This document shows, piece by piece, positions 1 through 64,000 of a DNA stretch of 64,000 bases; position 1 is the first letter of the stretch; every line of letters begins with the position of its first letter. The DNA lies in the NCBI RefSeq assembly GCF_024585285.1, contig NZ_CP040755.1:4092001-4156000 (forward strand). Reading direction: 5' to 3'. The notes under the pieces were generated by a model. That model was not told the DNA's origin. It ran no database searches and saw only the letters and a list, made by a program, of their open reading frames with translations. The DNA comes from Colwellia sp. M166 (GTDB taxonomy: Bacteria; Pseudomonadota; Gammaproteobacteria; Enterobacterales; Alteromonadaceae). Both the position numbers and the translations under genes were made by a program.

Positions 1-1069
1 CTGATTTATTCAGTACTAATAATTTTTTACTATCTTCAACGCCAACTTCTGCTAATACTTCATGAACAACATCAAGTTGTGTACGAAAAGAGGGGTCAGC
101 AGCATCAACCACATATAGCAATAATGAAGCGTCATGGGCTTCTGCTAAGGTTGAATGAAATGAGGCAACGAGGTCGTGCGGTAATTTTTTAATAAAACCG
201 ACGGTATCAGAGACTAATATTCTCGGCTGGGTGGTTGGATACAAAGCACGGACGGTAGTATCAAGGGTGGCAAACAATTTGTTTTCACCTTCAACATCAC
301 TACCAGTAATTGCTCGCATCATTGACGATTTTCCAGCATTGGTATAGCCAACTAAAGCAACACAAAATAGCTCTGAGCGCTGTGTGCGACGTCCTTGCAT
401 TTCGTCTTGCACGCTCACTAACTCGCGTTTTAATTCGGCTAATTGGTCGCGTACTTTCCGACGGTTTAATTCCAGTGTAGTTTCACCTGCGCCTTTACCC
501 ATTTGACGTTCTTTATCACCACAAGAGGACTCACGAAGTCGTGGCGCGACATAATTAAGTCGGGCAATTTCAACTTGTAATTTCGCTGTTTTAGTACGAG
601 CATGGCGACTAAAAATTTCGATGATGATACCGGTACGGTCAAATACCTCTACGCCTAGTTGATTTTCAACATTACGTAATTGAGACGGACTCAGGTCACA
701 ATCAAATACCACCACATCGGCACAACCAAAGGGAAGGTTTTCAGACGGTATATCTGACGATGTCATGGCCATTGCCGCTTCATCCGCTAGCGCTTTAGCT
801 GCAGAGTATTCAACTTCTTCAATGTCTTCAACATCACCTTTGTTACCCGTAAGATGAGCTATTTCAGCTAGTTTTCCTAAACCCAGTACATTCACTCTTT
901 TTGTTGAACTTAGTTTTTGCGATTGAGTACCAACCACTTTAAAGCCTAAGGTTGTGACTAAGCGAGCGAGCTCTGCTAGAGATTCAGTAGCTTCATCACC
1001 TTTAAATTCAGGTGTGGCAATAGAAATAAGTAGGGCATGATTAAGGGCTGCTTTTGCGGTTAGTTGCAT
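1..1069 (-). CDS. HflX-like GTPase, 3' end outside window
   Basis: Partial gene; about 356 N-terminal residues are visible and the stop lies beyond the left edge. It resembles HflX, a ribosome-associated GTPase that splits stalled or stressed ribosomes. Seen: an N-terminal HflX domain with a conserved LSPSQLRNVE segment, a glycine-rich GKGAGETTLE linker, then the G domain with P-loop GYTNAGKSS (G241-S249), the DTVGF switch and the NKSD guanine motif near the cut end. The ATG at 1069 is the first good start. It is not next to hfq, where the main hflX of gammaproteobacteria normally sits, and the linker has an unusual RESSCGDKERQ segment, so I take it as a paralogue. It is divergent from the MYG1 gene. 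Confidence 0.85.
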   Translation of the reverse strand, partial: MQLTAKAALNHALLISIATPEFKGDEATESLAELARLVTTLGFKVVGTQSQKLSSTKRVNVLGLGKLAEIAHLTGNKGDVEDIEEVEYSAAKALADEAAMAMTSSDIPSENLPFGCADVVVFDCDLSPSQLRNVENQLGVEVFDRTGIIIEIFSRHARTKTAKLQVEIARLNYVAPRLRESSCGDKERQMGKGAGETTLELNRRKVRDQLAELKRELVSVQDEMQGRRTQRSELFCVALVGYTNAGKSSMMRAITGSDVEGENKLFATLDTTVRALYPTTQPRILVSDTVGFIKKLPHDLVASFHSTLAEAHDASLLLYVVDAADPSFRTQLDVVHEVLAEVGVEDSKKLLVLNKS

Positions 1070-1325
1070 AATGGTTTGATATTGTGCACCTGAGTGCAAA
1101 CCTAGTGTTAACAAAGTAGCTTGATCCTACGCTGTTATCGACCAGCTTTATAGGTTTAGTGTCGTGGATTTGAATTTATTGCCTACTCAACTGTTGTTAT
1201 TGTTGGTATTCGTATAGAATTCGGCCTTAATTTTTCCTATTTAGCACTTTATTAAATTGGAAACTCATTATATGACTGCTTCATATTTCTGTCTAACCTG
1301 ACACAAGCTAATTAAAAGAATATAA

Positions 1326-2195
1326 ATGACTGATAAAACAATAGTAACGCATGACGGTAATTTTCATGCAGACGATGTATTTAGTATCGCTGCCCTTAAA
1401 AGTATTTTTCCTGGTTTTAACTTGATACGCACACGCGATCTAGACGTTATTGCCAAGGCTGACATTGTGATTGATGTTGGCGGTGAATATGACGCAGATG
1501 CTGGTCGTTTTGATCATCATCAACGTGGTGGGGCAGGCGCACGCGAAAATGGTATTCCTTATTCGTCATTTGGTTTAATTTGGCAAAAATATGGTTTAGC
1601 GCTATGTCAAAATAATCAAGAAGTCGCTAATGCGGTTGATGACGGTTTAGTGTCGACTATTGATGCCATTGATTGCGGCCATGTGGAAGGTGTTGCTCAA
1701 GGGATTAGTTTGAGCCAAACCATTTCAATGTTTAACCCTACATGGCAAGAAGATGGCGACTTTGATGGTTGTTTTAATGAAGCGGTTGATTTTGCTGCAC
1801 GTATTTTAGCGCGTTTTATTGCCTCTGCAAGCGGCGGTATTAGCGCGAAAACGATTGTTGCTCAGGCAATTGAAAACGCTGAAGATCCGCGGGTTATTGT
1901 CTTAGAAAAATATACACCGTGGAAAAGAACGGTACATGCTTTGTCGACAGAAGCGTTATATATGGTTTATCCATCGCAATCAGGTCAATGGCGAATTCAA
2001 ACCGTGCCGGTTGAACCGGGTTCATTTGAAGATAGGAAATCATTACCACACGCGTGGGCTGGTTTATCGGGTAAAGCACTACAAGAAGTAACCGGTATTG
2101 ATGATGCTATGTTTTGTCATAATGGTTTATTTATTGCTGGCGCAGAGTCGTTTGCTAACACCATGAAAATGGCCGCTATTGCACTAGCAGAATAA
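1326..2195 (+). CDS. MYG1 family (DHH-like) metal-dependent nuclease
   Basis: 289-residue protein of the MYG1/UPF0160 family. The eukaryotic members are 3'-5' RNA exonucleases and the bacterial ones are uncharacterised. Seen: the N-terminal metal motif HDGNFHADD (residues 9-17), VIDVGGEYD, and the double histidine FDHHQRGG (about residues 63-70), as in DHH phosphoesterases. The C-terminal half carries the family's AWAGLSG and FCHNGLFI segments. No signal peptide, so cytoplasmic. The ATG follows an A/T-rich leader with only a weak ribosome site (AAAAGAA). It ends at a hairpin shared with the convergent aminotransferase gene and probably stands alone. Confidence 0.85.
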   Translation: MTDKTIVTHDGNFHADDVFSIAALKSIFPGFNLIRTRDLDVIAKADIVIDVGGEYDADAGRFDHHQRGGAGARENGIPYSSFGLIWQKYGLALCQNNQEVANAVDDGLVSTIDAIDCGHVEGVAQGISLSQTISMFNPTWQEDGDFDGCFNEAVDFAARILARFIASASGGISAKTIVAQAIENAEDPRVIVLEKYTPWKRTVHALSTEALYMVYPSQSGQWRIQTVPVEPGSFEDRKSLPHAWAGLSGKALQEVTGIDDAMFCHNGLFIAGAESFANTMKMAAIALAE

Positions 2196-2260
2196 CCATC
2201 TCATTAGCTATGTTGAGATGTAGATATGTAGTCATTTTGCAGTGAATTAGATTTGAATAA

Positions 2261-2292
2261 AAAAGCACGAGTATAGCTATATTCGTGCTTTT
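2261..2292. terminator. Bidirectional rho-independent terminator
   Basis: A 15-bp inverted repeat (2261-2275 and 2278-2292, one G-T pair) carries A4 at its left edge and T5 at its right, so it can end both the rightward MYG1 gene and the leftward aminotransferase gene. Confidence 0.85.
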
Positions 2293-2322
2293 TGTTGTTG
2301 ATTTCTGATGCCTACTTTACGC

Positions 2323-3648
2323 TTACTTTACTTCAAGTGCTTCTGCCATTGCTTCTTCAGCTACTTGCTCTAACCAGGTAAAGTCGATGGTTTGATGTGC
2401 TTCACAAATAAACCACGGTTCACGCGAGTCAGGCTCTAGCATGACACCTTTGTCGATTAAATTCAGGGCAAATTGCGTGTATAAATCACTATTGGTTTTT
2501 TTCCAGTCACGATAGTTCTGCGGTACACTGGCGCCAAAATGCACACCAAACATGGCATTAGGACCGGCAAAACAATGTTCAATATCAAACTTGCTAAATA
2601 CGCGCGACAGCAGAGCTTGAATTTCTTCGCCAACACGGTCGATCGTGGTAAGGGCATCGGTTTCTTTCAATAATGTTAAGGTGGCTTTTGCTGCGCTTAA
2701 TGCCACCATATTAGCGGTATAAGTACCGCCATGCGTTACACCATTTTTATCAAAAGATATCGCACTCATGACATCCGCTCGGCCACCAAATGCCGCAACA
2801 GGGTAACCATTACCCATCGCTTTAGCATACGTGGTTAAGTCAGCATGAATGTTATACAAAGCTTGCACGCCACCTTTAGCGACGCGGAAACCGGTTTTTA
2901 CTTCGTCCATGATCAGTAATGAACCGTTGCTGTCAGATAGTTCACGTAGCTTTTGCATATAGGCTTGTGTTGAGGCAATGGAACCACAGTTGCCCATGAT
3001 AGGTTCGATTAAGATCGCTGCTATATCATCACTATGTTGTGCAAAAACAGCGTCGATAGCAGCAAAGTCGTTTAAAGGCACACTAACTTGATGTTCGCGT
3101 GTACTTTGCGGAATACCGGCACCAAATGGAATAATTTCTGGTGAGTTTTTATCGTCTAGTTGCCAGTTATCAACATCAGACTTCCACATAACTTCATCAT
3201 GTAAACCATGAAAGCCGCCTTCAACCACAACAATTTTATTACGTTTTGTAAAACCACGAGCAGTGCGTACTGCGCCGATAACCGCTTCGGTACCTGAATT
3301 AGCAAAACGCATTTTTTCAATGTTAGGACAAAGCGACTTCACCAATTCGACAACGTCAGAATCCAGACCGGTTGAAAACCCTGAAATACTGCCAATGTTG
3401 GTGATGGCATTAATCACGGCATTATCAACACGTTCATCGCGGTAGCCTAAAATGATAGGGCCGTAAGCTAAACGAAAATCTACGAATGTTTGCTCGTCGC
3501 AATCAGTAATTGTACAGCCTTTCATACTGCTCAAAAATACTGTGTTGTCTTCTCCCCAATAGCGATAGCTATCAGCAACGCCTAAAGGCATGTTTTGGTG
3601 TGCTCGTTTGAGCATAGCGACACTATTAGGTTTGTGTGTTTTGGTCAT
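2323..3648 (-). CDS. Class III (GSA-type) PLP aminotransferase
   Basis: Fold-type I PLP enzyme of the class III aminotransferase / glutamate-1-semialdehyde aminomutase family, 441 residues from the ATG at 3648. An in-frame TTG at 3660 adds four residues without a better ribosome site. Seen: FANSGTEAV phosphate-binding loop, FHGLHD, the IMDEVKTGFR aspartate motif and the PLP lysine in TYAKAMGNGYP (K276 from this start). It is unlikely to be the housekeeping HemL, because proteins of this kind occur as extra copies in catabolic loci and the substrate cannot be read from sequence. It lies just downstream of the betaine transport genes on the same strand, but a strong terminator at 3772-3804 separates them, so it is probably its own unit. 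Confidence 0.75.
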   Translation of the reverse strand: MTKTHKPNSVAMLKRAHQNMPLGVADSYRYWGEDNTVFLSSMKGCTITDCDEQTFVDFRLAYGPIILGYRDERVDNAVINAITNIGSISGFSTGLDSDVVELVKSLCPNIEKMRFANSGTEAVIGAVRTARGFTKRNKIVVVEGGFHGLHDEVMWKSDVDNWQLDDKNSPEIIPFGAGIPQSTREHQVSVPLNDFAAIDAVFAQHSDDIAAILIEPIMGNCGSIASTQAYMQKLRELSDSNGSLLIMDEVKTGFRVAKGGVQALYNIHADLTTYAKAMGNGYPVAAFGGRADVMSAISFDKNGVTHGGTYTANMVALSAAKATLTLLKETDALTTIDRVGEEIQALLSRVFSKFDIEHCFAGPNAMFGVHFGASVPQNYRDWKKTNSDLYTQFALNLIDKGVMLEPDSREPWFICEAHQTIDFTWLEQVAEEAMAEALEVK

Positions 3649-3771
3649 AAGGTGGTCCAATCTAGCGGTTTATTTTTCACAAAAAAAGGTGATATTTAAT
3701 GACGGGGATAATACAGGTAACACACGGCATCAGGAAGTGTTAGCAGGCATTTAACAATAATTTAGTGATAA

Positions 3772-3804
3772 AAAAGCTCTTACACATTCAGTGTAAGAGC
3801 TTTT
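3772..3804. terminator. Rho-independent terminator after the porin gene
   Basis: Perfect 14-bp arms (3772-3785, 3791-3804) around a 5-base loop. Read leftwards it ends in a run of six T. It closes the transporter-porin unit before the aminotransferase gene. Confidence 0.85.
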
Positions 3805-3881
3805 GAAAGCACAAAGATTAAAAAATCAATAGCTGCTTTATTATCTTGCTTAACTTAACCCAAGTTAACTTAGTTGAGTTG

Positions 3882-4601
3882 TCATAAATCAAAAGTACGA
3901 GAAACAGTGAACACAACCCGTGTATCAGCAGTATCAATATTCATACTGGTGTCTTCAACAGCTAAGTTAAGAGCAAAGCCTTCATAACTGGTTATATACT
4001 CAAGGCATATATGATTGTATGTATCATTTTCATTCCATGCCCATTTGTTTTCATCGTTTGACGTTGAACGATCAAAGCTGGCTTTTATACTATGACCCGG
4101 AGCAATCTCAATGGTATGGGCAACCATAGCAATATAGTGGCCTACATCAAGACCAAAATAGTCCCAGCTATACCAAAAGTTTAATTCGGTATCACCGACT
4201 GACGAGTTATAGGCAAATTTGGCGTAAGTTTCAGGATAATTATAGCTATCTGAGGCTGAGTCACCATGATAAGTATAATAAGCGATACCAGCGTCTAGGC
4301 CGACTTTCTCATTTAACTGAAAGTACTTACCTACATAAGCATCCCATTCTAGATTAGTGTCGTCACCGTTACCAAAATCAACATTTGACGCCCAAGTGCC
4401 GACATAAAAACCGTTAGCGGCTGAGTAATCTAAACTGGCTTGTAACGCTGGATCATTTCCTGTTTGGCTAACGCCATTAAAGGTGTAATCAGAGGTTACA
4501 CTAACCGTAGCAGATAAATCAGCTAACGCAGCTGAAGATACGGTTAATAAACAACTTGTTGCTAAGGCAATAATACTTTTTTTCATTACTTTTGTACTCA
4601 T
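3882..4601 (-). CDS. TorF-like (Gcw_chp) putative outer-membrane porin
   Basis: 239 residues with a signal peptide (MKKSIIALATSCLL..., likely cleaved after SSAALA near residue 27). The mature part alternates aromatic and polar residues, typical of a small beta-barrel, and opens with the SVTSDYTFNGVSQTGNDPA segment that marks the TorF/Gcw_chp family. It ends in an aromatic-polar strand with terminal FDL. The start at 4601 lies four bases after the transporter stop, which implies one mRNA and coupled translation. In this context it could admit choline or betaine through the outer membrane. Its substrate is not known for the family. Confidence 0.75.
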   Translation of the reverse strand: MSTKVMKKSIIALATSCLLTVSSAALADLSATVSVTSDYTFNGVSQTGNDPALQASLDYSAANGFYVGTWASNVDFGNGDDTNLEWDAYVGKYFQLNEKVGLDAGIAYYTYHGDSASDSYNYPETYAKFAYNSSVGDTELNFWYSWDYFGLDVGHYIAMVAHTIEIAPGHSIKASFDRSTSNDENKWAWNENDTYNHICLEYITSYEGFALNLAVEDTSMNIDTADTRVVFTVSRTFDL

Positions 4602-4605
4602 TTAA

Positions 4606-5823
4606 TTAGGTCACATGTTCTATTTTAGTAAAATCTATTTTATTTTCTTTCGGTGAGCTCTCTATTGACGCCACTTCTTTGAATTTGGTTAATAAGATAT
4701 AACCAAAACACGTGAAGAATAAGCCAATAACCACAGCTCCAACCCATTGAATTTCTAGGAAGTCTAGTTTAAATAGCAAGGTAAGTAAGCTTAGTGCCGC
4801 AAGGTTACCCAAAAAGTATTTAACTCTTCCTACGCGAGCAACACCGACATTCAAGTTATCGGTATATAAACGAATGAGTGAGTCGAGCGAATTAATCACG
4901 AAAGTGATACCGACAACGGCCATGGCAAGATTATAAAAACCAGTGGTTTCTAGGCCATTTAAGTTGTAGTAGTACAATACGCTAAACCATATTGCGATTG
5001 GGATAGAAGGAAATACCATCATAGCAACCAGTACTTGATAAGTACGTAAACCACCGACAAAACGTGCAGTAAATTGGCCGATCATAATACTCCATGCAAA
5101 CCACCAATAAAGGTAGAATTCATGATAATCATTCATCGGTAAAACAAACTCATGGATATTGCCAAAGTAGCCGCCAAGCAAGGAGAAGGTATTAGCAAAA
5201 TCGCTAAGACTTGAGTTTTCGCCCATAAAGGCACCGCCCCACATTAAGGCAATGAGGGCGATAAATAACCAGGTGGTGGCTAAGCTTAAAATACGTACAT
5301 AGCGGATGTTAGTACTTGAATATACGGCGGTTGCAATAACGAGCAGCACAATTAAGTAGAAACTACCAATAATAGATTCACCATCGCCAAGCTCGGGTAA
5401 GTACCAAGGCAAGTTAGATAGCAATAAATAGGCAGTAAAGGCACAGGTACCAATAATCACTATGTTATTGATGAGTTTCACCAGTGGCAGCTCAAAAAAG
5501 CGTACGCGTGGCTCGATAACACAAAAATAGAAACAGGTGAGAAAGTAAAAACTCCAAATCAAGAAGGCCCAAAAACCAAACTCAATAGCCAAGGGATTAG
5601 TGAAGCCATATTCGGGACTGGTGACTAAATCACCATAACCCGCAAACTCAGTTAATGGAAACATGATCAGTCCCACATCTAAGCCAGAAGTAAACAAAAT
5701 GGCGATAAAGGTGAAGGTTTTAACCGGGGTAACACCTACACAGCGTACGTTTCCCCAACGATATAAAATAAATGCGATAGTGGCAAAGGTAAATAAAATA
5801 CCGGCAGATAACCAAGCTGTCAT
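4606..5823 (-). CDS. Compact BCCT-type transporter (choline/betaine candidate)
   Basis: 405-residue inner-membrane protein with about 11 hydrophobic segments. The segment YWWFAWSIMIGQFTARFVGG (about residues 240-259) matches the BCCT signature (WWxxWSPFxGxFxARxSRG), and FPSIPIAIWFSVL follows it as in the family. BCCT carriers such as BetT move choline, betaine or carnitine. This one is unusually short (members are usually about 500-680 residues) and the SRGR part of the signature is degraded to VGGLR. It is downstream of betIBA and coupled to a porin gene, so uptake of choline or a related quaternary amine is the natural guess. Confidence 0.7.
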   Translation of the reverse strand: MTAWLSAGILFTFATIAFILYRWGNVRCVGVTPVKTFTFIAILFTSGLDVGLIMFPLTEFAGYGDLVTSPEYGFTNPLAIEFGFWAFLIWSFYFLTCFYFCVIEPRVRFFELPLVKLINNIVIIGTCAFTAYLLLSNLPWYLPELGDGESIIGSFYLIVLLVIATAVYSSTNIRYVRILSLATTWLFIALIALMWGGAFMGENSSLSDFANTFSLLGGYFGNIHEFVLPMNDYHEFYLYWWFAWSIMIGQFTARFVGGLRTYQVLVAMMVFPSIPIAIWFSVLYYYNLNGLETTGFYNLAMAVVGITFVINSLDSLIRLYTDNLNVGVARVGRVKYFLGNLAALSLLTLLFKLDFLEIQWVGAVVIGLFFTCFGYILLTKFKEVASIESSPKENKIDFTKIEHVT

Positions 5824-5942
5824 GATTTTCTCCCTGTTGTGCTTTCAATCAATATAAAGATAACTAACTCCTCTTCTTTTTTTATAGTTAGAGTATTCAG
5901 CAGCACCTAATAAATCGGTTTAATATTAGGTTTCAAACGTTA

Positions 5943-5993
5943 ATTGTCGCCGTCATACTGTAGTCGTTATAAAAACGCGATGACGGCGATAAT
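5943..5993. repeat. Long imperfect hairpin upstream of the transporter gene
   Basis: Arms 5943-5956 and 5980-5993 pair over 14 bases with one mismatch (core TCGCCGTCAT / ATGACGGCGA) around a 23-base loop. It sits between betA and the transporter gene with no good T run, so it may be a leader structure, processing site or small repeat. Confidence 0.5.
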
Positions 5994-6036
5994 TAAGCTC
6001 TGAAAGATTACTCGCGATTAATATACCTATAAAATC

Positions 6037-6071
6037 TCAAGAAGCAGTTTCAGCTGAATCCTGCTTCTTGA
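6037..6071 (-). terminator. Hairpin after betA
   Basis: Perfect 11-bp arms (6037-6047, 6061-6071) 30 bases after the betA stop. Read leftwards, only GATTTTATA follows, so it is a weak or partial terminator. It may lower transporter expression relative to betIBA. Confidence 0.5.
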
Positions 6072-6100
6072 TGTGGCATGGGTATAAAATATTCTAAAAC

Positions 6101-7786
6101 TTAGTTTGTGGTTCTTTTTGGCAACGCTGAACGTTGTTGCTGTTGCCAGTTAGGATCTATGGTGACTGTCGCGCTAGAAGCAGCAAGTAACTCACGGCCT
6201 CTAATAATGTCGGCTGCGCGTTCAGCAACCATAATTGTTGGTGCGTTTAGGTTGCCGTTTGGAATGGTAGGGAAAATTGACGAATCAACCACGCGCAGAC
6301 CTTCAATACCATGGACACGAGTTTCTGGATCAACCACTGCCAATTCATCTGTGCCCATTTTGCATGAGCAAGATGGATGGTAGGCACTTTCAACAAATTC
6401 ACGAACAAAGCTGTCTATTTCTTCATCGCTTTGAATATGTGTACCGGGTTGAATTTCTTCACCGCGATATTCATCAAGTGCCTGTTGATTAATAATTTCT
6501 CGGGTTAAGCGTACACAAGCACGAAAGCCTTCGCGGTCATCTTCATGCTCAAGGTAATTAAACAAAATTTCTGGATGGGCTTTAGGATCCGCTGAAAGTG
6601 CTTTAATATGGCCGCGACTTTTTGGCTTGTTATGGCCAATATGTACTTGAAAACCATGACCAGCAAAAGCTTCTTTACCGTCGTAGCGCATAGCGGCAGG
6701 TAAAAAATGGTATTGTAAATCAGGCCATTCAACACTGGCTTTAGAGCGAATAAAGCCACAAGACTCAAAGTGGTTGGTTGACCCTAAACCTTTTTTAGTT
6801 AAGATCCAACGTACACCGATTTTAAGCTTACTAAACCAATCTAATTTGCCATTCAGTGAAATAGGTTTTTTACATTTAAATTGAAAGTAAAATTCAAGGT
6901 GATCTTGTAGGTTTTGGCCCACACCGGGTAAATCATGCTTTACTTCAATATTGGCAGCGTTAAGGACCGCTTTTGGGCCTATGCCAGATAGTTGTAAAAT
7001 ATGTGGTGAGCCAACTGAGCCGGCAGATAAAATAACTTCTTTACTGGCTTTAACATCAAAATTTTCGCCTTTGCGCTCATACCTAACACCAACGGCTTTT
7101 TTACCTTCAAGTAGTACTTTGTGTACTAATGCATGGGTTATAACGGTTAAATTGTTACGCGCCATAGCAGGGCGTAAGTAGGCATTGGCTGTTGAGCTGC
7201 GCACGCCGTTTTTAACTGTCATGTGCATTGGGCCAAAGCCTTCTTGCTGTTCGCCATTATAATCTTTAGTGGCAAAGTAACCGGCTTCAACACCCGCATT
7301 TACAAACGCTTGGTAAAGCGGATTTTGCATTTGATTACCGTTGTTGACACCTAAAGGGCCATTTTTTGCACGGTAGTCATTGGCATTAAATGCCCAATCT
7401 TCGGACTTTTTAAAGTAAGGTAAACAGTGAGCATAATCCCAGTTTTGAGCGCCATGCTGTTGCCATTCATCAAAGTCTTTTGCGTGACCGCGTACATAAA
7501 CCATGCCGTTAATTGATGAAGACCCCCCAAGCACTTTACCGCGAGGGCAATGCATGCGGCGATTATTAAGAAATGGCTCAGGTTGGGTTTCAAATTGCCA
7601 AGCGTATTTTTTGGTATTCATCGGAATAGACAACGCGGTGGGCATTTGTATAAAAATGCTTTTATCACTGCCTCCGGTTTCGATCAGTAAAATATTGTTA
7701 TTACTGTCTTCACTCAGACGATTTGCTAATACACAGCCCGCTGAGCCTGCACCAACAATAATATAATCAAATTTTTCGCTTTTCAT
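6101..7786 (-). CDS. betA: Choline dehydrogenase BetA
   Basis: 561-residue GMC-family flavoprotein that oxidises choline to betaine aldehyde, feeding electrons to the respiratory chain. Seen: N-terminal FAD motif [13 protein letters not shown] (about residues 12-24), [14 protein letters not shown] around the flavin, the second GMC signature [15 protein letters not shown], and the catalytic histidine in [12 protein letters not shown] (H470) followed by [10 protein letters not shown] near the C terminus. Length matches BetA (about 556). It is third in betI-betB-betA, 70 bases after betB. The C-terminal tail is glutamine-rich and probably dispensable. Confidence 0.92.
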
Positions 7787-7856
7787 TTAAAACCCATCTT
7801 AATAATTTAGTACGTTTGCCACTTTACGGCTTTGCTTTGGACACTAATTTACGTGC

Positions 7857-9320
7857 TTAAAAAGGACTGTCGAGTTTTTGTAGCCCAACATATACCGCTT
7901 TAATTTGTGTGAAGTGATCAAGTGTTGATAGGCCATTCTCACGGCCAATACCTGACTGCTTATAGCCACCAACAGGCATTTGTGCTGGCGATGCGCCGTA
8001 GCTGTTGATCCAACAAATACCGGCTTGCATTTGATGAACAACACGATGAGCACGGGTAATATCTTGAGTAAATACGCCTGCCGCTAAGCCTAGTTCTGTG
8101 TCGTTAGCGCGGCAGATCACTTCGTCTTCATCTTCAAAGCTTAGTACACTCATCACCGGACCAAAAATTTCTTCACGACAAATGGTCATTTCATCATGAC
8201 AATCACCAAAAATGGTTGGAGCGGTAAAGAAGCCATCAGGTGCATTTTCAGGGTGGAGTGCTTTGCCACCATGTAGTAGCGTTGCACCTTCTTTAATGCC
8301 GATATCAATATAGTTTTGTACAAGTTGTTGATGTTTTGCTGAGATAAGTGCGCCGAAATTAGTTTCAGGATCCATCGGATCACCAATAATAATATTGTTG
8401 CGTGTACGCTCGACAAGTTTTTCAATAAAAGCAGGGTAAAGTGATTTTTGTACAAATACACGTGTTCCATTAGTACATACTTCACCTTGGGTATAAAAAT
8501 TACCTAACATGGCGCCAGAAACTGCATTGTCGAGATCGGCATCATCAAAAATAATCAGTGGCGATTTACCGCCAAGTTCCATAGTGACATCTTTCAGTGA
8601 ACTTGCCGCCGCCGCCATCACTTTTTTACCGGTACCTACTTCACCAGTAAATGAAATTTTAGCAATTTCAGGATGATGTGTTAGCCAAGCGCCAACTTCA
8701 CCTGCACCTTGAACAACGTTAAATACGCCATTGGGTAAGCCAGCTTCAGTAAATATTTCAGCAAGTTTTAATGCGCCTAATGGCGTTTCTTCTGAGGGTT
8801 TGAAAATCATTACATTACCGCAAGCCAATGCTGGTGCAGCTTTCCAACAAGCAATTTGTAATGGATAGTTCCAAGCACCAATGCCAGCGCAAATCCCCAG
8901 TGGTTCACGACGGGTATAATAAAAATCGCCATCGACTGTTTGTTGATTACCTTCAACGCTAGGCGCTAACCCTGCGAAAAACTCAATAGAATCAGCACCA
9001 GATAAAACATCAACTACTGAGGCTTCTTGCCATGGTTTACCGGTATCTAGTACTTCAATTCTTGCCAGTTCATCATTGCGTTCACGTAATAATGCTACGG
9101 CTTTAAGTAAAATTCGGCTACGCTCCATTGCGCTCATTGCCGACCAAGTAGCAAAGCCAAGTTTTGCACTTGCTATTGCCTTTGCCTGTACTTGCTCATC
9201 AGCAACTTCAACTTGGTAGATAACTTTACCGGTTGCAGGGTTGATAACATCAAATGTTTCACCACTCGTGTTTTTAATATAAACACCATCGACATAATTT
9301 TTATAACGTGTTAGTGACAA
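7857..9320 (-). CDS. betB: Betaine aldehyde dehydrogenase BetB
   Basis: 487-residue NAD(P)-dependent aldehyde dehydrogenase that turns betaine aldehyde into glycine betaine. Seen: Rossmann motif [11 protein letters not shown], catalytic glutamate in MELGGKSP (E248), catalytic cysteine in GEVCTNGTR (C282), and [10 protein letters not shown] further on. The start is a TTG at 9320, seven bases after a clear GGAGATA ribosome site. No ATG lies nearby, and the N terminus ([10 protein letters not shown]) fits the family. It begins 18 bases after betI, in one operon with betI and betA. Confidence 0.93.
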
Positions 9321-9338
9321 GTAATATCTCCACTTTCT

Positions 9339-9929
9339 TTAATTTAATGAGTTAAGTTGCTCGTCTATAAAGCTTTTACATAATTGCTCAGCTTGTTTGA
9401 ACTCTGCTTCTGGCTTGGTGCTTAACGCACAGCGTAGCCAGAAACCATCAATCATGGCCGCCGTTTGCTTTGCCGCTATTTGTGCCGCGTCATCAGCTAG
9501 TAGTTGACGAAATGAGAATAGTAGGTTGCTGTATAAACGCTTACTATTGATATTTTGCAATCTTCTCAATTTAGCGTCATGCATTGACTCTGTCCAAAAG
9601 CTCAGCCATGTTTTAATGGCCGGAGTCGAACGCTGAAATGGCGTAAAATTGGCTTCTATGATTATTTTTAATCGTTCAGTCGCATCAAGATGTTTAACAG
9701 AAATTCGAGCAATTAGTGCCAATCTTAGTTGCTCTAATAGATGCATAATTGTCGCTTCTATAAGCCCTTGTTTACCACCAAAATAATGGCTAATAATTCC
9801 TGAAGATAAGCCAGCAATACGGCTGATGGTGATAATGGTCGTGCTTTGTAAACCGAACTCACCAATCGATTCTAGCGTGGCATCGATTAATTGTTGTTTA
9901 CGTACGGGTTTCATTCCAACTTTAGGCAT
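9339..9929 (-). CDS. betI: BetI, TetR-family choline-responsive repressor
   Basis: 196-residue TetR-type repressor. BetI represses the choline-to-betaine genes and is relieved by choline. The start at 9929 gives MPKVGMKPVRKQQLI, matching the N terminus known for BetI. A longer frame to 9962 would read through the operator and is rejected. The N-terminal helix-turn-helix spans about residues 10-55 (STTIITISRIAGLSSGIISHYFGGK) and the C-terminal ligand domain contains the conserved TWLSFW segment. It leads the betI-betB-betA operon and is preceded by a perfect 18-bp palindrome, so it probably represses itself and the operon. Confidence 0.92.
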   Translation of the reverse strand: MPKVGMKPVRKQQLIDATLESIGEFGLQSTTIITISRIAGLSSGIISHYFGGKQGLIEATIMHLLEQLRLALIARISVKHLDATERLKIIIEANFTPFQRSTPAIKTWLSFWTESMHDAKLRRLQNINSKRLYSNLLFSFRQLLADDAAQIAAKQTAAMIDGFWLRCALSTKPEAEFKQAEQLCKSFIDEQLNSLN

Positions 9930-9947
9930 AAAGAGTTTTCTTTTTTT

Positions 9948-9965
9948 TAATTGAACGTTCAATTA
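9948..9965. promoter_or_regulatory. BetI operator candidate
   Basis: Perfect 18-bp palindrome TAATTGAACGTTCAATTA, 18 bases upstream of the betI start. The core ATTGAACGTTCAAT resembles the BetI site I remember from enteric bet promoters. No second full copy was seen in front of the transporter gene. Confidence 0.8.
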
Positions 9966-10282
9966 GTTTCTATTCTAATGGTTTTTACACTAATGATCAA
10001 TTCAACTATTGAAAACACTTAATAACGCTAAGCCATGCTAAGTATGATTATTGTTGCTAAATCAGTCTGTTGACTAGCTTTTTGTGCTATGTAATTAATC
10101 GTTAATTTAAAGCTAAAGATTAGAGTTCGAATGATAAGTTATAGTTAATCCAGTCTTAGCGTTGAATTTTCCCTTAATTCGCACTTAGCGCACAAGTGAT
10201 GCAGGTTCAAACGAAAAGTGTTTGATATTCAAAGCTAAGGCTGGTTAACCTATTGTATCTTTTGCTTTCTTTTGGGTATAAA
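9966..10282. other. Intergenic stretch, no gene seen
   Basis: About 320 bases between betI and the dnaK terminator. No convincing open frame or repeat was found. It should hold the betI promoter, which I cannot place with confidence. Confidence 0.5.
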
Positions 10283-10313
10283 AAAACCTCTAATAGTGAC
10301 TATTAGAGGTTTT
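10283..10313. terminator. Terminator downstream of dnaK
   Basis: Perfect 14-bp arms (10283-10296, 10300-10313) with a 3-base loop. Read leftwards it runs into T6. It lies about 110 bases beyond the dnaK stop and isolates that gene from betI. Confidence 0.85.
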
Positions 10314-10423
10314 GTTTATCAGAGCGTATTAAATATGCTGCATTAAATGCTCGTTTTTAACTAAATCGTCAGGCCTTATGTGGGCAAGTACAATTGTGTA
10401 AGTGCTCATTAAGCTTTGAGCTC

Positions 10424-12307
10424 TTAGCCATTACTCACATCTTCAAAGTCAGCATCGATAACATCATCGTTATTCACTTCGTCGTTGGCAGCATTGGTTT
10501 GTTGTTGTGCTTGCTGAGCTTGCATTATTTTACTGTAAGCTTCTTGTAATGCGGTTTGTCGCATTACAATTGCGGCTTTATCATTACCGTTAACGGCCAT
10601 TTTAAGTTGCTCTATTAAGCTATTAAGCTCAGATTTTTGTTCATCTGCAAAGCTCTCCATGGCTGTTTGTACTGTATGAATAAACTGATCCGCTTGGTTA
10701 CGTTGCTCAACTAACTCACGTTTTTCTTTATCGTCATTGGCGTGCAGTTCAGCATCATTGACCATGCGATTAACTTCATCTTCGCTCAAACCACTCGAGG
10801 CGGTAATGGTAATGCTTTGCTCCTTACCGGTGGCTTTGTCTTTGGCTGAGACATTTAAAATACCATCTGCATCAATATCAAAAGTCACTTCAACTTGTAC
10901 TGAGCCACGAGGACCTTGAGCAATATCACTTAAGTTAAACTGTCCTAACGATTTATTATCAGTTGCCATTTCACGTTGGCCTTGCAGTACATGCACCGTA
11001 ACCGCTGCTTGGTTGTCTTCGGCGGTTGAGAACACTTCAGACGCTCGTGTTGGTATGGTGGTATTTTTTTCAATAAGCTTGGTCATTACACCGCCTAAGG
11101 TTTCAATACCCAGTGATAATGGCGTTACATCAAGTAATAACACATCACCTACTGTGCCTGACAACACACCTGCTTGAATGGCTGCACCCATGGCAACGGC
11201 TTCATCAGGGTTAACATCTTTACGTGGTTCTTTACCAAAAAAGGCTTTTACTGCGTCTTGTACTTTTGGCATACGTGTTTGACCACCCACCAAAATAACT
11301 TCGCTGATATCACTTTTGCTTAAACCGGCATCTTTTAACGCTTGCTGACATGGTGCTATGGTACTTTTGACTAAATCATCGACTAATGATTCTAATTTAG
11401 CACGAGTTACCTGCACGTTTAAATGCTTAGGGCCACTGGCGTCTGCTGTAACATACGGCAAATTAACGTCAGTTTGTAGTGCTGATGATAGCTCTATTTT
11501 AGCCTTTTCAGCCGCTTCTTTAATACGCTGTAGTGCTAATGGATCTTGCTTAACATCGATGCCACTGTCTTTTTTGAATTCATCAGCAAGGTAATTAATC
11601 AGGCGTAAATCAAAATCTTCACCGCCTAAAAAGGTATCACCATTGGTTGCTAATACTTCAAATTGTTTCTCACCATCAACGTTAGCTATTTCAATAATAG
11701 ACACATCAAAAGTACCACCACCTAAATCGTAAACGGCAACTTTCTGATCCGCTTTACTGCTTTTATCAACACCGTAAGCAAGTGCTGCAGCGGTTGGTTC
11801 GTTAATGATTCGTTTAACGTTAAGGCCGGCAATTTTACCTGCATCTTTTGTCGCTTGGCGTTGTGAGTCGTTAAAATAAGCCGGTACGGTAATAACCGCT
11901 TCTGTCACTTTTTCACCTAAGTAAGCTTCAGCATCTTTTTTCAGTTTACGTAACAGTTGTGCTGATACTTCTTGTGGCGATAGTTTTTTACCATTGACTT
12001 GCACCCAAGCATCGCCGTTGTCTGCTTTGACAATTTTATAAGGTGCTAGCTTGATGTCTTTTTGCACTTCTTTGTCGTCAAATTTACGACCAATTAAACG
12101 TTTAATAGCAAATAAGGTGTTTTCGGAGTTGGTTACCGATTGTCTTTTTGCTGGTTGGCCGGCTAATATTTCATTGTCTGCATAAGCAACAACAGAGGGG
12201 GTAGTACGGCTACCTTCAGCATTTTCAATAATTTTTGCTACGCCGCCTTCCATTACCGATACACATGAGTTTGTTGTACCTAAATCAATACCAATAGTTT
12301 TAGTCAT
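10424..12307 (-). CDS. Hsp70 chaperone, DnaK paralogue
   Basis: 627-residue Hsp70. Seen: phosphate loop [12 protein letters not shown] (residues 5-16), [32 protein letters not shown], the [10 protein letters not shown] adenosine motif, linker [14 protein letters not shown], a beta substrate domain and a C-terminal lid ending in a Gln/Asn-rich stretch and [13 protein letters not shown]. All ATPase motifs are intact. Gammaproteobacterial dnaK is usually followed by dnaJ. Here the neighbours are a divergent Crp/Fnr regulator and a CbpA gene, so I read it as a second, specialised DnaK. No sigma-32 promoter is obvious. The upstream region instead has a TGTCA-N6-TGACA palindrome. Confidence 0.9.
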
Positions 12308-12642
12308 AATAATTACCTGCTTCTTTTAAATTAACTTCATAAAAAAGGTCTGATGCTTTAAGGCTATTACCCAGTAAGCAGTTTGACCGTATAAACAGCC
12401 TTCACTGTTTGGTTAGTGGAGCTATATTATGCAAGCTGAGAAAATGCTTCTGTCACAAATATGACAGTATGAATAAATTAGATATTTATTTTTACATTAA
12501 AAAATTTTAAGATTAAAAATCAATTTGTTAGGTTTTTTGTGTTAACAGTAAAAAAATCAATAGGGTGATTGGCTTTTACTATATTGCAGCAACTAGGTAG
12601 AATAAATCACTCGTTTACTATAACGCTAAAGTTTTGTTAACT
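12308..12642. other. Divergent promoter region between dnaK and crp-like gene
   Basis: 335 bases without a gene. It should hold promoters for both divergent genes. The only strong signal is the palindrome at 12450-12467. The stretch next to the regulator start is very A/T-rich. Confidence 0.6.
12450..12467. promoter_or_regulatory. Crp/Fnr-type palindrome (dnaK / regulator)
   Basis: CTGTCA-CAAATA-TGACAG, perfect 6-base arms with the 6-base spacer typical of Crp/Fnr-family operators. It lies between the divergent dnaK and Crp/Fnr-like genes. The same TGTCA-N6-TGACA recurs at 16041-16056 ahead of cbpA. Confidence 0.7.
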
Positions 12643-13416
12643 ATGAATAAAAATGTTAGTCATTTACCGCAAAAAGCTAATCCGGTATTAGTTAAACAAG
12701 CCAATATTTTTGCTGACTTACCGAGCAAGCTTATTGAAGACTTTCAACAGGAGTTTCAGCTCGATGAATGGCGTAAAGGTGAGTACATTAATGCTAATAT
12801 TTTAATGCAGCGCTTTTTTGTCGTGATTGATGGCCAACTAGAAATAAAGCAAAGTAATCCAGAAACGGGCCGGGAAGCGACACTTGATATGCTTTATGCT
12901 GGTGATTGTTTTGATTTAATGGTGTTGTTAGATAATCAGCCCCACGATGTTATTATTTCACCGTTAACGACAGTCAAGTTACTTTCAGTGAAGCTTGATA
13001 CTATGCGTCATTGGTTATGGACTTACCCTGAATTTAATCAGCAGTTTATGCCTTATTTAGCACAGAAAATGCGTGAAAAAGAACAGCAAGCCAGTAGTCT
13101 TATTTTAAATGACGTACCTACGCGCTTAAGTCGTATTATCTTAAATCATATCAATAAAATTAAGTATTATACCGGCAGTAAAGCTGAGGAGCATCAGCAT
13201 CATTTGGTTAATGGTTTAAATGATGACACCTTAGCGCGTATGGCCGGCTCGGTAAGACAGGTGATCAATAAGCAGTTACAGCTATGGAAAAAAGCTGGCA
13301 CGCTTGATAAAAAACGTAACCAGCTCATTGTTAAAGATTTAGAAGCACTAGAAGCTGCCGCGAAATTTACTGAAAATTTACCTAATGCGCCTTTATTGCC
13401 GACTACCAAAAGATAG
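12643..13416 (+). CDS. Crp/Fnr-family transcription regulator
   Basis: 257 residues from the ATG at 12643; a TTG nine bases earlier is in frame but less likely. Seen: an N-terminal cyclic-nucleotide-binding-type beta barrel (about residues 20-135, with the jelly-roll glycine in YAGDCFDLMVLL), a long helix (MREKEQQASSLILNDVPTRLSRIILNHI) and a C-terminal winged helix with LNDDTLARMAGSVRQVINKQLQLWKKAGTLDKK, where SVRQVINKQL is the recognition helix. No cysteine cluster for an iron-sulphur centre is seen at the N terminus, so it is not a classical Fnr. The signal is unknown. It is divergent from dnaK and flanked by matching palindromes that I think it binds. Confidence 0.82.
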   Translation: MNKNVSHLPQKANPVLVKQANIFADLPSKLIEDFQQEFQLDEWRKGEYINANILMQRFFVVIDGQLEIKQSNPETGREATLDMLYAGDCFDLMVLLDNQPHDVIISPLTTVKLLSVKLDTMRHWLWTYPEFNQQFMPYLAQKMREKEQQASSLILNDVPTRLSRIILNHINKIKYYTGSKAEEHQHHLVNGLNDDTLARMAGSVRQVINKQLQLWKKAGTLDKKRNQLIVKDLEALEAAAKFTENLPNAPLLPTTKR

Positions 13417-13420
13417 CTGT

Positions 13421-13500
13421 AAGCTGTCAGTTTGGAGCTATCAGTAAAAAACAAGTGCTAGACAAAAAACTAACGATCAGTTACTCAAAGCTGACAGCTT
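13421..13500. repeat. Inverted repeat between convergent genes
   Basis: AAGCTGTCAG (13421-13430) and CTGACAGCTT (13491-13500) form 10-bp arms around 60 bases, with weaker pairing beyond. It lies between the regulator and the cbpA 3' end and looks like a small dispersed palindromic repeat or a weak shared terminator. Confidence 0.45.
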
Positions 13501-13505
13501 TAAAC

Positions 13506-14331
13506 TTATGGCTTTCTTTTCTCTGCAAGCTCTTTTAACTGTTGATATAGTGCTTGCTCTTCCTCAGTTAAGCTTTTTGGTAGAGCAACTTTTAGCTTCA
13601 CAAAAAAGTCTCCGACAATTTTACCAGGCAAACCACGGCCTTTTAAGCGCATTTTACTGCCACTACTGGTCAATTTTGGCAAGGTCAGATCTATGGTGCC
13701 TGTTGGTGTTGGTAGTTTTATTTTATCACCTAAAGCCGCTTGCCATGGGCTAATGGCGAGCTCTGTGGTGATATCTGCTCCTTCAACGCTATATAAAGGG
13801 TTGGGATTAAAGCCAACTTCGATATATAAGTCGCCATTGGCTCCACCAGCAAAGCCAGCTTCACCTTGCTTTTGCAAACGAATTTTTTGACCGGCTTTAA
13901 TACCCTTTGGAATATTGATTTTCAGCGTGCGCTCTTTCGTTTGCATTTGCCCGCGCGGACCTGCAACCTGCTCACGTAGAGTAAGGTTTCGCGTTGCTCC
14001 GGTGTAGGAGTCTTGTAAATCAATCATGATTTTTGTTTGGCTATCTTGTCCTTTTGCCGCTCGGTGACTGGAATGATGAGAGCCTGTTGTATGTTGGTTT
14101 CCACCAAAGCCGCTACCGAATAAGGATTCAAAAAAATCACTAAAATCACCTTGCCCGGCACTGTTGAAGCTACCACTACCTTGATGAAATTGCTCTTGCC
14201 AATTTGGTGGTGGTGTAAAACCTGATTGTCCACCTTGCCAGTTACTACCCAGTTGGTCGTAGGCTGCGCGTTTTTCTTTGTCACGTAGCACTTCATAGGC
14301 TTCATTGATGTCTTTAAAGCGGCTTTCGGCA
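13506..14331 (-). pseudogene. cbpA: cbpA 3' part, cut off by IS4
   Basis: Larger piece of a CbpA-type DnaJ co-chaperone: end of the J domain (FKDINEAYEVLRDKEKRAAYDQLG), a G/F/S-rich linker, then two DnaJ C-terminal beta domains (TLKINIPKGIKAGQKIRLQKQG, GDLYIEVGF, TPTGTIDLTLPK) and a short tail. It lacks the HPD motif, so it should not stimulate DnaK. A frame reaches into the IS left end, where an ATG at 14358-14360 could start a 284-residue fusion. Joining 15892-15760 to 14320-13506 rebuilds a 948-base, 315-residue gene in frame, close to CbpA length. The insertion is therefore the only visible defect. Confidence 0.88.
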
Positions 14332-15759
14332 TAATGCCAGTCAGTTAAGCTAACTGGCATTTTTCTTTTTATGAGGGTATTTAGATGGTTTGGGTTTCAC
14401 CCAGCGGGGATATTTTCTATCTTCCCGCCTCGTCGGAAGTTTGAATAAGAGCAGGGTTTTAAGTAAATGATCCCAATGCATAGGAATATTACCGGGGCTC
14501 ATTATTGATATTGACGAAAAATACTGAACCACTGCCATCGAACTACTCGAGAAACTCAGCTGATTTGGCCATATACCTGTTTCTTTCGCCGCCATCGTCA
14601 TAATTATTCGTATTAAATTATAGGCGAGTAATACGCCCCATAGCTCCTGGCGAACCATATCAGGACGCTTACTTCTCAAATGGTATGCACTATTAAGCAT
14701 CGTTTGTTTTATTTCCCTAAACCCGAGTTCTATCTCCCATCGATGGCAGTATAACTCAACAATTTCGTCGCCAGGAAACCGCAATCTATCTGTCATTGAC
14801 GTTAATATGCGATAGCTTTTACCCTTTATTGTTTTACTGATTAATCTGGCGTTAATGATTTCAGGTACATCTGGAAAATTCTTTTGTGCATGCTTTGTTG
14901 TTTTCAATGCAATGATATGGTCATTTTTACCAACCGATGTGATAATTTCATACTGTAAGTCCGGTCTTGCTGGGATCAACCAATGTCGATCACTCCCCGT
15001 TTGGTGCCAACGATTAAGCATCCCAAGTGAATAATATCCTTTATCAAACATAGTAAGAGAGTTATCAGGTGTGCGTTCAATCAAACGCTCAGCTAGCTTC
15101 ATTTCATTCGTTTTGTAATTATCAAACTCACTACTGAGTAGTTGATGACTGGTAAGCTCCATATGGCAGACCATACGGATTTGTGGAAAGGCTGTGTCAC
15201 CATATTGGTTGCTGCCAGAAGAAAATGCTTTACGATTATCTGGGGTGTCAGGTGTTCGCCAGACCACACCGTCCACAGCCAATAGGTTCAAACCATTCCA
15301 TGTTTCAAATTCGTGTTGTTTATACATTGCTTGTGCAGATTTATTGAAGACTTGTTTAACCGAATCATCGCCTAAGCGTTGTCTGGCTTGAACCATAGCA
15401 CTGGGAGCAACAAGCTGACTCTTGCCAGGTAACATGATGTCTAACTTAGTGGCGATATTCCAAACAGACTCTTTTTCTAAATAAAGCCATACCAATCACT
15501 GACCATAAAACCGCTTCCAGTGGTAGCCTACGTTTGCGAACCGTAGCAATGCCAGCCTTTTCAAAGCCTTGTTCAATGATTTCAGGAGAAAGGATTTCTG
15601 ATAGTTTTTCGAAGGTATGGTATCGGTTACTTTCTTCAAGTGTCGTCTGTAGTGCTTGTTCAATATTCACAAAAAAATCCGTAGTTAGTTACCTAACTAC
15701 GGATTTTGCATGATCTTTTGGATCGGTCAACCGATCGTTATCTTAACTGATCGGCATTA
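14332..15759. mobile_element. IS4-family insertion sequence (1428 bp)
   Basis: The ends are TAATGCC.../...GGCATTA, with inverted repeats continuing through TAATGCC(AG/GA)TCAGTTAAG. The right end matches the terminus I remember for IS4 itself. An 11-bp direct repeat GGCTTTCGGCA flanks it (14321-14331 and 15760-15770), which is the IS4-type target duplication. The length is close to IS4 (about 1.43 kb). It carries one transposase gene broken by a one-base frameshift. It sits inside cbpA in the same orientation as that gene. The exact duplication suggests a fairly recent insertion. Confidence 0.92.
14350..15670 (-). pseudogene. IS4 transposase, frameshifted
   Basis: DDE transposase of the IS4 family in two frames: the N-terminal part runs from GTG 15670 to about 15472, the rest from there to 14350. 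Together about 440 residues, as in IS4 (442). Seen: first aspartate in LLAVDGVVW, second in [10 protein letters not shown], and the signature Y-(2)-R-(3)-E-(6)-K as [15 protein letters not shown]. The frames switch at a run of five T (plus strand, 15472-15476). Removing one base restores GMALFRKESVW, which matches the family. Natural inactivation is likely. Slippage on the A5 run of the mRNA, or a sequencing error, cannot be excluded. Confidence 0.85.
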
Positions 15760-15892
15760 GGCTTTCGGCATCTTTTTCTTTACTAACATCAGGGTGAAAT
15801 TTACGTGCTAATTTTCGATATGATTTTTTAATGTCATCTTGAGACGCGGTTTTATCAACGTCCATAATTTTATAATAATCTTTATAATTCAC
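15760..15892 (-). pseudogene. cbpA: cbpA 5' part (J-domain start)
   Basis: First 44 residues of the CbpA gene split by IS4, including the target duplication. GTG start at 15892, five bases after a strong AGGAGG ribosome site. The peptide [14 protein letters not shown]...[21 protein letters not shown] has the J-domain helix II basic patch and the essential HPD. The reading frame then enters the IS right end and stops. This start and the 3' part at 13506-14331 rebuild one intact gene when the IS and one duplicate are removed. Confidence 0.9.
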
Positions 15893-16040
15893 AGTAACCT
15901 CCTGTGTAAATAAATCTGCTGTTAACTATTATTGTTACTGTTGTGGCTAGAGGCTGTTGCTCTTTCACTTGATAGCTAAATAGGATTAATTAAATAGTCT
16001 AATTTAATGGTGCTAGTATAAAGTAAATAAAATATTTAAA

Positions 16041-16056
16041 TGTCAGCAATGTGACA
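16041..16056. promoter_or_regulatory. Crp/Fnr-type palindrome (cbpA / GNAT)
   Basis: TGTCA-GCAATG-TGACA, with the same arms and spacer as at 12450-12467. It lies between the divergent cbpA and acetyltransferase genes, about 150 bases from the cbpA start and 61 from the other. Confidence 0.65.
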
Positions 16057-16116
16057 CTTGTGAGAAAATATGCGATGTTTAACTAAAATAATATTAATTC
16101 GATTAAAGAGAAATAT

Positions 16117-16392
16117 ATGTCTTATACACTGATCCATAATGCGGCTGAGTCTAACTATGAATACCATATTGATGGTCATATAGCTTACATTACTTATGAT
16201 GAGCAAAATGGCCATATGCATTTAACTCATACTATCGTTCCCGATGCACTAGCAGGTAAAGGGCTTGCAAAAAAATTGCTAGAAGATGTATTACAACAGA
16301 TAAAAAAAGATCATAAAAAAGCCGTGGCACAGTGCTCTTATATTGTTAAATATTTGGAAAAAAATCCTCAAGCAAGTAAGTTTTTCGTTTGA
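16117..16392 (+). CDS. Small GNAT-type acetyltransferase (YjdJ-like)
   Basis: 91 residues, matching the short single-domain GNAT family (Acetyltransf_CG, YjdJ type). Seen: the IAYITYDEQNGHMHLTHTIVPDALAGKGLAKKLLEDVL run, in which AGKGLAKKL is the acetyl-CoA pyrophosphate loop, followed by CSYIVKYLEKNP that closes the fold. Such proteins have no assigned substrate. Ribosome site AAAGAGA lies eight bases before the ATG. It is divergent from cbpA and shares the palindrome at 16041-16056, so it may belong to the same regulon. Confidence 0.82.
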   Translation: MSYTLIHNAAESNYEYHIDGHIAYITYDEQNGHMHLTHTIVPDALAGKGLAKKLLEDVLQQIKKDHKKAVAQCSYIVKYLEKNPQASKFFV

Positions 16393-16428
16393 GCGCTATC
16401 TAGATAATAGCTTTTTTAATGACTGAAA

Positions 16429-16473
16429 ACTCGGCAATATATCGTGACTACTGCTAGGAAATAATTGCCGAGT
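16429..16473 (+). terminator. Terminator after the GNAT gene
   Basis: Arms ACTCGGCAAT (16429-16438) and ATTGCCGAGT (16464-16473), followed by a run of six T after GTAA. It faces the convergent MFS gene. Confidence 0.75.
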
Positions 16474-16509
16474 GTAATTTTTTGTCGTTATGTGAATGAC
16501 ATTATTTAA

Positions 16510-17679
16510 TTATGATGTCATTGTTTTTTTGTCCAATGTGCCACTCAAGCGAGTTAGTGCCAGTGCTATTAACACCACCATTGCGCCAACCCAAGGGGTG
16601 GTCATTAAGCCAGACTGTTCAACAATTATTCCTCCGCCCCATGCCCCTAAAGCAATACCAACATTGAATGCCGCTATATTTAATCCTGACGCGACATCTA
16701 CGGCGTCAGGTGTATATTTCTCGGCTAACTTGACCACGTAAACTTGTAAGCCGGGTACGTTGCCAAAAGCAAAAGCGCCCCAAATTAAAATGGTGACTAT
16801 AGCGGCTAAGGGGTTTACTGCCGTGACACTAAAGGCCAGTAGTATAGCGGCAAGTCCGATGAATATGATTGTTAGTGCTTTAATAGGCCCCATTTTGTCG
16901 GCCATTTTGCCACCCCAGATATTACCAATGGCAACTGATATACCGTATACCAGCATGACGAGTCCAATAACGTTAGTATCGAGACCCGTAATTTGGTTAA
17001 GGATGGGGGCTAAGTAAGTAAATGCAACGAAAGTTCCGCCATAGCCGATAGCGGTGATGGCATAAACTAGTAGCAATCTTGGCTGCGTTAACACTTCTAA
17101 TTGTGTTGAAATTTTAGCTGGTTTTGCTTGTTGTAGATCACTAGGTATTAAGATTGCGCTACCGATCATCGCAACGATTCCTAAGGCAGAGACGGTTAAA
17201 AAAGTAGCTTCCCAACCAAATTGTTGACCGATATAAGTGCCTAATGGCACGCCTGTGACCAACGCTACGGTTAAACCAGTAAACATTATGGCAATAGCAC
17301 TTGCCGCTTTTTCTTTTGAAACAAGGCCAGTGGCAATAGTTGAGCCAATAGAGAAAAAAACACCATGAGCTAATCCAGTTAAAATACGGGCAACAATCAA
17401 AGCTTGAAAGCTAGGAGCTTGCCATGCAATTAAGTTGCCCATTACAAATAAGCCCATCACTGATAGTAGTACCATTTTTCTCTTCCACTTACCGGTTAAC
17501 GCGGTCAGCACAGGCGCACCGATGGCAACGCCTAATGCGTATAAACTTACCAGTAGCCCAGCAGACGGTATAGATACATTAAGGTCTTGTGCCATCGTGG
17601 GTAATAAACCTACGATAACAAACTCTGTGGTGCCGATTGCAAAAGCACTGAGTGCTAATGCAAGTAATGCGAGTGGCAT
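16510..17679 (-). CDS. MFS efflux transporter, AraJ/YdhP type
   Basis: 389-residue, 12-helix major facilitator of the DHA1 drug-efflux group. Seen: family opening MPLALLALALSAFAIGTTEFVIVGLLP, motif-A-like GKWKRKMVLL between helices 2 and 3, and the motif C region GLTVALVTGVPLGTYIGQQFGWEATF. The start at 17679 has GGAG eight bases ahead. A TTG at 17691 overlaps that ribosome site and is rejected. It is divergent from a LysR gene (142 bases apart), which probably controls it. The substrate is unknown: drugs, sugars or amino-acid derivatives are possible. Confidence 0.85.
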   Translation of the reverse strand: MPLALLALALSAFAIGTTEFVIVGLLPTMAQDLNVSIPSAGLLVSLYALGVAIGAPVLTALTGKWKRKMVLLSVMGLFVMGNLIAWQAPSFQALIVARILTGLAHGVFFSIGSTIATGLVSKEKAASAIAIMFTGLTVALVTGVPLGTYIGQQFGWEATFLTVSALGIVAMIGSAILIPSDLQQAKPAKISTQLEVLTQPRLLLVYAITAIGYGGTFVAFTYLAPILNQITGLDTNVIGLVMLVYGISVAIGNIWGGKMADKMGPIKALTIIFIGLAAILLAFSVTAVNPLAAIVTILIWGAFAFGNVPGLQVYVVKLAEKYTPDAVDVASGLNIAAFNVGIALGAWGGGIIVEQSGLMTTPWVGAMVVLIALALTRLSGTLDKKTMTS

Positions 17680-17820
17680 ATTAATCTCCAAATATATTCA
17701 AATTTACATTAAGGGAAGTGCTTGCTGATAAACTCAACATCACTTTGAAGATGTTATTATTAACCGCTATACTGTTGTGATAAATAACGCCTTTAACAAT
17801 ATACTTTTGTAGAAAATGAT

Positions 17821-18717
17821 ATGAATGTTGATTTGAAAACTCGTTCAGATGACTTAGAACTTTTACTTTGTGTGATCGATGCCGGTGGTTTTTCTGCTGC
17901 TGCCGATGTGTTAGATATTCAAGTTGCGCGCGTTTCACGTGCTGTGAGTAGAATAGAAAAACAATTAGGCGTTGCTATTCTAACCAGAACCACACGAAGA
18001 ATTGAGCTGACCGATGAAGGGAGGCAATTCGTCAATAGCATAAGAATTGCTTTGCAGTCTATGCAAAGTGCTGAAAATGATATTATTACCCATGGTGAAT
18101 TACCGGCGGGTAAACTACGTATTAATGCTGCAAGCCCTTTTATATTTCATCAATTAATACCACTGATACAAGCATTTAAGCTCGCTTATCCAGATATAGA
18201 ACTTGAACTTAGATCGAATGAAGGCTTTATTGATTTAATTGAAAATAGAACCGATGTGGCTATTCGTATCGGTAAATTGGCAGACTCTACATTGCATGCT
18301 CGAGCATTAGGTACTAGCCCGCTCTATGTTGTGGCTGCACCGGAATATCTCGTTAAAAGAGGTATTCCTAAACAGCCTTTAGATTTAAAACACCATGATA
18401 TTATTGGCTTTTCAGATATTAAATCACTGAATAAATGGCCGATGAAAGGTGCTGAAACTATACTCCCTTCAATAACCGCCAGTAATGGTGAGGCTATCCG
18501 ACAATTAGCTTTATCAGGCAATGGTATTGCGTGTTTGTCCGGATTTATGGTGCATAAAGATATTGCTTCGGGTACGTTGATATCACTGTTAAATTCATCT
18601 CGATTACTTAATACAGATCGAGAGCAAATAAACGCGGTATTTTATCAATCATCAAGTGTTTCTAAGCGAATATCGGCATTTTTAGATTTTATTAAGCCGA
18701 GATTAACACTCGGTTAG
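17821..18717 (+). CDS. LysR-family transcription regulator
   Basis: 298 residues. N-terminal helix-turn-helix (LELLLCVIDAGGFSAAADVLDIQVARVSRAVSRIEKQLG), then TRTTRRIELTDEGRQF, and a PBP2-like effector domain with the DVAIRIGKLADSTLHAR and VAAPEYL segments of the CrgA/DmlR-like subgroup. It is divergent from the MFS gene, the usual arrangement for a LysR regulator and its target. The effector is unknown. Confidence 0.87.
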   Translation: MNVDLKTRSDDLELLLCVIDAGGFSAAADVLDIQVARVSRAVSRIEKQLGVAILTRTTRRIELTDEGRQFVNSIRIALQSMQSAENDIITHGELPAGKLRINAASPFIFHQLIPLIQAFKLAYPDIELELRSNEGFIDLIENRTDVAIRIGKLADSTLHARALGTSPLYVVAAPEYLVKRGIPKQPLDLKHHDIIGFSDIKSLNKWPMKGAETILPSITASNGEAIRQLALSGNGIACLSGFMVHKDIASGTLISLLNSSRLLNTDREQINAVFYQSSSVSKRISAFLDFIKPRLTLG

Positions 18718-18747
18718 CTGGATATAATCACTGATTAAATCATCCAA

Positions 18748-19497
18748 TTATAAGCTCATATAGCGATTGTATATTTTTTGAAACTCACCACTTTCTTTTA
18801 ATTTTTTTAAGCCAAAATTAAAATCATCACGAATGTTTTCATCTCTAAATACCGGACGATAATCATCAGGACTTTCCATGGTAAATGTATGTTCATCAAC
18901 ATCATCTAAGGTGAGTACATTTAACAACTTCATACGTTTAGCAAAGTACCTAAAAATATAGCGATCACTTAATACCACATCGTAGCGTCCCAAATGCAAT
19001 AATTTCACTTGGGTAAATTGATTACTAATACTAAAAAGTCGACCTTCTTTTTCGACTTTTTTTAGCCAATTAGGGTATCGTTTTTCAGCACCTTGAAAAG
19101 AAACTACTTGCAGCTTATCTAAGTCGCTCGGTTTTGATATAGAAAAATTATTTCTTTTCAGACTAATAAAAACATTGTCGTAGGTAACGGCAGAAGAAGC
19201 GTAAAAACCGCCATGCACTTTAAGGTCAACGCCCATATCTCCCATAATGGCATCGACTTGCTGATTTCTAAAAGCAATAGGCATACGTGCTAGAGGGAAG
19301 TAGAGTGGTTTTAAGGTATGACCTTTATAGGCTAGCGCAGCAGAGATAATATCTATTTCTATGCCTTTATCATGCTTTTCAAATACATAAGGGGGAATGT
19401 TTTGTCCGAAGGCCATCAGAATATCTTTTGCGTTTATTATGCTAGAGAACAAGACTGTCACAAAAAGCAGACAACACCGGAGTGATTTGGTTTTCAT
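18748..19497 (-). CDS. Periplasmic solute-binding protein (SBP family 3-like)
   Basis: 249 residues with a signal peptide (LLFVTVLFSSIINA, cleavage near residue 23). The fold resembles family 3 amino-acid-binding proteins: DILMAFGQNIPPYVFEKHDKGIEIDIISAAL, then FPLARMPIAFRNQQVDAIMGDMGV, and a C-terminal FNFGLKKLKESGEFQKIYNRYM. No permease or ATPase gene is near. Solitary proteins of this kind in marine gammaproteobacteria are common and may act as sensors or scavengers. It is convergent with the LysR gene, 30 bases apart. Confidence 0.8.
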   Translation of the reverse strand: MKTKSLRCCLLFVTVLFSSIINAKDILMAFGQNIPPYVFEKHDKGIEIDIISAALAYKGHTLKPLYFPLARMPIAFRNQQVDAIMGDMGVDLKVHGGFYASSAVTYDNVFISLKRNNFSISKPSDLDKLQVVSFQGAEKRYPNWLKKVEKEGRLFSISNQFTQVKLLHLGRYDVVLSDRYIFRYFAKRMKLLNVLTLDDVDEHTFTMESPDDYRPVFRDENIRDDFNFGLKKLKESGEFQKIYNRYMSL

Positions 19498-19837
19498 TGT
19501 TATTTTAATAACTTAATTCCCAACTATAGGCAAACTGTACTACATGCAAGATATAACAATCAGTCAGCTATTGAAATAGTGTTTTTAACGGTTTATTGAT
19601 TTGCATCTTAACAAGTTGTTGAATTTTAGTGGGTATTTAATTTTCAGTCTTCATTTGTTACAAAATAACATTAATATCATCATTAAATAATTTGAGTGAT
19701 AATCTACTCAATAAGGTTTATAAAAGTCGAAAAACCAATTGATAGGCTTTTATGTATATGAGTATTTATGAATATAGTTGAAGTGCGTGGTAACTTAAGA
19801 ACAGCGGTAGCAAAAGATCGCTTTATTGTCTAAATTA
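19498..19837. other. Intergenic stretch, nothing clear
   Basis: 340 A/T-rich bases. A 21-codon frame (19768-19833) has no ribosome site and was not called. Confidence 0.4.
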
Positions 19838-20290
19838 TTACGACTTAACGTTAAATTTTACTGACTCAAATATTCTTCTGCCTTGAGCTAACTCAACATT
19901 ATTTTTGAAGTTAATTAGCATAGCAAAACCTATTTTTCCGGAGATGTTGGGCACACTAAGCGCCATTTTCCTTTCCTGTATTAGTAATTTACCATGATAA
20001 CCGTCAATAACTATCGCTTCAGTGCTTGCAAGAGTTAACTCACTAAATGTAGAAGAATACTGACCTAAATCGTAAGTTAAATTTATATTATCACTATCGA
20101 GTTGGCCTGCAATAGAGTCAATAATAACGACTTCACCAGGCATTAAATCTGTCGGTCGTTGAAAGCATAATTGTTGATAAGGGCAGAATTCAAGCCAGTC
20201 AGTAGGCGGCGGCTGATCGTTGCTATTTGAAAAGCTGATATAAAAGAGGGCAGTTAACACTAAAATTAAAACTAATTTGCCAAGTTGCAT
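19838..20290 (-). CDS. Hypothetical membrane-anchored or exported protein
   Basis: 150 residues from the ATG at 20290 (an ATG at 20314 adds eight). Not recognised. It opens with one hydrophobic segment (LGKLVLILVLTALFYISF), either a signal anchor or signal peptide. The rest is mostly beta-prone with FCPYQQLCFQRP (two cysteines that could pair in the periplasm). It lies downstream of a PEP-CTERM protease gene on the same strand, 72 bases apart, and may be co-transcribed. Confidence 0.6.
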   Translation of the reverse strand: MQLGKLVLILVLTALFYISFSNSNDQPPPTDWLEFCPYQQLCFQRPTDLMPGEVVIIDSIAGQLDSDNINLTYDLGQYSSTFSELTLASTEAIVIDGYHGKLLIQERKMALSVPNISGKIGFAMLINFKNNVELAQGRRIFESVKFNVKS

Positions 20291-20362
20291 TATAAATCCA
20301 TCGAGTACCAACACTTATTAGTAGTATACGATAACAAGTGTTGGATTACTGAGTTGAATTGT

Positions 20363-21031
20363 TTACTTTCTTTTTATACCATTCTTAAAGATGAATCCGA
20401 AAGAAAGTAAAAAAAGCATTAACGTGCTTGGCTCAGGTACAGGAAGAGGGGTGCTAGCACTAGCGACAATCAATACCGGGTTAATGTTAATCCAATACTC
20501 TTGACCATTAGTTTGCACTAAAGAACTTGAGTGAATACGGTCAACTTCTAGTGTTGTCAATGTCGTGTGACCATTGAGTGATTCATTCATTAAGTAGTTG
20601 CCAGATTGATGATTTAAACCTAAATTATGCGCTAATTCATGTGCCAATAATTCACCACCAGAGCTACCTGCTGCATAGCTTGATTCAACAACAAAATTAT
20701 TACCTGGCGTTTCACCGCAGCCGACAATACCAGTAATCAAAAAGCCACCACATGCACTAATAGTGTCTATAAAATAGAAATTTACCACATTAACTAAGCC
20801 AACATGCATGCTAAATAATTCATTCACTTCGGCATCTGTTGTAATATCTACTAAGTTGGGGAGAACGAGTTCTGTCGCTGTGCCAATACGTATATCAATG
20901 GGTTTGCTAGCAAAACTGATTTGAGAAAATATAGCATCGAGCTCAGTTTCATTTGTGGTTATAAAGCCTGCTTGAGCTTGGGCGGTGATGAAAAACCCAA
21001 AAGTTAGCAATAACGATTTCAATGCTTTCAC
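20363..21031 (-). CDS. PEP-CTERM zinc metalloprotease-like protein
   Basis: 222 residues. Signal peptide (KSLLLTFGFFITAQAQA), then a metzincin-type zinc motif HELAHNLGLNH (H131, E132, H135, H141), with GNYLMNESL shortly after as the likely Met-turn. The C terminus VPEPSTLMLFLLSFGFIFK...KRK is a PEP-CTERM sorting tag: VPEP, hydrophobic segment, basic end. It is exported, processed by an exosortase and probably held in the envelope or biofilm matrix. The exosortase gene is not in this window. A sigma-54-like promoter precedes it at 21108-21121. Confidence 0.82.
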   Translation of the reverse strand: MKALKSLLLTFGFFITAQAQAGFITTNETELDAIFSQISFASKPIDIRIGTATELVLPNLVDITTDAEVNELFSMHVGLVNVVNFYFIDTISACGGFLITGIVGCGETPGNNFVVESSYAAGSSGGELLAHELAHNLGLNHQSGNYLMNESLNGHTTLTTLEVDRIHSSSLVQTNGQEYWININPVLIVASASTPLPVPEPSTLMLFLLSFGFIFKNGIKRK

Positions 21032-21105
21032 ATGTATTCCTTTTATATTTAAAAGTTTTTTAATTAATTTTTTTGTAATTTTAAACTATAAGTAAGTGGT
21101 CGTAC

Positions 21106-21123
21106 ATGCAAAAAACATTCCGC
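21106..21123 (-). promoter_or_regulatory. Sigma-54-like promoter of the PEP-CTERM protease gene
   Basis: Minus strand GCGGAATGTTTTTTGCAT: GG and GC dinucleotides exactly 10 bases apart and TTTGCA at -12. The -24 half is weak (CGGA rather than TGGC). It is about 75 bases before the start codon. Confidence 0.5.
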
Positions 21124-21555
21124 TACATATATGCTTAATAAAAACAGCACCTTAATTTTTTTAACTGCTTGTATTTCTTTGGATGTGTTAAAAAATATGA
21201 CAATAAAGCCTTGGCTTAGCAAGGTTTCTTAAGGGATTAAGCGTCGATTTAGCCTTGAAATATAAGAACATAGATTAATTTAATCCTATCAAAATCTTAA
21301 ACATTCACCCTAAAACGCTAGATACTACGACTGTTTATAAAATAATCACTGAAAAGTAAAGTTTCGATGGGGGTCTAGGTCATATTGCTGTATAATGCGC
21401 GGCTTTATTATGATGACTGGACAGATGTTTAATATTTACACTCGCTTAGTTGTTAAAAATTACAGTATTAACTCTCACTTTAAAACTATCCGTTAGCGCT
21501 ATCTGTTAGCGAAAACTAGTTAATGGGTTTAGTTAACGGAAAATAGGAATACCTT
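21124..21555. promoter_or_regulatory. ybiT upstream region with a sigma-70 -10 box
   Basis: About 430 bases without a gene. A perfect TATAAT stands at 21391-21396, with a poor -35 region. A roughly 155-base leader follows before the TTG start. Confidence 0.5.
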
Positions 21556-23160
21556 TTGATCACTACATCGAACATTACTATGCAATTTGGCGCAGAGCCG
21601 TTATTTGAAAATATTTCGGCTAAATTTGGCAATGGTCACCGCTACGGTTTGATCGGCGCGAATGGCTGTGGCAAGTCTACATTTATGAAAATATTGAGTG
21701 GTGATTTAGTACCAAGCTCAGGTAATGTATCAGTAAGTACCGGCAACAAAGTCAGTACTTTGGGGCAGGATCAATTTGCTTTTGAAGCACATAATGTTAT
21801 TGATACTGTGATCATGGGTGATATGCCGTTATGGAAAGTTAAACAAGAAAGAGATGCCATTTACGCACAAGCTGAAATGAGCGAAGCAGATGGCATGCGT
21901 GTTGGTGACTTAGAAAGCCAATTTGCTGAAATGGACGGTTATACAGCAGAAAGCCGTGCTGGCGAAATTTTACTTGAAGCTGGTATTGAAGAGTCTTTTC
22001 ATTACGGGTCAATGCAGCAAGTCGCTCCAGGTTGGAAGTTACGTGTTTTACTTGCTCAAGCTTTATTTGCTAATCCAGATATTTTATTACTTGATGAGCC
22101 AACCAACAACTTGGATATTCACACTATCAGTTGGTTAGAAGGTGAGTTGAATAAGCGCAAGTGCACCATGATCATCATTTCTCATGATAGACATTTCTTG
22201 AACTCTGTTTGTACCCATATGGCAGATATCGATTACGGTGAATTACGTATTTACCCGGGTAACTACGAGTTCTTCTTACAGCAATCAGCGTTGCTACGTG
22301 AACAGTTATTATCAGGTAATGTAAAAAAAGCCGAAGAAATTGCTGAGCTACAAGACTTTGTTAACCGTTTTGGCGCTAATGCTTCAAAAGCGAAACAAGC
22401 AAGCTCTCGTGCTAAAAAAATGGATAAAATTAAACTTGATGATGTTAAATCGTCAAGTCGTATTACGCCAAAAATTGCTTTTGCTCCAGGGAAAAAAATG
22501 CACCGTCAAGCATTGGAGTTAGAAAACTTAAGTCACGGTTTTGATAGCAATTTATTATTTGAAAAGGGCAACTTGCTACTAGAAGCTGGCGCAAAACTGG
22601 CTATTATTGGTGAAAACGGTGTCGGAAAAACGACCTTGTTACGTTGTTTAATGAGTGAGTTAGAGCATGTTGAAGGTGTTGTTAAATGGTCAGAAAATGC
22701 GTCAGTAGGCTACTGCCCACAAGATAGCGGCCGCTTTTTTGATAATGACCTCACCTTAATGGATTGGATGTCTCAATGGCGTAGACCTTGTCATAATGAT
22801 TTAAGTGTACGTGGCATGTTAGGCCGTATGTTATTTACCGATGACGATGCCAATAAAAAAGCCCGTAACTGTTCAGGTGGTGAAAAGAATCGCTTGTTAT
22901 TTGGTATGTTGATGATGGGTGATATCAATGTATTGATTATGGATGAGCCAACTAACCATATGGATATCGAAGCGATCGATGCCTTAAATAATGCCTTGAA
23001 AGACTTTGAAGGTACGTTAATCTTTGTCAGCCATGACCGCGAGTTTGTTTCAAGCTTAGCGACCCGCATCATTGATATTAAAGATAAAAAGTTAATTGAT
23101 TTTCAAGGCTCATTAGACGAATACCTTGATAATCAAGTACAAGTAAAGAAAATTGCTTAG
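21556..23160 (+). CDS. ybiT: ABC-F ATPase, YbiT type
   Basis: 534-residue soluble ABC-F protein with two nucleotide-binding domains and no membrane segment. ABC-F proteins act on the ribosome. YbiT is the E. coli member closest in sequence. Seen: Walker [10 protein letters not shown] (about residues 34-42), degenerate signature [14 protein letters not shown], Walker [12 protein letters not shown], a linker with charged helix, then a second Walker [10 protein letters not shown], signature [14 protein letters not shown] and Walker [13 protein letters not shown]. The N terminus [17 protein letters not shown] matches YbiT, which supports the TTG start. It is probably single and ends before a hairpin at 23177-23210. 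Confidence 0.9.
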
Positions 23161-23176
23161 TTATTAAAGCTTCACC

Positions 23177-23210
23177 GGTGTTAAGTTCTAGTACTCGTGA
23201 ACTTAACGCC
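23177..23210 (+). terminator. Hairpin after ybiT
   Basis: Arms GGTGTTAAGTTC (23177-23188) and GAACTTAACGCC (23199-23210), one mismatch. No T run follows, so termination is uncertain. Confidence 0.45.
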
Positions 23211-23344
23211 GATTAACGCCAGTAAGGTATGGTAAGCGTACTTTACTAATTTAATTCATCTAGTTGATAATTAACCTTAATAGCTTGGCTATCATGTTAC
23301 TTTTGTTTATTTTCTGGGCTAAGGTTCTTGGTTTATTTAAATTG

Positions 23345-23453
23345 CCTAAGTCATTGTTTTTTAATTAATAAACCGTATTCCCTTTCACTATCTGTCTGAA
23401 TCATCATATTACAACCCCAAGTCATCATATTGTATTCTAAGTCATTATTTAGG
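23345..23453. repeat. Repeated AAGTCAT-type motifs upstream of a PEP-CTERM gene
   Basis: Related copies: CTAAGTCATTG near 23347, GAATCATCATATT near 23398, CAAGTCATCATATT near 23419, CTAAGTCATTATTT near 23438. The last three are about 20-21 bases apart. They lie 110-220 bases upstream of a sigma-54-like promoter, where enhancer-binding proteins bind. Confidence 0.4.
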
Positions 23454-23562
23454 CTCTCTATACCTCTATGTAGCTTTATATTTGTCAGTATTTCTTACAC
23501 TTTTGGGTTTAAGCATTTTTCAATATCGCATATGTTGCTGCTTTTGTGAGCAATTTGGGGTC

Positions 23563-23578
23563 TGGCGTAAAGCTTGCT
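23563..23578 (+). promoter_or_regulatory. Sigma-54-like promoter
   Basis: TGGCGTAAAGCTTGCT: TGGC at -24, TTGC at -12, GG and GC ten bases apart. It is 36 bases before the ATG at 23614 and supports that start over an upstream one. Confidence 0.65.
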
Positions 23579-23613
23579 TATTGAGCCCAAACACTTATAA
23601 AAGGATTACACGG

Positions 23614-24447
23614 ATGCGTAAAGTTATAAGATTTTACTCTATTCTATGTGCTTTAATTTTTATTGCACCTACGGTTACAGCCAGTTTAATTTCTCCAGAT
23701 CTCATGATTAGCGGTAACGTTGAATTCGATACGGTGAATTCTTCTTCTGCTACAGGTAACGCCAGTCAAAATGCCGATATGTCACTTGTTATTGGCGGCG
23801 GCACGACACTGACATCGATTGCTAATGTTACCCCTACGGGCGCTAATCCTTTAGGTGGACTGCTGACAGATTACGGTGATGGTGTCGGCGTTAGTGCTAT
23901 TGGCTCTTCGACTGCGTCTGGAGTGTCTAGCACAATGCTTGGTTTTTTCTTTGATATCGGTTTTTCGTTGAGTAATAGTTCGGCAACTGACAGCTATCAA
24001 GTCTTTTTTGAATTAGCGTTTTCAAATTTTGCTGATGCAGATGGCAACGATGCTTTTATGGATGCTGAAATTAATCTTTTTAATAGCTTACTTGTTGAAA
24101 TGTTTTTTTCAGATTTAACTTCGGATACGGCTTTTGGTGATAAAAAAAATGGTACTGCTTTAGCTACTAGCGGTGCTACGTTATCTGATAGTGGCACATT
24201 TCTTTTTGATATAACCTTATCAGCTAACGCTTCAAATAGCTTTTCTGCGCTATTAAAAATGGATGGTGGAGCTTTTACAGAAAATTCTTTTTTTAATAGT
24301 CGCACTAGTGCCTTTATTAGTGTGATTGGTGCTGATAATTTAACCAGTGGGCAACAACCCCCTTCACAAGTGCCTGAGCCTAGTGCCTTCATACTGTTTA
24401 TTGTCGCGATTACGTTATTGCAGGTTAAACGCCGAATGAATCGTTAA
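23614..24447 (+). CDS. PEP-CTERM exported protein, function unknown
   Basis: 277 residues from the ATG at 23614. A longer frame to 23482 overlaps the promoter and destroys the signal peptide. Signal peptide RFYSILCALIFIAPTVTA, a Ser/Thr/Asn-rich beta-type middle with low-complexity stretches and no cysteines, and a C-terminal VPEPSAFILFIVAITLLQVKRRMNR sorting tag. Such proteins are secreted and processed by exosortase, often linked to exopolysaccharide and floc formation. The function is not recognisable. The tail-collar gene follows 30 bases later and is probably in the same unit. Confidence 0.78.
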   Translation: MRKVIRFYSILCALIFIAPTVTASLISPDLMISGNVEFDTVNSSSATGNASQNADMSLVIGGGTTLTSIANVTPTGANPLGGLLTDYGDGVGVSAIGSSTASGVSSTMLGFFFDIGFSLSNSSATDSYQVFFELAFSNFADADGNDAFMDAEINLFNSLLVEMFFSDLTSDTAFGDKKNGTALATSGATLSDSGTFLFDITLSANASNSFSALLKMDGGAFTENSFFNSRTSAFISVIGADNLTSGQQPPSQVPEPSAFILFIVAITLLQVKRRMNR

Positions 24448-24477
24448 TTTATTATTTATCCATTAAGGAAAATAAAA

Positions 24478-25185
24478 ATGAAAACATTAAAAGTAATAAA
24501 ATTAAGCTGTATTTTAGGATTAAGTCTCACTGCTATCACAATGCCGATGAAGGCGTTTGCTTGTTCTTCACAGCCTTATCTTGGCGGTATGTGTGCTTTT
24601 GGTGGTAATTTTACCATTCGAAGTTGGGCAAAAGCTGAAGGACAATTGCTAGCTATTGCAAGTAACTCTGCGTTATTTTCCATTCTAGGCACGACCTATG
24701 GCGGCGATGGTCGAACAACGTTCGGCTTGCCCGATTTACGTGGACGCTCACCTATAGGTCAGGGGCGTGGCCCAGGGCTTAGTGATTATCGTCTAGGTCA
24801 AAAGGGCGGAGCAGAAACTCATAGCTTAAATGTTTTGCAAATGCCGGTTCATAATCATACCGCAACGACAACGACAACCAATGCGGTCGACACCAGTGCT
24901 ACCACGATAGCATTACGTGCTTTGGCCTCGAGCAGCACAACTAACGTGCCGACTAACGCGGTTTTAGCTAATAGTCCGAATCGAGAAAATATTTATAATA
25001 GTGGTGCACCTAACGTTGATATGGGGGCTGATGCTATTGCTTTAAGTTTAAGTGTTGAGGTAAGTTCCACATCCAGTACCGTGGTGAATAATAATGGTAG
25101 CAGTCAGGGCTTTAATATTCGCGGCCCTTACCTTTCGCTCACTTGGTTAATTGCCTTACAAGGTGTTTTTCCTTCGCGCAGTTAA
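24478..25185 (+). CDS. Secreted phage tail-collar domain protein
   Basis: 235 residues. Signal peptide (SCILGLSLTAITMPMKAFA), then a tail-collar domain of the kind found in MdpB-like proteins: GNFTIRSWAKAEGQLLAIASNSALFSILGTTYGGDGRTTFGLPDLRGRSPIG (about residues 40-100), and a Ser/Thr-rich C-terminal half ending GPYLSLTWLIALQGVFPSRS. In phages this fold attaches fibres. Free-standing exported versions are common but unexplained. Ribosome site AAGGAAA lies eight bases before the ATG. It sits between a PEP-CTERM and a Sel1 gene, both exported. Confidence 0.8.
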   Translation: MKTLKVIKLSCILGLSLTAITMPMKAFACSSQPYLGGMCAFGGNFTIRSWAKAEGQLLAIASNSALFSILGTTYGGDGRTTFGLPDLRGRSPIGQGRGPGLSDYRLGQKGGAETHSLNVLQMPVHNHTATTTTTNAVDTSATTIALRALASSSTTNVPTNAVLANSPNRENIYNSGAPNVDMGADAIALSLSVEVSSTSSTVVNNNGSSQGFNIRGPYLSLTWLIALQGVFPSRS

Positions 25186-25199
25186 TTACGTTGGTAACA

Positions 25200-26189
25200 A
25201 TGACTAAAGCAGTAAAACATCAACAGAAGCAAGGTCGAAAAATTTTTGGCCTTGTATTTCTTTTACTATCCATATTCTTTAAGCCGCCTGCTTTTGCTAA
25301 CGACACTGATGATTGGGCGGGTCCATTGCGCAATGCTCAGACTTTACTCGCAAAGCAAAAGTATAGAGCCGCATTAGCTGCCTTTAAAGAGCAAGCCAAT
25401 TTAGATAATGGTCTTGCGCAGTTTAATGTCGCGTTATTTTATGATTTGGGTTGGGGGATGTCACCACAACGATCAATCGCGTGTCAGTGGTATCAAAAAG
25501 CTGCAAAAAATAATATGCCGGGTGCAATGCAGGCACTGGGTCAGTGTTTTTTTGACGGGCAGGGCGTTGAACAAAATAAAATACTGGCTTATCAGTGGTT
25601 TTTAAAGGCGTATGAGCAGGGGATAGCTGAGGGGGCTTGTCAGGCGGGGGAGTTATTACTTTCCGGTGATGGTGTTGACCTTGACGTGACTTCTGGACAA
25701 CGTCTCTGTTTTCAAGCCGCTCAACAAGGTGCTGTGAGTGCGCAAAAAAAACTGGCACAATGGTATTTCTATGGGCAATACTTTCCTCAAGATTATCAGC
25801 AAGCTTTTAATTGGTTACAGCGGGTTGCTAGTGTAAAATCACCGAGTTCAGCTTACCTTTTAGCGCAGTTTTACGATCAAGGTATTGGCATGGATGTTGA
25901 TGAAAATCAGGCCTTGCGTTGGTATGAAGTAGCCGCGTCAGGAAAGTATCAAAAGGCTTACATACCAACAGCTTTATTGTATTGGCAAAAGTTTACACAA
26001 GCAAAGAATAATAAAGAACAGCTGTTAGCAAAAAGTTATTTGTGGGCAAAAATATCATCAACCTCATCAGAGTTAACAGCAGATAAAAACGTCTCAGAGC
26101 AATTATTACAGCAAGTTTTATTGCAAATGCCAGTAAGTTGGCAGAAGAGTTTAGATACAAAAATCACTGATCATTTAGCCTCGCCATAG
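25200..26189 (+). CDS. Exported Sel1/TPR-like repeat protein
   Basis: 329 residues from the ATG at 25200, 15 bases after the collar gene stop. A longer frame into that gene is rejected. Signal peptide (IFGLVFLLLSIFFKPPAFA), then Sel1-like repeats (AQFNVALFYDLGWGMSPQRSIACQWYQKAAKNN, AMQALGQCFFDGQGVEQNKILAYQWFLKAYEQG, and further copies to about residue 265). Sel1 repeats are scaffolds for protein binding in the envelope. Close spacing to the collar gene suggests an operon. The partner is unknown. Confidence 0.82.
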   Translation: MTKAVKHQQKQGRKIFGLVFLLLSIFFKPPAFANDTDDWAGPLRNAQTLLAKQKYRAALAAFKEQANLDNGLAQFNVALFYDLGWGMSPQRSIACQWYQKAAKNNMPGAMQALGQCFFDGQGVEQNKILAYQWFLKAYEQGIAEGACQAGELLLSGDGVDLDVTSGQRLCFQAAQQGAVSAQKKLAQWYFYGQYFPQDYQQAFNWLQRVASVKSPSSAYLLAQFYDQGIGMDVDENQALRWYEVAASGKYQKAYIPTALLYWQKFTQAKNNKEQLLAKSYLWAKISSTSSELTADKNVSEQLLQQVLLQMPVSWQKSLDTKITDHLASP

Positions 26190-26328
26190 GCTTTAAAAAT
26201 AGCGTTGAAAACTCAATTGCATTTTAACAACGAATGTTTACCTCAAGGCAGAGACACAGTGTTATCATGGCGTATATTTCATTTTATTAGATTAACAACT
26301 AAATGTTAGTTCTATCCCCTAAGGCTGG

Positions 26329-27024
26329 ATGTCGTTGAGCTTAGCTCACGCGACGCTTGTCGATGATGACCCATTACAATTCGAATCACTCTTTGAGTTA
26401 ATCGCTAATGACGTTATTGATAAAGGCCACAGTATTCGTCCTTACGCTTTGCCTGAAAATCTCACCACGCTGTTATTACAACATATCACAGAGTTGCCAA
26501 GTGAAAATTTTAAGCGAGCAGGTATAGGTCGAGCCAAAGAACATACCATTAATGACTTTATTCGTACTGATGAAATTTGCTGGATAAACGGTAATAGTAG
26601 TGCCGGTTGTGCTTGGATTAAATGGGCGGGGTTACTACAAGAGTATTTAAATAAACGTTTGTTTTTAGGATTGTTTTCTTTTGAAAGTCATTTCTCTCAT
26701 TATGCTGAAGGTGATTTTTATAAAAAACATAAAGATGCATTTAAAGGCGAAGGTAACCGTGTGTTATCAGTGGTGGTTTATCTTAATCAAAACTGGTCGC
26801 GTGATGACGGTGGTGAATTAGTAATTTATGAGCAATCTTTAGCTAATTCAGCAATTATTGAGCATAATAAAATCACGGTGACACCAAGTTTTGGTACCAT
26901 AGTGGTGTTTTTAAGTGAAGAATTCCCTCATGAAGTGTTACCCGCTTTACGTGATCGCTATGCTATTGCGGGCTGGTTTCGTTTAAATACCAGTATTGCT
27001 AATAATATTGATCCACCACGCTAA
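26329..27024 (+). CDS. 2OG-Fe(II) dioxygenase, prolyl-hydroxylase type
   Basis: 231 residues. Seen: HxD iron motif in YKKHKDAF (H134, D136), distal iron histidine in FPHEVLP (H201) and the 2-oxoglutarate arginine in RDRYAIAGWFR, all in the P4Hc order. EGDFYKKHKDAFKGEGNRVLSVVVYLNQNW..DGGELVIY is the usual jelly-roll core. Relatives include PKHD-type hydroxylases that modify ribosomal proteins or EF-Tu, but the substrate here cannot be named. AAGG lies five bases before the ATG. A hypothetical gene follows 45 bases later. Confidence 0.82.
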   Translation: MSLSLAHATLVDDDPLQFESLFELIANDVIDKGHSIRPYALPENLTTLLLQHITELPSENFKRAGIGRAKEHTINDFIRTDEICWINGNSSAGCAWIKWAGLLQEYLNKRLFLGLFSFESHFSHYAEGDFYKKHKDAFKGEGNRVLSVVVYLNQNWSRDDGGELVIYEQSLANSAIIEHNKITVTPSFGTIVVFLSEEFPHEVLPALRDRYAIAGWFRLNTSIANNIDPPR

Positions 27025-27069
27025 TGTTAGTGAATATGAAAGCAACGTTATATCACGGGAGCACCATCG

Positions 27070-27552
27070 TTGGCTAAGTTAGTTAAGTCGCCTAAAAGGC
27101 TTCATGTTATGAGAGATCTAAGTGAAGTAAATCAAGAATTACTACCGTTAAAGGCATTGGCTGATCGTGAACTTGCTTCTATTTATGGCTTAACGGGCAT
27201 GGTATATACCCCGTATATAGATGAATATATGCAGGTGAGTATTAAGAAAGCAGCAATATTGGCTAGCTTAAAAGAGCAGGGGTACATACCTCTGTCAGAA
27301 GTTGAAGTGATTAGTGCTGAGTTAGATCTGCTGCACAAAAGAGCCAGAAGTAACGCTGTATTTGAATATAAAGGTAATCAGTATAAACGCCGATTTTCAC
27401 CATTAAAGCTCAGTAAGTCGGGTAAAAATGTGCAAAAATGGGCGAAGTTTTGGCTGTTACAATTACCCAATGGCAACGTTGATCTGCGTTGGGAGCGAGA
27501 GGTCAGAGAAATTTGGCCTAGCTATTTTTTAATTCGAACAATTAATATGTGA
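27070..27552 (+). CDS. Hypothetical protein
   Basis: 160 residues, not recognised. TTG start at 27070 has GGGAG eight bases upstream, which supports it. An ATG at 27109 would drop 13 residues. It is basic and soluble, with a charged helical first half (IKKAAILASLKEQGYIPLSEVEVISAELDLLHKRARS) and a C-terminal part YKGNQYKRRFSPLKLSKSGKNVQKWAKFWLL. It may share a transcript with the dioxygenase gene. Confidence 0.55.
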   Translation: MAKLVKSPKRLHVMRDLSEVNQELLPLKALADRELASIYGLTGMVYTPYIDEYMQVSIKKAAILASLKEQGYIPLSEVEVISAELDLLHKRARSNAVFEYKGNQYKRRFSPLKLSKSGKNVQKWAKFWLLQLPNGNVDLRWEREVREIWPSYFLIRTINM

Positions 27553-27676
27553 TCAGTTCATATCTGTATAGCTAAAATTATCGATATAGCTATAAAGTTT
27601 AATACAGTAAATGTAACTTCCTGTGGTTGTTTTAGGCAAGGTATAACGCATCATATTTAGAAAGGTGCCATAAAAA

Positions 27677-27704
27677 ACCGTCCAGATATATCCATCTGAA
27701 CGGT
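27677..27704 (-). terminator. Terminator after acuI
   Basis: Arms 27677-27687 and 27694-27704 (11 bp, one G-T pair) read leftwards into a T6 run. It closes the acuR-acuI unit. Confidence 0.85.
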
Positions 27705-27756
27705 ATAACAGCTATTTATTTGTATCAATGATTCAAATAGTTATCTATTAAACTGC

Positions 27757-28743
27757 TTAAGCATTCACATCAACAACAACGCGACCTGTCACTTTGCCGG
27801 CAAGTAATTGGTCGGCAACTTCAATGGCAGCCTCTAATCCCACTGTTGTGGAAATCTTCGATATTTTATCGGCTAACTTAGTCTTTTCAAGTCGTGCCCA
27901 TGCATCTAAGCGATCTTGTTGTGGACGCATAACACTGTCGATACCGAGTAGTGAAACACCTCTTAAAATAAACGGTGCAACTGTCGCAGGAAAATCCATA
28001 CCTTGCGCTAAACCACAGGCGGCAACACAACCACCGTAATTGATACTGGCACATACATTTGCTAGCGTTGTGCTACCAACAGAATCAATTGCAGCAGCCC
28101 AACGTTCTTTCATCAGTGGCTTACCTGGTGCTGATAACTCAGCTCGGTCGATAATTTCGTTTGCTCCTAACTGCTTTAAATATGCCGCTTGTTTAGTACT
28201 GCCAGTTGATGCTGTTATTGAATAGCCAAGCTCAGCTAAAATTCTAATTGCAAAGCTGCCAACACCACCAGTTGCTCCGGTGACTAAAATACTGCCACTT
28301 TCAGGTGTAATTCCTTGTTTTTCCAAAGCCATGACCGACAACATTGCAGTATAGCCTGCGGTACCAATGGCCATCGCATTAAATGGTGTTATGCTTTTGG
28401 GCAACGGGATAAGAAACTCACTATTAATACGAGCTTTTTGTGATAAGCCGCCAAGGTATTTTTCACCGACACCATAGCCATTAAGTAAAACATGTTGGCC
28501 AACGACAAATTTACTATTGTCACATTGCTCGACCACACCGACTAAGTCGATACCAGGTATCATGGGAAAGCGCCTAACGACGGGAGCTTTACCTGAAATG
28601 GCCAGTGCATCTTTGTAGTTAATGGTGCTGTACAGTACTTTAATAAGCACATCACCGTCTTGTAAGTCTGCTTCGTTAAGCTCTTTAACTTGGGTGTGAT
28701 AGCCTTGGCTGTCATCTTTATTGATCACTAAACTTTTAAACAT
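27757..28743 (-). CDS. acuI: Acrylyl-CoA reductase AcuI / YhdH-type quinone oxidoreductase
   Basis: 328-residue NADPH-dependent zinc-independent MDR enzyme, YhdH/AcuI family. AcuI reduces acrylyl-CoA to propionyl-CoA and so detoxifies acrylate, notably from DMSP cleavage. Seen: TINYKDALAISGKAPVVRRFPMIPGIDLVG, NADPH motif TGATGGVGSFAI, and the YhdH-type VAACGLAQGMDFPATVAPFILRGVSLLGIDSV. Start at 28743 has a GGAGAGAG ribosome site; a TTG 12 bases earlier overlaps it. It follows an AcuR-like TetR gene with an operator-like site in between. Confidence 0.83.
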   Translation of the reverse strand: MFKSLVINKDDSQGYHTQVKELNEADLQDGDVLIKVLYSTINYKDALAISGKAPVVRRFPMIPGIDLVGVVEQCDNSKFVVGQHVLLNGYGVGEKYLGGLSQKARINSEFLIPLPKSITPFNAMAIGTAGYTAMLSVMALEKQGITPESGSILVTGATGGVGSFAIRILAELGYSITASTGSTKQAAYLKQLGANEIIDRAELSAPGKPLMKERWAAAIDSVGSTTLANVCASINYGGCVAACGLAQGMDFPATVAPFILRGVSLLGIDSVMRPQQDRLDAWARLEKTKLADKISKISTTVGLEAAIEVADQLLAGKVTGRVVVDVNA

Positions 28744-28757
28744 AACTCTCTCCAATA

Positions 28758-28772
28758 TAGACCGATCGTCTA
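28758..28772. promoter_or_regulatory. TetR operator candidate between acuR and acuI
   Basis: TAGACCGATCGTCTA, TAGAC/GTCTA arms with a 5-base centre. It nearly matches the palindrome TAGACCGACTGTCTA at 29433-29447 and resembles NemR/AcuR-type boxes. It lies 15 bases before the acuI start. Confidence 0.7.
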
Positions 28773-28789
28773 TTAATATAGTTAAAAAA

Positions 28790-29422
28790 TTATTTTGCGA
28801 TTAATTGCAAAAATGAACCGATAAAAGTATCGATAGGTAGTAAGTTTTTTGTCAATTTACTCTTGGCGATAGCACCTTCCCAGCCCATCCAAAAGAAACT
28901 TGCTAGTGTATTGCAATCAAGTGCAGTATTAATCGCGCCTTCTTGTTGGGCTAATTGCAAGCAACAAGCTATTTTTTTTTGCCAGATATCAAAGGTATCT
29001 AATAGTTGCTGTCGATGGCTTTCTGGTAATAAGGTTACCTCTTGTTCAAGATTGCCAATTAAGCAACCACGCTTGAAACTATGGCGTGTCATACCAGCTT
29101 TCGCGTCGTTAGCAAAACTTTCAATGCGCACTAGCGGTTTGTTTGTTTCATTAAGTAAGTGTAAATCTAGTTTTTTGGCAAAATAGTGACTGTATTCTTG
29201 AATCACTGCGATACCAAATGCTTCTTTATTGGCAAAGTAATGATAAAAAGAGCCTTTGGGTACGGATACTTTTTTTAAAATTTGATCAAGCCCTGAAGCG
29301 GCAAAGCCAAACTCAGTAAAATATTCTACGCCACTTTGCACTAATGCTTGTTTAGTTTGGCTGCTGCTTCGGCCTGACTTAGCTGGTCGGCCACGTTTTA
29401 TTGTTGTGTTATTTATCTTCAT
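28790..29422 (-). CDS. AcuR-like TetR-family repressor
   Basis: 210 residues. The N terminus KRGRPAKSGRSSSQTK is a basic tail, followed by the helix-turn-helix (QALVQSGVEYFTEFGFAASGLDQILKKVSVPKGSFYHYFANKEAFG), typical of the subgroup including AcuR and NemR. C-terminal ligand domain with KRGCLIGNLEQEV, whose cysteine is the usual place for electrophile sensing in NemR relatives; that role here is an inference. It lies 46 bases before acuI on the same strand, with operator-like sites in front of each gene. Confidence 0.8.
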   Translation of the reverse strand: MKINNTTIKRGRPAKSGRSSSQTKQALVQSGVEYFTEFGFAASGLDQILKKVSVPKGSFYHYFANKEAFGIAVIQEYSHYFAKKLDLHLLNETNKPLVRIESFANDAKAGMTRHSFKRGCLIGNLEQEVTLLPESHRQQLLDTFDIWQKKIACCLQLAQQEGAINTALDCNTLASFFWMGWEGAIAKSKLTKNLLPIDTFIGSFLQLIAK

Positions 29423-29432
29423 TATTTTATAT

Positions 29433-29447
29433 TAGACCGACTGTCTA
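29433..29447. promoter_or_regulatory. TetR operator candidate upstream of acuR
   Basis: TAGACCGACTGTCTA, 10 bases before the acuR-like start. It is a near copy of 28758-28772, consistent with autoregulation. Confidence 0.7.
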
Positions 29448-29546
29448 GTTAAATGCAAGCGCAATATAAAATAAAGGTAAAAATAAAAGTATGACGATGT
29501 TAATCTTTTACTCTGGTTTGTTGTGCTTGTCATGAGTTGTCGCAGA

Positions 29547-29580
29547 TTTGTCACGCTTTGCCGCATTTGTTGCTCGTTTG
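29547..29580. promoter_or_regulatory. Phased TTTG repeats before the two-component genes
   Basis: TTTG occurs at 29547, 29557, 29566 and 29577, roughly one helix turn apart. The part TTTGTCACGCTTTG shares TTTGT-AC--TTTG with 31711-31724 ahead of the GH16 gene. LytTR regulators bind direct repeats, so this may be their site. Confidence 0.35.
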
Positions 29581-29635
29581 TTAGCATATGTTATATCTTT
29601 ACAGACTGTGAATAGCAGTAACTTACTAACTTGAA

Positions 29636-30751
29636 ATGGACACTATGGAAGCTAAAAGCACTGAAAGTACACTTGAATTAGGGCCACAAGCTTTTTCTAA
29701 GCAAAGTCATCAGTTTTGGATTTTGCAAATATCTGGCTGGTTGGGCTACGCCGTGGTGGTTTTCTTTGCGATTATTCGGCCGCAAATAGCGCAAGAGAGT
29801 TTTAATTTTTCAGGACAAATGATCAATTTAGTGCTGGAAACGCTCAGCGGTTTTTTATTGTCTTATTTGCAATGGCAGCTGATACGCAAAATTGTGCATT
29901 TTCCGCTAAAAAAAACCTTGTTTTTAAGTTTTCTGTCGGCGGCAACCTTAGGCTTAGTCTTTAATGTCATTAAGTTGAGTTTCTATAAAGTCTTGGTTTA
30001 TCAGCAAGAGTGGAACGAAGCGTGGGACATGTTGGAGTTTGGTGGCTGGTTACTCTTCTCTCTAACGACGATGTTTGTCTGGACTTCTATTTATTTTATT
30101 ATGCTCTATAACACTAAGTTACAAGGTGAGCATGAAATGCTTCTGCGGGCGCAAACCGCTGCTAAAGACGCACAGCTACAAATGTTACGTTATCAGCTTA
30201 ATCCACATTTTATGTTCAATACCATGAATGCTATATCAACACTTATTTATAAAAATGAGAATGAAACCGCCAATGAAATGATTGATAAGTTATGTGAGTT
30301 TTTTCGTTATTCACTGGATAAAAATGATAAAAGTAAAACGACATTACAAAAAGAGTTAGAGTTAATTGAACTATACTTATCTATTGAAAAGGTAAGGTTT
30401 GCTAATCGACTTAAAGTTGAAATTGATGTTTGTAAAACCGTGTTAGATTGTCAAGTTCCAAGCATGTTATTGCAACCACTGGTGGAAAATGCCATTAAAT
30501 ACGCTATTGAGCTAAGAAAGTCAGGTGGTAAAATTCGTATTATCGCTAAAAAAGAAGCCGAGCGTTTGATAATACAAGTAGCGGATAATGGCCAAGAAAC
30601 CCAAGCTAAAGTCAGTGATGGTTTCGGCATTGGTATGAGTAATACCAAAGCGAGATTAAATGCTATGTTTAGTGGCGATTACCATGTTGATATTACCGCT
30701 ACTGATGAGGGTGGAACTATGGTGTCTATCTCTATTCCCTACGAGAGTTAA
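29636..30751 (+). CDS. LytS/YehU-type sensor histidine kinase
   Basis: 371 residues (ATG at 29636; another in-frame ATG at 29645 is possible). About four membrane segments in residues 20-165 without a large periplasmic domain, then a short coiled coil and a His_kinase (LytS) domain: phospho-accepting histidine in QLNPHFMFNTMNAIS (H191) and ATPase motifs LLQPLVENAIKYAIE and DGFGIGMSNTKARL. The ligand cannot be read. It sits eight bases before a LytTR response-regulator gene and upstream of the laminarin genes, so it may sense beta-glucan or its uptake. Confidence 0.85.
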   Translation: MDTMEAKSTESTLELGPQAFSKQSHQFWILQISGWLGYAVVVFFAIIRPQIAQESFNFSGQMINLVLETLSGFLLSYLQWQLIRKIVHFPLKKTLFLSFLSAATLGLVFNVIKLSFYKVLVYQQEWNEAWDMLEFGGWLLFSLTTMFVWTSIYFIMLYNTKLQGEHEMLLRAQTAAKDAQLQMLRYQLNPHFMFNTMNAISTLIYKNENETANEMIDKLCEFFRYSLDKNDKSKTTLQKELELIELYLSIEKVRFANRLKVEIDVCKTVLDCQVPSMLLQPLVENAIKYAIELRKSGGKIRIIAKKEAERLIIQVADNGQETQAKVSDGFGIGMSNTKARLNAMFSGDYHVDITATDEGGTMVSISIPYES

Positions 30752-30759
30752 GTTTAGCT

Positions 30760-31590
30760 ATGATTAATAAACCACTTACCGCATTAATTGTCGACGATGA
30801 ACCGCTGGCTTTAGAGGGCTTGCGACTTCGGCTAGAAAAAATACCTGAAATTGAGGTCATTGCGGAGGCCAGTGACGGCGATCAAGCCATTCATTTATGT
30901 CAAACACTGTCGCCTGATGTGCTTTTTTTAGATTTGCGTTTACCAGGTCTTAATGGCATTGAAGTTGTTCAAGCTTTACAAGCTGATATTTTACCTATGG
31001 TGGTTTTTGTTAGCGCCTATGGCGAATATGCTTTAGATGCCTTTGAACTCAACGCCATTGACTACGTGATGAAACCGGCTAACTTAGGCCGTTTGCAAAA
31101 AACGGTAGAGCGGATAATGCAGCGAGTTAAACCGGTTGATTCAGCTAAAGAGAAGTTCAAGCTTTTACGTGCTCTGGGTGAAAGTTCAGGCATAGCCGTG
31201 TCGGAACTTGAAGATTGGTTAGAGTCAGATAAACCATTACCGACACCGTTTGTGCAAGAGCTTGTGATCAAAAATAACGATCATGAAAAGGTGTTTTTAT
31301 CGATTCATGATATTCGCTGGATTGATGCTGCAGGTGATTACATGTGTGTGCATACCAATGATGAAACGCATGTCGTGCGTATTACCATGAAAAAGCTTGA
31401 AAGCCAGTTAGATCCTAAAATATTTTCTCGAATACATAAATCTACCCTGGTCAACGTTAACTGTATCAAGAATATTAAGCCATTACGTAATAGTGAAAGT
31501 ATTCTTGAGCTAGGTGATGATGTCCATCTCAAAGTCAGTCGTAACTTCAGCTCTGACATTCAGAAAATTGTCGAATCTAAGCAAATTTAA
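30760..31590 (+). CDS. LytTR-family response regulator
   Basis: 276 residues. Receiver domain (residues 7-120) with acidic pocket VDDEP and phospho-acceptor in VLFLDLRLPG (D58), SAYGE and the lysine in DYVMKPANL. A linker follows, then a C-terminal LytTR DNA-binding domain (about residues 170-270: FLSIHDIRWIDAAGDYMCVHT, RIHKSTLVNVNCI). LytTR proteins bind direct repeats. Paired with the kinase just upstream. Confidence 0.87.
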   Translation: MINKPLTALIVDDEPLALEGLRLRLEKIPEIEVIAEASDGDQAIHLCQTLSPDVLFLDLRLPGLNGIEVVQALQADILPMVVFVSAYGEYALDAFELNAIDYVMKPANLGRLQKTVERIMQRVKPVDSAKEKFKLLRALGESSGIAVSELEDWLESDKPLPTPFVQELVIKNNDHEKVFLSIHDIRWIDAAGDYMCVHTNDETHVVRITMKKLESQLDPKIFSRIHKSTLVNVNCIKNIKPLRNSESILELGDDVHLKVSRNFSSDIQKIVESKQI

Positions 31591-31884
31591 TAGCAATAAG
31601 TGCCTAGTTCAAATGCTTTAACCTCTTTATCGTGCTTTTGTATCGTTTCATCTTGCCACATGATAAAAAATCGCCCATGCCGCATGCAGCAACCACCATA
31701 GCGCATTTTGTTTGTAACTATTTGTAATTTATATCAGTATGATTTCAGGGGGTAGTCTGCACTCGTTATGCAAATAATGATGTGGCTGCCGAGCTATGGT
31801 GTTAAATAAATCTTAATTAAATAATACTAAAATCAATAGGTTTATAAAGCACAGTAAAATAGTTGGGTAATTGGAAAACAAATT
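31591..31884. promoter_or_regulatory. Leader of the laminarin genes with TTTG direct repeat
   Basis: 294 bases between the response regulator and the GH16 gene. TTTGTAACTATTTGTAATTT (31711-31730) repeats TTTGTAA with a 10-base period and echoes the site ahead of the kinase gene. No terminator was seen after the response regulator. Confidence 0.4.
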
Positions 31885-34551
31885 ATGATAAAAGCTGCGA
31901 AGAAAATAACACAATTGCTTGCTGTAGTATCGACAATGTCGTTGCTTGGCTGTGGCGGTAGTGCAGAAACCGAAACTAAACCGGATAAAATTGATCCGCA
32001 ACAACCTGTCAGTGATTGGGCCTTAGTGTGGAGTGATGAATTTGATGGCGAAGCGATCAATGCACAGAATTGGACGCATGAAGTTGACTGTAATGGCGGT
32101 GGTAATCAAGAGAAACAATGCTATACCGCTAATGTCGAAAACTCTTACGTAAAAGACGGTACCTTAAGTCTTGTAGCGTTACCGGCCGAAGAGGGCGCCG
32201 CATTGCCTTTTACCTCAGCACGCATGATCACGCGTTACAAAGCTGATTTTAAATATGGTCGCATAGAAATGCGCGCTAAGCTTCCTTCAGGACAAGGCAG
32301 TTGGCCAGCATTTTGGATGATGCCAACGGATGAAGAATATGGCGAATGGCCTCGTTCTGGTGAGATTGATATCGTTGAGTCAGTTAATTTAGGTGTGGCA
32401 AGAGAAGACGGTAGTGCAGAAAATAATATTTACGGCACACTACATTACGGTAAAGCTTGGCCAAATAACTCTTCATCAGGCCAAGCATACAATCAAGAAA
32501 GCGGCGTTAACCCAGCTGATGATTTTCATACCTATGCCATCGAATGGCAAGAAGGTGAAATTCGTTGGTATATGGATAACTACTTATACGCTACGCAACG
32601 TCAATCAAAAGTACGTTACAACAGTAAGGATGAAGCGGTAGGTTTAGCGCATAAAGGTTGGTTTACTGAATATTATCAGCAACTTTCCGGCGAACTCACC
32701 ACTTTTTGGGATACGGCGCCATTTGATAAAGATTTTTATTTAATTTTAAACTTTGCGGTTGGTGGAGATTGGCCTGAAAATGTTAATGCTACGGGTGTCG
32801 ACGCCGCGGCTTTTGGTGTCGGTAACACGTTTGATGTTGACTACGTGCGAGTTTACCAATGTATGTCTGATCCTGAAACAGGTAAAGGCTGTGATACGGT
32901 GCGTTCGGGCTATGATGACTTAGAAGACGGTCTAGTTGAAGGTAAAGCCCCGGTACCTTTGCCTCCGAGTGATGGTGTAGCAAAAAACCTAGCAATATTT
33001 GATGGTGAATTAGATGTTAATTGGACCGCATGGGATTGTTGTGGTGGTACAACACCGGCAGTCATTGCTGATGTCGATAAAGGCAATGTCGTGCAATTTA
33101 ATATTAACGACAATAACGGTACGGTATTAGGTTTTTCAACCAGAGATGGACATTTTCCTGAAGGTTTTTCCGGCGTATCCAGCCCGTTTGATGCCTCACC
33201 TCTCGTTGATCTAAATGGTCGATTATCATTTGAAATGAAAGTAATAACGCCACCTACCTCGGCAACAACATGGATACTCAAATCAGAATCTGGCGACGGT
33301 GGTCCCAATACGGGTGATGTAGCGCTGAGTGAAAGTAGTGAAGGGGCGGAGCCGGTTATCGGCCAATGGCAAACTTATACCTTTGAATTAGCATTTTTAC
33401 AGGACAAAGGTCTTGATTTAAGCGCTATTGACGTGGTGATGATATTCCCTGCGTGGGGAACGGGCGAAGGTGCAGAATATTTAATCACCAATATCGCTAT
33501 TGAGGGTGATGTTGGCGCTTCACCAGAGCTTGTCGTTTTTAGCGATGATGAGAACCCTAGCTGGCCAATGTGGGATTGTTGTGGCGGTTCAACACCAACG
33601 GTTGAATTAGATGATGATGCACACGGAAATGTAGCCGAATTTTCAATTGGTGCAGAGCCAACGGTTATGGGCTTTATTTCTCGCGCCGCTAATACCGATA
33701 CCCCCGCTCCATTCGATGCTTCTGCCATTCTATCTAATGGTGTTATCCAGTTTGATATGAAAGTAACGTCAATGCCTGGTGATGCTGCTTGGTTGTTTAA
33801 AGTTGAAGCAGATAATAATGCCAGCTCTGTAGAGCTGCCATTAACTGACAGCGTTGAAGCCGTTGTTCCTGCTTTAGAACAATGGCAAACCTATACCTTT
33901 AACTTATCTGATTTAGCTGACGCTGGCCTAGATGTTAGTGCCATTGATGTCTTAATGATCTTTCCAGCATGGGGTGCGGGTGAAGGCGCTATTTATCGTG
34001 TAGATAACGTTAAAATTTATGATCCTACCGCAGCGACAGGTGTTAATACCTTATTTGCTGAAGCGCCGGCTGTTGGTTGGGCTTTATGGGATTGCTGTGG
34101 TGGCACAACACCGGCACTTGTTGCGGACGACACGGCTCATGGTATCACTGCCGAGTTTTCAATTGGCGCACAGCCAACTGTCATGGGAATTATTGCACGA
34201 GAAGAGTTTGTCGAAAATCCTGCACCGGTTGATGCGTCAGCAATGCTAGCTAATGGCGTCGTTCAATTCGAAATGAAAGTGACATCAATGCCTGGTAGCG
34301 CTGCTTGGATATTAAAAATTGAAGCAAACAATAATGCCACGTTTGCAGAAATGCCGCTTACCGACAGTGTTGAAGGTGCGGCTCCAGTGTCCGGCGAATG
34401 GCAAACCTATACATTCACACTGCAACAATTATTTGATGCGGGCTTAGATATTAGTGGTATCGATGTCGTTATGGTATTTCCTGCATGGGGCGAAGGTGAA
34501 GGTGCCGTTTATCGTCTAGACAACATGATGATTTACGAGCCAACGAATTAA
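31885..34551 (+). CDS. GH16 laminarinase lipoprotein with three repeated C-terminal modules
   Basis: 888-residue surface lipoprotein: lipobox LLGC near residue 22. GH16 domain (about residues 45-330) with catalytic motif GEIDIVES (E160, D162, E165) typical of endo-beta-1,3-glucanases, plus LPSGQGSWPAFWMMP. Three similar modules of about 170-180 residues follow, each opening near a W-DCCGG-TP motif (W383, W563, W735) and ending with the (V/L)MIFPAWG-GEGA-Y pattern. I do not recognise these modules as a known carbohydrate-binding family. It is first in the utilisation locus with TonB receptor, sugar permease and GH3 genes and should cut laminarin at the cell surface. Confidence 0.88.
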   Translation: MIKAAKKITQLLAVVSTMSLLGCGGSAETETKPDKIDPQQPVSDWALVWSDEFDGEAINAQNWTHEVDCNGGGNQEKQCYTANVENSYVKDGTLSLVALPAEEGAALPFTSARMITRYKADFKYGRIEMRAKLPSGQGSWPAFWMMPTDEEYGEWPRSGEIDIVESVNLGVAREDGSAENNIYGTLHYGKAWPNNSSSGQAYNQESGVNPADDFHTYAIEWQEGEIRWYMDNYLYATQRQSKVRYNSKDEAVGLAHKGWFTEYYQQLSGELTTFWDTAPFDKDFYLILNFAVGGDWPENVNATGVDAAAFGVGNTFDVDYVRVYQCMSDPETGKGCDTVRSGYDDLEDGLVEGKAPVPLPPSDGVAKNLAIFDGELDVNWTAWDCCGGTTPAVIADVDKGNVVQFNINDNNGTVLGFSTRDGHFPEGFSGVSSPFDASPLVDLNGRLSFEMKVITPPTSATTWILKSESGDGGPNTGDVALSESSEGAEPVIGQWQTYTFELAFLQDKGLDLSAIDVVMIFPAWGTGEGAEYLITNIAIEGDVGASPELVVFSDDENPSWPMWDCCGGSTPTVELDDDAHGNVAEFSIGAEPTVMGFISRAANTDTPAPFDASAILSNGVIQFDMKVTSMPGDAAWLFKVEADNNASSVELPLTDSVEAVVPALEQWQTYTFNLSDLADAGLDVSAIDVLMIFPAWGAGEGAIYRVDNVKIYDPTAATGVNTLFAEAPAVGWALWDCCGGTTPALVADDTAHGITAEFSIGAQPTVMGIIAREEFVENPAPVDASAMLANGVVQFEMKVTSMPGSAAWILKIEANNNATFAEMPLTDSVEGAAPVSGEWQTYTFTLQQLFDAGLDISGIDVVMVFPAWGEGEGAVYRLDNMMIYEPTN

Positions 34552-34581
34552 TAGCCACGTAATCGATAGAAATTAAAGTTA

Positions 34582-34609
34582 AGCGGCTTTCAAAAACACT
34601 AAAGCCGCT
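34582..34609 (+). other. Hairpin between GH16 and TonB receptor genes
   Basis: Arms AGCGGCTTT / AAAGCCGCT (34582-34590, 34601-34609). No T run follows, so it may modulate or process an mRNA rather than end it. Confidence 0.4.
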
Positions 34610-34642
34610 ATTAACAAACAAATTATAAGAAGTAGGGTGAAA

Positions 34643-37594
34643 ATGAAAAATTCAAAATTCTTAAAAAAACCTATTGCATTGGCGATCTCTTCAATTTTAG
34701 CGACAGGCCTAAGTGCACCACTAATTGCAGCCGAAGAAAATTTAGTAGAAAAAACTGATGGCGAAATAGAAGTAATTGAAGTTAAAGGTATTAAGGGCAG
34801 CTTGATCCGTTCAATGAATTTAAAAAGATCCATGTCAGGGGTTGTTGATGCTATTTCTGCCGAAGAAATGGGTAAGTTTCCTGACACAAACCTCGCGGAA
34901 TCTTTACAACGAATTACAGGGGTTTCAGTGAGTCGCTCTAATGGCGAAGGTAGCGAAATTACTGTACGTGGCTTTGGACCTGATTTTAATTTAATTACCT
35001 TAAATGGCCGACAAATGCCAGGTACGGGTAATTCTCGTTCATACAGTTTAGAAAACTTATCATCTGATGGTGTTTCGGCATTAGAAGTATATAAAACCGC
35101 ACGAGGTGAACAACCTAGCGGTGGTTTAGGTGCAACAGTCAATATTGTTACCGTTAAACCACTACAAAGTCCGGGAGAAAAATATACCCTATCGGCGAAA
35201 GGTATTTATGATGAATCCAATGTCACCGGTGATGATATTACACCCGAGTTTTCAGCGTTATACAGTAATACTTTTGCTGATGAAACCTTTGGTTTAGCGT
35301 TTTCTTTCTCTCACCAAGAACGCGATTTCCAAAAGCAATCGGCAAATATACAAGGTTGGCAATTTCAGCCAGATGCTCAATTACCGACATTAGATGCAGA
35401 TAAAATTATTGATAATCGTAGTGCTAATGCAGCCGCAGGGGCGTTTTTTCCTCGCGATATGAATTATGGTATTGCTGACGTTGAACGTGAAAGAACTAAT
35501 GCCAATCTGACCTTGCAATACGCGCCAGTTGACAGCTTAGTTATTACCCTAGATTACACCCTAGGTGAATCTACCACAGGTACAAATTCAGTAGGTTGGG
35601 GGCAATGGCACGATTATGGCGGTAACATTAATAGTTATGAACTCGATAGCAATGGCACAGTATTATTTGCCGATTTATCTGGTAACGATGGCTCTTATAC
35701 GGCCAACCGTGATACCACTGAAGTCAGTGAAAAGTCACTGGGTTTTAATGTTGAATGGCAAGCAAGCGATGAGTTGAGTTTCTCAGTCGATTATCATGAT
35801 TCAGAAAGTGAAGAAGATAACGGCAAAGACAAAGGCATGAATGGCACTGGTTCATTGGTTTTTGGTTCTGATCAGTTAGTCACTAAACATTATGACTTTA
35901 GAAGTGGTGATATTCCGCAGGGCACAATTTTTTGGCGAAATGGCTCTACGACACTAGCGCCCAGTGAAATGGATTCACATTTTAGTCAATTTATTCATAG
36001 TCCAGGCAAAGCTGAAGTAGAACAATTGCAAATTGATGGTGTTTGGGAAAATCCTTATGACTTTTCGTTGATGACCGTTAAGTTTGGTTTTGCTCGCACA
36101 GAACAAAAAATGGGTGGCTCAAATGCTTGGAGTGGCCTAATTGGTGGTTTCTTATTTAACCCCAATTATTCTGCAGCATTTCCAGACAGTATGTTTAATT
36201 ACAACAGCACAAGTGGCTTTTTGGACCAGTTCTCAAATGGCAGTAATCCGATTGGCGCAGGATATTACTATAGTTTTGACTTTGATGAAGCGGTGGCTCG
36301 TTCACAAGCTTATTTAAACCAAGACCTGCTAGGCGATGATTATTTTAGTACCGACCCGTATCGAGACGGTAGCATTCAGTCAGAAAGTTCGGTAGAAGAA
36401 AATACCAACAGTATTTATGTTTCTTCTTTGTGGGATTTTGATGTCGCAGACTTTCCAGTACAGGTGAATTTTGGTCTACGTTACGAAGAAACAGAAGTAA
36501 AAAGTAATGTTTTACAAGATGTTCCCAATGATGTTTGGTGGCTAGGAGGAACGGAGTGGTTAACGCAATATACCTCAGGTGAAAATAACTTCTACGTTGA
36601 AGAAGGTGAGTACGACATTCTTTTACCGATGATCGATGTTCGTGTTGACTTAACCGATGATATTGTCGCTCGAGCGTCTTGGAGCAAAACTATCTCTCGC
36701 GCGCCTTTGGGCAACTTAGCGGGTGGCTTAGCATTAAGCCCAAGTCCGGGTTTGGATTCGCGTACGGGCAGCCAAGGTAATACAGATTTAGACCCATATG
36801 AGTCTAAAAATTTAGATTTCAGTCTTGAGTACTATTATGCCGAGGGCAGTTATGCTGCTGTTGGTTACTTTAGAAAAGATGTTAAAAATTTCATCAGTAC
36901 TCGCAGTAGCGTTGCGCAATACGAGGGAATACGCGATATCTCTATGGGACCGCGCTATGCACAAGCGGTAGCTGATCTTTCCGCTGAAGGCATATCAACT
37001 ACCGGCGATAATATTTTTGCCAGAATGCAAGAAAATGGCGCCACCTTAAATGCTCAAGGTTACCTTGTTCCTAATGCCGATGATCCACTTATGGCGTGGG
37101 ATATCAGCGAGCCCTATAACTCTGATGAAAAAATGGTTGATGGTGTTGAAGTCGCAATTCAGCATCTTTTTGGTGAATCAGGCTTTGGCTTTGGTGCTAA
37201 TGCTACCTTTGTTGATGGTGATGTTGAATTTGACACACAAAGCCTTGAGCAGCAATCGCCTCTCGTTGGTTTAAGTGATTCGGCAAACTTTCAAGTGTTT
37301 TATGAAAAATATGGTTTGTCGGTGAAGGTTACTTACGCATGGCGTGATCAGTATCTCATTGGTGTTGGTCAAGATCAGGGCTCAAATGATGCTCCTCCAC
37401 AGTTTGCTAAAGAATTTGGTCAGATTGATATGAGCGTTAACTATGATATTGACGATAACTTCACGGTATTTGTTGAAGCTGTTAATTTAAATAACGAAAC
37501 GGAAGAGTCTTTCGGTCGCTATGAAGAACAGTTCTTATCTGCTAATCAGTATGGTTCAAGATATACCTTAGGTGTTCGTTATAGCTTTAGGTAA
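34643..37594 (+). CDS. TonB-dependent receptor (laminarin oligosaccharide uptake)
   Basis: 983 residues from the ATG at 34643 (a GTG six bases earlier is less likely). Signal peptide ends near AAEENL. An IEVIEVKGIKGS segment near residue 45 serves as TonB box region, then a plug domain (MGKFPDTNLAESLQRITGVSVSR, VRGFGPDFNLITLNGR) and a 22-strand barrel ending YGSRYTLGVRYSFR with terminal aromatic. The plug form is the TonB-sucrose/maltodextrin-like class used for glycans in Alteromonadales. It is between the GH16 and permease genes and should import beta-glucan fragments. Confidence 0.88.
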   Translation: MKNSKFLKKPIALAISSILATGLSAPLIAAEENLVEKTDGEIEVIEVKGIKGSLIRSMNLKRSMSGVVDAISAEEMGKFPDTNLAESLQRITGVSVSRSNGEGSEITVRGFGPDFNLITLNGRQMPGTGNSRSYSLENLSSDGVSALEVYKTARGEQPSGGLGATVNIVTVKPLQSPGEKYTLSAKGIYDESNVTGDDITPEFSALYSNTFADETFGLAFSFSHQERDFQKQSANIQGWQFQPDAQLPTLDADKIIDNRSANAAAGAFFPRDMNYGIADVERERTNANLTLQYAPVDSLVITLDYTLGESTTGTNSVGWGQWHDYGGNINSYELDSNGTVLFADLSGNDGSYTANRDTTEVSEKSLGFNVEWQASDELSFSVDYHDSESEEDNGKDKGMNGTGSLVFGSDQLVTKHYDFRSGDIPQGTIFWRNGSTTLAPSEMDSHFSQFIHSPGKAEVEQLQIDGVWENPYDFSLMTVKFGFARTEQKMGGSNAWSGLIGGFLFNPNYSAAFPDSMFNYNSTSGFLDQFSNGSNPIGAGYYYSFDFDEAVARSQAYLNQDLLGDDYFSTDPYRDGSIQSESSVEENTNSIYVSSLWDFDVADFPVQVNFGLRYEETEVKSNVLQDVPNDVWWLGGTEWLTQYTSGENNFYVEEGEYDILLPMIDVRVDLTDDIVARASWSKTISRAPLGNLAGGLALSPSPGLDSRTGSQGNTDLDPYESKNLDFSLEYYYAEGSYAAVGYFRKDVKNFISTRSSVAQYEGIRDISMGPRYAQAVADLSAEGISTTGDNIFARMQENGATLNAQGYLVPNADDPLMAWDISEPYNSDEKMVDGVEVAIQHLFGESGFGFGANATFVDGDVEFDTQSLEQQSPLVGLSDSANFQVFYEKYGLSVKVTYAWRDQYLIGVGQDQGSNDAPPQFAKEFGQIDMSVNYDIDDNFTVFVEAVNLNNETEESFGRYEEQFLSANQYGSRYTLGVRYSFR

Positions 37595-37609
37595 TCGGTC
37601 ATAAACGTA

Positions 37610-37632
37610 GCGCCTGCATGATCTGTAGGCGC
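37610..37632 (+). terminator. Weak hairpin after the TonB receptor gene
   Basis: GCGCCTGCA / TGTAGGCGC (one G-T pair) with a short 5-base loop. The following ACATTTCT is a poor T run. It may attenuate read-through into the permease gene. Confidence 0.4.
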
Positions 37633-37752
37633 ACATTTCTCTAAATTTTGTCTTGTGATGTACCACTAATATATTCATTAACTTGCTGAAGCTTAATTTA
37701 ATGAATATTGACAGCACATGACATGCTATTTCCATTGTATAGGACTTTTCTT

Positions 37753-39030
37753 ATGGCTAGCACTTCAGCTGTATTAGACAGCCAACATAGCGACGCTAAT
37801 ATTGGTTCACCGAATCAAAATCGTTTTGCGCTGATCTCATTAACAACATTGTTTTTTATGTGGGGCTTTATTACCTGCTTAAACGACATTCTTATTCCTC
37901 ATTTAAAAGCTATTTTTGCTTTAACTTACACGCAATCAATGTTGGTGCAGTTTTGCTTTTTTGGCGCATATTTTTTAGTGTCATTACCGGCCGGGCAGCT
38001 AGTGAAAAAAGTGGGTTATCAAAAAGGCATAGTCGCAGGGCTAGTTGTTGCTGCCTTAGGTTGTTTGATGTTTTATCCGGCAGCATCAATGCACAGTTAC
38101 CCGATGTTTTTGTCAGCTTTGTTTGTCTTAGCAAGTGGTATCACTATTTTACAAGTTTCTGCAAACCCTTATGTTACTTTGCTTGGACCAAAAGAATCGG
38201 CGTCGTCACGCCTAACTATGACCCAAGCCTTTAATTCATTAGGTACAACGGTTGCGCCATATTTAGGAGCTTTGTTTATTCTTAATGAAGCGGCAAGCTC
38301 GATGTCAGTTGCGCCTTCGGCAGATTCAGTGAAAGTGCCTTATTTAATATTAACCGCGGCTTTATTACTATTGGCTGCTGTTTTTGCTTGGTTAAAGTTA
38401 CCGCATATTAGCAGTGCAGAAATCCAAGCTGATGAAGTGCTAGAAGGCTCTGCGTGGCAATATCGTCATCTAGTTTTAGGCGCGTTAGGAATTTTTGTTT
38501 ATGTTGGCGCTGAAGTGTCAATAGGTAGCTTTTTAATTAACTTTTTTGGTGAAGCCAATATTGCAGGTTTAGAAGAATCACAAGCCGCAAAATACTTAAC
38601 GTATTATTGGGGCGGAGCCATGGTTGGCCGTTTTATTGGTGCCGTTGTTATGCAAAAAATTTCTGCTAATAAAGCCCTTAGTTTTAATGCGCTTTTTGCG
38701 CTGGCATTAGTGACTATTGCTATACTGACCAGTGGTGTTGTTGCGATGTGGGCCATTTTATTAGTAGGTCTGTGTAATTCTATTATGTTTCCGACTATTT
38801 TTAGTCTAGCGCTCAATGGTTTAGATAAACATACCAGTCAAGGTGCCGGTATTCTTTGTTTAGCCATTGTTGGTGGTGCGATTGTACCGTTGCTGCAAGG
38901 TGTTCTTGCTGATCTTGTTGGCGTGCAATTGTCATTTGTTATCCCGGTATTTTGTTATGGGTATATTGTTTATTACGGCATGAGTGGCGCTACGCCAACT
39001 GCAGCTTCTACTCAGGAGCGTGCATCATGA
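37753..39030 (+). CDS. FucP/GluP-type MFS sugar permease
   Basis: 425 residues from the ATG at 37753, with AGGA eight bases ahead. A frame to 37708 starts at a TTG and is rejected. About 12 membrane segments. [26 protein letters not shown] and [25 protein letters not shown] are characteristic of the fucose/glucose permease branch. [31 protein letters not shown] follows as in GluP/NagP-like carriers. Encoded with beta-glucanase genes, so glucose is the likely substrate. It overlaps the GH3 start by four bases (ATGA), implying coupled translation. Confidence 0.87.
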
Positions 39031-41624
39031 ATAAATTAACCTTTGCTCTGCTCTCGGCTGCCGTTTTTCTTGCGATGCAGGGCTGTAACTCAGCAACTCA
39101 AGAACAAGCAAGTAACCATGAAGCGAGTACCGAACAATCTGATCGCGATTTATCAATTTGGCCAACAATAAATTCAGCCGTTAAAACCGATGCCGCCCTT
39201 GAACAACAAGTAAAAACAATGTTGTCAACGATGACTTTAGAGCAAAAAATTGCGCAAATGATCCAACCAGAAATTCGTGATATCACCACTGAGGATATGC
39301 GTAAATATGGTTTTGGCTCTTATCTTAATGGCGGTGGCGCATTCCCCAATAATAATAAACATGCAACACCGCAGGATTGGATTGCGCTTGCAGAAGCAAT
39401 GTATCAAGCGTCAATTGATGATTCTCTCGATGGTTCTACGATCCCAACTATGTGGGGTACGGACGCTGTTCATGGTCATAATAATGTTATTGGTGCGACT
39501 TTATTTCCCCACAATATTGGCTTGGGAGCCGCTTATAATCCTGAGTTAGTTGAAAAAATTGCCAAGATAACGGCGACAGAAGTGATGGTGACGGGGATTG
39601 ACTGGGTGTTTGCACCAACCGTTGCAACGGTGAGAGATGATCGCTGGGGCCGTGCCTATGAAGGTTACTCTGAAGATCCTGAAATTGTAAAATCTTATGC
39701 TGCTGCAGTAGTCAAAGGTTTACAAGGGCATGCGGGCAGTGATTTTTTAGGTGATGATCGCGTGATCAGTACCGTTAAACATTTTATTGGTGATGGCGGT
39801 ACGATAGCCGGTGATGATCAAGGTGATAATATATCATCAGAGCAAGCGTTATATAACATTCATGCCCAAGGTTATGTTGGCGGTTTAACTGCTGGCGCGC
39901 AATCAGTAATGGCGTCATTTAATAGTTGGCACGGTGATAAAATACACGGCAATGGTTATTTATTAACCGAGGTATTAAAAGAAAAAATGGGCTTTGATGG
40001 CTTTATTGTTGGCGACTGGAATGGTCACGGACAAATTGTTGGTTGTACGAATGATAACTGTCCACAAGCCGCTAATGCTGGTTTGGATATTTTTATGGTG
40101 CCAACCGATGCTTGGAAACCCTTACTGGAAAACACTATAGCGCAAGTTAAACAAGGTGTTATCCCACAATCTCGTATTGATGATGCGGTTAGCCGTATTC
40201 TGCGGGTTAAATTACGAGCAGGACTATTTAGTAAACCAAGTCCTGCTAAACGACTGTATTCTGGGAAAACCGAACTTATTGGTAGTGAAGCACATCGAGA
40301 GGTGGCCCGACAAGCCGTGCGCGAGTCATTAGTGCTGCTGAAAAACAAAGCCAATATATTACCGCTTTCACCTAAGTTGAATATTTTAGTTGCCGGTGAT
40401 GCCGCTGATAATATCGGCAAGCAGTCAGGCGGTTGGAGTATAACTTGGCAAGGTACCAATAATAGCAATGCAGATTTTCCTGGCGGCTCGTCAATATATG
40501 ATGGACTTGCGCAACAAGTTCAAGCTGCCGGCGGTACTATTTCACTGAGTGAAAATGGCCAGTACCAACAAAAACCTGACGTCGCTATTGTAGTTTTTGG
40601 TGAAGAACCCTATGCAGAAGGTCATGGCGATAAAGATAATTTAGCTTATCAACGCGGTTTGAAAACTGACTTGGCGCTATTGAAAAAACTTAAAAGCCAA
40701 GGTATTCCCGTGGTCAGTGTTTTTATCAGTGGCAGACCTCTCTGGGTAAATGCTGAGCTTAATGCGAGTGATGCTTTTGTTGCTGCTTGGTTACCTGGCT
40801 CTGAAGGTAAGGCGGTTGCTGATGTGCTTTTAACCGATAAAGCTCATAAGAACCAGCATGACTTTAAAGGTAAACTTTCCTTTTCTTGGCCAAAAACAGC
40901 AACGCAAACGGTTAACCGATTTGATGACGACTACCAGCCGTTGTTACCTTATGGCTACGGTTTAACTTACCGAGGTGACACCCAGCAAAAGCAAAAATAC
41001 CCACTTGATGGTTTGTCAGAGCAGTTAAGCACGGATGCAAGTCTAGCAAAAAGCACCGTGGTTTTTTCTGGCCAAGTGGCTAAGCCTTGGCGGATGTTTT
41101 TAACGTCTTCATTGCAAGCTGCTGAGTTGCTGTCGAATAGCGCGATGTTGCCGGGTATTGTGTATCGTACTGTTGATAAAGTCGTACAAGAAGATGCTTT
41201 TCGTTTTGAAACTGACGGTAGTGCGAAAGCGGGAATTATTTTTTCTAGCAGTTTCAGAGAAGACCTATCGTTTGAACTTGAGCAAAAGTCGTCATTAGTG
41301 ATGACCATAAAGCATGACGGTGCTTTCAATAAAACGGCCAATAAGCCAGTTTTCGTTGAAATGCATTGTGAGTCTGAAGGTGATGCTATGGGGAGCTGCC
41401 GCGCCGCTGTCAATATCGAAAAACAGTTAAAAGCCCTTCCTGCCGGGCAGTGGCAAGATATTGCGATAGATTTACGCTGTTTTGCTAAGCAAGGTATACA
41501 AATGGATAAAATTGTTTCGCCATTTGCACTATATACCGCAGGGACTGCTAAGATCTCTGTCAGTAATATTATTTTTGAATCACCAGAAAATGAGCAAGAG
41601 CGTCTTTCAATCAATTGTCCTTAA
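39027..41624 (+). CDS. GH3 exo-beta-glucanase lipoprotein
   Basis: 865 residues from the ATG at 39027, which overlaps the permease stop; an earlier start lies inside that gene and is rejected. Lipobox AMQGC near residue 18. GH3 core with [19 protein letters not shown] and the nucleophile in [10 protein letters not shown] (D330), and the second GH3 domain at about residues 430-640. A C-terminal domain (about 690-865) resembles the ExoP-type C-terminal domain of Pseudoalteromonas exo-1,3/1,4-beta-glucanase. It should release glucose from laminari-oligosaccharides in the periplasm. Confidence 0.9.
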
Positions 41625-41952
41625 TGACAGACTCAGTGATGTGTTTTATACCCAAACCAATTTCAAGTGATTTGGGTATATAAGGTCGGTAGCTTTTATC
41701 GGCCTTTATTTTTAACTTACGTTGCGATATAACGATCGAAAACAATAACCGTGCTAATTTGACCTTTGACTAGCCACTATTTTCATACCCCTTGCTAGAT
41801 TTATCCGGCTATTTCTCCACTTTGTGTAATTAACCCAAGACTATTCGGGCAAAAAAAACGATAATTCCCCTCATTAAGATAAATTCGCTATTTGGTAAGA
41901 TTTCAAACAGAAATATAACCAAGAACAGCAGTCAATTGTAGGGCCCAATTCA
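41625..41952. other. Intergenic stretch with a palindrome
   Basis: TATACCCAAA (41647-41656) and TTTGGGTATA (41671-41680) form 10-bp arms with no T run, like small palindromic repeats common in Alteromonadales. Otherwise no gene-like signal. The promoter of the OsmC-YcaO gene was not pinpointed. Confidence 0.5.
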
Positions 41953-44139
41953 ATGGAAATTAAAGTTAATTTTCTCGACAACGTAAAAGTTGAAGCTAAA
42001 TTTGATGACTTTACCGTCATCGCCGATCAACCTATTCGCTATAAAGGTGATGGCTCAGCGCCAGGACCTTTTGATTATTTTCTTGCCTCTTCGGCGATGT
42101 GTGCGGCTTACTTTGTCAAGGTTTATTGCAACTCTCGCGATATTCCAACTGAAAATATTCGTTTGTCACAAAATAACATTGTTGACCCTGAAGATCGTTA
42201 TAAGCAAATATTTCAAATTCAAGTTGAATTGCCAGAAAGTATTTCAGAAAAAGATCGATTAGGCATCAGACGCTCTATTGATCGTTGTACGGTTAAAAAA
42301 GTGATACAAACAGGTCCTGAATTCAAAGTAGATCTTGTTGATAGCCTTGAAGAAGACGCACAGGCCATGTTGATGTCAGGTTCTACAGAACAAGCCAGTA
42401 CTTTTATTTTAGGCAAAGACTTACCGCTTGAAGAAACCATTGCCAACATGACCGCTATATTAGCTGGCCTTGGTATGAAAATAGAAATTGCCTCGTGGCG
42501 TAATATTGTCCCGAATGTTTGGTCATTGCATATTCGTGACGCTGCCTCGCCAATGTGTTTTACCAATGGTAAAGGGGCAACCAAAGAAAGCGCGCTTTGC
42601 TCTGCCTTAGGTGAGTTTATTGAACGTCTTAACTGTAACTTTTTCTATAATGATCAGTTTTTAGGTCAAGACATCGCCAACAGTGACTTTGTTCACTACC
42701 CAAATGAAAAATGGTTTGAGTTAGATGAAAGTGATGACTTACCTAGCGGTATTTTAGATGATCATTGTCTTGAGCTTTATAACCCCGATGATGAATTGCG
42801 CGGCTCTAACTTAATTGATACAAATTCGGGTAATATTGACCGTGGTATTTGCGCTATTCCTTATACGCGTCAATCAGATGGTGAAACGGTGTATTTCCCA
42901 TCTAACTTAATTGAAAATTTATTTTTAAGTAATGGCATGAGCGCAGGTAATAACTTAGCTGAAGCGCAAGTACAGTGCTTGTCTGAAATATTTGAACGAG
43001 CGGTAAAAAGACAGATCATCGAGCAAGAAATTGTTTTACCCGATGTACCTAAAAACGTACTTGAAAAATACCCGAGCATTCTTGCTGGTATCCAAGCGCT
43101 TGAAGATCAGGGCTTCCCTGTTGTCGTAAAAGATGCGTCTTTAGGTGGTCAATTTCCGGTGATGTGTGTCACGCTGATGAACCCTAAAACCGGTGGCGTA
43201 TTTGCTTCTTTTGGCGCGCATCCAAGTTTTGAAGTGGCGTTAGAGCGCAGTTTAACTGAATTGCTACAAGGTCGTAGTTTTGAAGGCTTAAATGATGTGC
43301 CAAGACCAACTTTTAATAGTTTGGCGGTATCAGAGCCAGAAAATGCTGTTGAACATTTTATTGATTCAACAGGGGTGATCTCGTGGCGCTTCTTTAGCAA
43401 TAAGCATGATTATGAGTTCAGTGAGTGGGATTTCTCTGGTAGCAGTGCAGAAGAAAACGACTGTTTATTCGCTATTTTAAAAGACTTAGGTAAAGAGGCT
43501 TATGTTGCAGTATTTGACCAACTTGGTGCAACCGCTTGTCGTATATTAGTGCCTGATTATTCAGAAATTTATCCGGTAGAAGACCTCATTTGGGATAATA
43601 CCAATAAGGCGCTAAATTATCGTGAAGATATCCTCAACTTGCATATTTTGGATGATGACGCGTTAGAAAGTTTAGTGACCCGTTTAGAAGATAGCCAACT
43701 TGATAACTATATTGATATTCGTACCTTAATTGGTATTGAATTCGATGAAAATACCGTTTGGGGACAACTGACAATTCTAGAGCTTAAGTTACTCATTTAT
43801 TTGGCATTAGGCGCTTTGGAAGCTGCACAAGAACTAGTAGAAGAGTTCTTACAATTTAACGATAACACTGTTGAACGACGTCTGTTTTATCAAGCGATGC
43901 AGGCGGTACTTGAAATTGCTTTAGATGAAGAAATGGAACTTGAAGACTTCTTAGTGAATTTTACTCGCATGTTTGGTCAGAGTGTGATGGATAATGTTAT
44001 CGGCTCTATCAATGGCGATGTTAAGTTCTTCGGTCTTAGCGAAACCAGCATGAACCTTGAAGGCTTAGATAAACATTTAAGATTAATCGATAGCTATAAA
44101 AAATTGCATCAAGCGCGAAAAATAGCCGCTGGAAGTTAA
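41953..44139 (+). CDS. OsmC-YcaO fusion protein
   Basis: 728 residues. N-terminal OsmC-like domain (about 1-140: YFLASSAMCAAYFVKVYC, VDPEDRYKQIFQIQVELPESIS, with cysteines in the AMCAAYF and DRCTVKK positions typical of OsmC). YcaO domain follows (about 165-560): KGATKESALCSALGEFIERLN and LAEAQVQCLSEIFERAVKRQ are the ATP-binding glutamate helices. E. coli YcaO (586 residues) affects beta-methylthiolation of ribosomal protein S12. This family has the OsmC fusion. A C-terminal helical tail follows. The substrate is unknown. It is probably single, ended by the hairpin at 44190-44220. Confidence 0.85.
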   Translation: MEIKVNFLDNVKVEAKFDDFTVIADQPIRYKGDGSAPGPFDYFLASSAMCAAYFVKVYCNSRDIPTENIRLSQNNIVDPEDRYKQIFQIQVELPESISEKDRLGIRRSIDRCTVKKVIQTGPEFKVDLVDSLEEDAQAMLMSGSTEQASTFILGKDLPLEETIANMTAILAGLGMKIEIASWRNIVPNVWSLHIRDAASPMCFTNGKGATKESALCSALGEFIERLNCNFFYNDQFLGQDIANSDFVHYPNEKWFELDESDDLPSGILDDHCLELYNPDDELRGSNLIDTNSGNIDRGICAIPYTRQSDGETVYFPSNLIENLFLSNGMSAGNNLAEAQVQCLSEIFERAVKRQIIEQEIVLPDVPKNVLEKYPSILAGIQALEDQGFPVVVKDASLGGQFPVMCVTLMNPKTGGVFASFGAHPSFEVALERSLTELLQGRSFEGLNDVPRPTFNSLAVSEPENAVEHFIDSTGVISWRFFSNKHDYEFSEWDFSGSSAEENDCLFAILKDLGKEAYVAVFDQLGATACRILVPDYSEIYPVEDLIWDNTNKALNYREDILNLHILDDDALESLVTRLEDSQLDNYIDIRTLIGIEFDENTVWGQLTILELKLLIYLALGALEAAQELVEEFLQFNDNTVERRLFYQAMQAVLEIALDEEMELEDFLVNFTRMFGQSVMDNVIGSINGDVKFFGLSETSMNLEGLDKHLRLIDSYKKLHQARKIAAGS

Positions 44140-44189
44140 TAATGCTGGCTAAAATATAGCTAGCTAAACAATAAAGTGTAACGCTACGT

Positions 44190-44224
44190 AAAGCCAATGC
44201 CTATTTCAGCTATTGGCTTTTTTA
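44190..44224 (+). terminator. Terminator after OsmC-YcaO gene
   Basis: AAAGCCAAT / ATTGGCTTT (44190-44198, 44212-44220) followed by TTTATT. Confidence 0.8.
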
Positions 44225-44268
44225 TTGGCTGCGGATTAACAAAGAATTTAAATTATAAGTTGTAAGAC

Positions 44269-44324
44269 TTTTTTTTGGCTAAATTTCAGCCAAAAAAAAG
44301 CGTTTACTATAAATAAGTAAACGC
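44269..44324. terminator. Two tandem hairpins upstream of mtfA
   Basis: First: T8-GGCT and AGCC-A8 (44269-44299), symmetrical, so active in either direction. Second: GCGTTTACT / AGTAAACGC (44300-44308, 44316-44324). The rest of the 400-base gap to mtfA is A/T-rich with nothing else clear. Confidence 0.55.
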
Positions 44325-44541
44325 ATTATAAAAACATAAAACACTAGGGAAATAAATTCTCTCACCTAGTATGAGTGCTTATTGTGAGTTAAGTTCAAAT
44401 TGTTTTATCTTTTTTTTAATTATTTTTAATTATTTTTAATTTATCTATTATCAAGGCTTTATAAGACTGATATATAAAAATAATTTGCTATTTGATTCAC
44501 TTGTCCACATTTACTAATAAAGCTTATCTGGTTATTTTAAT

Positions 44542-45363
44542 ATGTTGTCATACTTACTACCTGTATTTATTGGTTTACTACTCATTGCCTATTTAGCTGG
44601 AAAGCCTTATTGGTTGGAGCATAAACGTCGCTTGATAAAAGCTAAACCGTTTAAAAAATCATGGCGAAAAATTATTCAACAAAGAATTCCTTATTTCAGA
44701 AAGATGCCGGCAGATCTACAATTACAGTTAAAACAGCATATTCAGGTGTTTATAGCTGAAAAAGAATTTGTGGGCTGTAATGGTGTGGTGATCACTGATG
44801 AAATAAAAATCACCATCGCAGCACAAGCTTGTTTGTTGTTACTTAATCGTAAAACTAACTATTACCCGAAATTGCAAACCATCTTAGTTTATCCTAGTGC
44901 CTTTGTTAAACAGCAACAAACACGCAGTGGAGACGGGGTTTATTTTACTCAAAAATTAGTTTTAGCTGGCGAATCTTGGGATTTTGGTAAAGTGGTTTTG
45001 TCGTGGCAAGATACCTTAGAAGGGGCAGAAATTCCAGATGATGGCCGTAATGTGGTCATTCATGAATTTGCCCATCAACTTGACCAAGAAGATGGCAGTG
45101 CTAATGGCGCACCAATATTAGACAGTGGACAAAGCTATCAATGTTGGTCAGAAGTTTTTTCCAAACAATTTGAGCTACTAAAAAAGCAGGCTAATACCGG
45201 GGCAAGATCGCTATTTGATTATTATGGGGCAACAAACCCAGCAGAATTTTTTGCGGTGGCAACGGAAGTGTTTTTTGAGCAATCTAAGCAATTTAATCAC
45301 CAGCATCCAAAGCTATATCGACAATTAACCCAGTATTATAAAGTTGACCCAATGCAGTGGTAA
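44542..45363 (+). CDS. mtfA: MtfA-type zinc peptidase
   Basis: 273 residues, M90 family. E. coli MtfA binds the Mlc repressor and so affects glucose PTS expression, and is an aminopeptidase. Seen: HEFAHQLDQEDG (H174, E175, H178), then LFDYYGATNPAEFFAVATEVFFEQ with the third zinc ligand. An extra N-terminal hydrophobic segment (LLPVFIGLLLIAYLAG) suggests a membrane anchor that E. coli MtfA lacks. Ends at a terminator at 45377-45417. Confidence 0.86.
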   Translation: MLSYLLPVFIGLLLIAYLAGKPYWLEHKRRLIKAKPFKKSWRKIIQQRIPYFRKMPADLQLQLKQHIQVFIAEKEFVGCNGVVITDEIKITIAAQACLLLLNRKTNYYPKLQTILVYPSAFVKQQQTRSGDGVYFTQKLVLAGESWDFGKVVLSWQDTLEGAEIPDDGRNVVIHEFAHQLDQEDGSANGAPILDSGQSYQCWSEVFSKQFELLKKQANTGARSLFDYYGATNPAEFFAVATEVFFEQSKQFNHQHPKLYRQLTQYYKVDPMQW

Positions 45364-45376
45364 TGGGCTAACTATA

Positions 45377-45417
45377 AAAAAGCGAGTAGTGCTATTAGAT
45401 AGCTTTACTCGCTTTTT
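45377..45417. terminator. Bidirectional terminator between mtfA and katG
   Basis: AAAAAGCGAGTA (45377-45388) and TACTCGCTTTTT (45406-45417), 12-bp arms with flanking A5 and T5. Confidence 0.85.
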
Positions 45418-45528
45418 GTTTTTACCGGTTTTATGACAACTTTATTTCAAAAGACCACCATTTCAAAACGCTATCATTTCACAATATCAGCCTAAAACAC
45501 GATCATTGCTACTTTATGTCATCTTCGC

Positions 45529-47751
45529 TTATTTAAGGTCAAAGCGATCTAGTTGCATGACTTTAACCCAGGCTTTAACAAAGTCATTAACGAACTTGTC
45601 CGATGCATCATCAGAGGCATAAACTTCTGCAATAGCACGAAGTTCAGAGCTAGAGCCAAAAATTAAATCCACCGGTGTTGCTTGCCATTTTAATGTATCC
45701 GACATGCGATCAAAACCTTGGTATAAGCCTGCTTGAGCTTCATTTTTACGCCATGTTGTTGACATATCAAGTAAGTTAACAAAAAAGTCATTTGTTAATA
45801 CACCCGGAGTTTTAGTAAATACACCAGAAGAAGAACCGTCATAGTTAGCGTTTAATACACGCATACCACCAACAAGAACCGTCATTTCAGGTACATTTAG
45901 ACCAAGAAAGTTGGCTTTATCAACTAACATTTCGGCAGGCGACATGTAACTATCATCGTTGTAGTAATTACGAAATCCGTCAGCATCAGGTTTTAAGTAA
46001 TTAAAAGATTTTACATCTGTTTGGGCTTGAGTTGCATCAGCACGACCGGCACTAAAAGGCACGTTAATTGTGTGTCCTGCCGCTTTTGCGGCTTGCTCGA
46101 TTGCAGCAGCACCACCTAAGACAATTAAATCAGCTAACGAAACTTTTTTATTTGATGATTGCTGATTAAAGTCACGCTGTACGGCTTTAAGTTTAGCTAA
46201 TACACCTTGCAGTTCAGCGGGATTATTTACCTGCCAGCTCTTTTGTGGCTCAAGTTGAATTCGAGCACCGTTTGCGCCTCCTCGCATGTCTGTAACACGA
46301 TGACTTGCCGCTGATGCCCAAGCTGTTCTTATTAACTCTTCACTAGAAAGCCCCGAATTTAACAGTTGTTTTTTAAGCTTACTAATATCAGTAGCTGAAA
46401 TTAATGCCCCGTTAACTTCAGGAATAGGGTCTTGCCATAATGATATTTCACTTGGAATTTCAGCGCCAACGTAGCGTGCTCTTGGTCCCATATCACGATG
46501 AGTTAACTTGAACCAAGCTTTGGCGAATGCTTTGTTAAATTCATTTGGATCAGCTCTAAAGCGTTCAACAATTTTTCGAAAGCTCGGATCTTCTTTTAAT
46601 GCTAAATCAGTGGTAAACATAATAGGGGCATTACGTTTATTAGGAATATGAGCATCAGGCACTAAATTAGCAGCGAATTTTTCTTTCGGAGTCCATTGAA
46701 TAGCGCCAGCAGGACTTCTGGTTTTAACCCAAGTAAAATTCATTAAATTATCAAGATAGTTTGACGACCATTTTGTTGGTGTAACAGTCCAAGCGCCTTC
46801 TAAGCCACTACCGGTTGCATCTGCACCTACTCCTGAGTCACAGCTGTTTTTCCAACCTAAACCTTGCTGTTCGATTGGTGCTGCACCAGGCTCTGCGCCG
46901 ATACATTTCTCTGGTTTTTTCGCGCCGTGAGCTTTGCCTAATGTATGACCACCAGCAGAAAGCGCGACAATTTCTTCATCATTCATTGCCATGCGACCAA
47001 ATGACATTCGAATGTCTTTAGCAGCAAGCAGTGGATCTGGGTTGCCATGAGGGCCAACAGGGTTAACGTAAATTAAACCCATTTCTACAGCGGCAAGAGG
47101 ACCTTTTAGCTTACCTTTTTTATCTCGGCGCTTGTCGTCAAGCATCAATGTTTCAGGGCCCCAGTATACAAGGTCAGGCTCCCAGTCATCGCTTCTGCCA
47201 CCAGCAAAACCTAGTGTTTTAAAGCCCATAGATTCTAGAGCAACATTACCAGAAAGCACCATTAAATCAGCCCATGAAACTTTACGACCGTATTTTTGTT
47301 TTACCGGCCAGAGTAAACGACGAGCTTTATCGAGGTTGACATTGTCAGGCCAGCTATTGAGTGGATCGAAACGTTGTTGTCCGCCAGAGGCACCGCCACG
47401 GCCATCATGGACACGATAAACGCCGGAGCTATGCCACGCCATTCTGATCATCAATGGACCATAATGTCCCCAATCGGCAGGCCACCAGGCTTTTGAATCT
47501 GTTAGTGTTGTTTCAATATCTTTTTTTAGCTGAGCTATATCAACTGTGGCAAATTCTTTTGCGTAATTAAATTGTTCGCCATATGGATTTGATTCAGCGC
47601 CATGTTGTCGCAAAGGGCTGAGGTTTAATTGCTCAGGCCACCAGAATTGGTTAGTTTTAGCGACTGTTGCAGCGAGTGCTGAAGTCGATAAGGTGATTGT
47701 TGATATCGCTACTGATATTGCGGCAGCTAATGGAAGTGATTTTTTAAGCAT
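45529..47751 (-). CDS. katG: Exported catalase-peroxidase KatG
   Basis: 740-residue haem enzyme that removes hydrogen peroxide. Seen: distal-site arginine and histidine in IRMAWHSSG (R103, W106, H107), [10 protein letters not shown] whose Tyr forms the Met-Tyr-Trp adduct, and proximal histidine in [12 protein letters not shown] (H269). The second, haem-free domain follows from about residue 440. A clear signal peptide ([22 protein letters not shown], cleavage near residue 28) is unusual: most KatG are cytoplasmic, while exported ones (KatP-like) occur in some pathogens and marine species. Divergent from oxyR, with a palindrome between. Confidence 0.92.
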
Positions 47752-48059
47752 AATTATTCCCCGACATTTATTTTGATATATTTAGGTAAATCTTGATGCT
47801 TAAAGCATAGAGCTGCTTTGCTTATTTTTATAATTGATTGATTGGAAGATAGTGTTCTGTTTTTTCAATGGTTAGGTTTACCATTTTAAATCATTGGCTT
47901 AATGTTCTTTTTAAAAGAAGGCAGTACTTTGGGAGTCAGATAAGCTTATCTATGATGATATAATATAAAAAATTGATTAAACTGAGCTTTACGTTCAATA
48001 ACAACTATCAATGTTAACCTGATATCAGTGATATCAACAGATGTTGAAAACGGAAAATT
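47752..48059. promoter_or_regulatory. katG-oxyR intergenic region with palindrome
   Basis: Perfect palindrome AGATAAGCTTATCT (47938-47951), extended on the right by ATGATGATATAAT. It is a plausible part of an OxyR site (ATAG-N7-CTAT pairs) though not a full match. It lies about 110 bases before oxyR and 190 before katG. Confidence 0.5.
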
Positions 48060-48962
48060 ATGATTTCATTAAAACAATTGCACTATGCCTTAGCTGTTGA
48101 GAAAACCTTGCACTTTAAGAAAGCGGCAGATGCCTGTAATGTTTCACAATCTGCGTTAAGCACCGCGATTATTGAACTTGAAAAACAGTTAGGTACCACC
48201 ATTTTTGAGCGTAATAATAAGCAAGTATTGATCACAAGTAATGGTCAATTAATTTTAGATAAAGCAAAGAAAGTTAAACTTGAATTAGATGAGTTACTGC
48301 AACTTTCGCAAGCGAATAAGGCATCATTCATTAATTCTATGACTATTGGTGTTATTCCTACAATCGGTCCTTATTTGTTACCTAAAGTATTACCCGAAGT
48401 TAGACGACAACATCCAAATTTTAAATTGAAAATAATTGAAGAACAATCTCAGGTATTAGTTGATATGGTCAGAAACGGTGATATTGATGCCGCTATACTG
48501 GCGTTACCATTTCCTATTCATGGTTTAATGAACTTTGATTTTTGGCAAGAAGACTTTTACTGGGTTAGCCATAAAGATGAATGCTCAAGTCAATTAAAGG
48601 AAATCACCAGTGAAGAATTAGAAATTGATAAGTTAATGCTGTTAAAAGATGGTCATTGCTTAAAAGATCAAGCATTAGCCGCATGTAGTATGCAAAATGA
48701 TAAACAAGACACCGACTTTGACTCAGCCAGTTTGCATACCTTAATTCAAATGGTGGCAGGTAAGTTAGGTACAACGTTAGTACCCCAAATGGCGCTAGAT
48801 CAGTTAATTTATGATGAATCAGAAATTAGAGCGATTCATTTAAACGAGCCAGGACCACATCGTACTATAGCATTAGTTATTAGGCCTAATTATGTAAGAA
48901 CCAATGAGCTGACACTATTGCGTGATATCTTTAGTGAACAACTCGCGAAAAAGTGCCATTAA
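48060..48962 (+). CDS. oxyR: OxyR peroxide-sensing LysR regulator
   Basis: 300 residues. LysR helix-turn-helix LHYALAVEKTLHFKKAADACNVSQSALSTAIIELEKQLG, and the redox cysteines in DGHCLKDQALAAC: C200 and C209, matching E. coli C199/C208 in spacing. HTRN-like oxidation of these forms a disulphide that activates catalase genes. It is divergent from katG, its expected target. Confidence 0.92.
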   Translation: MISLKQLHYALAVEKTLHFKKAADACNVSQSALSTAIIELEKQLGTTIFERNNKQVLITSNGQLILDKAKKVKLELDELLQLSQANKASFINSMTIGVIPTIGPYLLPKVLPEVRRQHPNFKLKIIEEQSQVLVDMVRNGDIDAAILALPFPIHGLMNFDFWQEDFYWVSHKDECSSQLKEITSEELEIDKLMLLKDGHCLKDQALAACSMQNDKQDTDFDSASLHTLIQMVAGKLGTTLVPQMALDQLIYDESEIRAIHLNEPGPHRTIALVIRPNYVRTNELTLLRDIFSEQLAKKCH

Positions 48963-49101
48963 AGCTTACTTTGGTAGAGAATAGTGCTCATTCAATAATA
49001 TTATGCATCTATTTTTTAGAATTACTTTATTAATTTTATCAAATTTACTGTATGAAAAAGGTCGGTACAATAAACTTATTATTCATTCACAGGTCGATTA
49101 C

Positions 49102-49344
49102 ATGAAAAATATAATTAACAACATCATTGAAAGTATCACTGATAACACGCAAGCCTTATTGAGTCTAACAAATAAATCCAATACTGAAATGATTAATCAG
49201 CAATATGTCGAATGCAATTATGCTAATGATTACTATGGTGATCAGCATTGCCAACTGAAGAAAGTGAGTCATAAAATGAGGGACCATAAACACCTGAGTA
49301 ATAAACTGATAGTAAAAATAGTTCGTTGTTTGAGTAATGAATAG
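49102..49344 (+). CDS. Hypothetical small protein
   Basis: Probably 80 residues from the ATG at 49102; a frame to 49003 adds a hydrophobic N terminus (FFRITLLILSNLLY) but lacks a ribosome site. Helical and Asn-rich, not recognised. It follows oxyR by 139 bases. Whether it is expressed is uncertain. Confidence 0.35.
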   Translation: MKNIINNIIESITDNTQALLSLTNKSNTEMINQQYVECNYANDYYGDQHCQLKKVSHKMRDHKHLSNKLIVKIVRCLSNE

Positions 49345-49388
49345 GATAAATTCCCATACTTGGGAGTAAAAAGGCGATGCAATATAAA

Positions 49389-49682
49389 ATTATACCAATT
49401 CTTCTAAGTTTTTTTCCAGTCAGTGAAACTTAAAAGGCTAAGCGGCACAGGTTCACAGTTCCAGACTGAAGCTAAGGACCAACATCCATGTAGGTAAGGC
49501 ATTGATTGAAGATAATGGTTATTCTCGACAACTGCTCCTATGTTGTTCTAATGACTCACATCCCTGTGAGAGCCTTATCGAACAATAACGCGGCCTGTAA
49601 GCCTTTTAAAATCACCCTTGGGGAGCTTGTCAGCGATTCGATAACCGCTGAGAGAGAACAAACTTAATCGGTTTGGTATTAT
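49389..49682. repeat. Repeat-like intergenic element with imperfect terminal inverted repeats
   Basis: About 294 bases without a gene. Ends ATTATACCAATTCTTCTAAGTTT (left) and, complemented, ATAATACCAAACCGATTAAGTTT (right) match in ATACCAA and TAAGTTT. Inside are ACATCCATGT and CACATCCCTGTG palindromes and TTATCGAA/TTCGATAA arms. Looks like a MITE or dispersed structured repeat. The remaining 160 bases to 49844 hold nothing clear. Confidence 0.5.
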
Positions 49683-49844
49683 GCCTTTAATGCTATTTTC
49701 CTTTATTAACTAAGCACGCTTAAACTAAAAAACAACGGCTATAAGCAGCAAGTACCTAGGTTTATTTATGTAGCGCAGGTAGTGAAATGTTGATTGTTAG
49801 TCAGGTTGCTTATCATAAGTTCAAATAAATAGTCGGGTGACAAT

Positions 49845-50177
49845 TTAATTTGCGTTAAAAATAGGGATCCTTAAGCTTTCGCGCTTTAGAAGATTTTCTG
49901 CTACTTCAGCGGGAACTTGATAAAATTCATTTACGTACTCTTTAGCATTTAAATATTCACGAATTTGATTTTTTACTTTACAGGGATTGGCACATTTTAA
50001 CGAAAACACGACTTTGTAGTCACCTGGTGTTTTTTCTGATAGTGCTATTGCATGCTCGTCTGGGTCGGTTGGGGTACAGCCAATTTTTATCACGTCACTA
50101 AAAAATGAATGAGTCATTACGTAAACATTGCCATAAGAAATGTCATCGTTATCATTTTTATTATCAGTATTTTCCAT
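49845..50177 (-). CDS. T5orf172 (GIY-YIG superfamily) domain protein
   Basis: 110 residues. GNVYVMTHSFFSDVIKIGCT, then HAIALSEKTPGDYKVVFSLKCANPCKVKNQIREYLNAKEYVNEFYQVPAEVAENLL match T5orf172/MUG113. The first strand keeps VYVM...IKIG but active-site arginine and glutamate are hard to place. Members appear in phage and bacterial proteins and are presumed nucleases or nucleic acid binders. Stands alone. Confidence 0.65.
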   Translation of the reverse strand: MENTDNKNDNDDISYGNVYVMTHSFFSDVIKIGCTPTDPDEHAIALSEKTPGDYKVVFSLKCANPCKVKNQIREYLNAKEYVNEFYQVPAEVAENLLKRESLRIPIFNAN

Positions 50178-50495
50178 TACACAATTAATCTAAGTAGATG
50201 ATTATATTAACTATGACATTACCGTTTTAGTAACACAACTAAAAACATGATAAATGAAATTGTAGTATAACAAAGTTTATAATTATTGAATTTTTGTAAG
50301 CTGTTATATCTATAAGTAATTTTCATACTTTTGGGTAGTCAGTTAATGACGACTTAAGCATTTTAAATGCCCACTCTAACCATCATAAAGTTGGCTACAT
50401 GCTCTGGGTTATTAATGCTATAATCGCCACTAATATTGAGAGAATTATCTAATTTTCCTCATTTGTTCGTATGTATAGACCTGAAGAGATTTTTA
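50178..50495. promoter_or_regulatory. rhlE-like upstream region with extended -10 promoter
   Basis: TGCTATAAT with TATAAT at 50419-50424 is an extended -10 box, about 72 bases before the ATG. The -35 is poor. Nothing else clear. Confidence 0.55.
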
Positions 50496-51695
50496 ATGCC
50501 ATTTTCCCAACTTGGATTGTCAGCCCCAATCGTAAACGCGCTAGCTGATTTAAATTACCCTGAAGCTACTGAAATTCAAAAACAGGCGATACCTGTTATT
50601 TTATCAGGTAAAGATATTATAGCTGCCGCGCAAACCGGCACAGGAAAAACGGCCAGTTTTGTCTTACCATTGTTAGAAAGATTAAGCGCCGCTAAAGGTG
50701 ATGAAGAGCGTCATTTACGTGGTAAACGCGTTCGTGTGCTGATTTTAACGCCAACGCGTGAGTTAGCAGTGCAAGTGGAAGCGAGTATTGCTCAATACGG
50801 TAAATACTTGGATATCAGTTCTATGGCAATGTATGGTGGCACAGAAATAGAGCCGCAGAAGCAACGCTTAATTTGGGGAATTGATATCCTTGTTGCCACG
50901 CCTGGACGATTACTTGATATGGCACATCAACGTGCGGTAGTTTTTGACCAGCTGGAAGCTTTTGTTTTGGACGAAGCCGATCGGATGTTGGATATGGGCT
51001 TTATCGACGACATTAATAAGATTATTGAACGCTTACCTGAGCAACGACAGAACTTATTGTTTTCTGCGACCATTTCTGATGATATCAGAGCCTTAGCAAG
51101 ACGAACTATTCATCGTGCTACTGAAATTTCTGTTACTAAAAGCCAAGCATCAAAACCAAAAATAACCCAGTGGTTAGTAACGGTGGATAAAACTAATAAG
51201 TCAGCGTTATTAAGTTATTTAATTAAAGAGCAGCAATGGCAGCAGGCATTAATTTTTATTGAGACAAAACATGGTGCTGCAAAGCTTGTTAGTCAATTGG
51301 AAAAACGCGGCATTAAAGCTGAGTCAATTCATAGTGGTCGTACCCAAGCCGTACGAGAACAAATACTAAATGATTTTAAGGCGGGTAAGATTAATTTTCT
51401 AGTTGCCACGGGCATTGCGGCACGCGGTATTGATATTGGTGAATTAGCTCGTGTGGTTAATTATGACTTACCTGATAAGGTTGATGACTATATTCATCGT
51501 ATTGGTCGTACCGGCCGTGCGGGTAAGAGTGGTGAAGCGGTTTCTTTTGTTGCTAAAGACAACTTTAGAAACTTATGCGCGATTGAAAGCAGGTTGGGGC
51601 ATATTATTGATCGTAAAGAATTTGATGAATTTCCGGTTAAGAAAGTTGTGCCACTGTCAATTTTAAATTATGTACCAAAAAATAAACGTAATTAA
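50496..51695 (+). CDS. DEAD-box RNA helicase, RhlE type
   Basis: 399 residues from the ATG at 50496 (GAAGAGA six bases ahead; a frame to 50436 is rejected). Motifs in order: Q motif NYPEATEIQKQAIP, I AQTGTGKT, Ia PTRELAVQ, II VLDEADRMLDMGF, III SATISDD, V ATGIAARGIDI, VI HRIGRTGRAG. It lacks a long basic C-terminal tail, so it is a short member. RhlE-like helicases aid ribosome assembly and cold growth. A DUF2999-like gene follows 164 bases later. Confidence 0.87.
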   Translation: MPFSQLGLSAPIVNALADLNYPEATEIQKQAIPVILSGKDIIAAAQTGTGKTASFVLPLLERLSAAKGDEERHLRGKRVRVLILTPTRELAVQVEASIAQYGKYLDISSMAMYGGTEIEPQKQRLIWGIDILVATPGRLLDMAHQRAVVFDQLEAFVLDEADRMLDMGFIDDINKIIERLPEQRQNLLFSATISDDIRALARRTIHRATEISVTKSQASKPKITQWLVTVDKTNKSALLSYLIKEQQWQQALIFIETKHGAAKLVSQLEKRGIKAESIHSGRTQAVREQILNDFKAGKINFLVATGIAARGIDIGELARVVNYDLPDKVDDYIHRIGRTGRAGKSGEAVSFVAKDNFRNLCAIESRLGHIIDRKEFDEFPVKKVVPLSILNYVPKNKRN

Positions 51696-51859
51696 TATTA
51701 ATGGTTAACTTTAATTAATAAAGCTAAATCATAAGTGGGTAAGAACAAAGCGCTAGTATATTACCTGTTTAAGTTGAAATGTATGCCTCAAGCACCAATA
51801 TTAACTGTAATTGCGGGTGTAGAAATTAATAAACAAACAAGTAGGAAATAGGAAAACTG

Positions 51860-52111
51860 ATGAATCCAATTATTGCAATTTTGAAAGAACATAACGTTAG
51901 CGATGAACAAACCAAAGCTGTATTTCAAGCACTAACAGAAAACCCATTAATGGCAATGGCAACCGTGCAGCAATTAGGTATTCCACAAGAAAAATTACAA
52001 GCTATGATGATGCTGTTAATGCAAAATCCAGCGTTAATTAAAGAAGCAGTTGATGAGTTAGGGCTTGATTTTAGTAAAGTTGAAGCAGCTAAAGCAGCAC
52101 TAAATAAGTAA
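51860..52111 (+). CDS. Small DUF2999-like protein
   Basis: 83 residues, all helical (NPIIAILKEHNVSDEQTKAVFQALTENPLMAMATVQQLG, MMLLMQNPALIKEAVDELGLD). I think it belongs to DUF2999, from memory. No function known. Ribosome site GGAAATAGGAAAA precedes ATG. Confidence 0.65.
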   Translation: MNPIIAILKEHNVSDEQTKAVFQALTENPLMAMATVQQLGIPQEKLQAMMMLLMQNPALIKEAVDELGLDFSKVEAAKAALNK

Positions 52112-52152
52112 ATTGGCTATTTAAAAATTTAAGCTGACACAGAATTTTGAAC

Positions 52153-52226
52153 GCCCCCAAGAAACTTAGTAAAATGGTATAAGTTTAATCAACAGCAGTT
52201 TTTTATGTCGCTTTTTAAGTGGGGGC
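52153..52226. repeat. Nested inverted repeats downstream of DUF2999 gene
   Basis: Outer arms GCCCCCA (52153-52159) / TGGGGGC (52220-52226) enclose AAACTTA / TAAGTTT (52162-52168, 52180-52186). Possible terminator or remnant of an element. Confidence 0.4.
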
Positions 52227-52305
52227 CTTCAATTTTTCTGTTTTCTTTTAAATGCAAAAACGTGTTGCTTTAAATTGTCGGAAACAGCAGTTCTTATATG
52301 ATTTT

Positions 52306-53553
52306 TCAATTAGCAACTTTTGATATTTTTCTAAGTATTTCTTTATCTTCGCCAAACTTGCATATTGCATCACAGTTGTTTTTTAATTCGGAAAACAATA
52401 TGTAGAGTATTTCAATGTTGTTATTTTTTATAGATGGTCTTTGTAGTTGTAATAAAACGTCTTTTTCTCGATTATCCGGAATGATGAGATATAAAGACGG
52501 AGGATTTTTTTTAAAGGAATAATGCAGGTCGGTGAGTCTTAATATTCCTGAATATATAGAGGTGCTCTTTTCTACTTCAAAAGCGCAAGCGATATTGTCT
52601 GTGTCTTTGTCAAACCATACAGCATCAATCAATCTGATAGTTTTGTATGTATCTTTTGCGACTTTTAATTCAGGAAATTTATTAAGGCTAATGAATGATA
52701 AACTGTTACCATTGTGACATTTTGAACGGTCATTTGAAGCTGCGATAACATCATAGCCTATAGCTCCGCCAATGGTCATAATGTGATATTGCATTTCTGT
52801 ATGGAGATCTTCTTCCTCCATTTCGTTTATTACTTCTTTGTGCCTTTTTTTGAGTTTCTTATCTATTTTTACTCTCTCTTCATCAGAAATATGATCGTTG
52901 CTAATTAATAGTTTCTTTTCTCCAACATCAAATAAAAGACCTGCAAAAGCGCCTAAATCATTTGATAATTCAAATTTCAATTCATTGTTTTTTTCAATTA
53001 TAATTTCTCTCATTCTTAAATATTCAGCCCATGAACCGAGCTTAACTTTATCTTTAAATAGTGAATTAAAACCATTAACAATGGCGGTATTGCAAGGTGG
53101 TATAATTGTCGGGTGTAAAAAATACATAATGCTTGCAACCGCAGGGCCTAAGCCTTTAATTTTTCTTTTGTCGAGTAAGATTATTTCTTTAAGTAGTTGC
53201 TCTTCTTTTGTGGCATTTATACATTTTTCAAGAAACTGGCCAAAAGCTAATTTGTTTTCTTCATTTTCATAGATATCGGGTATTCGTAATTTTGGTTTCC
53301 AATAAAAAGGATGTGAAGCACCTTTAAATATTTGCTTTTGCTCCGTAATGCAGTTCAAGACAAACTCTAAGGATGAGCCTTTAAAGTCATTGCCAAAATT
53401 ACCATTCTTTATATCCTTAATGACATTAAATACGCCTCTTCGAATAGTACGAAATGCTTTTAATCTTTCATCATTATTTACAAACCAACTGTTATATACG
53501 GTTTCTTTATCTTCTTTATAGTTTTTTATTATTAACTTTAAATCTTGATTCAT
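52306..53553 (-). CDS. Orphan protein with HhH motif and PD-(D/E)XK-like C terminus
   Basis: 415 residues, no named family recognised. A helix-hairpin-helix-like motif KIKGLGPAVASIMYFLHP lies at about residues 131-148. A charged helical linker covers 222-250. C-terminal part has HTEMQYHIMTIGGAIGYDVIAASND (251-275) followed by IRLIDAVWF (D310) and ACAFEVEKSTSIYSGILRL (E326, E328, K329), like restriction-endonuclease folds. Base composition is clearly more A/T-rich than neighbours, suggesting transfer. No methylase or other defence gene lies beside it. It may be a solitary nuclease-type defence gene; this is inference. Confidence 0.6.
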   Translation of the reverse strand: MNQDLKLIIKNYKEDKETVYNSWFVNNDERLKAFRTIRRGVFNVIKDIKNGNFGNDFKGSSLEFVLNCITEQKQIFKGASHPFYWKPKLRIPDIYENEENKLAFGQFLEKCINATKEEQLLKEIILLDKRKIKGLGPAVASIMYFLHPTIIPPCNTAIVNGFNSLFKDKVKLGSWAEYLRMREIIIEKNNELKFELSNDLGAFAGLLFDVGEKKLLISNDHISDEERVKIDKKLKKRHKEVINEMEEEDLHTEMQYHIMTIGGAIGYDVIAASNDRSKCHNGNSLSFISLNKFPELKVAKDTYKTIRLIDAVWFDKDTDNIACAFEVEKSTSIYSGILRLTDLHYSFKKNPPSLYLIIPDNREKDVLLQLQRPSIKNNNIEILYILFSELKNNCDAICKFGEDKEILRKISKVAN

Positions 53554-53674
53554 AATTTAAATCTCGTTGGTTTGTTTTTACATGGCCCTGTTAATAGGCT
53601 AAATATAGATGGCTAGAGTAACTAAACCTAAACGAAACTACCTTTAGCGAACTACTACACCTTTGCGCTTTATT

Positions 53675-54337
53675 CTATTCAATACGAATTGTTGCCTTGA
53701 TAATTTTTACTTCTTTTTGTGTGCGACCTGAGCGGCTACCTAAAGCTTCTATCGCGGCTAATGTGGTATCTAAGCCTTCAACCACCTCACCAAAAATAGT
53801 ATGTTTGCCGTCTAACCAAGGGGTTGCCTTAAAGGTGATAAAAAACTGACTACCATCGGTATTCGGTCCAGAATTTGCCATACTCAATAACCCAGCTTTA
53901 TCGTGGCTTAACGAGTCGTCAAATTCTCCAGCATACTTATAACCTGGGTTACCGGTACCGTTGCCTAATGGATCACCACCTTGTGCCATAAACTGTTTGA
54001 TCACGCGATGAAAAACTAAGTCATCATAAAAGCCTAATTGTGTTAAATACATCGTGCTTGTTGCATGCATTGGGGCTGTTTCAGGAAATAGCTTTACCAC
54101 TAATTTTCCTTCGCTAGTGTCTAAATCCCAGAAATATTGTGCTTCAGGGTTAAATTCAACTACCTCAGGTTTAACTAATTGGGTTTTCCAATGGTCTTGG
54201 CTCTTATCTATTTTTTGTTCTTCGACATAAGTATTCACCGCTTTCATTGCCGGATCTGGGTTAAAACATCCGGTTAATGTCAGTAATAACATAGTAATTA
54301 TGTAGATGTGTATAGATGATAAGTAGCTTCTTGGCAT
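53675..54337 (-). CDS. Cyclophilin-type peptidyl-prolyl isomerase lipoprotein
   Basis: 220 residues. Lipobox LTGC near residue 24. Cyclophilin domain from about residue 65: [44 protein letters not shown] (catalytic Arg in FHRV), [17 protein letters not shown] and [16 protein letters not shown]. Folds proteins in the periplasm or at the membrane. Ribosome site AAAGGAAAG precedes the ATG at 54337. Confidence 0.86.
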
Positions 54338-54475
54338 GTGCTTTCCTTTAATATTGATTGCTGCGTGCTTTTAGCAGCAATTAAGTCTAACAATAGGCGA
54401 CAGGGTAGTTAATTCTGTGCTGTTGAGCAATAGTAATTTTAAAGCGAGGTATTAGGCTACGTTTAAGCGTAATTT

Positions 54476-55531
54476 TTATTCTACTGGTTTTAATGAATCC
54501 ATATATACCCTTGAAGTATCATGAGTATAAATTGCACGCCGTTGTGGGCTAAGTTTAGCTTGGTCATTTAAGCTGATATGTCCGTTGATAACTTCCACAC
54601 CTAATGAACGTAATGGTGCCAAATAATCAGGAATAGCATAACTTGCTGAAAACTCATTGAGTAACGAGGTAAATATTTTGCTTTTACTTAACTCGTCTAG
54701 CTTTTGAGATATTTCAGTAGCACTGAGGTAACGATCAAAACAGCACGCTTGTAACTGTGCTAAGGCTAGATCTAACGAGTAGGGCGTAGCGGTATTTTTG
54801 GCTAATGTTCTTAGTGCAATATCAGCTTTAAGCCAATACAGTGCACCACTCCAATAAATGCGCATAAAATTACGATTTTCACCGATGTGATCACTGAGGT
54901 AATCTAGTCTTTGATGAGCATAGTTTTGCTGTTTATTACCACGCTCGAAACCTTCATAAAGTTTTTGCCATAGGGTTTTTTCGTCAAACATACCCACCCT
55001 AGCCTGAGTGATATTTTGGTAGTAACTGGCTAAACCTTCTGAAAACCATCTCGCATCACCAGCATCATAAGGTATAAGTAAATGACTAAATTCATGATAA
55101 ATCGTCCAGTCTGCTTTTAAGGCCTCAAGGTTACTATTGATATTAACCACTAAAGTCACTTCAGGCGGTGAATATCTATTAACTTCCCCCCAAGGCACCG
55201 CACTCTTACCGCCATGACTAGCTTTAATAATAGTGACAAAGTCTTCAACCGGCAATTTGCCATATACTAGCCGTAAGGCTCTACGTGCGTGGCCAACCCA
55301 AGTGTTAAGTTGAACTTTTTTATGCTCGGGGATACTGCTAGCAAAGTGAATATTATAAGATTGGTCAATACCATTTGTTGTTGTTTTTGGCTCGTTTTCT
55401 TTGAACTCATGTCCTTCGAACCTAGGGCCTAGCTCATGCGAGTTGGCATTCATGGTGGTAAAGCCAATAATAATCACGCTAAGCCAAAGAACATGAGAAG
55501 AAATTGCATGGTAACGCTTGAGTATATTCAT
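54476..55531 (-). CDS. Exported gluzincin-like metallopeptidase
   Basis: 351 residues from the ATG at 55531 (a start at 55555 would overlap the GGAGAAG ribosome site). N-terminal hydrophobic segment (SSHVLWLSVIIIGFTTM) is a signal. Zinc motif YHEFSHLLIPYD followed by WFSEGLASYYQ gives HExxH...E, as in M1/M61-type peptidases. The remainder is helical. Target unknown. Confidence 0.68.
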   Translation of the reverse strand: MNILKRYHAISSHVLWLSVIIIGFTTMNANSHELGPRFEGHEFKENEPKTTTNGIDQSYNIHFASSIPEHKKVQLNTWVGHARRALRLVYGKLPVEDFVTIIKASHGGKSAVPWGEVNRYSPPEVTLVVNINSNLEALKADWTIYHEFSHLLIPYDAGDARWFSEGLASYYQNITQARVGMFDEKTLWQKLYEGFERGNKQQNYAHQRLDYLSDHIGENRNFMRIYWSGALYWLKADIALRTLAKNTATPYSLDLALAQLQACCFDRYLSATEISQKLDELSKSKIFTSLLNEFSASYAIPDYLAPLRSLGVEVINGHISLNDQAKLSPQRRAIYTHDTSRVYMDSLKPVE

Positions 55532-55555
55532 AAGTGAGTGGCTTCTCCTTTGCAT

Positions 55556-55868
55556 TATTTATTAATTTATAACCTTATTTTCTGCAAGAAGGCAGTAGCT
55601 TTGCATTTATAATCTATCAAGCGATTGCAGGTGCTCAATATAATATGGCTATTAGCTTGTAAATATTTACTGCATATTGCAACTTCAGCCATAACGAGTG
55701 GTAAGCTAATGTGTTCGGTGCAAAATCGCAAGTTCATATGATTACAGCTTAATTGTTGATGACTTCACTTTAACAACAATAATGTAATTAAGTTTGTCTG
55801 TTAGTTCTCAAGACTAAGGTAATCAAGTAAGCTACTATTTATCTGTTCTTCATTTTTGTCATCACTTT
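55556..55868. other. Divergent intergenic stretch, nothing clear
   Basis: 313 A/T-rich bases between divergent genes. No hairpin, repeat or strong promoter was seen. Confidence 0.4.
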
Positions 55869-56696
55869 ATGTCAACTCAATCTATTTTAATTACCGGCTG
55901 CTCATCAGGTATAGGTTTACATGCTGCGCTTACGTTGTCGGCACGTGGCTATCAAGTATTTGCGACAGCGCGTAATCCGCAAGATGTTGCTGAGCTGCAA
56001 GCTAAAGGCTTAACTGCTTATCTACTTGATTTAACAAGCACTGAAAGCATTACACAAACGCTTACACAAGTACTTGAAAAAACGGGTGGCCAGTTAGACT
56101 TTTTATTTAATAATGGCGCTTATGGCCAACCTGGTGCGCTAGAAGATTTACCTACACAGGCACTAAAAGCGCAGTTTGACACTAATGTTTTTGGCTGGCA
56201 CGAACTAACCAAGCAAGTTATCCCGGTGATGCGGCAACAAGGTCATGGCCGAATCATTCAATGTAGCTCAGTATTGGGTTTTGTTTCCATGGCCTATCGT
56301 GGTGCTTATAACGCCTCCAAATATGCAATAGAAGGGCTAACGGATACTTTAAGGTTAGAATTAAAAACGGCTAATATTGCGGTGGTACTATTACAGCCAG
56401 GTCCTATCAATACACAGTTTCGTGCTAATGCCTTAACGGCATTTCAAAGTAATATTGATATAAACAACAGTGTCCATAAAGCACAATATCAACAGCAAAT
56501 CGAGCGTTTAACCAGTGAAAAATCAAATGCAGCGTTCACGTTAGAGCCTATTGATGTCACTAAAGCACTGATTCATGCTTTAGAAAGCAAGCGCCCTAGA
56601 TTACGCTATCGCATTACTACACCAACTAAGATTTTTTCGGTGCTTAAGCGCTTATTACCGGGGCGTTGGTTAGATCAGTTATTAGCAAAAGGCTAG
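55869..56696 (+). CDS. Short-chain dehydrogenase/reductase
   Basis: 275 residues, classical SDR. NAD(P) motif TGCSSGIG (residues 9-16), NNGAYG, catalytic YxxxK in YNASKYAIEG with upstream serine (CSSVLG), PGPINTQF. C-terminal basic extension. Similar in pattern to YbbO and to yeast Ayr1 (acyl-DHAP reductase), so a lipid or sterol-like substrate is possible. Lies upstream of the ether-lipid-like cluster. Confidence 0.82.
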   Translation: MSTQSILITGCSSGIGLHAALTLSARGYQVFATARNPQDVAELQAKGLTAYLLDLTSTESITQTLTQVLEKTGGQLDFLFNNGAYGQPGALEDLPTQALKAQFDTNVFGWHELTKQVIPVMRQQGHGRIIQCSSVLGFVSMAYRGAYNASKYAIEGLTDTLRLELKTANIAVVLLQPGPINTQFRANALTAFQSNIDINNSVHKAQYQQQIERLTSEKSNAAFTLEPIDVTKALIHALESKRPRLRYRITTPTKIFSVLKRLLPGRWLDQLLAKG

Positions 56697-56796
56697 TTTC
56701 AACGGCTGTCGTTTCTTAGGCTCTTAGAGTAGTAAGCACAACGTTAGCCACCGTTTTTTATTTAGTGCTAAGTAGTAATTTAGAAGGAATATTATT

Positions 56797-56973
56797 ATGA
56801 AAGAATCAATGGATGAGCTTAAGGGCGAAGTTAAAGCAAAATTATTGTATTGGAATAATATCAAAAGTAGCAAAGTTAAAGTACTACTCATTGTGCTTTT
56901 TTTAGGCTTGATCGGTTTAAAAATCTTTACCACAGTACTAACTTTTGATTGGCTAGTAAGCTTATTTAGTTAG
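56797..56973 (+). CDS. Small single-span membrane protein
   Basis: 58 residues. MKESMDELKGEVKAKLLYWNN is a charged helix, then a basic KSSKVKV, then VLLIVLFLGLIGLKIFTTVL as a membrane span. AGAAGGAAT seven bases before the ATG is a good ribosome site. Not recognised. Lies 100 bases after the SDR gene. Confidence 0.6.
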   Translation: MKESMDELKGEVKAKLLYWNNIKSSKVKVLLIVLFLGLIGLKIFTTVLTFDWLVSLFS

Positions 56974-57044
56974 GTCTACGCCTACGCTTTATATCTAAAT
57001 TAATATGCTTGCTCAAAATATAAGTGCAGTTTGTTATACCAAGT

Positions 57045-58130
57045 TTATTCAGTATTATTATTTATGAGGTTTTTTCTATAATCGCCCGGTGTTTGCTGGG
57101 TGAGTTTATTAAACCAACGATAAAAAGATCTTGGTTCGGTAAAGCCCAGTTCAATACTGATTTCATTCAGGTTCAATTTACTTGCGGCTAAATGTGTTTT
57201 TGCTAACTGAAGTCGCGTTTCATCGAGTACGGCTTGAAATGTTATCCCTGACGCTGCTAAGCGCCGTTGCAAGGTTTTAGCGCTCATAGCAAATTGCTCG
57301 GCAATGTCTTGTTGATGAAAATTGCCGGTTTTAAGCGACTTCGCTATGCTATTTTTTAGTTGAGTCGCCATATCGGTTTCTGTTGTTAGATCAGAAATTA
57401 ATGCTTGAGCATGACTCTCCAGTGTTGATAGCAGTTGTTGGTTACCTTTATTTAAAGGTAACGATAATAAAGTTTTGTCAAAAACAATGGCATTTTCTGC
57501 TTGCCCGAAACGGATAGGGCATTTAAATACGGCTTGATATTCATTTTGCTGACTCAGTGCGGGTTTTTTTCGGCTGAGCAGTATTTCACTTGGGTTACTG
57601 GCTTGGTTGACTAAATAACGCGCGAAGGTTAACCAAGAGCCAAGACAATTGTCGATCATGTGGCGTTTAACGTTTGGCTCTGTAAATTGGCAGTGCCAAC
57701 TAATTTTTACCTTATCACCTAAATCGGCAAAGTTGGTGGTACCCATATCACCAACCAATTTTTCAAACGGTTGAATTTTGGTGATAGCTTGCCCTAAGTT
57801 TTCACAATTCATTGAGATATAGCCCAACACACTATAAGAGCCGGGCTGTACATGTTTCGCCGTGTGTAAACCAAATAAGTCATCAGAAGATTGCTCAAGT
57901 AATAAGGCGATTAGCTGCTGAAAATGTAGCCCAGAAATATGTTGGCTATTATCAGAAAACAGCGCTAGGTCTAAGCCAATACGTTGATAAATATCATCTA
58001 TATCAAGCTTTTGCTCAGCGGCTAATTGCAAATATTGTTTAACTGCCGGTACTGAGGCTTGCCCTAGACTTTCACCTAAGTTAGTTAATGAGCTGTTTTC
58101 GGCTGCTTTTACTTTGGTCATATTGGTCAT
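57045..58130 (-). CDS. AraC-family regulator (arabinose_bd N-terminal type)
   Basis: 361 residues. N-terminal ligand-like domain (SSDDLFGLHTAKHVQPGSYSVLGYISMNC, WHCQFTE), C-terminal AraC helix-turn-helix pair (QDIAEQFAMSAKTLQRRLAASGITFQAVLDETRLQLAKTHL, NEISIELGFTEPRSFYRWFNKLTQQTPGDYR). Same class as OruR-type regulators. Divergent from the AGPS-like gene, with an inverted repeat at 58200-58236. Confidence 0.86.
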   Translation of the reverse strand: MTNMTKVKAAENSSLTNLGESLGQASVPAVKQYLQLAAEQKLDIDDIYQRIGLDLALFSDNSQHISGLHFQQLIALLLEQSSDDLFGLHTAKHVQPGSYSVLGYISMNCENLGQAITKIQPFEKLVGDMGTTNFADLGDKVKISWHCQFTEPNVKRHMIDNCLGSWLTFARYLVNQASNPSEILLSRKKPALSQQNEYQAVFKCPIRFGQAENAIVFDKTLLSLPLNKGNQQLLSTLESHAQALISDLTTETDMATQLKNSIAKSLKTGNFHQQDIAEQFAMSAKTLQRRLAASGITFQAVLDETRLQLAKTHLAASKLNLNEISIELGFTEPRSFYRWFNKLTQQTPGDYRKNLINNNTE

Positions 58131-58199
58131 GAACTATGTTGTTAGCTACTTTTCAGTGTTTTAGGGCTGGGGCTAGACAATTTCAGACTTGTTTAGCTT

Positions 58200-58236
58200 T
58201 GTCCTAAAATGTCACCTTGACTGTCTTTTTAGGACA
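58200..58236. promoter_or_regulatory. Inverted repeat between AraC and flavoenzyme genes
   Basis: TGTCCTAAAA (58200-58209) and TTTTAGGACA (58227-58236), spacer 17 bases. Candidate operator for the AraC regulator or activator site. It is 73 bases before the flavoenzyme start. Confidence 0.5.
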
Positions 58237-58308
58237 TTTCGCCCTTACATGCTTCGTTTTATCATAACTAAGAGATAACTAACAGTGAATTAATCGCAAG
58301 GTAGTAAC

Positions 58309-59901
58309 ATGAGACGTTGGAATGGTTGGGGTGATGAAAGTACCTCGATGGATTTACCACAATCCGCTGGAACATTTTTAAGCCAATTAGTGGGGCAAGG
58401 AAAGCGTCTATCGGATGTTAGTTTAGCCGAGGTGATTAAAACCGTGCCTCAAACACGCCTAACAGCGCAGCCATTAATATCAATTGATGCTGAGCAACGT
58501 GTTCGTCACGCAAAAGGGCAGTCTTTGCCTGATTGGTTAGCCATGCACAGTGGGGAAATACATTGTTTTCCTGATGGGGTTTGCTTTCCGGAAAATTGCC
58601 AAGATGTAAAAGACATTTTGCGCTACGCAAAAGCGCATAATGTTGAATTAATTCCTTATGGCGGCGGCACTAGCGTTGTGGGCCACATTAATCCTAAAGT
58701 GTCTGAACGAGCGGTGTTAACCGTTAACATGAGCCGAATGAACCAACTGCTGCATTTGGATGAACAAAGCCAAATAGCAACTTTTGGCGCCGGTACACCG
58801 GGCCCGATGGTTGAAGCTCAATTATTAGCGCGTGGCTATACTTTGGGGCATTTTCCACAATCGTTCGAACTTTCGACGATTGGTGGTTGGGTTGCTAGTC
58901 GCTCAAGTGGTCAACAGTCATTACGTTATGGCCGTATTGAGCAATTGTTTGCTGGCGGCAATATTGAAACCTTTGCCGGTTCTCTTGATGTACCAACATT
59001 TCCAGCTTCATCTGCCGGCCCCGATTTACGTGAGTTACTTTTAGGCTCAGAAGGGCGCTTTGGTATCTTAACGCAAGTGAAAGTGCGGGTAAGTAAAGTC
59101 GCTGATGTGGAAAAATTTTCCGTTATTTTCTTTCCTAATTGGCGTGCTGCCAGTCAGTTTTGTCAAGAAAGTGTTCAGCAGCGTATTGCCTTATCAATGC
59201 TAAGAGTGAGCAATTGTGTTGAAACCCAAACTCAGCTTAAGCTTGCCGGTCATGAAAACTCAATAAAATGGCTTGAACGCTATTTATCTTTGCGTGGCTG
59301 TGGCGATGAAAAATGTATGTTGACCTTTGGTTTAACCGGCAGCAAGCAACAAATTTCAGCCAGCAAAAAGCAGTTAAATCGTTTTGTGAAAAAATTCAGC
59401 GGCGTTAGTACCGGTGAGTTATTAGGTAAAAAATGGCAAGCCAATCGTTTTCGCTCGCCTTATCTTCGTGAAGCGTTGTGGCAACAAGGTTATGTCGTGG
59501 ATACCTTCGAAACGGCAACGGACTGGGGCAATGTTGATAATTTAATGGCCAAAGTGGAAGCAGCAATGCGTGATGGCTTAACCGATGAAGGTGAAAAGGT
59601 CCATGTATTTACCCATTTATCGCATGTTTACAGTCAAGGTTGTAGTTTATACACCACCTACCTTTATCGAAATGCCGACTCTTATCAAGCGACGCTTGCT
59701 CGTTGGCAAAAACTAAAACATCAAGCCAGTGAAATTATTGTGAATAACGGCGGCACTATCAGCCATCAACATGGTGTCGGTAAAGATCATGCGCCTTATC
59801 TCGCGGTAGAAAAGGGTGAATTAGGTATGAAAGTACTAGAAAGTCTAGCGACGCATTTTGATGCTGACCAGCAATTAAACCCAGGCACATTACTTGAGTA
59901 G
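58309..59901 (+). CDS. Alkyl-DHAP synthase (AGPS)-like FAD enzyme
   Basis: 530 residues of the VAO/AGPS flavoprotein family. AGPS swaps the acyl chain of acyl-DHAP for a fatty alcohol to make alkyl ether lipid. Seen: WNGWGDE at the N terminus, PYGGGTSVVGHI pyrophosphate loop (near residue 120), STIGGWVASRSSGQQSLRYGRIEQL, and the catalytic-type loop GGTISHQHGVGKDHAPY (H486, H488) where AGPS has HHHGVGK. Ends LNPGTLLE. Bacterial members are mostly uncharacterised. First of a likely operon with two glycerol enzymes. Confidence 0.82.
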   Translation: MRRWNGWGDESTSMDLPQSAGTFLSQLVGQGKRLSDVSLAEVIKTVPQTRLTAQPLISIDAEQRVRHAKGQSLPDWLAMHSGEIHCFPDGVCFPENCQDVKDILRYAKAHNVELIPYGGGTSVVGHINPKVSERAVLTVNMSRMNQLLHLDEQSQIATFGAGTPGPMVEAQLLARGYTLGHFPQSFELSTIGGWVASRSSGQQSLRYGRIEQLFAGGNIETFAGSLDVPTFPASSAGPDLRELLLGSEGRFGILTQVKVRVSKVADVEKFSVIFFPNWRAASQFCQESVQQRIALSMLRVSNCVETQTQLKLAGHENSIKWLERYLSLRGCGDEKCMLTFGLTGSKQQISASKKQLNRFVKKFSGVSTGELLGKKWQANRFRSPYLREALWQQGYVVDTFETATDWGNVDNLMAKVEAAMRDGLTDEGEKVHVFTHLSHVYSQGCSLYTTYLYRNADSYQATLARWQKLKHQASEIIVNNGGTISHQHGVGKDHAPYLAVEKGELGMKVLESLATHFDADQQLNPGTLLE

Positions 59902-59931
59902 TATGGGGTTATTGCCTGAGGATTGGCCAAT

Positions 59932-61725
59932 ATGAACAGAGCAGATAACGTTAATCAGCACTTAGTCCATGACAGCAACACTGAAACAGTTAAGCTCACT
60001 ATTGCTGAGCTTGGCCATAATGTTTTAATGACTCGCGAACAACGTATTAGCGAGATTAGTGCAGCGTCTTGTTGGGATATGGTGATTATTGGCGGCGGTA
60101 TTACCGGTGCTGGCATATTGAAACTCGCCTGCCAAATGGGCCTGAAAGTGTTATTACTTGAGCAAAAAGACTTTGCTTGGGGTAGTTCAAGCCGTTCGTC
60201 AAAAATGGTTCATGGTGGTTTACGTTACATGGCGCAAGGACAGTTGGCATTGACCCGAGAGTCAGTGACTGAACGTCAACGCTTACTTGCACAGGGCGAG
60301 CCTTTAATTAGTAAACAAAGCTTTGTCATGAGTCATTATAAAACAGTCTTTCCGGGCCCTAGGACATTTAACACCTTGCTGTCTTGTTATGATTTTATCG
60401 CCGGTGCAAAGCAACATAAGTTTTGGCCAAAATCTTCGTACTTGGCATTGGCGCCAAAAGTTGCAGAAACTGACTTACTCGGCGGCACGCAATTTTTCGA
60501 CGCCTTAACCGAAGACGCTCGACTAGTGCAACGATTGCTCCAAGAGTCATTACATTTGGCTGGACAAGCCCTCAATTATGCCAAAGTGACTAACCTTGCT
60601 GTTGGTGCTAAAAATAATCAAATTACCGTTGAGTTGGAAGAAAGTGAACAAGCGATAACACTCAATGCCAACGTGGTGGTAAATGCTTGTGGCGCTTGGT
60701 CTAAGCTATTAAAAACCAATGTATCAAAAAAGGATGTATTAGATACCGGTGAACGCTCATCGGGGCTAAGTAAAAGCACTGGGCAACAAGCTAAAAACAC
60801 TCGTTTTTGCATGCGACCGCTACGTGGCAGTCACTTGGTGATAGCGAATTGGCGTTTACCTGTCGCCAGTGTTATTTCTGTTCAGCATCCAATCGATAAA
60901 AGGCCGGTGCAAATCTATCCTTGGCAGAATGTCACTATTATTGGCACCACTGACGTTGAGCACCAAGAGGATATGTCGTTTGAAGCTAAAATTAGCCAAG
61001 AAGAATTTGATTATTTACTGGCGACAGTTAAACAGCAATTCCCCGATGCTAATATTACTCAAAACGACATTATTTCCACCTTCGCTGGTGTTCGCCCCGT
61101 TACCAGCACAGGCGCTTCGCTCGACCCGTCAAAAGAAAAACGAGAGCATCATATTGAGCAACATCAAGGCGTGATTACCGTAACCGGCGGTAAGTTAACT
61201 ACCTTTAGATTGATTGCCGAGCAAGTATTAAATAAGGCTTGCCAGCATTTGGCAACCAACAATAATCGGCAAAAAGTAACACTAACTAAAACGCTTGAAA
61301 TTGCGGGCCAGCAACCGATATTATCTCAATTTTCGTGGGCTTTATCGTCATCCATTCAAGCGCATGTGCAGCAGCAAATACAAGCCTGTTATGGCGAGTT
61401 TAGTCAGGCATTTGTTAATGCCAGTGAAAAAACACACTGTTCTCCAATACGCTATAGTCGACATTTATGGGCCGAATTGATTTGGTCAGTGCGCTTTGAA
61501 CAAGTACAACATCTTGATGATTTACTGTTGCGACGTACTCGGCTTGGTAATGTTTTACCCGAAGGTGCACGTGAGCAAATACCGCAAATTAAAGCGCTTT
61601 GCTCTCCTTATTTATCGTGGAATGAAGCAAAATGGCAAGCAGAAATAACTCGATACCTATCCTTATGGCAACAGTCCTATAGTTTGCCTGCGTGTGAAAT
61701 TAAAGCAGAGCAAGGCAGTTTATGA
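59932..61725 (+). CDS. FAD-dependent glycerol-3-phosphate dehydrogenase
   Basis: 597 residues from the ATG at 59932 (GAGG ribosome site nine bases upstream; a TTG at 59923 is less likely). FAD motif VIIGGGITGAGILKLACQMGLKVLLLEQ (near residue 45), WGSSSRSSKMVHGGLRYMAQGQ, and DVEHQEDMSFEAKISQEE. GlpD-type enzymes convert G3P to DHAP with electrons to quinone. C-terminal domain shortened in conserved cysteines. Its stop overlaps the next gene by four bases. Confidence 0.85.
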   Translation: MNRADNVNQHLVHDSNTETVKLTIAELGHNVLMTREQRISEISAASCWDMVIIGGGITGAGILKLACQMGLKVLLLEQKDFAWGSSSRSSKMVHGGLRYMAQGQLALTRESVTERQRLLAQGEPLISKQSFVMSHYKTVFPGPRTFNTLLSCYDFIAGAKQHKFWPKSSYLALAPKVAETDLLGGTQFFDALTEDARLVQRLLQESLHLAGQALNYAKVTNLAVGAKNNQITVELEESEQAITLNANVVVNACGAWSKLLKTNVSKKDVLDTGERSSGLSKSTGQQAKNTRFCMRPLRGSHLVIANWRLPVASVISVQHPIDKRPVQIYPWQNVTIIGTTDVEHQEDMSFEAKISQEEFDYLLATVKQQFPDANITQNDIISTFAGVRPVTSTGASLDPSKEKREHHIEQHQGVITVTGGKLTTFRLIAEQVLNKACQHLATNNNRQKVTLTKTLEIAGQQPILSQFSWALSSSIQAHVQQQIQACYGEFSQAFVNASEKTHCSPIRYSRHLWAELIWSVRFEQVQHLDDLLLRRTRLGNVLPEGAREQIPQIKALCSPYLSWNEAKWQAEITRYLSLWQQSYSLPACEIKAEQGSL

Positions 61726-63338
61726 AAAATACCCGCTCAACAATAAGCGCTTCAACAGTAAATCAGAACAGTAATTCTCGTGATGATTTGATTTTAACCA
61801 TAGATAACGGCACGCAAAGTGTTCGTGCCTTGTTATTTGATTTACAAGGAAGTTTGGTGGCTAAAAGCCGAATTGAACTTGAAGCCTACTTTTCTGAAAA
61901 TCCCGGTTGGGCCGAACAAAATGTTGATTATTTTTGGCAAATGTTAGGTGAATGTTGTCAACAACTTTGGCAGCAAAGCGAGGTGATTGAAAATGGTTAC
62001 CGTGAAAAAGTCACCGCGGTTACCATTACCACACAGCGTGGTACGGTAATTAATTTAGATAAAAATGCTCAAGCGCTACGCCCGGCCATTCTTTGGTTAG
62101 ACCAACGCTTATCTCAACCCACTAAAGCTATGCCTTGGTACTGGCGGGTGGCATTTTCATTGATAGGTCAAGGTAAAGTTGTCGATTATTTTCGCCGTAA
62201 AGCACAAGCGAATTGGTTGCAACAGTATCAGCCAGAAGTTTGGCAAAAAACCGATAAGTTTTTGTTATTATCTGGCTTTTTTACCCATAAATTAACTGGC
62301 CAGTTTAAAGACTCAATTGGCAGTATTGTTGGCTATCTGCCTTTTGATTACAAAAAGCAAGCGTGGGCCAACGCTTGGGATTGGAAATGGCATGCCTTAC
62401 CGGTGAAAAGGTCAATGCTGCCAACGTTAGTTAAACCAGGCGAAAAACTTGGTGAGATCACCGCCGCCGCTGCCAAACATACCGGTATAGCGGCAGGCAC
62501 AAGTTTAATCGCCTCAGCGTCTGATAAAGCGTGTGAAGTGCTGGGCTCAGGTTGCATTAGTCCTGAAACGGCGAGTTTAAGTTATGGTACTACCGCGACC
62601 ATAAATACCAATAATGTTAACTATGTTGAGCCGCAAGCATTTATTCCTCCTTATCCTTCGGCTATACCTGACAATTTTAATAGTGAGGTGATGATCTATC
62701 GCGGCTTTTGGATGGTCAATTGGTTCAAACAAGAATTTGGCCAAAATGAAATAGATAAAGCGCAAGTGTTAGGGGTTAGTGCTGAGAGTTTATTTGATCA
62801 ACTTGTTGCGCAAGTGCCGCCAGGCTCGATGGGACTGATGTTACAACCTTATTGGTCGCCGGGTTTAAAAAACCTTGAAGCAAAAGGCGCGATTATTGGC
62901 TTTGGTGATGTCCATACTCGCGCCCATATTTACCGCTCTATTTTAGAAGGGCTAGCGTATGCCTTACGAGAAGGTAAAGAAAGTTTAGAAAAACGCCAAA
63001 AATGTAAAATTACCCGCTTAATTGTCTCCGGTGGTGGCTCACAGTCTGATGCTGCTTTACAACTGACCGCTGACATTTTTAATTTACCCGCACATCGTCC
63101 ACATACTTTTGAAACCTCAGGTTTAGGTGCGGCGATTAATGCCGCGGTCGGGCAGGGCTATTTTGCCAATTATCAACAAGCAACAACGGCGATGACTCGT
63201 ATCGAGCAAACGTTTTTACCTAATCAAGCCAATGTTCAGTTGTATAACAAATTGTATCAGCAGGTTTATCGAAAAATGTATCGGCAACTGAAACCCATTT
63301 ACCAAAACATTAAAAAAATAACCAGTTACCCAGAATAA
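61722..63338 (+). CDS. FGGY carbohydrate kinase (glycerol/pentulose kinase type)
   Basis: 538 residues. N-terminal DNGTQSVRALLFD phosphate-1 loop, NPGWAEQNVDYFW, catalytic DQRLSQ region, C-terminal GGGSQSDAALQLTADIF adenosine motif. Closest in form to glycerol or xylulose kinases but the substrate cannot be fixed. ATGA overlap with the dehydrogenase gene shows coupled translation. Confidence 0.82.
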   Translation: MKNTRSTISASTVNQNSNSRDDLILTIDNGTQSVRALLFDLQGSLVAKSRIELEAYFSENPGWAEQNVDYFWQMLGECCQQLWQQSEVIENGYREKVTAVTITTQRGTVINLDKNAQALRPAILWLDQRLSQPTKAMPWYWRVAFSLIGQGKVVDYFRRKAQANWLQQYQPEVWQKTDKFLLLSGFFTHKLTGQFKDSIGSIVGYLPFDYKKQAWANAWDWKWHALPVKRSMLPTLVKPGEKLGEITAAAAKHTGIAAGTSLIASASDKACEVLGSGCISPETASLSYGTTATINTNNVNYVEPQAFIPPYPSAIPDNFNSEVMIYRGFWMVNWFKQEFGQNEIDKAQVLGVSAESLFDQLVAQVPPGSMGLMLQPYWSPGLKNLEAKGAIIGFGDVHTRAHIYRSILEGLAYALREGKESLEKRQKCKITRLIVSGGGSQSDAALQLTADIFNLPAHRPHTFETSGLGAAINAAVGQGYFANYQQATTAMTRIEQTFLPNQANVQLYNKLYQQVYRKMYRQLKPIYQNIKKITSYPE

Positions 63339-63466
63339 TAACAACAAGCAGGTTAATTTGTCAGGCATTGATAAATTGTCATAAATTAAATTTAGCATGT
63401 CATAAGTATTGAAATTGATCGTAAAAATTATAACAACAATTAAATATCAGTAGGAAGGAGCTTAAT

Positions 63467-64000
63467 ATGATTTACACCCGTCGAAAATTTATCAAAACCC
63501 TAGCGGTAAGTGCTGGCGTTGTCGTGACCTCAAGCTTAGTCGGTTGTGGTGGTTCAGATAAAAAAACTGCTGTGGTAACACCTGAGCCAGTTGAACCGAG
63601 TATTTTAGATGGCAGTCAATATTTTCCACAGTCTGTGGTATCTGGTGACCCTAAAGCCGACTCCGTTATATTATGGACCCGTGTTGATGATGGCTCAGGT
63701 ACTGATACTTCACTTATATTACAAGTGGCCAATGATGAAGCGTTTGCAAATTTAGTAGTTGAAGAAAGCTTTGATGCCTTAGCTGCCTCTGATCATTGTT
63801 TAAAAATTCGGGTAACTGAACTCGAAGCAGGGCAACATTACTATTATCGCTTTATTTATCAAAACGGCGGTAAAAACTATGCCAGTCGCACCGGCCGAAC
63901 AAAAACTGCTGCGGCAATTGATAGTGACAGCAAAGTAAAGTTTGCCTATGTTTCATGTCAGGATTATATCGGTCGTTATTTTAATAACTACTTGTCACTA
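63467..64000 (+). CDS. PhoD-like phosphatase, 3' end outside window
   Basis: First 178 residues visible. Twin-arginine signal TRRKFIKTLAVSAGVVV with lipobox LVGC (near residue 27), then a PhoD N-terminal domain (FPQSVVSGDPKADSVILWTRVDD) and the start of the metallophosphatase domain (KVKFAYVSCQDY). PhoD cleaves phosphomonoesters and diesters in the periplasm. AGGAAGGAG ribosome site. It follows the kinase by 128 bases and may be linked to glycerol-phosphate release. Confidence 0.82.
   Translation, partial: MIYTRRKFIKTLAVSAGVVVTSSLVGCGGSDKKTAVVTPEPVEPSILDGSQYFPQSVVSGDPKADSVILWTRVDDGSGTDTSLILQVANDEAFANLVVEESFDALAASDHCLKIRVTELEAGQHYYYRFIYQNGGKNYASRTGRTKTAAAIDSDSKVKFAYVSCQDYIGRYFNNYLSL

Follow-up and report, generated by a model that had tools for sequence, protein, structure and literature searches.

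The window analysed here, a stretch of 64,000 nucleotides from Colwellia sp. M166, contains a second DnaK gene, dnaK2 (10424..12307, minus strand), whose product carries the Pfam HSP70 domain and is 69% identical to the housekeeping DnaK; the DnaK2 clade has full support (100/100) in a tree. Divergently oriented to dnaK2 lies a gene for a Crp/Fnr-type regulator of 257 amino acids (12643..13416, plus strand), followed on the minus strand by cbpA. The latter is split into a 3′ part (13506..14332, Pfam DnaJ_C and partial DnaJ) and a 5′ part encoding the J domain (15772..15892) by an IS4-family insertion (DDE_Tnp_1 / transpos_IS4_1; 14333..15759, minus strand, ends approximate), which is flanked by a 12-base target duplication, GGCTTTCGGCAT, at 14321-14332 and 15760-15771. 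A small GNAT acetyltransferase gene, recognized by domain search (Acetyltransf_CG), occupies 16117..16392 on the plus strand. Two palindromes announced by an earlier note on this DNA are present, CTGTCA-CAAATA-TGACAG at 12450-12467 and TGTCA-GCAATG-TGACA at 16041-16056; both have the layout of a Crp/Fnr site, two 5-base half-sites 6 bases apart, and are predicted, without assignment to a strand, to be the operators of dnaK2 and cbpA. The site that the note had placed beside cbpA is thus real, but it precedes a truncated gene. Because the insertion breaks cbpA, dnaK2 is probably the sole target left in M166, and the regulator probably serves dnaK2 alone in this strain.

The regulator combines an effector domain (cNMP_binding) with a Crp-type helix-turn-helix (HTH_Crp_2), both above the Pfam cut-off. 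Its recognition helix reads V204-R205-Q206-x-x-N209-K210, and these five residues are invariant in an alignment of 27 orthologues that are 68-93% identical to the window regulator. The hallmark of FNR, an N-terminal cysteine cluster for a 4Fe-4S center, is absent from the protein, which has a single cysteine, C89. With the NCBIfam CRP model it scores 26.4 bits, below the cut-off of 266. The residues that bind the cAMP phosphate are conserved in cAMP-dependent CRP proteins; in an alignment to 3i54 (M. tuberculosis CRP), they are lost from the regulator (FGEL to FDLM, PRTSSA to PHDVII). Judged by these residues, the signal would be something other than cAMP; going by gene neighbors in relatives, one may guess at low oxygen, nitric oxide, or redox stress. 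All 14 matches to the regulator in a plasmid search were below 60% identity, the top one at 29.7%.

Taken alone, the number of cores in the window is not remarkable: three matches with at most one mismatch, two of them exact, against 1.9 expected. The 18-letter form with at most one mismatch yields one match against 0.05 expected. In the whole genome, exact TGTCA-N6-TGACA is rare, with four occurrences against three for a reversed control pattern, and only the two in the window fall outside open frames. The other two are within open frames, read by eye as a UbiA-type prenyltransferase and as lepB; further exact-match members of the regulon in M166 were rejected on this ground. The same fate met a recurrent site, TGTCATCAGACTGACA or its relative TGTCAGTCAGATGACA, which many of the orthologue genomes listed contain a single time and which resembled a further regulon member; the three copies checked (L078, L096, and L097) lie inside open frames of 101-106 codons. 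Literature searches for several spellings of the motif, and for the fnr family together with Colwellia and chaperones, found no paper; other searches, worded "crp fnr", probably miss "Crp/Fnr" and are weak evidence.

What lends the two window sites significance is their conservation in relatives of Colwellia. Among 43 orthologous locus records, window included, 42 preserve the core at dnaK2 without a mismatch; some genomes appear repeatedly in this count (L007-L030 and L031-L049 hold some genomes twice). The sole non-exact record, L048, ends before dnaK, and a longer copy, L028, has the site. The cbpA site is exact in 18 of the 19 distinct loci with the cbpA start in view, again including the window, the count leaving out 13 of 24 named loci in which cbpA lies beyond the stretch covered (L015, L017-L019, L021-L027, L029, and L030). 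In the exception, L020/L099, a site with two mismatches takes its place. Where cbpA has been relocated (L093, L094, and L095), it retains its site. Neither of the two outcomes that the earlier note named as refuting its idea was thus observed: the exact palindrome is not frequent in the genome, and relatives do keep it at these two positions.

Both sites also stand in a near-constant register to a predicted promoter. At dnaK2, the offset from the site to a -10-like hexamer of the form TAxxxT (TAATAT in the window, 12424..12429, minus strand) is 22 in 27/27 loci, which share ancestry and are not 27 independent events. At cbpA (TATACT, 16015..16020, minus strand), the hexamer has offset 22 in 13/18 loci, whereas in the remaining five it starts one base nearer, at offset 21. 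The rule for class II promoters is that the activator site is centered at -41.5 from the transcription start. Since the hexamers start 22 (dnaK2) or 21-22 (cbpA) bases after the site, the predicted operators would be centered near -41.5, the geometry of a class II activator. The -35 hexamers at 17-base spacing match in only 1.93/6 letters for dnaK2 and 1.11/6 for cbpA. A sigma-32 promoter, for its part, consists of CTTGAA, 13-15 bases, and CCCCAT. At dnaK2 (24 of 27 loci, L022, L100, and L101 being left out; spacers 12-16), the best match to it reaches 7.8/12 letters versus 8.25 in shuffled sequence, while the housekeeping dnaK of 27 loci, serving as the positive control, reaches 10.3/12 versus 8.1. 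Sigma-32 control of dnaK2 was therefore rejected. The proposal of a Crp/Fnr-type regulator in place of sigma-32 thus stands as regards the type of regulator, the small dnaK2/cbpA regulon and the lack of a sigma-32 promoter at dnaK2, the sigma-32 comparison covering dnaK2 and the housekeeping dnaK.

Neither DnaK2 nor a close CbpA was found in 28 regulator-less genomes of the family, hand-chosen from those without a strong regulator match; five of them (G018, G020, G024, G031, and G062) hold weak homologues with E values of 3e-4 to 6e-11, and G006 is 66% complete. One DnaK at E<=1e-150 is present in 27 of the 28. Identity is 67-70% in 26 of these; the last hit is a fragment at the end of a contig and matches the housekeeping DnaK at 95%. 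A CbpA at E<=1e-40 is missing from 25. The other three hold a CbpA that is 36-43% identical, and their examined loci contain neither an exact nor a one-mismatch site.

Distant homologues of the regulator carry either R-Q or R-V in the recognition helix, and the palindrome follows this distinction. An exact palindrome lies nearby in 8 of 11 R-Q loci, and one with at most one mismatch in all 11, versus 0/9 R-V loci (101 kb). These 20 loci leave out weaker homologues (L157-L162, 3.5-3.7 kb each), in which no site with at most one mismatch occurs; the underlying alignment took 31 of 34 non-own matches, omitting G346:C121 and two G232 fragments. As shuffles yield about 1-4 one-mismatch matches per 119 kb, the single such site of L175, 6.5 kb from the regulator gene, may be due to chance. 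No 6-letter arm (spacer 4-6) is common to more than two of the nine R-V loci that could represent a palindrome of their own. In distant R-Q loci, the palindrome precedes clpB, cbpA, yfdX, DUF308 (HdeD-like), and Usp genes, and a -10 at the same distance is frequent. An automated test of every exact site in 20 loci from R-Q genomes, in both directions, gave TAxxxT at offset 22 in 16/52 directions against a mean of 0.84 at other offsets, and in 0/48 directions at 24 control sites, which include two outside 100-codon open frames (L091 and L105) and copies of one recurrent site. Among promoter-facing sites picked by eye, 13/23 show offset 22. The regulon, called private in the earlier note, is so at the level of exact matches in M166, whereas in distant relatives the motif joins a wider set of stress genes.

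It is very likely, on the strength of these sequence patterns, that the protein encoded at 12643-13416 is a Crp/Fnr-family activator whose R-Q helix recognizes TGTCA-N6-TGACA. According to this model, a regulator dimer would sit on the palindrome, centered near -41.5 upstream of both dnaK2 and cbpA, the R-Q helix reading TGTCA, and by class II activation would bring in ordinary sigma-70 RNA polymerase where the -10 element is good but the -35 element poor. The second DnaK and its J-protein would thereby be co-produced, and their trigger would be distinct from sigma-32 heat shock. Both binding by the regulator and activation over repression are what we infer from the DNA. Repression through the same sites, in which the regulator would keep RNA polymerase off both genes and let go only on a signal, is an unlikely alternative. 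Crp/Fnr proteins can also repress from a site over the -35 region, which the predicted site overlaps, and a center at -41.5 is compatible with either mode. However, the bare promoters here should be weak, because their -35 hexamers at 17-base spacing are poor (1.93/6 and 1.11/6); moreover, other families show this spacing again at different genes.

The regulator gene itself is not supported as a target of this site. The earlier note had proposed self-control through the site at 12450, and in most loci the genes are indeed divergent with the site between them. Yet the site stays with dnaK2 in four loci (L011, L028, L030, and L100) where the regulator gene is 1.0-3.0 kb away and has no site with up to two mismatches within 400 bases upstream, and TAxxxT at offset 22 on the regulator side occurs in only 2/27 loci (the highest count at any offset being 8, at 16). 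Self-regulation through this site was accordingly rejected, and it is improbable that the site mainly serves that purpose. The acetyltransferase, also suggested as a target, is probably outside the regulon: the site moves with cbpA to loci showing no GNAT gene (L093, L094, and L095), and offset 22 towards GNAT holds TAxxxT in 1/18 loci. That another transcription factor, e.g., the housekeeping Crp, owns the palindromes, the neighboring regulator gene being incidental, appears more improbable still. Several factor families use TGACA-like half-sites, and the link between palindromes and regulator is one of sequence; the site nevertheless accompanies R-Q homologues (8/11 exact) and not R-V homologues, and dnaK2 was not found in the 28 regulator-less genomes. 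The E. coli CRP site as given in PMC3938503 also differs at the fourth letter. Chance, finally, would supply about four exact cores per genome, but conservation refutes it as the origin of the palindromes, and together with the -10 register and the correlation with the recognition helix reduces it to a negligible explanation.

The shared motif and the protein-repair neighbors in distant relatives point to a putative stress-protection circuit apart from the usual heat-shock system. With somewhat better than even confidence, a wider, undescribed regulon is proposed for several gammaproteobacterial families, in which R-Q Crp/Fnr activators would drive sigma-32-independent class II promoters (-41.5) of dnaK2, cbpA with a CbpM-like partner, clpB, small Hsps, YfdX, DUF308 (HdeD-like), Usp, and possibly FtsH. 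The Colwellia relatives would harbor a stripped-down form of three genes (regulator, dnaK2, and cbpA), gained and lost as a unit, and the R-V proteins would be a sister subfamily with a changed DNA site. Bacterial chaperones are usually treated as heat-shock genes controlled by sigma-32 or by repressors such as HrcA and HspR. If a second DnaK and its J-protein had a Crp/Fnr-type activator of their own, protein repair in some bacteria would answer to another signal, perhaps metabolic or gas/redox, with a set of chaperones reserved for that signal. The division into R-Q proteins, whose loci tend to have the site, and R-V proteins, whose loci lack it, offers a natural test of how DNA specificity changes in these regulators, and the predictions on start sites, single-residue specificity, and signal are directly testable in laboratory strains of marine bacteria.

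Several known systems resemble parts of this arrangement. DnaK and a J-protein are also targets of the sigma-32 heat-shock regulon; dnaK2, however, lacks the sigma-32 promoter that the housekeeping dnaK has. The transmissible locus of stress tolerance shares small Hsp, FtsH, YfdX, and HdeD-like genes with the loci of distant relatives, but its regulator is described as MerR-like, and "Crp" does not occur in the main text of PMC8290217; the shsp20-clpK core and MerR-like orf1, as that paper's text defines the island, were not among the genes inspected around the window regulator. M. tuberculosis CRP was bound upstream of a dnaK operon in gel shifts described in PMC3938503, but there the target is the housekeeping dnaK-grpE-dnaJ with a SigH site, binding is cAMP-dependent, and the site lies at -301 to -286 from the start codon. 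In Rhodobacter capsulatus, the Crp/Fnr member RedB is reported to act directly on dnaK; it differs in repressing the gene and in being a global regulator, 451 genes being altered in the mutant (PMC9603854). E. coli CRP at class II promoters has the same Pfam domains and a site center near -41.5, as predicted here; it reads TGTGA-N6-TCACA (as stated in PMC3938503), with a half-site of TGTGA instead of TGTCA, and the regulator lacks the cAMP-pocket residues (alignment to 3i54). CooA, a CO-sensing Crp/Fnr activator, serves CO oxidation genes and is only weakly related in sequence to the regulator (E 9e-6). It nonetheless has R-Q in its recognition helix (PDB alignment), and its reported site, TGTCGGCNNGCCGACA, is a TGTC...GACA palindrome (as presented in PMC545781) like the one predicted for the regulator, so that at the sequence level the regulator shares with CooA both the R-Q recognition helix and the TGTC half-site.

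Both palindromes described in the earlier note, TGTCA-N6-TGACA upstream of the second DnaK gene, dnaK2 (10424-12307, minus strand; site at 12450-12467), and of cbpA (site at 16041-16056), were borne out at their positions in the window sequence. The exact core occurs four times in this genome (4,844,971 bases, one contig), twice within open frames (loci L005 and L006) and otherwise at these two sites. Since its count per genome across 98 genomes of the family (0-16) overlaps that of a reversed control pattern (0-10), the core by itself says little, and the weight of the argument lies in the position and conservation of the sites. Orthologues of the Crp/Fnr-type regulator encoded at 12643-13416 (plus strand) were detected at E below 1e-100 in 19 of 147 genomes, this one included, and at 24 loci that belong, by record name, to Colwellia, Cognaticolwellia, Pseudocolwellia, Paraglaciecola, or a single Alteromonadaceae MAG. 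Counting that of the window, 43 locus records were compared, and 42 show the exact site upstream of dnaK2; the remaining record ends before dnaK. Nineteen distinct loci show the cbpA start (cbpA being out of view at 13 of the 24 named ones), and 18 of them have the exact site; the exception (L020/L099) carries TGTCG-N6-TAACA, followed by TATGCT at an offset, read by eye, of 22 bases. Three of the 18 (L093, L094, L095) have cbpA separated from the regulator or placed on a different contig. Adjoining cbpA of genome G007 is a fragment with stops (L093, 3016-3150; 41% identity to the regulator), perhaps the remnant of a second regulator copy. In Cognaticolwellia sediminilitoris, two overlapping site-like palindromes, one exact and one with a single mismatch, stand 9 bases apart upstream of dnaK2 (L007, 6807-6831).

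Among the Colwellia relatives, a -10-like hexamer, TAxxxT, starts 22 bases after the site toward dnaK2 in 27 of 27 loci and toward cbpA in 13 of 18, the other five having it at 21. The earlier note had also placed the regulator itself and perhaps the GNAT acetyltransferase gene (16117-16392, plus strand) under these sites; in their directions, the hexamer is found at offset 22 in 2 of 27 (the maximum, 8, being at offset 16) and 1 of 18 loci, respectively. With the predicted -10 at offset 22, the site would be centred near -41.5, where CRP-like activators bind at class II promoters. The -35 hexamer is poor at 17-base spacing. Housekeeping dnaK has a clear sigma-32 promoter (10.3 of 12 letters versus 8.1 shuffled, 27 loci); none was found at dnaK2 (7.8 versus 8.25, 24 loci).

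A profile search recovered regulator homologues in 25 of 369 genomes of the class, this one counted. Of 31 distant proteins aligned, 12 carry, like the regulator (R205-Q206), an R-Q pair in the recognition helix at CRP positions 180/181, and 19 carry R-V or, once, R-P. Each of the 11 R-Q loci fetched (4-14 kb) contains a site with up to one mismatch, and eight of these loci contain exact sites, versus neither kind in nine R-V loci (Fisher p 0.0014 for exact sites), for which no palindrome was found. R-V homologues are also seen as tandem pairs in genomes of the class (L176, L177, L178, L180, L186). Among perfect 6-N6-6 palindromes in R-Q loci, CTGTCA is common to five loci, the next of those listed being in one; genome-wide, CTGTCA-N6-TGACAG occurs 17 times, partly within open frames, in nine R-Q genomes (control 2) and five times in 15 others (control 2). 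TAxxxT stands at offset 22 in 16 of 52 site directions in R-Q genomes (mean elsewhere 0.84, highest 4 at 23) and in 0 of 48 directions at 24 control sites, a result largely independent of the Colwellia one because genes and families differ.

Gene calls in the distant genomes, several of them fragmented assemblies, are longest open frames with Pfam matches. The neighbours of sites there include, in L168, dnaK2, clpB, and a cation ATPase gene; in L172, cbpA together with genes for a CbpM-like protein and PEP synthase; in L181 and L187, YfdX; in L182, L207, and L211, DUF308; in L205 and L209, SpoIIAA-Usp; and in L204, FtsH next to an amino acid permease. Several neighbours are non-stress genes or lack a Pfam match. 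Beside the regulator in L169 (901-3691), a one-mismatch site precedes a unidirectional operon that holds three Hsp20 genes together with cbpA and a CbpM-like gene (MerR_2).

In 28 chosen family genomes without a regulator orthologue, four of the same genus, DnaK at E<=1e-150 was found once in 27 and not in one; 26 of these proteins are 67-70% identical to DnaK2, itself 69% identical to this strain's housekeeping DnaK, and the last is a contig-end piece with 95% identity to the latter. CbpA at E<=1e-40 was not found in 25 of the 28, and the three present (36-43% identity) have neither an exact nor a one-mismatch site in the fetched loci. Given this pattern, regulator, dnaK2, and cbpA look like a unit, cbpA having been sought in part of the orthologue genomes. 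Eleven sampled DnaK2 proteins, of which one (L168) comes from another family, group together in a single clade (100/100 support; tree of 39 rows). In this strain, an IS4-family insertion (14321-15771, including the 12-base target duplication GGCTTTCGGCAT) splits cbpA, so CbpA function is probably lost; at least some relatives (L093 and Cognaticolwellia aestuarii KCTC 12480, L008) keep the gene whole.

The best PDB sequence matches of the regulator are 3i54, 3d0s, and kin (M. tuberculosis CRP), then 3r6s, 4byy, and kin (corynebacterial GlxR), with CooA lower. Aligned to 3i54, it does not keep the cAMP-pocket residues, and it has a single cysteine. Judged from sequence, it would be a Crp/Fnr-fold activator that reads bases as CooA does and works at class II promoters. 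The Usp, Hsp20, cation ATPase, and PEP synthase genes of the distant relatives recall low-oxygen or nitric oxide dormancy sets, and by this analogy the signal might be linked to either. Neither a dedicated Crp/Fnr chaperone regulon nor the TGTCA-N6-TGACA motif was found described among the matches listed from the open-licence literature; action on dnaK has already been published for CRP (PMC3938503) and for RedB (PMC9603854).
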